This document shows positions 1 to 35,333 of a stretch of DNA of 35,333 nt, piece by piece. Source of the DNA: Priapulus caudatus (Eukaryota; Priapulida; Priapulimorpha; Priapulimorphida; Priapulidae); the NCBI RefSeq assembly GCF_000485595.1, contig NW_014577080.1, forward strand, positions 629,400 through 664,732. Reading direction: 5' to 3'. Below the pieces are notes generated by a model. That model saw only the letters and a program-made list of their open reading frames with translations. It did not search any database and was not told where the DNA came from. Within the stretch, counting starts at the first letter, position 1. Each line of letters starts with the position of its first letter. Position numbers and translations under genes: made by a program.

Positions 1-52
1 ATCTATCTATCTCTCTCTCTATCTCTCTCTCTCTATCTATCTATCCATCTCC
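1..52. repeat. TCTA/TC microsatellite
   Basis: Interrupted ATCT and CT repeats at the window edge, so the array may extend further left. Confidence 0.85.
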
Positions 53-1032
53 ATTTCTTACTCGCTCGCTCTCACGTTCTCACTCTTGCACTCATTACAG
101 AACGCTCTGCGGGTGTAAATTAGGCAGGAAAATATGCGTCAAACATTATAACCAAGTTCATGACGAGCGATGAATCTCTCTGAAAAGCGGCGGCTATACC
201 ACCGCTTGGCACTTGGCCGCCGCGTTAATTATTCATGCTGATGTGCTGAATAATACAGAAGCATTAGAGCACCTGCCAGTCGGGGTGCAATCGCTCCCCC
301 AAGCGGCCACAAATCTAGGTGACCAGTCGATTGAGATGGTAGTCCCTGCTGCGTGTTCGTCGAACACAGGGTAGGCCTAATTCGCTTCCCGCGTAATGGA
401 GACATGACCGATCGTCTGTTACGTACTCTAGTCTGTTCCTTTGTGCTAGGTATAGGCCTATATACATCATGCAGTCGAAAGCCTTATCACGGAAACACAC
501 CGAGGCGAATACCGAGATGTGCGCAATATCGTATACGCATATTAGTGGTCGTAAAATTAGGTGCTGACTCGCGTGAGTATAGGGGGAGGGGAGGGTGGAT
601 GTGGGGATGTGGATGTGTATATGGGAGAGGGGAGGAGGATATGGGAGGGGTGATGACAAGAGACAGTGGTTAAGCCACGAGCGAGAGTCGGTGTACATAA
701 TCACCGTTCAGTTTGTCAGGAAACGTATGTTCTAGCAGAACATGGAGCCACCGGGCATTCATTGTTCGATAACGATTCGCAGCAGCATTGATGCAAGAAG
801 GCGCATTGCGGAAATTAGACTGCTAGTGTCGGGGATATTCGATGACTCACCACCACATATATATACATATATACACGTCTTTTAATATAGATTCCGTGTT
901 TTCGCGATAAAGCAGCTACAGATATCTTGTTTGTCTAGATTCTAACGATTGTCTGTATTAAACTAATATGTCGAGAGATGTAGGTAAATGACAATTTGAA
1001 TGTCACATATACAAGGCCAGTTGTATGTACAA

Positions 1033-1033
1033 A

Positions 1034-1113
<80 letters not shown>
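1033..1113. repeat. Compound (ACGC)n(AT)n microsatellite
   Basis: About eight ACGC units switch abruptly to a long AT run. Open frames crossing it encode only repeat peptides. Confidence 0.95.
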
Positions 1114-1114
<1 letters not shown>

Positions 1115-1865
1115 TGCTATAGGACTGGAAATTCTTTTATCACAAATTTTTTACGAGAAACTGAAATGGCTTTACGTAGATTTCGTATGATACGTATTAC
1201 AATTCATTGGTCTAATATATACCCTATTATTGGAAAAGCGTGTATCACTAACGGCATGATAATAAATTAAACTTACATTATTACATAAACTAGTGCTATC
1301 ATTTTTAAACGTGCACACTTTAAATTCATAGCGTGGTACTTTCATCAAAAAAATTTGGCGATATTAGCCTTTATTATTAATTATGGCTTGTATTGACCAA
1401 CTAGTGCAATGTCGATGTATGTATCTAAACGCTCAATCTGTTTACTTCTACGGTGCAGATAAAGACTGTAACTGACACTGAAGGCTTCATATAGCGCGCA
1501 CACCTCATGGCTGCTGACATTATACTAAAACTCACGATTCTCCTCTAGTGAACGTACAATTTCCCCGTAGGCTACTTTTGCACTCTGAATAACATGGAAA
1601 AAATGTTTCGCGTGTGGCCTGTAAGCAGCTAAACGACATTCATGTACTGTTACTTCATCAAAGCCCCACCGACATAGGTTCCTTTCAATAACATGAATCT
1701 ATGAACGCCTGTGGCAGCACAAACCAGTAGGCTATATAATTTTTACCAATTCCAACGAACTTCTCTACTATTCTACTGTACAACTAATGTGACGTGACCT
1801 TCGGGTGAGAATATATTGCTCCCTCATCAACAACAAAACGTCCAAAATCTTTTACAAAGTAGTCA

Positions 1866-1871
1866 TTTATT
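1866..1871 (-). terminator. Candidate RBBP5 polyadenylation signal AATAAA
   Basis: The minus strand reads AATAAA about 850 nt past the RBBP5 stop and is followed by a T/GT-rich stretch (TTTTGTTGTTG). An ATTAAA at 2312-2317 is an earlier alternative. This is sequence motif only. Confidence 0.3.
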
Positions 1872-2722
1872 TACAGAGTTCTTACACGGTTCTTTGTACG
1901 TATCCCAGTACGACATTATGTGGCATACTTGCGCTAGAAACAGCTGTTAGCCAAGCCACGTCTGTTACAAGTTTAGCTCAAACAACACAACACAACACAT
2001 AATGTAATGTCGTTTCATAGGAAAAAACACGTATTCCCTCCGGATTCAGCAAAAACGCGCGCGCTTGGGACGACTAAACATTTTACATTCTTCACAGGTC
2101 ATTGAGAATGGCCATTTTCTTAGATGTGGACACAATAGTATTGACAAAACACCAAACACAATTACAGCAATCAGACACTACTTAAAAGACTAATTACAAT
2201 GCACACGGTCATATTTACATTGAGTGTGCTTAGACAGCATCATTCAGCAAGGGCTTCCCGACAACAGTAACATTTACTGATTGAGTGGCTTTCACAATTC
2301 AGATTTTACGATTTAATGAGGTTTTTTTTATGAATGAGCACTCTTTCCGCCAATGTGTTCTTTCACACAGCATCGCGCCCGTGCCTGCCAGCCTGCACAT
2401 TTGCGCGCATTTGCCTTGATGCTGTTGTTAACAATAAGATTGCGGTGATTTCTGCTGATATAGGAAAGAAAAACCACCGAAACCAACGTGTTTCGTGCGT
2501 GCAGACCCCTTCAGCGACGGCAGCCACTCACACACGCAGAAAACGAACACATCTTCGCGTGCGACGGCAAGTCGTGGAGCTCTGCAGCTGACTCCCAGTA
2601 TAAAAAAAAGAGACGAGCGAGTAAAAAAAAACCCTGACGAAGATCTGTCGAATGCTACGCAACTTTGGAAAGGCATACACGCGTGTAGTATAAAATACGT
2701 TTAACCACATGTGTATACGATC

Positions 2723-2859
2723 TCAATAACTGTCAGTCCTCTGCTTCTTTACGGGCCTGTACGCCGGATCTGACTGTTTGCCTTTAGACTTGGCCGGGCG
2801 GCCGCTCTTGCCCTTCTGCTGTTTCTCCTTGCGAGTCGGATTCAGTAATGGATGGACTT
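2723..2859 (-). CDS. RBBP5: RBBP5 coding exon 13 of 13, with stop
   Basis: This completes E454 and encodes VHPLL (human EVHPLL), then a Lys/Arg-rich tail [18 protein letters not shown], ending RTDSY and TGA at 2723-2725. The acceptor is TTACAG|AAGTCC. The tail lacks the longer vertebrate extension after the basic block. Confidence 0.9.
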
Positions 2860-5800
2860 CTGTAACATCATGTCAATGGTCACGTGCCAACAGTTACGAT
2901 GGAGCTTAGACCGACTCCAGGTGTCGTTGAAAAAATTAACCCTTACGAACTCAGGCACGGGGGGGGAGGGGGGGGAAGGTTGAACTCATTTTACCACATG
3001 CATATATCGGTATGATTATTGTTAATTCTCGATGGCTTATATTATTGATTCAGTCTAATGATACTGCACATCTTTCCTGCATCAAATGCATTAATTTTAT
3101 TATCCATGTAGAAAGAAGCCAAGATGAGACGATATGCATGCCGGCATCAGAGCAGAGAATTGTGAATTAACCATCCACTTAATCGCAATCAGTTGCTACA
3201 CACAGTGGCCAAACCGAGATAAAATGCTCTTAGTTTTACTGATTTTTTTAATGAGATCGTAGGCTCGAGTGATATCAAGTCGAGCAACATCTAGTCACTT
3301 GAAATACGAGCCTAATAAACATGTATACGTACCATCGTACGGCGCATTTTCTAGTTCAATGTCCACCACTTTACTCTTCTTTTTCTTTCCACTTCCCTGC
3401 TCGGGTGACGAGTGCTTCTTTGCACTGCTTGGATCATCAGCCTGCATTATTCAGAACGAAAAACATTTACTCACTCAACTATGTTCACTGCATGTTATGA
3501 ACAAAAGTTAATTGGCAATAAAAAGGTTTTGTATGGCATTTGTTTCTACGGATGGACGATGTAAACGAATTACTACGGCTCATGCATCATAGATAAGCAT
3601 TATAAATTATGAATATTAGTAAAAGTTGAGTTGGTTGAGTGAAAAAAAAACAATGCTTCTTAAATGGAAATAAATACAGCAACACATACATGCATGCTGG
3701 TGTACGTACGGTCTCGTACACGCACGCTCACCACTGCACACACGCACGCACGCACTAACGCAACCACACACGCACGCACGCACTAACGCAACCACACACG
3801 CACGCACGCACGCATCTACGTATGCACGTACGCGTATATAAGCCAACTACACATCCAAAAGCGCAACCGTCAGTAAGCAACCTCCATCTTGCACTGACCA
3901 CGTTATGTGCACTTTTACGCGTGGGAGACATTTCAGACAATAAACCACGAAACGGTCTGTGTTTTTAATGTGCAATCACCATCACTTGACCCTGACTGAG
4001 TAAACCGCGGCCAACGGAGAGCAAATAAAGCAGCTGCATAGACGGTCAATAGGAAACGGCTTTTTCTTAATTGAATCCGCCTATCACGTACGTGTCTCCC
4101 CTCCTCTCTTTAGCTGGCAGCGTGTCTTAGGAGTGGTGGCAACCGCAGCACAACCAATATTTTCCTAACGGGAAAAATCTATAGGGGCATTCTGGTCATT
4201 CCCCGCTGCAACCGTTTCTCTAGCGAATAGCTCATGCTAGCGTCCAAGCTAACGTTGATATCCACTGACGCGAGGTCCCTACGAGCCCTACTGCACTACC
4301 TCTCTCGGTTTGATCACGAGTTGCTTGCATGATATGGACAGTCAAGTCCGTTGTAAGATTCGTAGGAGTTTCTTGTGTGATTTCATGTGCTGACTGGTGT
4401 TTATCTAGACTTTTCTACAGTGCAACCCGCACCTAGACGCCCTAACAGATGTGTAGATTCGTGGTTGATCGTGGATTCTTATTATTCATTCACCTCTGTA
4501 ACTGCTCCTGATCTGTTAAATAGTTGCATGAAACCTACCGAGAATAATCTCTCCGCCTCGCTGTAGTGGCCCGTCTGTCCGACATCCTACCTCCCACTAT
4601 GCTACCCTCATTGTACTGCCCTAAAAATCCGTCTCCTCTGACTGTTCTGCCCTACACATCCCATTCCTTCACTGTTGTGTGCCCTGACCCCCCCCCCATA
4701 TTGTACTGCCTTAACCAGCCCTCTATATTGTACTGCCCTAACCAGCCCTCCATATTGTATTGCCCTACACATCCCCCGATATTGAACTGCCCTACCCACC
4801 CCCTCATATTGTATTGCCCTACCCATCCCCTCATATTGTATTGCCCTACCCATCCCCCATATTGTACTTCCCTACCCATCCCCCATATAGTACTGCCCTA
4901 CCCATCCCCCGATATTGAACTGCCCTACCCACCCTTGATATTGTATTGCCCTACCCACCCCCCATATTGTACTTCCCTACCCACCCCCTCATATTGTACT
5001 TCCCTGCCCATCCCCCATATTGTATTGCCCTACCCATTCCCCATGTAGTACTGCCCTACCCATCCCCCATATAGTACTGCCCTACCCATCCCCCATATTG
5101 TACTTCCCTACCCATCCCCCATATTGTACTTCCCTACCCATCCCCCATATTGTACTTCCCTACCCATCCCCCATATTGTACTGCCCTACCCATCCCCATC
5201 CCCTTCCCTCGCTGTACTGTCTTGCTGATACCCTTCCTACATGTGAGCACATGAGCACTGCTCCCGGCCATCATCGATTACCTGATCGCCCCACGCCATG
5301 TCTCCTGCATCCTCGATCTCAGGTGTGATAGAGAGAAACAGCAGCGACCTATCATCAGTGCCTTCCTCGTCGCTGTGGCGCGAGAAAAAGGAGAAAAACA
5401 AGTCCGTAAGCGATCGTCTACGACAGAGCGCAGTTTTCCTGCTTCGACACCCGGCTAGCAAACGCAGGCACGTGGCGAAGCGATGCGCTGATTGCTTGCG
5501 TTTGACATGCAAATGTAAAAATTGTAATGGCATTCTGGTGCGCGTATGCAAATTGACTCGCCGGCAACTTTAACAACCTTGCTAATGCGCTTTCAGTTTT
5601 ATTTATTACGTGATACTGTAAATGTTAATGTATATTATTCCATTTTCCCCCTTAAATGTCGTGCAGTGATTATTCAATACGTAGCATGAATAATAGAAGA
5701 GTTTACAATTTGATTTACTGTGATATAAAACCTACAGCATTCCGCTACATTTGAGTGAAATTGTGCTTGTTGTGCATGGTGTATTATTGACCTGGGCGAG

Positions 5801-8800
5801 AAAAATAACCACGCCTCCCCCCAGACCAGGCTGTACATGTTTATCACGCATGCACATCAAAATGGCGACTTCCCAGCACTTTCTTGCTAAGCATTGCTTT
5901 TTAAAACGTCCTATCGCCACAATGATTGGCTGAAGCTGCTTCGTCAATCACACCAGGCAGATAGGTCAAATACCAAGAGGCTAGTACAATAGTTTCAAGA
6001 ATATTTCAAGTGCCATATTTTGATCAGCTCAAACAAGTTTTGTATAAATAAACTATAAAAGTCATATATCTACCATTATGCCAGTATGGAGTTTTTCAAA
6101 CGCTTCATGTGCTACATAATGCAAAGATACATGCATCGGTACTCTTTACCTACCTGCTACAGAAAGCTGCTATAGCTTCCACGGTTACTACATCTACTTC
6201 TCCTCCCTCTTCCTCCTTTCCTGCACAGAAACATGTATACAATCAGCTATGCTTAACATGTGAACCACACACACAGAGTAACATCACAATTATTAGCCTG
6301 GTTAGCTACCTGATACTGCTATCCTACCTAAACACATGTAACATTATATTCCCTCTCCCGAGGACATATCTAAAAGACGTTTTGTGCACAATAAAAGAGG
6401 GTCGAATTTTTATTTTTTAGGGCAAGGAAAGTGTTGCCTTGGATTTCGTGAGAAATATACTTAGTTGGTAGGACACCAAGACAAACATTCCCTTCAATGG
6501 AGGGACACCGAAACAATTTACTTTTTCCTGGCACATGTAAGAGAGAGGGATACACGTACAACATGGAGCCATGGTAAGGGCACTGGGGCAAACAAAATGA
6601 AGTAGCCACAGCGATGTATTGTCATGGATATCGGTAAGATTACGGCGCCATGGCAAGTACGGACACAACCACTGCACTTTCAGTCAACCGCGTGGTGAAA
6701 TTCAAGCCATGCTGTAACCCAAGCTATCATGTATCATATGTCATCATGTATCATGTATCATGTATCATGTAACCCAAGCTATCATGTAGTGAATAGGCAG
6801 GTAAACACAATTCGTCACCCGATGCTCACAGTGTACAGTTTAACACACTAACCGGTTTGCTGCGACAACTTGAAAACAATGGCATGAAAAGAAACTCGCG
6901 CAACGTTGTCACGCAACACGACTCGACTGACTTGCCGTAGTAAACAAGCGAGAGAGTTCTTCGGTTCACCTAGCCGATTCCACAGGAGGTTTTACAGAAA
7001 GCATGGCACGCAGCCAAACGAGCGTGCACCGTATGTATATATATATATATACGTATTTATATATACCTGTGTATGTATACATGTGTATATGTATGTGTGT
7101 ATAGGTGTGTGTGTGTGTGCGTGCGTGCGTGCGCATGCATGTACGTACGTATGTATGTATATACGTATGTACGTATGTATGTTTGTATGCACCCTCGCGG
7201 GGAGCCCTGGGGGTAGGGGGCACGTACCCATGTGTGGTTCGGGGCTCTTGTCCTCATCCTCTATGTCAAACTCGCTCTCGCGTTCCTCGTACTCCACGTT
7301 CTCGTCCAACTCCTTGAAGTCGGGAGCGAACGCCGACCAGTTCTCGACCTGGTTCTGCGCCCACACGGAGACGACGCCGCTCGAGATGGACACGATGATG
7401 GGACGCACGGGATGCCACTGTAACAACACAGTCACTGTTACACCCACGCACGCACGCACACACGTACGCACGTACACATGTACACATGTACGCACCCACG
7501 CATGACACTATGATGGGATGCACGGGATGCCACTGTAACAACACAGTCACTGTTACACCCACGCACGCACGCACACACGTACGCACGTACACATGTACAC
7601 ATGGACGCACCCACGCATGACACTATGATGGGATGCACGGGGTGCCACTGTAACAACACAGTCACTGTTACACCCACGCACGCACGCACACACGTACGCA
7701 CGTACACATGTACACATGTACGCACCCACGCATGACACTATGATGGGATGCACGGGGTGCCACTGTAACAACACAGTCACTGTTACACCCACGCACGCAC
7801 GCACACACGTACGCACGTACACATGTACACATGTACGCACACACGCATGACACTATGATGGGATGCACGGGGTGCCACTGTAACAACACAGTCACTGTTA
7901 CACCCACGCACGCACGCACACACGTACGTACACATGCACACATGCACGCACACACGCACACACACATGCACACACACACACACACACATGCACACACACA
8001 CCAACGCACGCACACACGTACGCATGACACGATGATGGGATGCACGGGATGCCACTGTAACAACACGGTCACTGTTACACCCATGCACGCACGCACGCAC
8101 GCATATGCAGACAAATGCACGCACGCATGCACACGCAAACACATAAAAGCAACATAACAAAGAGAAGAAAAAACACTATGAGCATGTCCAGCTGCAAACA
8201 TTTCTGCCAGGCATCCTTTTTTTAAGAACGCAATTATTTCCACTCCCGTCGAATTCTCCTAGTCCTAGGGCTCGCACTTTACTGAGAAAAATTAGCCAAG
8301 CACTGTCAGCCAGGGGGCCGTTGTCAGAAACAAAATTATTCTTAACATTAGTCTTAACACTAACATTTTCTCGTAGACCGTCGACAGCACTTTGTTTCGT
8401 ATTGTTATGAGGAAATCTGCTACGATTTTTCATTCAGGTAACTTTGCAGCGTTTCTGTCGACAGTCTAAGAAAAAAATCAATGCTAAGACTAATGTTAAG
8501 ACTAATTTTGTTTCTGACAACGGGCCCCAGAACGCGAACCATATCTTATTACCACAGATATTTACCGAGCAGGAGGTATAATCCAACCCAACCCACACCC
8601 GACGTGCAACAAATTGAGGGTGCAAGATGACCTGTACAGCTACACATCCAACATCCAGCAACTCACAGCAACATTCAGCAACATTCAGCAACTCACAGCA
8701 ACATCCAGCAACAGTTCTCCTTTGGTGCCATGTAGGATCTTCACCAAGTTACCAATGCTCTTTTCCCAGATGTAGAGAGCGTGCTGACGGGCGGAGCCTG

Positions 8801-11800
8801 CACAGATGTACTCTCCATCTCCACTGAAAACGCATTTCTTCCACAGAGTCCTGTAATTCACATAGAGAATGTCTGATTGCAAATTGTTAGTTTCTATCGG
8901 GAAAAACCGAGTGACAGAACGCCCCTCTGAGAAAGGTCGTTACGGTTTGCTAATGTTTTTTTGGCTTTATGGATCTTTTCGAAAGAACAGGTGCAAGAAC
9001 TAGCTAACACTATAACCGAAATAAAACGCGTAACTGCAAATAATATCTTCACTTTTCTATAGACAGCATACATAAGATTTAGCCTTATCTATTTTTTATA
9101 GCATACATGAGTAGAATTGCATAAAAAATAGATTCATGTATGCTATAAAAAAATAGATAAGGCTAAACCTTATGTATGCTGTCTATAGAAAAGTGAAGAT
9201 ATTATTTGCAGTTACGCGTTTTATTTCGGTTATAGTGTAAAAACTACAACTAGCATACTGGCACATTCCCGATAAATAAACACAATGTCGAGTTTACAGC
9301 GTCTACACACAGTAAAAGTATAATAAACACAATACTTAAAATATAATCTAATAGAAACATATTAAATAGGGTGAAACTTCTGAAGTTTTACTACCATGTC
9401 CGACACTATATGCGAGGAGATGTAATTTATAAGTGGCTTTTACAGAGCTCTTGTGACTAATGAAATAACTGACGACCGGATGGCAAATAGCGTTATATGG
9501 TAACATTTTGCCACCGTTATTGCAGCTTCTGAAATTCATGACTGTGAAAGAGGCCAAAAAGGAAATCATAGAAAACTGAAGTTATTGGAAATGCTATTGT
9601 CCTTGGCTCTCAAACAATCGGGTTTATTTGACTTATACTAGATCTTTACGACATGACACAGATTTGTCTGGTTTTACAAACTTTAGAGAGTAGGTTTGCA
9701 CATTTTTCTTTTGCTAGGTAGCCCTCATTTGGTCAGCATATGCTCAGACATTACAATGATCGTCACGATATCGCTGTCACTTCATTCGAATAGTAAGAAT
9801 ATCCATACGTTCGTAATTAAACTCAGATGAAGCCATATAATATCTACAGGCATTGCAACAGACATATGGGTCTAATCACACGATAATAAATACAACGAAA
9901 CACACACACACACACACGTGCTTGCAGCCACTTTGAATAAATCCTGTCAAATTTACATAACATAGTTGTTGATTACAGATCAAGAATTATTTCCTGCCCT
10001 CCAGCACTTTTCCTGGGATTTTTGCCAATTCAATATTTCCGTGACGCTTGGTGTGTTCGTTAGAGGCTTGCTTGACACATGCCAGCTTTCACGTGTGCAT
10101 GTGATGCCGAGAAGATAGCAAGGTAAAGAAGGAAATTTTTTTTATAAAATTTGCCTTACGCGAATGCCAGCGTATAAAATATACATAAATGAATATCGCA
10201 TCAGCACCGTGGCAAACACAGTGACTAGCGCGCGACCATTTCTCAGATGTTCCCACACTACACGCTCGGTGCGAATATTTAGCAGATTTACAAGCGTTTC
10301 AATTACTGGTGGCACGACGACGACAGAAATACATGAGAGTATCAGCTGACATTTTTTAATCAGCGCGCCGCATTGATTTCTGGTTCTTCTCCGTGGCTTT
10401 GTCTGTTCCATCGCAGCCAGCACTCAGCTGCGGTGGTCGAGTCATCACAGCGGTTGTAATTATGATTTGCCCCACTTACTCAATGCTACACAACGGGAAA
10501 TTGAGTTCCATTGAAATCCACATAAATTCTGAGAAATGAGCTAGAACGGGAGTGGTGGTGGGGGGAGTCGGCTCTTAAAATTGGAATTCGTTTTTCGACG
10601 TCGCGAAGGTTGGGAGATTTGTCTTGAACACAGATTAATACCGTGTCACCTGCGGTGCAACTCATTAAGTTTCAACTGCAGCGACTATAATCCATCTCTA
10701 TGATGTCGTAGCAATTGTGAGAAGGAACTGATACTATATATATTATGTGTGTACGTGCATGCACGTGTGCGTGCATTAATGCGTGAGGCACTGTACCCGA
10801 AGATTTTTACGTAAACGGTACCATATATGAAAATCGTACCATATATGCAAATGAAGAGAACGTGCTATACATATACAGCTGAGCATGTCACAGGAAAATA
10901 TTCTAACCTGTCAAGAATATTACCAATCAACTAATGGCTCAATCACAAGTGATATTTTGATGTAATGCATTATCCCTTTTTTATCATCTTTTTTCCCAGG
11001 GCTGTGTAGGCAAGGACATTTCAACTTAACTATGAAAATGATAAAACTCTAAACCTTTACTAGACTACGGGCAGATTATTCACAATTCCCCTCATGTGTT
11101 CATCCCGGGACAAGAGGGACTGCTCAGAAGTACAGCAGTGCACAAATAATATCAAAACAAAATGATAATTCGAACAAAGGCAGTCTGACAAAATGAGTCA
11201 CAATCACTGCAGCTGATCCATGCAGCTAATCAGCATTATACAGTGATTTTATTCAATTTGTGGAAAAGTAGTCTATCAGGGTAGTACTGAATAGGGTGGA
11301 GGAGGCATACAGGAAGTGCTGCTCTCAGACTAAAGATGCAAGGACAACAGATTACGAGTTTAATGTTTCATATATGCAACAAGTGCCGCAGAGCGACAGC
11401 GCTCAACTGACGTGTACTGTAGCCGGGTATTCTTCTAATAAACTCACTGGCAACCGAATCAAGTGCGCTCTCCCGCCACCGTGTTCACGCTCAGAGCTAT
11501 ATCTAGGATACTACTAATACAGATCTGAAATCTATGATAGCTAGGCTTTGCTATACCGGTAGTACAGTAATAAAGATACAGCTGTGTAACTTTAATGACT
11601 TCGCTATATTAACATGTTATCATGGATATGCATCGAGTGCAAGCGTAGTGGTGGTGGGAGGAGAGTGGGGGGAGGGGGCGGGTGGAGGGGGCTCTAAGTC
11701 TAATAGCAAAAGCAGTTGCCGCAAGATGGCGCGTGCAAGTGTCATCAATAATCAAAGATGGCATCACCCTTCGTGCGTGATAACCTCACTCCATTGAGTT

Positions 11801-14800
11801 GCTGAAATCCTACCAGCTAAAATCCAAGTATATTCAGGCAGGCGAGAATTTCGCTCAGCTGTGAGTTAACACATCTGCATTGCAGGTTGCCAGGCAATAA
11901 TTATGATTAGAATAGTGCCAGTTCACCCCCATGCATGCGTAATGGGCTGCCCCCATGTTTTTGCCTATCCAGGCAAGCATTCAGGGTTCATTACAGTGTG
12001 CTAATACAGGGTGCTACTCAGGTGCTAATACACTGCTTTAGAAAATAATATGATTTAAGGAGCGTAAACCTTGTTCAACAAACATTTGCCTTTGTAATTG
12101 AACTGTGCAACTGTAGCCTCACATCCGCAATAGCAAAAGCAGTTCAGTCCTTTGTTAACAGTCAACAAATCCATGTTTAACCCTCCTCTTGAGGGTCAAA
12201 AGGTTATCTGACACTTACTCTTCGCATGTCAGCGGAAAGTACATTTTATGGTCCTTTCAATAAAGCCATAAAAATGGTAGGTCACCGCTGAAACAAAAAA
12301 GTTTTTCAATCGCTCCGTCAGACCATGTCCTCAGAAAATGTCTAAAATCTGCCCTATGCCCTATTGACCTTTGACCTGTGACCTCCAATTTCGGCACAGT
12401 GATGGCTTTTCCTACCATGATGCCATACACCGACTATCACGAGCCTAGGTCGAGCCGTTTAGATTTGTGCTGCAATTCTGCATTTCCTCCCTATACCTTA
12501 AGGAGGGAATGTTCCCCCTTCTTTTACACCTCTTTACCTTTGACCTTTGACCCCCAGCTTCAACATCCCAACTCGTTTTCAGATTACCCCCCACGTCCCG
12601 ACTTTCGAATCCGTACGTCGAGCCGTTTAGATTTGTGCCCAACTGTTGACGGACGGACGGACGGCCGGACGCACGCACGGACAGACCATCATGCGATTCT
12701 ACAAGCTGCATCTGACTATGTCAGATGAGCTAAAAACCACGAATACATGTACAGACAACTGATCACTGACACGACTATGATATAGAGGAAAAGTTGGTCT
12801 AGTAGCGCCACCTATTTATTAGACTTGAATAAATGAGATGCAACTGTCATTGCAGGTATACACTACAAAAACTAAATGATATCCAAGTAAACTAGAAACG
12901 AGCAGTTGTCGCCAACTACATGTATCACCCCATGATCTAGTATGAATGGAATATCTCTGTAAGGACGTAGAAGGCAGGTAAAGTTAAATAAGTCACAAAG
13001 CCAAAGGTTTGTTAGACAACTGGTCTGCCTTAGATGTGCAAGTATATGGAATCTGGTTAACCTAGGAGGCTGAAGAAGAAATGTAAGTCGATGGTCAAGG
13101 TCAAACTAAGGTCAAGGGCAGTGGTGGTTTTGGTATGCGACAGACCTTCTCCCCAAGATGTGTAAGCATACCAAGTTTGGTCGCGCTAGGTCAATTAGGG
13201 GCTGAGTTAGAGATCGGAAGGGAAATATAATCAAGGTCAAGGTCAAGGTGAAATAAAGGTCGCAGTCACCTGGTTTTGGTACTCTGCACACCTTCTCCCC
13301 AAGATGTGTAAGTATACCAAGTTTGGTAGCGCTAGGTGAATTAGGGGCCGAGTTACAGAGCGGAAGGGAAATATGATCAAGGTCAAAGTAAAGGTGAAAT
13401 GAAGGTCGCAGTGACCTGGTTTTGGTACTGTGCAAACCTTCTCCCGAAGATGCCAATCGGTTTTGGTGTGGGCGAAGGAGTCATCGTTGCCAGGGTGGAA
13501 AATGATCAACTTGGCAGGCACTCGGTCCAGCAGGACCAAGTGGCTCTGAGAAGTTACTGTCCTGGTCATAGGTACTGGTCCAGGATTTCTGTCATAGCAA
13601 AGTAATGACTCGGATGTGGGCAAAATAATCAGGCCACAATTAAACAATTTTTTGTTTGCCCTCACCCGAATGAAAGTGTGGTCGGCTTTTTTTTTGAGGG
13701 GGTCTTTTTACAAATTCAGCAATGGTGTCTACGTGCTCAGCGGTGTGCTTGTGTGGAGATACCTTTTATGTTCGCCTACAGATTTATATAAGTGTACATT
13801 GTACAGTGATACAATATACATATAAAATACTTTTAACAACTTGTGTTCATCAGAGTAAATTGTGCATGATTTTATTTCCAGACACACACGCCGCCCACGC
13901 ACGCACGCACGCACGGCACACATACGCCGTAATCTGGAAAATAAAAGCATTAAAATAAAAGGAACTTGAATTAAGAATAAAAATATCTTCTTAGCCACAT
14001 ATTAGTCTTTAAAGGAAAATAAAGTTAATCTGTCAGAGTTAGATCCATAATTATAGTTATCTAATATCTAAATTATAATATAGCGATTCCAATTCAGCGA
14101 AGTTTTGCTGTCGCCTCTCATACCAGCCGTGCCCGGCCACCCCCAGTACTATGTAATAATGAACATGTATGCCACCTGCGCACGCAGGCTGAAAGTGAAA
14201 CAACACATAATGCACTCGCTCCTCCCCCCTACTTCAATCAGTGCCGCCCAGCCAGCGGGCACCTACGCAGCCAGGCTGTGCATAGCCCGTCCAGGCTGTG
14301 CGACGGATTGTCTATACAGCCTGACACCCTTCCATACAAAAAACCTATCACCTCTGCAGATCGAGATAAATAACTCTGTATATCTCAAATAAAACTATTC
14401 CATTACCACCTTTGACTTGCCTTGTTTAAAAATATGAACGTTAACTCACAGTGCTCTGCTTCTAAACTAGAATTTATCTCTTAATTCACGGATTAATCTG
14501 CAATCCTCACAGCATATCAACTTTCAAATCAGCTTTACCCCATTTTACGCAGGCACGAAAACCCGAAACGGAATAATAGACTCGCTAGAAAATACTACAG
14601 AAATAGTGCGATGGCTCTCACGGCAATTACACACCAAAGCAAGTGAAATGATGTTCAGAAATGTGTGGGCCATTTGTAAAAAACCTTAGATGACATGTTC
14701 TCGATGTAGGGGTGGTTTACATAACGACCGCAGATCGTTTAATTTACTTTGTTCGATCCATTGCGGATTTTTAGTCACAGTCGGAATGATAGCAAACATG

Positions 14801-16156
14801 GTGGCAAATTCATAAATTGGTGCATTCGTCTAAAAAAGTTTGCCTGTAACCCGCGTAAGTACCCAGCGCATCGTAGCGCACTGATGGTTACAAGAAGGTG
14901 GACGTTTACTGATTCATTGGTATATCACATGTGTGGTGTTCTTTGGCGATACTTGGAATATAAGCAACTACGTCGTTAGGCTGCAGCGACCGTTTGAGAA
15001 CGGTATCCTAACCCTAGCGATACCGTTTCTGGAGCTAGGCCTTTGCATAGCTCTAGTACTATAGCCGCGTACAATTGCCGCAGACCTGCCACATTACAAA
15101 AACTTTTTAAAAAAATCGGGAGGTCAATAAAAATGGTGTGTCGGCCCTTGGTCGCGGTCCGGTCGGGTGGAGGGCAAACAAACAACATTTTTATTCATGC
15201 CTTCAAGTTTGGTAAATTTTTTTATTTCGCTGTGGCGGCGATTTAATCTAGTCGCCCGCCGCGACCAGCTGACACGAAGCGCAAGCAGTCGCCTCCGGTC
15301 GATTTTCTAATCGGCACACTGCGACCTGGAGAGACGACCCTAGTTTTCACGCTGGTTCCAATGGTAAAAACATTTTCTAGAAATATTGTAGAAACGCTGT
15401 AATTGTAGCTGTTTTCACCGATTGTCATGGATTTGGACACAGGCGCCGAATATAACATGTCCTATTATAATGTATATATTGTCGCTGTGTGCCAAATTTC
15501 ATGACAATTCGGCGTAAACGTGGCAGAAGTTACAGTTTTAGCATTTTTTTCGCACAAAAATGTTGTTACCAGGCAACGAGACTCCACCCAACAAAAACGA
15601 TTGCGTCTTCGCTTTACGATAACGACCTTCATGCGAAATGAAGATGATTCGGAGAAAAACCTGCAGCGGCGTAAGGAAATCTCTGGCGGCGGCGGCGCGG
15701 CCGAACTCAATTCGGGATACAATTATATTATATATATAACTGCTATAGCAGTAGTGTTATAGCCAAATATTAAATCTACCCGCATTGCCAGACAGTGGTT
15801 ACTGAAAGTGTTTAACCATCAAGAATAAAAACCGTTTTGCCTGGGAGCCAGAGACAACATTTTGCAATGATCGACAGGAATTCACCACGGACGACTTGCA
15901 CTAACTAACGTAGAACAGAATACGTACTTGTTAACAAGGTCCTGTAGTTTCTGTATTGGTTCCGGCTCGCCTTCCTTGCCACATGCCAGAACCTCCCCAC
16001 TCTCATACACGCGAATGATTCGATCAGCTGTATTCACAGAAAGCACCTAGACACACCAGCAGTTGACATCAGTCAAGTTTCAGTGTTATAGAGAGAACAA
16101 CACGATGTTAGACTCCTTATAATGGCAGTGTTTACTATACAATGTATGCCCCTCCC

Positions 16157-16199
<43 letters not shown>

Positions 16200-19100
16200 T
16201 CTCTCTCCTCTCTCCTCTCTCTCTGTCTCTCTCTATCTCCCCGTCTCTCTCTACTCCTTCTCTCCTCTCTCTCGTATCTATCTGCTCTCTCTTTCTCTCC
16301 TCTCTCTCTCTCTCCTCTTCCTGCCTCTCTCTTCTTCTCTCTCTCTCTCTCTCTCTCTGCCCCCTCTCTTTCCCCTCCCTCTTCCCTTCTCTATATCTCT
16401 CTGTCTTTCTCCCTCCCTCCTCCCCCTCTCTCCTCACCCTCTTCCTCTCCTTCTTTTCACACTCTCTCCATCTTCCTCTCCTGCCCTCTCTCTCTCCCTC
16501 TCTTCCTTCCTCCCTCTCTCCCTCTCTGTGTCAGCCTGTCTTTCAATCTCTCTGTACCTCTCTCACTCGCACTCTCTCTTTCCCTCTCTCTCTCCCTCTC
16601 TTTGCAATGATGACTACTTACTCTCCTCGCCGTGCAAACTCTATGGACTTGATAGCAGTTGTGTTGGATGTGCCGGTGGTGACACGAAAGGAAGCCACCA
16701 GCTTTAGTGTCTGCGTGTTCAGCACTAGTATCTTGCCACGTGCATTGCCCGTGAATATGTTCTTGCCCCGGCGATCAAATGCTGCCACTATGTTCAAATC
16801 AGACTGCGCAAATAATGAGTTCAATATTGTAAGCTACACTATGACACAATACAGATGAACATGTCACCTAACAACACAGCTAACTCTGATGATGTAGCAC
16901 AATTTCATTGAGTGGTATTGGTACTGTTACCATAGCTCATAGACATATAAATATGATTAAGTTATCACTAGATGCATAAGAAATAAAGACATACATACAT
17001 GCTGAATTATACTATTGAATTTCTATTATAGGTACTAGGGTTCCCCAGTAGATTTCATACCTTACATGTATGAATCAATTACGGTGCAACGGATGCTGGT
17101 AGGTATGATTACATTTTAATTGTAGGTACAATCAAGCTTGTATTGTAATTTGTATTCTGTTGTAAACGAAAATGTGTGGTTTTAAATGTGAATACCTCAT
17201 CGTCTAACGGAAGCACAGAGTGTTTGCCATTAGCATGTACCAGCACAGCTGCATGTTTCATAGGGCACACCAGGAACACGCCACTGTATAAATGAAAGAC
17301 AACATGAAACAGGTTAAGAAACGTATAATACACAACAGCAGCCATAGCACACAAGCATCTTTCGCCCACATGCACACATAAAACTACTTGTTTTTCCACG
17401 ACAGCTATTATTCTGATAATCGTGGTTTAATTTCTTGACAATGTACTATTGTTTCGGTCACTAAAGAGCTGTATTAAAAATGAGAAGAAAAATTAATTAT
17501 GAGACATAGAGAGGAGGTGGCCGTGCTGGCCGTGCTGGTTACCTATCACGTGGGTTGAACTGTACTTTGAGAACAGGTGATGGGAAGCGGTATCGAAAAT
17601 CGCAGTCCCCACTCTCTACATCCCAAATAGCGACGTTGTTATCTGTTGACGCACTTAATAGCTTGTACCCATCTCTACTCCAACTGCAACAAAAGCACAT
17701 AGCTACAGCTACATTAATGGCATATTTATACGACACGGTTACACGACGCATCATCCACTGCGTATTTATACGATGTACGCCTAATCCCTTCCGCAATTCA
17801 CATTTAAATTTTGCCAATATTACTTATGCACTTTCCTGCTGCCGCCATTTGTAGTTCATTAATCTAAAGTGAACAGACAGATGCACGACATATACAAATG
17901 GCAACGGATAATTTCTGCGCAGGCAATTTACATTTTAACATCCAACTCAAGCTGTGCAATTTCGCTTGTAGTCATTTATAGTTCGTTTCTCTAAAATTGT
18001 TCCTTTTTACATCATGTAAAGACATCCATTACATTTTTTTATATATTACCAGTCTCCTACTGGTCATATAACGAGTGATGCATTGACTACCTTAGGCTGC
18101 ACACAGGATGCACGTGTGCAGTCACAACTCTGGCAATGCCACGTGTCAGGAAGTCCCATACAACAATCCTTCCATCATTACAACCAACTGCTAGCAGTGT
18201 GCCTCGTCGGTTAAACTGACAGCAAAGAGCAATGCTCATGCAGTCTAGGGCACCATCGAAATCCTGTAAATAAGAAGTGCTAACGTGTAAAAATATTCAA
18301 AACAAAATGCGAAGCATACATATGCGACAAACACATTTCTGACAAGACGTTGAGCCGATATAATGAAGGCTGATCACAATAGTGCTTATACTCACTGTTT
18401 ATAATAAATCAAAGGAGAGTATGCTACATCATGCAAATTTAACGATATCAAACCTATCCTTCTCTCTATCAATCCTTGTCTGAATTGTTCACATACAGCA
18501 CATACAGATGTAATAATTATTTCAAGGCTAAAATTAACGAAGTGACGCATGTTATCCTGCACGTTATCCTCACGTTTTTTGAAGTGATTTCATATAAATC
18601 TGCTACTCACCTCTGGGTAGTTTTGCCCGAAAGTTTCTGAAAACAATAAAGAGTGTAATTGGTTTTTTTTCAAATTCTATATTACTCATGGCCATATATG
18701 TGTATGTGTATGAATGCGCGTGTACATGTGCACGCACACATGCACTGTAGTGCTAATAATTCCAGTTATATATTTGTATATATGCGTAGATGTAGCCCAT
18801 AAACTAGTGATGGGAATCGGCTGGAATTTCATAATCGATTATCGGTTTCCCTTAACCGATCGATAATCGATTATAATCGGATAATCGGTTAATAATAGCA
18901 TAGATTTAATTTAATCTTACTTTGTATATACAATTATACATAGCATTCAATATTATCATGTTTTATGATCATGTAGGCCTATTAACTCTGTGAAGGTTGC
19001 TGTATGTATATCAATGTCTGTTCCTATACAGTATTTAATCAATTTAAAAAGAAATGGTTTAAATGCCTTTATTAAAACATTAAAAGTTTTAAACAAACAT

Positions 19101-22100
19101 GATCAAGACATGTTCTTTATTATAGTAAGTAAGTTGTTTGTGTTCTAATAGTGTAGGCTGTGTAGCCGAGTTAATGTCCTGCCAATGGAATATCCTCTCC
19201 AACATAATGTAACAAACAATACGGAGAGTAGAATCTCATCTACGGATAACATCTGTGGGACAGTGTCAAACCAAAACAAAGACACTGTCCAATTTGTCCA
19301 TGTCTATAAGTACACTAGTACCGCTCTGCAATCAGACAGGACCTATGTTAACAGTGATTCATGAAGGTGTCCTCTGGACTACACACTGATGCACTTCTAC
19401 TTCGCTACCAATACATGTCCATGTTGCGATTTAGTAATTAAAAAAAAAAAAGTATGTATTTTGTATTTTTGATAATCGATTATTTGTTTTCATAATCGAT
19501 TATCGAATTTGAGACTATAATCGATCGATTTTCGATTATAATCGATCATCGGGACATCACTACCATAAACTGTACATAAACTGTCCCTACTACTACTAGG
19601 AATATTTTTTTAGCTCAACTTTTCTACAACAAAATAAATGGTCACAATTTGTCTCTTCCCCACATGATTAATAGTTACTTCTAAGTTCTAGCACAATCGT
19701 TCCATAACTTCCATTTATTGACTCAGAATTTTATTTAATCAAGGCAACTTCTACTGCACTATCAAATATGCTAAATTGGAATATCTGGTAATTAACACAG
19801 GTTTTCAGTGATCCAAAAGGCTTGTCTTCAGCAGCTGCTACCAAGCAACTTCATTCAGCTTGACAGACATCTAGACAGATTTTCGAAACTGTTGCCAACC
19901 GGTTAATTATATAGATTTATCATAAAAAAATAACGTGAAATCCCATTTTAAAGGGAGAGTTTACTCTAGGTTCTAGGGTTATTTTCAGCTATTTTAGGTT
20001 GTAATTACGCTACATAAAAAGTTTCATGGTTCAATCACCATTAGAAATATTTTTTAAAAATGTTTTAAAACTAACGACTACAGTTTGATTACAACGACGG
20101 TGGCGCCACTCAAAGCGTGCGATCTGATAAGTTGCGCAAAACCACTTTCCAGCCAAGGGCTACAGACCGAGGGTGTTTCTTATTTATTCATTTAAAAGCA
20201 AAAGGATTGTAATATCTTATAAACGACATATAGTTTCAGTTATTATATGGATAAATTTGCCCTAAAATGAATATCGTTCGGTTAAATCGCATTTAGGTAT
20301 AGATATAATTGCACTTTTGTGATTAGCCCTCGGTCTATAACGTGCAAAATAAATGGTCAAATACGCAACTTTTTCGGGGTGGCAGCACGGTCGAGGGTGT
20401 CATGGCGCCGTTCAAATTTCGTAGCGTTGATGTGTAATTAATTATAACAATTAAATTAGGTGTTAGGTAACAAATACGTGTGGGTATAGACGATTTGTTA
20501 TACAGTAAGTACAGTTGTATGCAGTAAAATCCTAGAGGCTACTGTCCCTTTAAATTAGGTATCTGGTAACAAATACGTGTGGGTATAGACGATTTGTTAT
20601 ACAGTAAGTACAGTTGTATGCAGTAAAATCCTAGAGGCTACTGTCTCTTTAAACTTATTCTGGGACTTAGGAACTGTTACAAATAAAAATTAGCCAAAAA
20701 GTCCTTATCCAGCTGTTTAGTATGTTAGCTTAAAGGTGAGTGATCAGTTGTCCTGCTTTGCATGGCATCAGTTTTAAGCACGAAAATATGGCAAATTTCC
20801 AGTTTGACACATACAAAATTAAAATTAAAAAACCTAATGTCAACAGGGGGCATGTTTGTTGTTTCTTTTACTGATCTCTGTATACTAACCGGATAGTGGT
20901 TACCTCATCATGGTTTTATTAGTTTATCACTAGCACAAAAAAATTCTTAACAGCATTGACCGCTATGATCACAATGTACGCAACTGCAGGGTGCGAAATT
21001 AATGCGAGTCCGGAGTCAAATACTCCCTGATTTGACATATGCAAGAGTCCGTGTGACTCCCTGAAAATTCTGCTATACTAACTAGTTCGTTCCAGAGTAC
21101 GGCCTCGAGGAATTACCGTATTTTTTCAGCTAATCTTTAATTTTGAACATCAGACTACGGACTCCCTCTTTTTGAGGGAAGGGAGTCCGCTGGACTCCCT
21201 TGTTCAAAAGTTCATTTTTACCCCTGAACTAGTATTCTCAATCAGGAGTTGGCATTACCAAAGGCAACAATAATGATGTACAAGTCAGTAGAATGACCAC
21301 AGGCATTTAAAACGTTGCGATAATACAATGATGGTAAATAAACACGAAATGTATTTGCTACCAATGTCTTAATGTTTCTCTACTCTCTTTCGCCTATCAT
21401 TAGTAATAATTTCCTGTAAATACCATTCAAATGCTTCTCTGTAACACACAATTTCACCTCATGCATGCCAGTGTGCACAAAAACAGAAATATAGAGCAGG
21501 TGGGAAAGCGTGAGTGCCAAATTCGCACAATTGGCTTGCTTCATTTTGTACCATCACAGCGAAAACACATAAAAAACCACCTCAATTTTGGTATCTACAT
21601 GTAGCCGAATGCTCATTTGTTTGAATTATCACCCTTCCCATTTGGTACAACTTAATTTACCCAGACAGATCTGGTAAATTCATGAGGAAAACTCCCACTC
21701 CACAGTATGTAAATGCTAGCAACTGCCTGTTTATTATCCAAAAGTCTCTAACCGTGCTACTCAAGACAATAGTTTGGCCAATGAATGTCCCGTGTGACAT
21801 CATTCCTATGAGAATCATGCAAGCTTGGATTGGCAGTCCTCATCTTGGAGCTCTGAAGAAGGGAGCGCTTGAACCCAGAAATTAAGAAACGCTGCACCAT
21901 TACTTATGTATATACAAGCAGTTGCTCCCATTTACAATGCCGTGGATTAGGAGTTTTCCTCGGGAATTTAACAGATCTCTGGGGGAATAAAGTTGTGCCA
22001 AAAAATGCAAGGGAGATAATTTTAAAAAGTGAACATTCTGCTACGCATGGATACTTAGATACCAAAATGGAGGTAGTTATTTGTGTATTTTCACTGTAAT

Positions 22101-22495
22101 GGAATTAAATGAAGTGTTGTGTGAATTTGGCGCTAACGCTTTTCCAACTGTGATCTTCTAAGTTCTATATTTCTGTTGAGTGTTGTTTGTGCACCGCTGC
22201 GTGCGTGCGGTGAGAAAAGAGCATTTGAACAGCATTAACGTAGAATTATTAGTCGATAGAGAATACATAAACATTGAAACTTTGAGAGTAAATACATGTC
22301 GTGTTTATTTACCATAACTTTTTATTGAAACGACTGTGAGTGTGAGTATGACGTTGAATCCGCGGGAATATTCCGATACTGACTGCGAGTAGTATACTAA
22401 TTATCTATCACTAATTTAGAGTCCTGGGTACGATAAGTACGATTTGAAAGTTGCGCAGTTCATTGAGTAAACTTACCTAATAATTCTAGATTCAT
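2723..22495 (-). CDS. RBBP5: Retinoblastoma-binding protein 5 (COMPASS/MLL H3K4 methyltransferase core subunit), 13 coding exons, complete
   Basis: RBBP5 joins WDR5, ASH2L and DPY30 in the nuclear core that activates SET1/MLL histone H3 lysine-4 methyltransferases. Exons in transcription order: 22477-22495, 18611-18636, 18091-18263, 17543-17683, 17196-17283, 16622-16803, 15928-16046, 8697-8850, 7228-7417, 6154-6220, 5282-5372, 3333-3441, 2723-2859. They sum to 1496 nt. One base appears to be missing in exon 7; with it restored the product is 498 aa (human is 538). The start MNLELLE and the WD40 propeller (about residues 20-325) match the family. An acidic ASH2L-binding segment [16 protein letters not shown] (343-358) is followed by a WDR5-binding-type motif EVDVVTV (372-378) at nearly human positions. 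The C-terminal tail is basic ([17 protein letters not shown]) and shorter than in vertebrates, ending RTDSY. All boundaries are GT/AG and phases are continuous except at the exon 7 lesion. Identity comes from remembered family sequence, not a search. Confidence 0.95.
3333..3441 (-). CDS. RBBP5: RBBP5 coding exon 12 of 13
   Basis: This encodes residues 418-453, a Ser/Lys-rich linker ([18 protein letters not shown]) and [11 protein letters not shown], matching the human NIELQGVPND. The acceptor is AATGCAG|GCTG and the donor is GATG|GTACGT. It joins in phase to exon 11, so no intermediate exon is needed, though a small one cannot be excluded. Confidence 0.88.
3735..3813. repeat. 28-bp ACGC-rich minisatellite in RBBP5 intron 11
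   Basis: Units containing ACGCACGCACGCACTAACGC recur with a period of 28 bp, about 2.8 copies, followed by a plain ACGC run. Confidence 0.85.
4594..5205. repeat. 26-bp CCCTACCCATCCCCC minisatellite
   Basis: More than 20 imperfect copies of a unit reading CCCTACCCAT-CCCCC-ATATTGTACTG. Variable positions are TATT/TAGT and TACTG/TACTT/TATTG. The left copies are degenerate and the right ones near identical, as expected when an array expands from one end. The minus strand (RBBP5 sense) has GGGGG, GGG and GGG runs in each unit. Period 26 is not a multiple of three and the unit has few stops, which explains the long spurious ORFs on both strands. Confidence 0.95.
5282..5372 (-). CDS. RBBP5: RBBP5 coding exon 11 of 13
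   Basis: This encodes S387-Q417. [20 protein letters not shown] corresponds to the human DEELEDSKALLYLPIAPEVE. The acceptor is CGCCACAG|CGACG and the donor is GATCAG|GTAATC. The exon ends in a lineage-specific GDMAWGDQ. Confidence 0.9.
5373..6153 (-). other. RBBP5: RBBP5 intron 10 (0.78 kb)
   Basis: No gene or clear repeat recognised between exons 11 and 10. Confidence 0.7.
6154..6220 (-). CDS. RBBP5: RBBP5 coding exon 10 of 13 (67 nt)
   Basis: This encodes [19 protein letters not shown] followed by CS (366-386), with split codons at both ends. It carries the WDR5-binding-type motif EVDVVTV (human EVDVTSV). The acceptor is TGTGCAG|GAAAG and the donor is AGCAG|GTAGGT. Confidence 0.92.
6712..6790. 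repeat. ATCATGT tandem repeat with flanking duplication
   Basis: Several ATCATGT units lie between two copies of GTAACCCAAGCTATCATGTA, in RBBP5 intron 9. Confidence 0.8.
7033..7192. repeat. Compound TA/GT/GTAT microsatellite
   Basis: Runs of TA, GT, GTGC and GTAT sit just inside intron 9, within 40 bp of the exon 9 donor. Confidence 0.9.
7228..7417 (-). CDS. RBBP5: RBBP5 coding exon 9 of 13
   Basis: This encodes W302-M364 plus one base of codon 365: the last propeller blade ([20 protein letters not shown]) and the ASH2L-contacting acidic segment [17 protein letters not shown]. The acceptor is TGTTACAG|TGGC and the donor is CATGG|GTACGT. The acceptor and the first 29 exon bases are multiplied five times in the adjoining intron. 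Confidence 0.95.
7389..8110 (-). repeat. 115-bp minisatellite carrying copies of the RBBP5 exon 9 acceptor and exon start
   Basis: The genuine junction (7389-7417 exon, AG at 7418-7419) is followed into intron 8 by five further copies of the same unit. Exon-like pieces lie at 7504-7532, 7619-7647, 7734-7762, 7849-7877 and 8026-8054. The first four intervals are exactly 115 bp; the last is 177 bp because of an expanded CA/ACGC stretch. Each copy has the acceptor TGTTACAG, 29 exon bases ([10 protein letters not shown] plus remainder) and the polypyrimidine-side sequence, then an ACGC/GTAC-rich filler. All decoys share the change CGT to CAT (Arg to His). Confidence 0.97.
7418..8696 (-). other. 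RBBP5: RBBP5 intron 8 with duplicated splice sites at both ends
   Basis: The donor side carries a decamer array that repeats the 5' splice site, and the acceptor side carries the 115-bp array repeating the 3' splice site. A terminal-inverted-repeat element lies between them at 8311-8530. Confidence 0.9.
8311..8530. mobile_element. MITE-like element with ~80-bp terminal inverted repeats
   Basis: The left end begins CAGGGGGCCGTTGTCAGAAA. The reverse complement of the right end begins CTGGGGCCCGTTGTCAGAAA, and the match continues through AACATTAGTCTTA and GTCGACAG. The interior is about 60 bp with no coding capacity. I found no convincing target-site duplication, so the superfamily is unassigned. 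Confidence 0.85.
8647..8710 (-). repeat. Decamer array duplicating the RBBP5 exon 8 donor
   Basis: On the sense strand GTTGCTGGAT/GTTGCTGAAT/GTTGCTGTGA units run from the exon end into the intron. The real donor GCT|GTGAGTTGCTG (GT at 8695-8696) is repeated as GCT|GTGAGTTGCTG 30 bp downstream (GT at 8665-8666). Confidence 0.9.
8697..8850 (-). CDS. RBBP5: RBBP5 coding exon 8 of 13
   Basis: This completes K250 and encodes residues 251-301. Landmarks are [39 protein letters not shown] and [11 protein letters not shown]. The acceptor is AATTACAG|GACTC and the donor is GTTGCT|GTGAGT. The last exon bases and the donor are repeated in the intron 30 bp further on. Confidence 0.94.
9007..9238. mobile_element. 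Near-perfect palindromic foldback/MITE element
   Basis: The two arms, each about 105 bp, are almost exact reverse complements. The outer ends are ACACTATAACCGAAATAAAA and its complement, the inner ends are AGCATACATGA, and a loop of about 20 bp separates them. AACTAGC occurs on both sides (8998-9004 and 9249-9255), a possible but asymmetric target duplication. No ORF. Confidence 0.92.
9898..9918. repeat. CA microsatellite
   Basis: An (AC)n run of about ten units. Confidence 0.85.
12200..12730. repeat. Dispersed-repeat-like element with GACCTTTGACC motifs and ACGG tail
   Basis: GACCTTTGACC occurs twice, and an identical 22-bp stretch (GTCGAGCC then GTTTAGATTTGTGC) occurs at 12449-12470 and 12617-12638. 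The element ends in an ACGG/ACGC run near 12650-12685. This is a noncoding half-duplicated structure typical of invertebrate interspersed repeats. The family and exact ends are not determined. Confidence 0.6.
13085..13470. repeat. 146-bp tandem repeat, about 2.6 copies
   Basis: Landmark CCTTCTCCCCAAGATG recurs at 13145 and 13291, and in degenerate form at 13437, with a period of 146 bp. Units also share AAGGTCAAGGTCAAGGT and ACCTGGTTTTGGTA. Probably part of an interspersed family. Confidence 0.9.
13884..13917. repeat. CGCA microsatellite
   Basis: Short run of ACGC units in RBBP5 intron 7. Confidence 0.8.
14980..15770. other. Possible degenerate mobile element in RBBP5 intron 7
   Basis: Composition changes here, with GC-rich patches such as GGCGGCGGCGGCGCGGCCG at about 15684. 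A hairpin GAACGGTATC...GATACCGTTT lies at 15000-15030, and CTGCTATAGCAG near 15742. I see no clear terminal repeats or coding domain, so this is only a suspicion. Confidence 0.25.
15928..16046 (-). CDS. RBBP5: RBBP5 coding exon 7 of 13, with an apparent 1-base deletion
   Basis: This encodes codons 210-249 and part of 250: ECFL, then [14 protein letters not shown] and [15 protein letters not shown]. From acceptor CTAG|G, codons TGC TTT CTG give the conserved CFL but the next triplet is TGA. The downstream [10 protein letters not shown] lies one frame off, so one base appears missing near 16035-16038. All other exons fit phase, so I favour a sequencing or assembly indel or an allelic lesion. 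The donor is AACAA|GTACGT. Confidence 0.87.
16047..16621 (-). other. RBBP5: RBBP5 intron 6 (0.58 kb)
   Basis: About 80% of this intron is the pyrimidine-rich tract at 16150-16604. Confidence 0.85.
16150..16604. repeat. CT-rich simple-sequence tract (GA-rich in RBBP5 sense)
   Basis: About 455 bp of almost pure pyrimidine, mostly CTCTCT with CCCT and TTC interruptions, in RBBP5 intron 6. It starts within 20 bp of the exon 6 donor. It generates long Ser/Leu or Arg/Glu ORFs that are not genes. Confidence 0.97.
16622..16803 (-). CDS. RBBP5: RBBP5 coding exon 6 of 13
   Basis: This encodes residues 150-209 plus two bases of codon 210. It contains [19 protein letters not shown] and the highly conserved [20 protein letters not shown]. 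The acceptor is TGCGCAG|TCTG and the donor is GGAGA|GTAAGT. About 20 bases past the donor a 450-bp GA-rich tract begins (on the sense strand). Confidence 0.93.
16804..17195 (-). other. RBBP5: RBBP5 introns 5 to 2, plain sequence
   Basis: Intron 5 (given here), intron 3 (17684-18090) and intron 2 (18264-18610) show no feature beyond splice sites. Confidence 0.7.
17196..17283 (-). CDS. RBBP5: RBBP5 coding exon 5 of 13
   Basis: This completes S120 and encodes residues 121-149, including the conserved LVCPMK segment and HSVLPLDDE. The acceptor is ATACAG|TGGCG and the donor is GATGAG|GTATTC. Confidence 0.92.
17543..17683 (-). CDS. RBBP5: RBBP5 coding exon 4 of 13
   Basis: This encodes S73-D119 plus part of codon 120, a WD40 blade with [23 protein letters not shown] and [14 protein letters not shown]. 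The acceptor is TTGCAG|TTGGAG and the donor is GATAG|GTAACC. Confidence 0.93.
18091..18263 (-). CDS. RBBP5: RBBP5 coding exon 3 of 13
   Basis: This encodes residues 16-72 and two bases of codon 73, the first propeller blade. Landmarks are [31 protein letters not shown] and AHVHPVCSL. It uses acceptor TTACAG|GATTTC and donor CTAAG|GTAGTC. Confidence 0.93.
18611..18636 (-). CDS. RBBP5: RBBP5 coding exon 2 of 13 (26-nt microexon)
   Basis: This completes codon 7 and encodes TFGQNYPE (8-15), matching the human SFGQNYPE. The acceptor is TTTTCAG|AAAC and the donor is GAG|GTGAGT. The exon is small and lies 3.8 kb from exon 1. Confidence 0.9.
18805..19562. mobile_element. Non-autonomous hAT-like transposon with 8-bp target duplication
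   Basis: This 758-bp element begins TAGTGATGGGAATCGG. The reverse complement of its right end begins TAGTGATGTCCCGATGATCG. It is flanked by identical 8-bp CCATAAAC (18797-18804 and 19563-19570). Both subterminal regions are packed with ATAATCGATTAT-type motifs, as expected for transposase binding clusters. No transposase ORF is present, so it would depend on an autonomous relative. The 8-bp duplication points to hAT; the family name is unknown. Confidence 0.88.
19952..20649. mobile_element. TTAA-flanked element (Kolobok- or piggyBac-like) with its right end tandemly duplicated
   Basis: The left end is TTAA|AGGGAGAGTTTACTCTAGG. The right end is CCTAGAGGCTACTGTCCCT|TTAA (TTAA at 20550-20553), so TTAA flanks both ends of matching inverted repeats. 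The last 99 bp (20452-20550) recur directly as 20551-20649 with few differences, giving a second end TCTCT|TTAA. There is no transposase ORF. TTAA targets with AGGG ends fit Kolobok better than piggyBac, from memory of those superfamilies. Confidence 0.78.
20452..20649. repeat. 99-bp direct tandem duplication
   Basis: Two copies (20452-20550 and 20551-20649) share AACAAATACGTGTGGGTATA and CAGTAAAATCCTAGAGGCTA. They differ mainly at GTTA versus ATCT and at CCC versus CTC. Confidence 0.95.
20987..21232. mobile_element. Repeat with CAGGG ends and AGTCC/GGACT palindromes
   Basis: The left end is CAGGGTGCGAAATTAATGC. The reverse complement of the right end begins CAGGGGTAAAAATGAAC. The interior has several GAGTCC/GGACTCCCT palindromic pieces. 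Short imperfect ends and no clear target duplication make this tentative. Confidence 0.45.
21331..22315. repeat. Large imperfect inverted repeat, two ~400-bp arms
   Basis: The left arm is 21331-21729 and the right arm 21912-22315, separated by about 180 bp. Matching landmarks (left versus reverse complement of right) are ATGGTAAATAAACACG, CAGAAATATAGA, GCCAAATTC.CACAA, TTTTGGTATCTA, GAGGAAAACTCC and GCAACTGC. The arms look roughly 70-80% alike by eye. No ORF of note. This is a transposon-like foldback or an inverted pair of one repeat family. Confidence 0.85.
22477..22495 (-). CDS. RBBP5: RBBP5 coding exon 1 of 13
   Basis: This encodes M1-L6 (MNLELL) plus the first base of codon 7. The donor is TTAG|GTAAGT. 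The start is chosen because MNLELLE is the invariant N-terminus of the family, and there is an A at -3. It is only 19 coding bases long, so gene finders will easily miss it. Confidence 0.9.
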
Positions 22496-22719
22496 GATTA
22501 GACAGTGATTATAGTATTAGCATTTCAATAAATACTTCTTGTTTAGATTTTTACTTTGTCGGCGTGCGGGTAGGTGGCGCGACGAAGGGGATGGTCAATT
22601 GTCGTTCATGCCTTTGCGTTTCTTTGCGTTGGGAGAAAGTTGTTACACGTTAGTCTGTGTTTGTTACTTGACCATGTATGAATTTATTTTACATTATTAC
22701 ATCTAATTTGCTGGCTAAG
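22496..22719. promoter_or_regulatory. Bidirectional RBBP5/POLR3B promoter and 5' UTR interval
   Basis: Two divergent start codons lie 224 bp apart with no other gene between, so both core promoters must lie here or in undetected upstream UTR introns. A GC-richer patch (about 22558-22590, with CGGCG, GGCGCG and CGACG) sits in AT-rich sequence, and I see no TATA box well placed for either gene. If RBBP5 transcription begins right of 22523, its leader contains a short upstream ORF on the minus strand at 22509-22523 (ATG, three codons, TAA). Transcription start sites cannot be read from sequence. Confidence 0.65.

Positions 22720-35333
<12,614 letters not shown>

Follow-up and report, generated by a model that had tools for sequence, protein, structure and literature searches.

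Do tandem repeats gather on the exon-intron junctions of this locus, as the first-pass annotation proposed in calling them systematically anchored there, and how does splicing deal with those that lie across a junction? The window, by which we mean the whole 35,333-nt stretch of Priapulus caudatus DNA that was analysed, carries RBBP5 and POLR3B. Gene models were built from protein matches using tblastn with human queries, giving the following features:

22495-22477, minus strand, RBBP5 exon 1, with its ATG at 22495, coding for MNLELL and joining exon 2
minus strand, RBBP5 exons 2 to 13 (our own numbering), from tblastn with human sequences
8697..8850, minus strand, RBBP5 exon 8 (...GELLLDVA), from protein matches
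7228..7417, minus strand, RBBP5 exon 9 (WHPVRPII...), from tblastn and a PDB chain alignment
22720 to 34944, plus strand, POLR3B, 23 exons and running on past the window end, from tblastn with human sequences
31464..31637, plus strand, POLR3B exon 16, with an array on either side, identical to the NCBI protein
34772..34944, plus strand, POLR3B exon 23, identical to the NCBI protein, which goes on with AFGGDK

The spliced POLR3B model, with an open frame of 957 residues, shows 100% identity to the NCBI entry 'PREDICTED: RPC2-like [Priapulus caudatus]', a protein labelled as predicted, which in addition holds 14 N-terminal residues and the exons past the window; two Branchiostoma proteins are among the matches listed for POLR3B, with 78% identity. 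A Priapulus-named RBBP5 was absent from the best 120 of 1457 protein matches, and the joint between RBBP5 exons 8 and 9 agrees with human RBBP5. GT-AG was found at all 68 junctions modelled independently of the arrays. The final set of 69 junctions consists of these together with the donor of RBBP5 exon 1, which has GT and carries no array, and is without any RBBP5 exon possibly hidden in 5282-3441. At the start of RBBP5 exon 7 (16046-16030, minus strand) a 1-nt frameshift breaks the joined reading frame, being either a sequence error or a true lesion. The RBBP5 ATG (22495, minus strand) and the POLR3B start codon (22720, plus strand) point away from each other with ~225 bp between them, and transcription of both genes seems to diverge from a single short interval (22477-22720).

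Tandem Repeats Finder (TRF) run on the window returned 52 rows, and merging of those with a period of at least 10 left 17 arrays, 10 of which qualify as strong (score of at least 100 and period of at least 20). Junctions are crossed by five of the 17 merged arrays, leaving 64 of the 69 junctions without one. The five arrays, and an outlying copy that belongs with the first of them, are:

7389..7958 (7389-8024 merged), minus strand, RBBP5 exon 9 acceptor array, 115 bp x 5.0 with 97% matches by TRF
8026..8084, minus strand, sixth, isolated and divergent copy of the RBBP5 exon 9 junction core with a decoy acceptor at 8054, from alignment
8649..8713, minus strand, RBBP5 exon 8 donor array, 30 bp x 2.2 with 94% matches by TRF and a 10-bp sub-unit
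31275..31465, plus strand, POLR3B exon 16 acceptor array of two 102-103-bp copies, 102 bp x 1.9 with 85% match by TRF, and from alignment
31628..31929, plus strand, POLR3B exon 16 donor array of three 100-104-bp copies starting 10 nt inside the exon, 100 bp x 3.0 with 84% match by TRF, and from alignment
34940..35333, plus strand, POLR3B exon 23 donor array of four 95/81-bp units and a partial fifth, starting 5 nt inside the exon, 99% match by TRF, cut by the window end

The annotation had listed six such arrays, and comparing the TRF output with the independent gene model bears out the five above. They take in 29 (RBBP5 exon 9), 17 (RBBP5 exon 8), 2 and 10 (POLR3B exon 16 acceptor and donor) and 5 (exon 23) exonic nucleotides. 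Their units differ in both length and sequence, in agreement with the suggestion of a recurring process instead of one repeat family. The sixth, put forward as a weak case at the acceptor of POLR3B exon 22, was dropped: the match between 34311-34355 and 34661-34705 ends before the junction, its copy sits one intron further on, and an equally high score was reached by 9.3% of 300 random window pairs.

The other five strong arrays cross no junction, and the first four of them lie at least 85 bp from any modelled one:

13125-13452, unit of 146 bp
20451-20653, unit of 99 bp
4680-5197, unit of 26 bp
3737-3811, unit of 28 bp
28974-29543, TTACRTCTC-like array of 570 bp by TRF, pyrimidine-rich on the coding strand, which stops 22 bp short of the acceptor of POLR3B exon 12

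Repeats of other kinds also occur in the RBBP5 introns. Intron 7 has an inverted repeat (9007-9097 and 9148-9238) with 91-nt arms, 99% complementary and 50 nt apart, which resembles a recent foldback or MITE-type element. In intron 1 a ATCGATTAT-rich region (18816-19525) has weak inverted arms (77-78%), its ends bearing a resemblance to those of a hAT-type element. A degenerate (GA/CT)n tract of 445 bp (16157-16601) starts ~20 bp into the intron after the exon 6 donor.

When analysing the RBBP5 exon 9 array, the unit was found to consist of 29 exonic and 86 intronic nt, the true acceptor lying at 7417/7418 and copy acceptors at 7532, 7647, 7762 and 7877. Units 1-4 share 96.5-99.1% identity with one another, while unit 5 is 83.5-86.1% identical to these; the sixth copy retains a 59-nt core (-30 to +29) with 93.2-94.9% identity to the others, and its flanks have diverged. 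In all five intronic copies the codon for the Arg of the exon (CGT), a residue also found in human RBBP5, reads CAT (His). This argues against coding constraint on the copies, and their exonic part seems free to drift. At the other end of the same intron (intron 8, 1279 nt), where the exon 8 array is unrelated to that of exon 9, the true donor follows 8697 and the decoy 8667, with an identical 9-mer at both.

In POLR3B, the first exonic-like base of the decoy acceptor upstream of exon 16 is 31361 and CACCAG|GC is retained, the exonic overlap of this array being marginal (2 nt by TRF). On the other side of the exon, decoy donors follow 31741 and 31841 (TGG|GTGAGC and TGG|GTGAGT), and the functional copy is the most different of the three, with 76-77% identity against 84% between the two spares in an alignment that includes unduplicated exon sequence. 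At exon 23 the decoy donors follow 35039, 35134, 35215 and 35296, and AACAG|GTAATA is identical at all five sites. Each full exon 23 unit has AACAG|GT at both ends and TACTAAT just 5' of the AG, and so resembles a tiny intron.

Altogether 13 decoy splice sites were identified: four donors at exon 23, two donors and one acceptor at exon 16, five acceptors at exon 9 and one donor at exon 8. The GT or AG is intact in every one. Scoring with weight matrices made from the remaining junctions in the window gave nine decoys exactly the score of the true site, and the remaining four were lower by 1.0-2.0 bits, inside the range of true sites. Translation through the decoys ran into a stop in all nine translated cases, and for the four exon 23 decoys readthrough (GGT AAT ACT CAG TAT ATA TAA), read from the sequence, likewise ends in a stop. 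As the annotation had proposed, it is the copy touching the exon that yields the correct protein: the POLR3B model reproduces the NCBI protein sequence, so that at all three POLR3B arrays the annotated (PREDICTED) Priapulus protein agrees 100% with exon-proximal splicing, and the RBBP5 joint equals that of human RBBP5. In all five arrays the site giving the protein adjoins the exon and makes the longest intron. Judging from the encoded proteins, the spliceosome would choose the exon-proximal site, and since this choice gives the longest intron it would be consistent with exon definition and not with a shortest-intron rule. A search of the window for known RNA elements gave none at gathering threshold.

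Intact decoys could also mean that the extra copies have a function, either as a splicing buffer or in regulation, or as recursive (AG|GT) splice points of the kind suggested by exon 23, whose units are flanked on both sides by AACAG|GTAATA; tandem dual-specific AGGT sites are used in human UBC (PMC10809524). We regard such a function as improbable. The acceptor formed at the four intronic unit ends of exon 23 scores 2.66, which is below all 34 true acceptors scored, the remaining four junctions are not AG|GT, and a stop results if a decoy is used as a simple alternative site. Given the acceptor scores, the case for recursive splicing at exon 23 is weak.

The high identity of some units raises the question whether the extra copies exist at all or came about through collapse, stutter or merged haplotypes in the assembly. 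Near-identity between units (99% at exon 23, and 96.5-99.1% among units 1-4 at RBBP5 exon 9) makes copy number hard to assemble, and in these two places it could be an artefact; the frameshift in RBBP5 exon 7 indicates that small errors may exist. As an account of the arrays in general, however, assembly error is very unlikely, as stutter does not yield exon 16 arrays matching at only 84-85%, a sixth exon 9 copy standing apart with flanks of its own, or derived changes common to the decoy copies.

To address the anchoring itself, junctions were compared with the rest of the intronic sequence. Systematic anchoring was not borne out by this comparison: the first intronic base lies in a strong array at five of the 69 junctions (7.2%), whereas strong arrays take up 11.5% of the intronic bases overall. 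When the arrays are shifted circularly along the introns, 7.93 covered junctions are expected, compared to the five observed (P=0.79). Cover by strong arrays is 7.2% at 1-15 bp from a junction, 8.1-8.3% at 16-120 bp, 12.6% at 121-240 bp, 17.8% at 241-1000 bp and 7.7% beyond 1 kb, so beside the 69 junctions of the window it is not higher than deeper in the introns. Of 68 junction words five are duplicated, compared to 10.3% of background words; once simple sequence had been taken out by a complexity filter, the count was four of 65, where the background stood at 9.1% for intronic and 7.4% for all noncoding words.

A different picture emerges when arrays and not bases are counted. Five of the 10 strong arrays span a junction, where 0.81 would be expected if up to 29 exonic nt are allowed (P=0.0006), 1.45 if up to 60 are allowed (P=0.0084) and 1.63 under a null in which single units are placed anywhere not wholly exonic (P=0.012). 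With all 17 arrays the junction-spanning tests give P=0.0067 and 0.051. An array edge lies within 30 bp of a junction for six of the 10 strong arrays, compared to 1.20-1.34 expected (P=0.0004-0.0007), and for six of all 17, compared to 2.15-2.57 expected (P=0.014-0.032). Without the exon 23 array, which is cut by the window, the unit test gives P=0.036, and without the short exon 8 array P=0.049 (both with 68 junctions). Use of 68 or 69 junctions leads to the same verdict, with spanning-array P values of 0.0003-0.046 and 0.0006-0.051, and circular-shift P values of 0.82 and 0.79, respectively. Exonic bases make up less of the units than uniform breakpoints predict (P=0.007, rising to 0.010 if the exon overlaps are taken slightly longer), which is compatible with selection or anchoring close to the exon edge.

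The excess in array counts is what would be expected if exon ends themselves seed tandem duplication, through splice-signal composition, a nucleosome edge, co-transcriptional R-loops or replication stalling. Besides the five spanning arrays, the sixth array that ends close to the exon 12 acceptor and the few bases by which units enter exons fit such true anchoring. Per base, on the other hand, junctions are no more duplicated than their surroundings, whether measured by words or by cover, and the junction feature was picked after inspection. The array-count tests also depend on the null and presuppose that any array extending into an exon is purged as a rigid block. In our judgement the per-base comparison is the fairer one, because a duplication spanning a junction always leaves one intact junction. 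True anchoring is consequently considered unlikely, even though the array-level excess and the short exonic share of the units allow for it or for selection near exon edges. What can most safely be said is that in the window splice junctions are reached by arrays at roughly the same rate as the rest of the intronic DNA, and that arrays at junctions have to be accommodated in splicing through use of the exon-proximal site.

The reading we favour, and consider probable, is that these are mirage-type minisatellites produced by random tandem duplication and tolerated because one junction is left intact and splicing goes to the exon-proximal site. Local tandem duplications would arise throughout the introns of this repeat-rich stretch, presumably by slippage or unequal exchange. 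A breakpoint falling a few bases inside an exon would leave one intact exon-intron junction and displace the spare junction copies into the intron. These spares would retain splice signals about as good as those of the true sites, of which the spliceosome would take the exon-proximal one. With the protein unaltered, such arrays may be neutral and could grow by unequal exchange, as ordinary minisatellites do.

If five in 69 junctions is typical, a figure extrapolated from two genes, thousands of near-identical competing splice-site sets are possible per priapulid genome, and tandem duplication across junctions, which has been proposed as a way in which introns are gained, would not be limited to amphioxus among animals. 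Each junction array would also be a direct test of splice-site choice, for which exon definition predicts the longest intron and a shortest-intron rule does not. A bolder proposal, which we hold to be doubtful, is that minisatellites of some animal genomes are seeded preferentially at junctions, a property arisen or kept in cephalochordates and priapulids, and that thousands of Priapulus junctions carry competing identical sites; if preferred seeding were true, these junctions would amount to an experiment of nature, genome-wide, on spliceosomal choice between equal sites, in which the exon-proximal site would win every time.

The first-pass annotation likened the arrays to the mirage minisatellites of amphioxus, and in anatomy this is right, junction-spanning units with exonic bases being found in five of five arrays and GT or AG kept in 13 of 13 decoys. 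According to excerpts of the amphioxus globin paper (PMC3087553), BflGb6 and BflGb9 carry mirage arrays at 5' and 3' boundaries, many of the copies contain splice signals, RT-PCR suggests no interference with splicing, haplotypes differ in copy number, copies at the cluster edge in BflGb6 escape homogenisation, and Adh3 and further loci are cited as mirage cases. Acceptor-side arrays, which the annotation had thought to extend the known picture, are thus already described in those excerpts. In amphioxus PGBD5, repeats of 60 and 108 bp occur at splice sites and troponin C (TnC) is cited (PMC3902484, in part), while the excerpted text on the huntingtin scaffolds mentions tandem repeats only as assembly trouble (PMC2206037). 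Within the compass of these excerpts, Adh3, TnC, BflGb6, BflGb9 and PGBD5 share with the Priapulus arrays tandem units spanning donors and acceptors, spare copies in the intron and splice signals that are kept, and in the structural features compared the single Priapulus haplotype analysed matches the amphioxus description. They differ in phylum (Priapulida, Ecdysozoa) and genes, in the unrelated arrays at both ends of RBBP5 intron 8 and in POLR3B exon 16 being flanked on both sides; moreover, normal splicing is suggested by RT-PCR for the amphioxus globins, while in Priapulus we infer it from protein alone.

Two further systems invite comparison. Intron gain by tandem duplication (the Rogers model) has a case in potato RdRp, where the duplication likewise crosses an intron-exon boundary (PMC4974935); the potato duplicate made a new intron, whereas the Priapulus copies remain within an old one. 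Intron gain was rejected for the Priapulus arrays, the spares lying inside existing introns and their use leading to stops. In human UBC, as in the POLR3B exon 23 array, AGGT marks the unit borders, but the UBC units are coding and their sites used (PMC10809524), whereas at exon 23 the units consist of AT-rich intronic sequence and their acceptors are very weak.

Mirage minisatellites of priapulids were not reported among the literature matches listed, which does not prove their absence from print. Junction-spanning repeats, previously known mainly from amphioxus, extend to a distant phylum, and a clear preference for splice sites is not supported. What is new compared to the amphioxus cases is the phylum, the two genes, the presence of unrelated arrays at either end of one intron, and a count of junctions from which a rate (5/69) can be derived.
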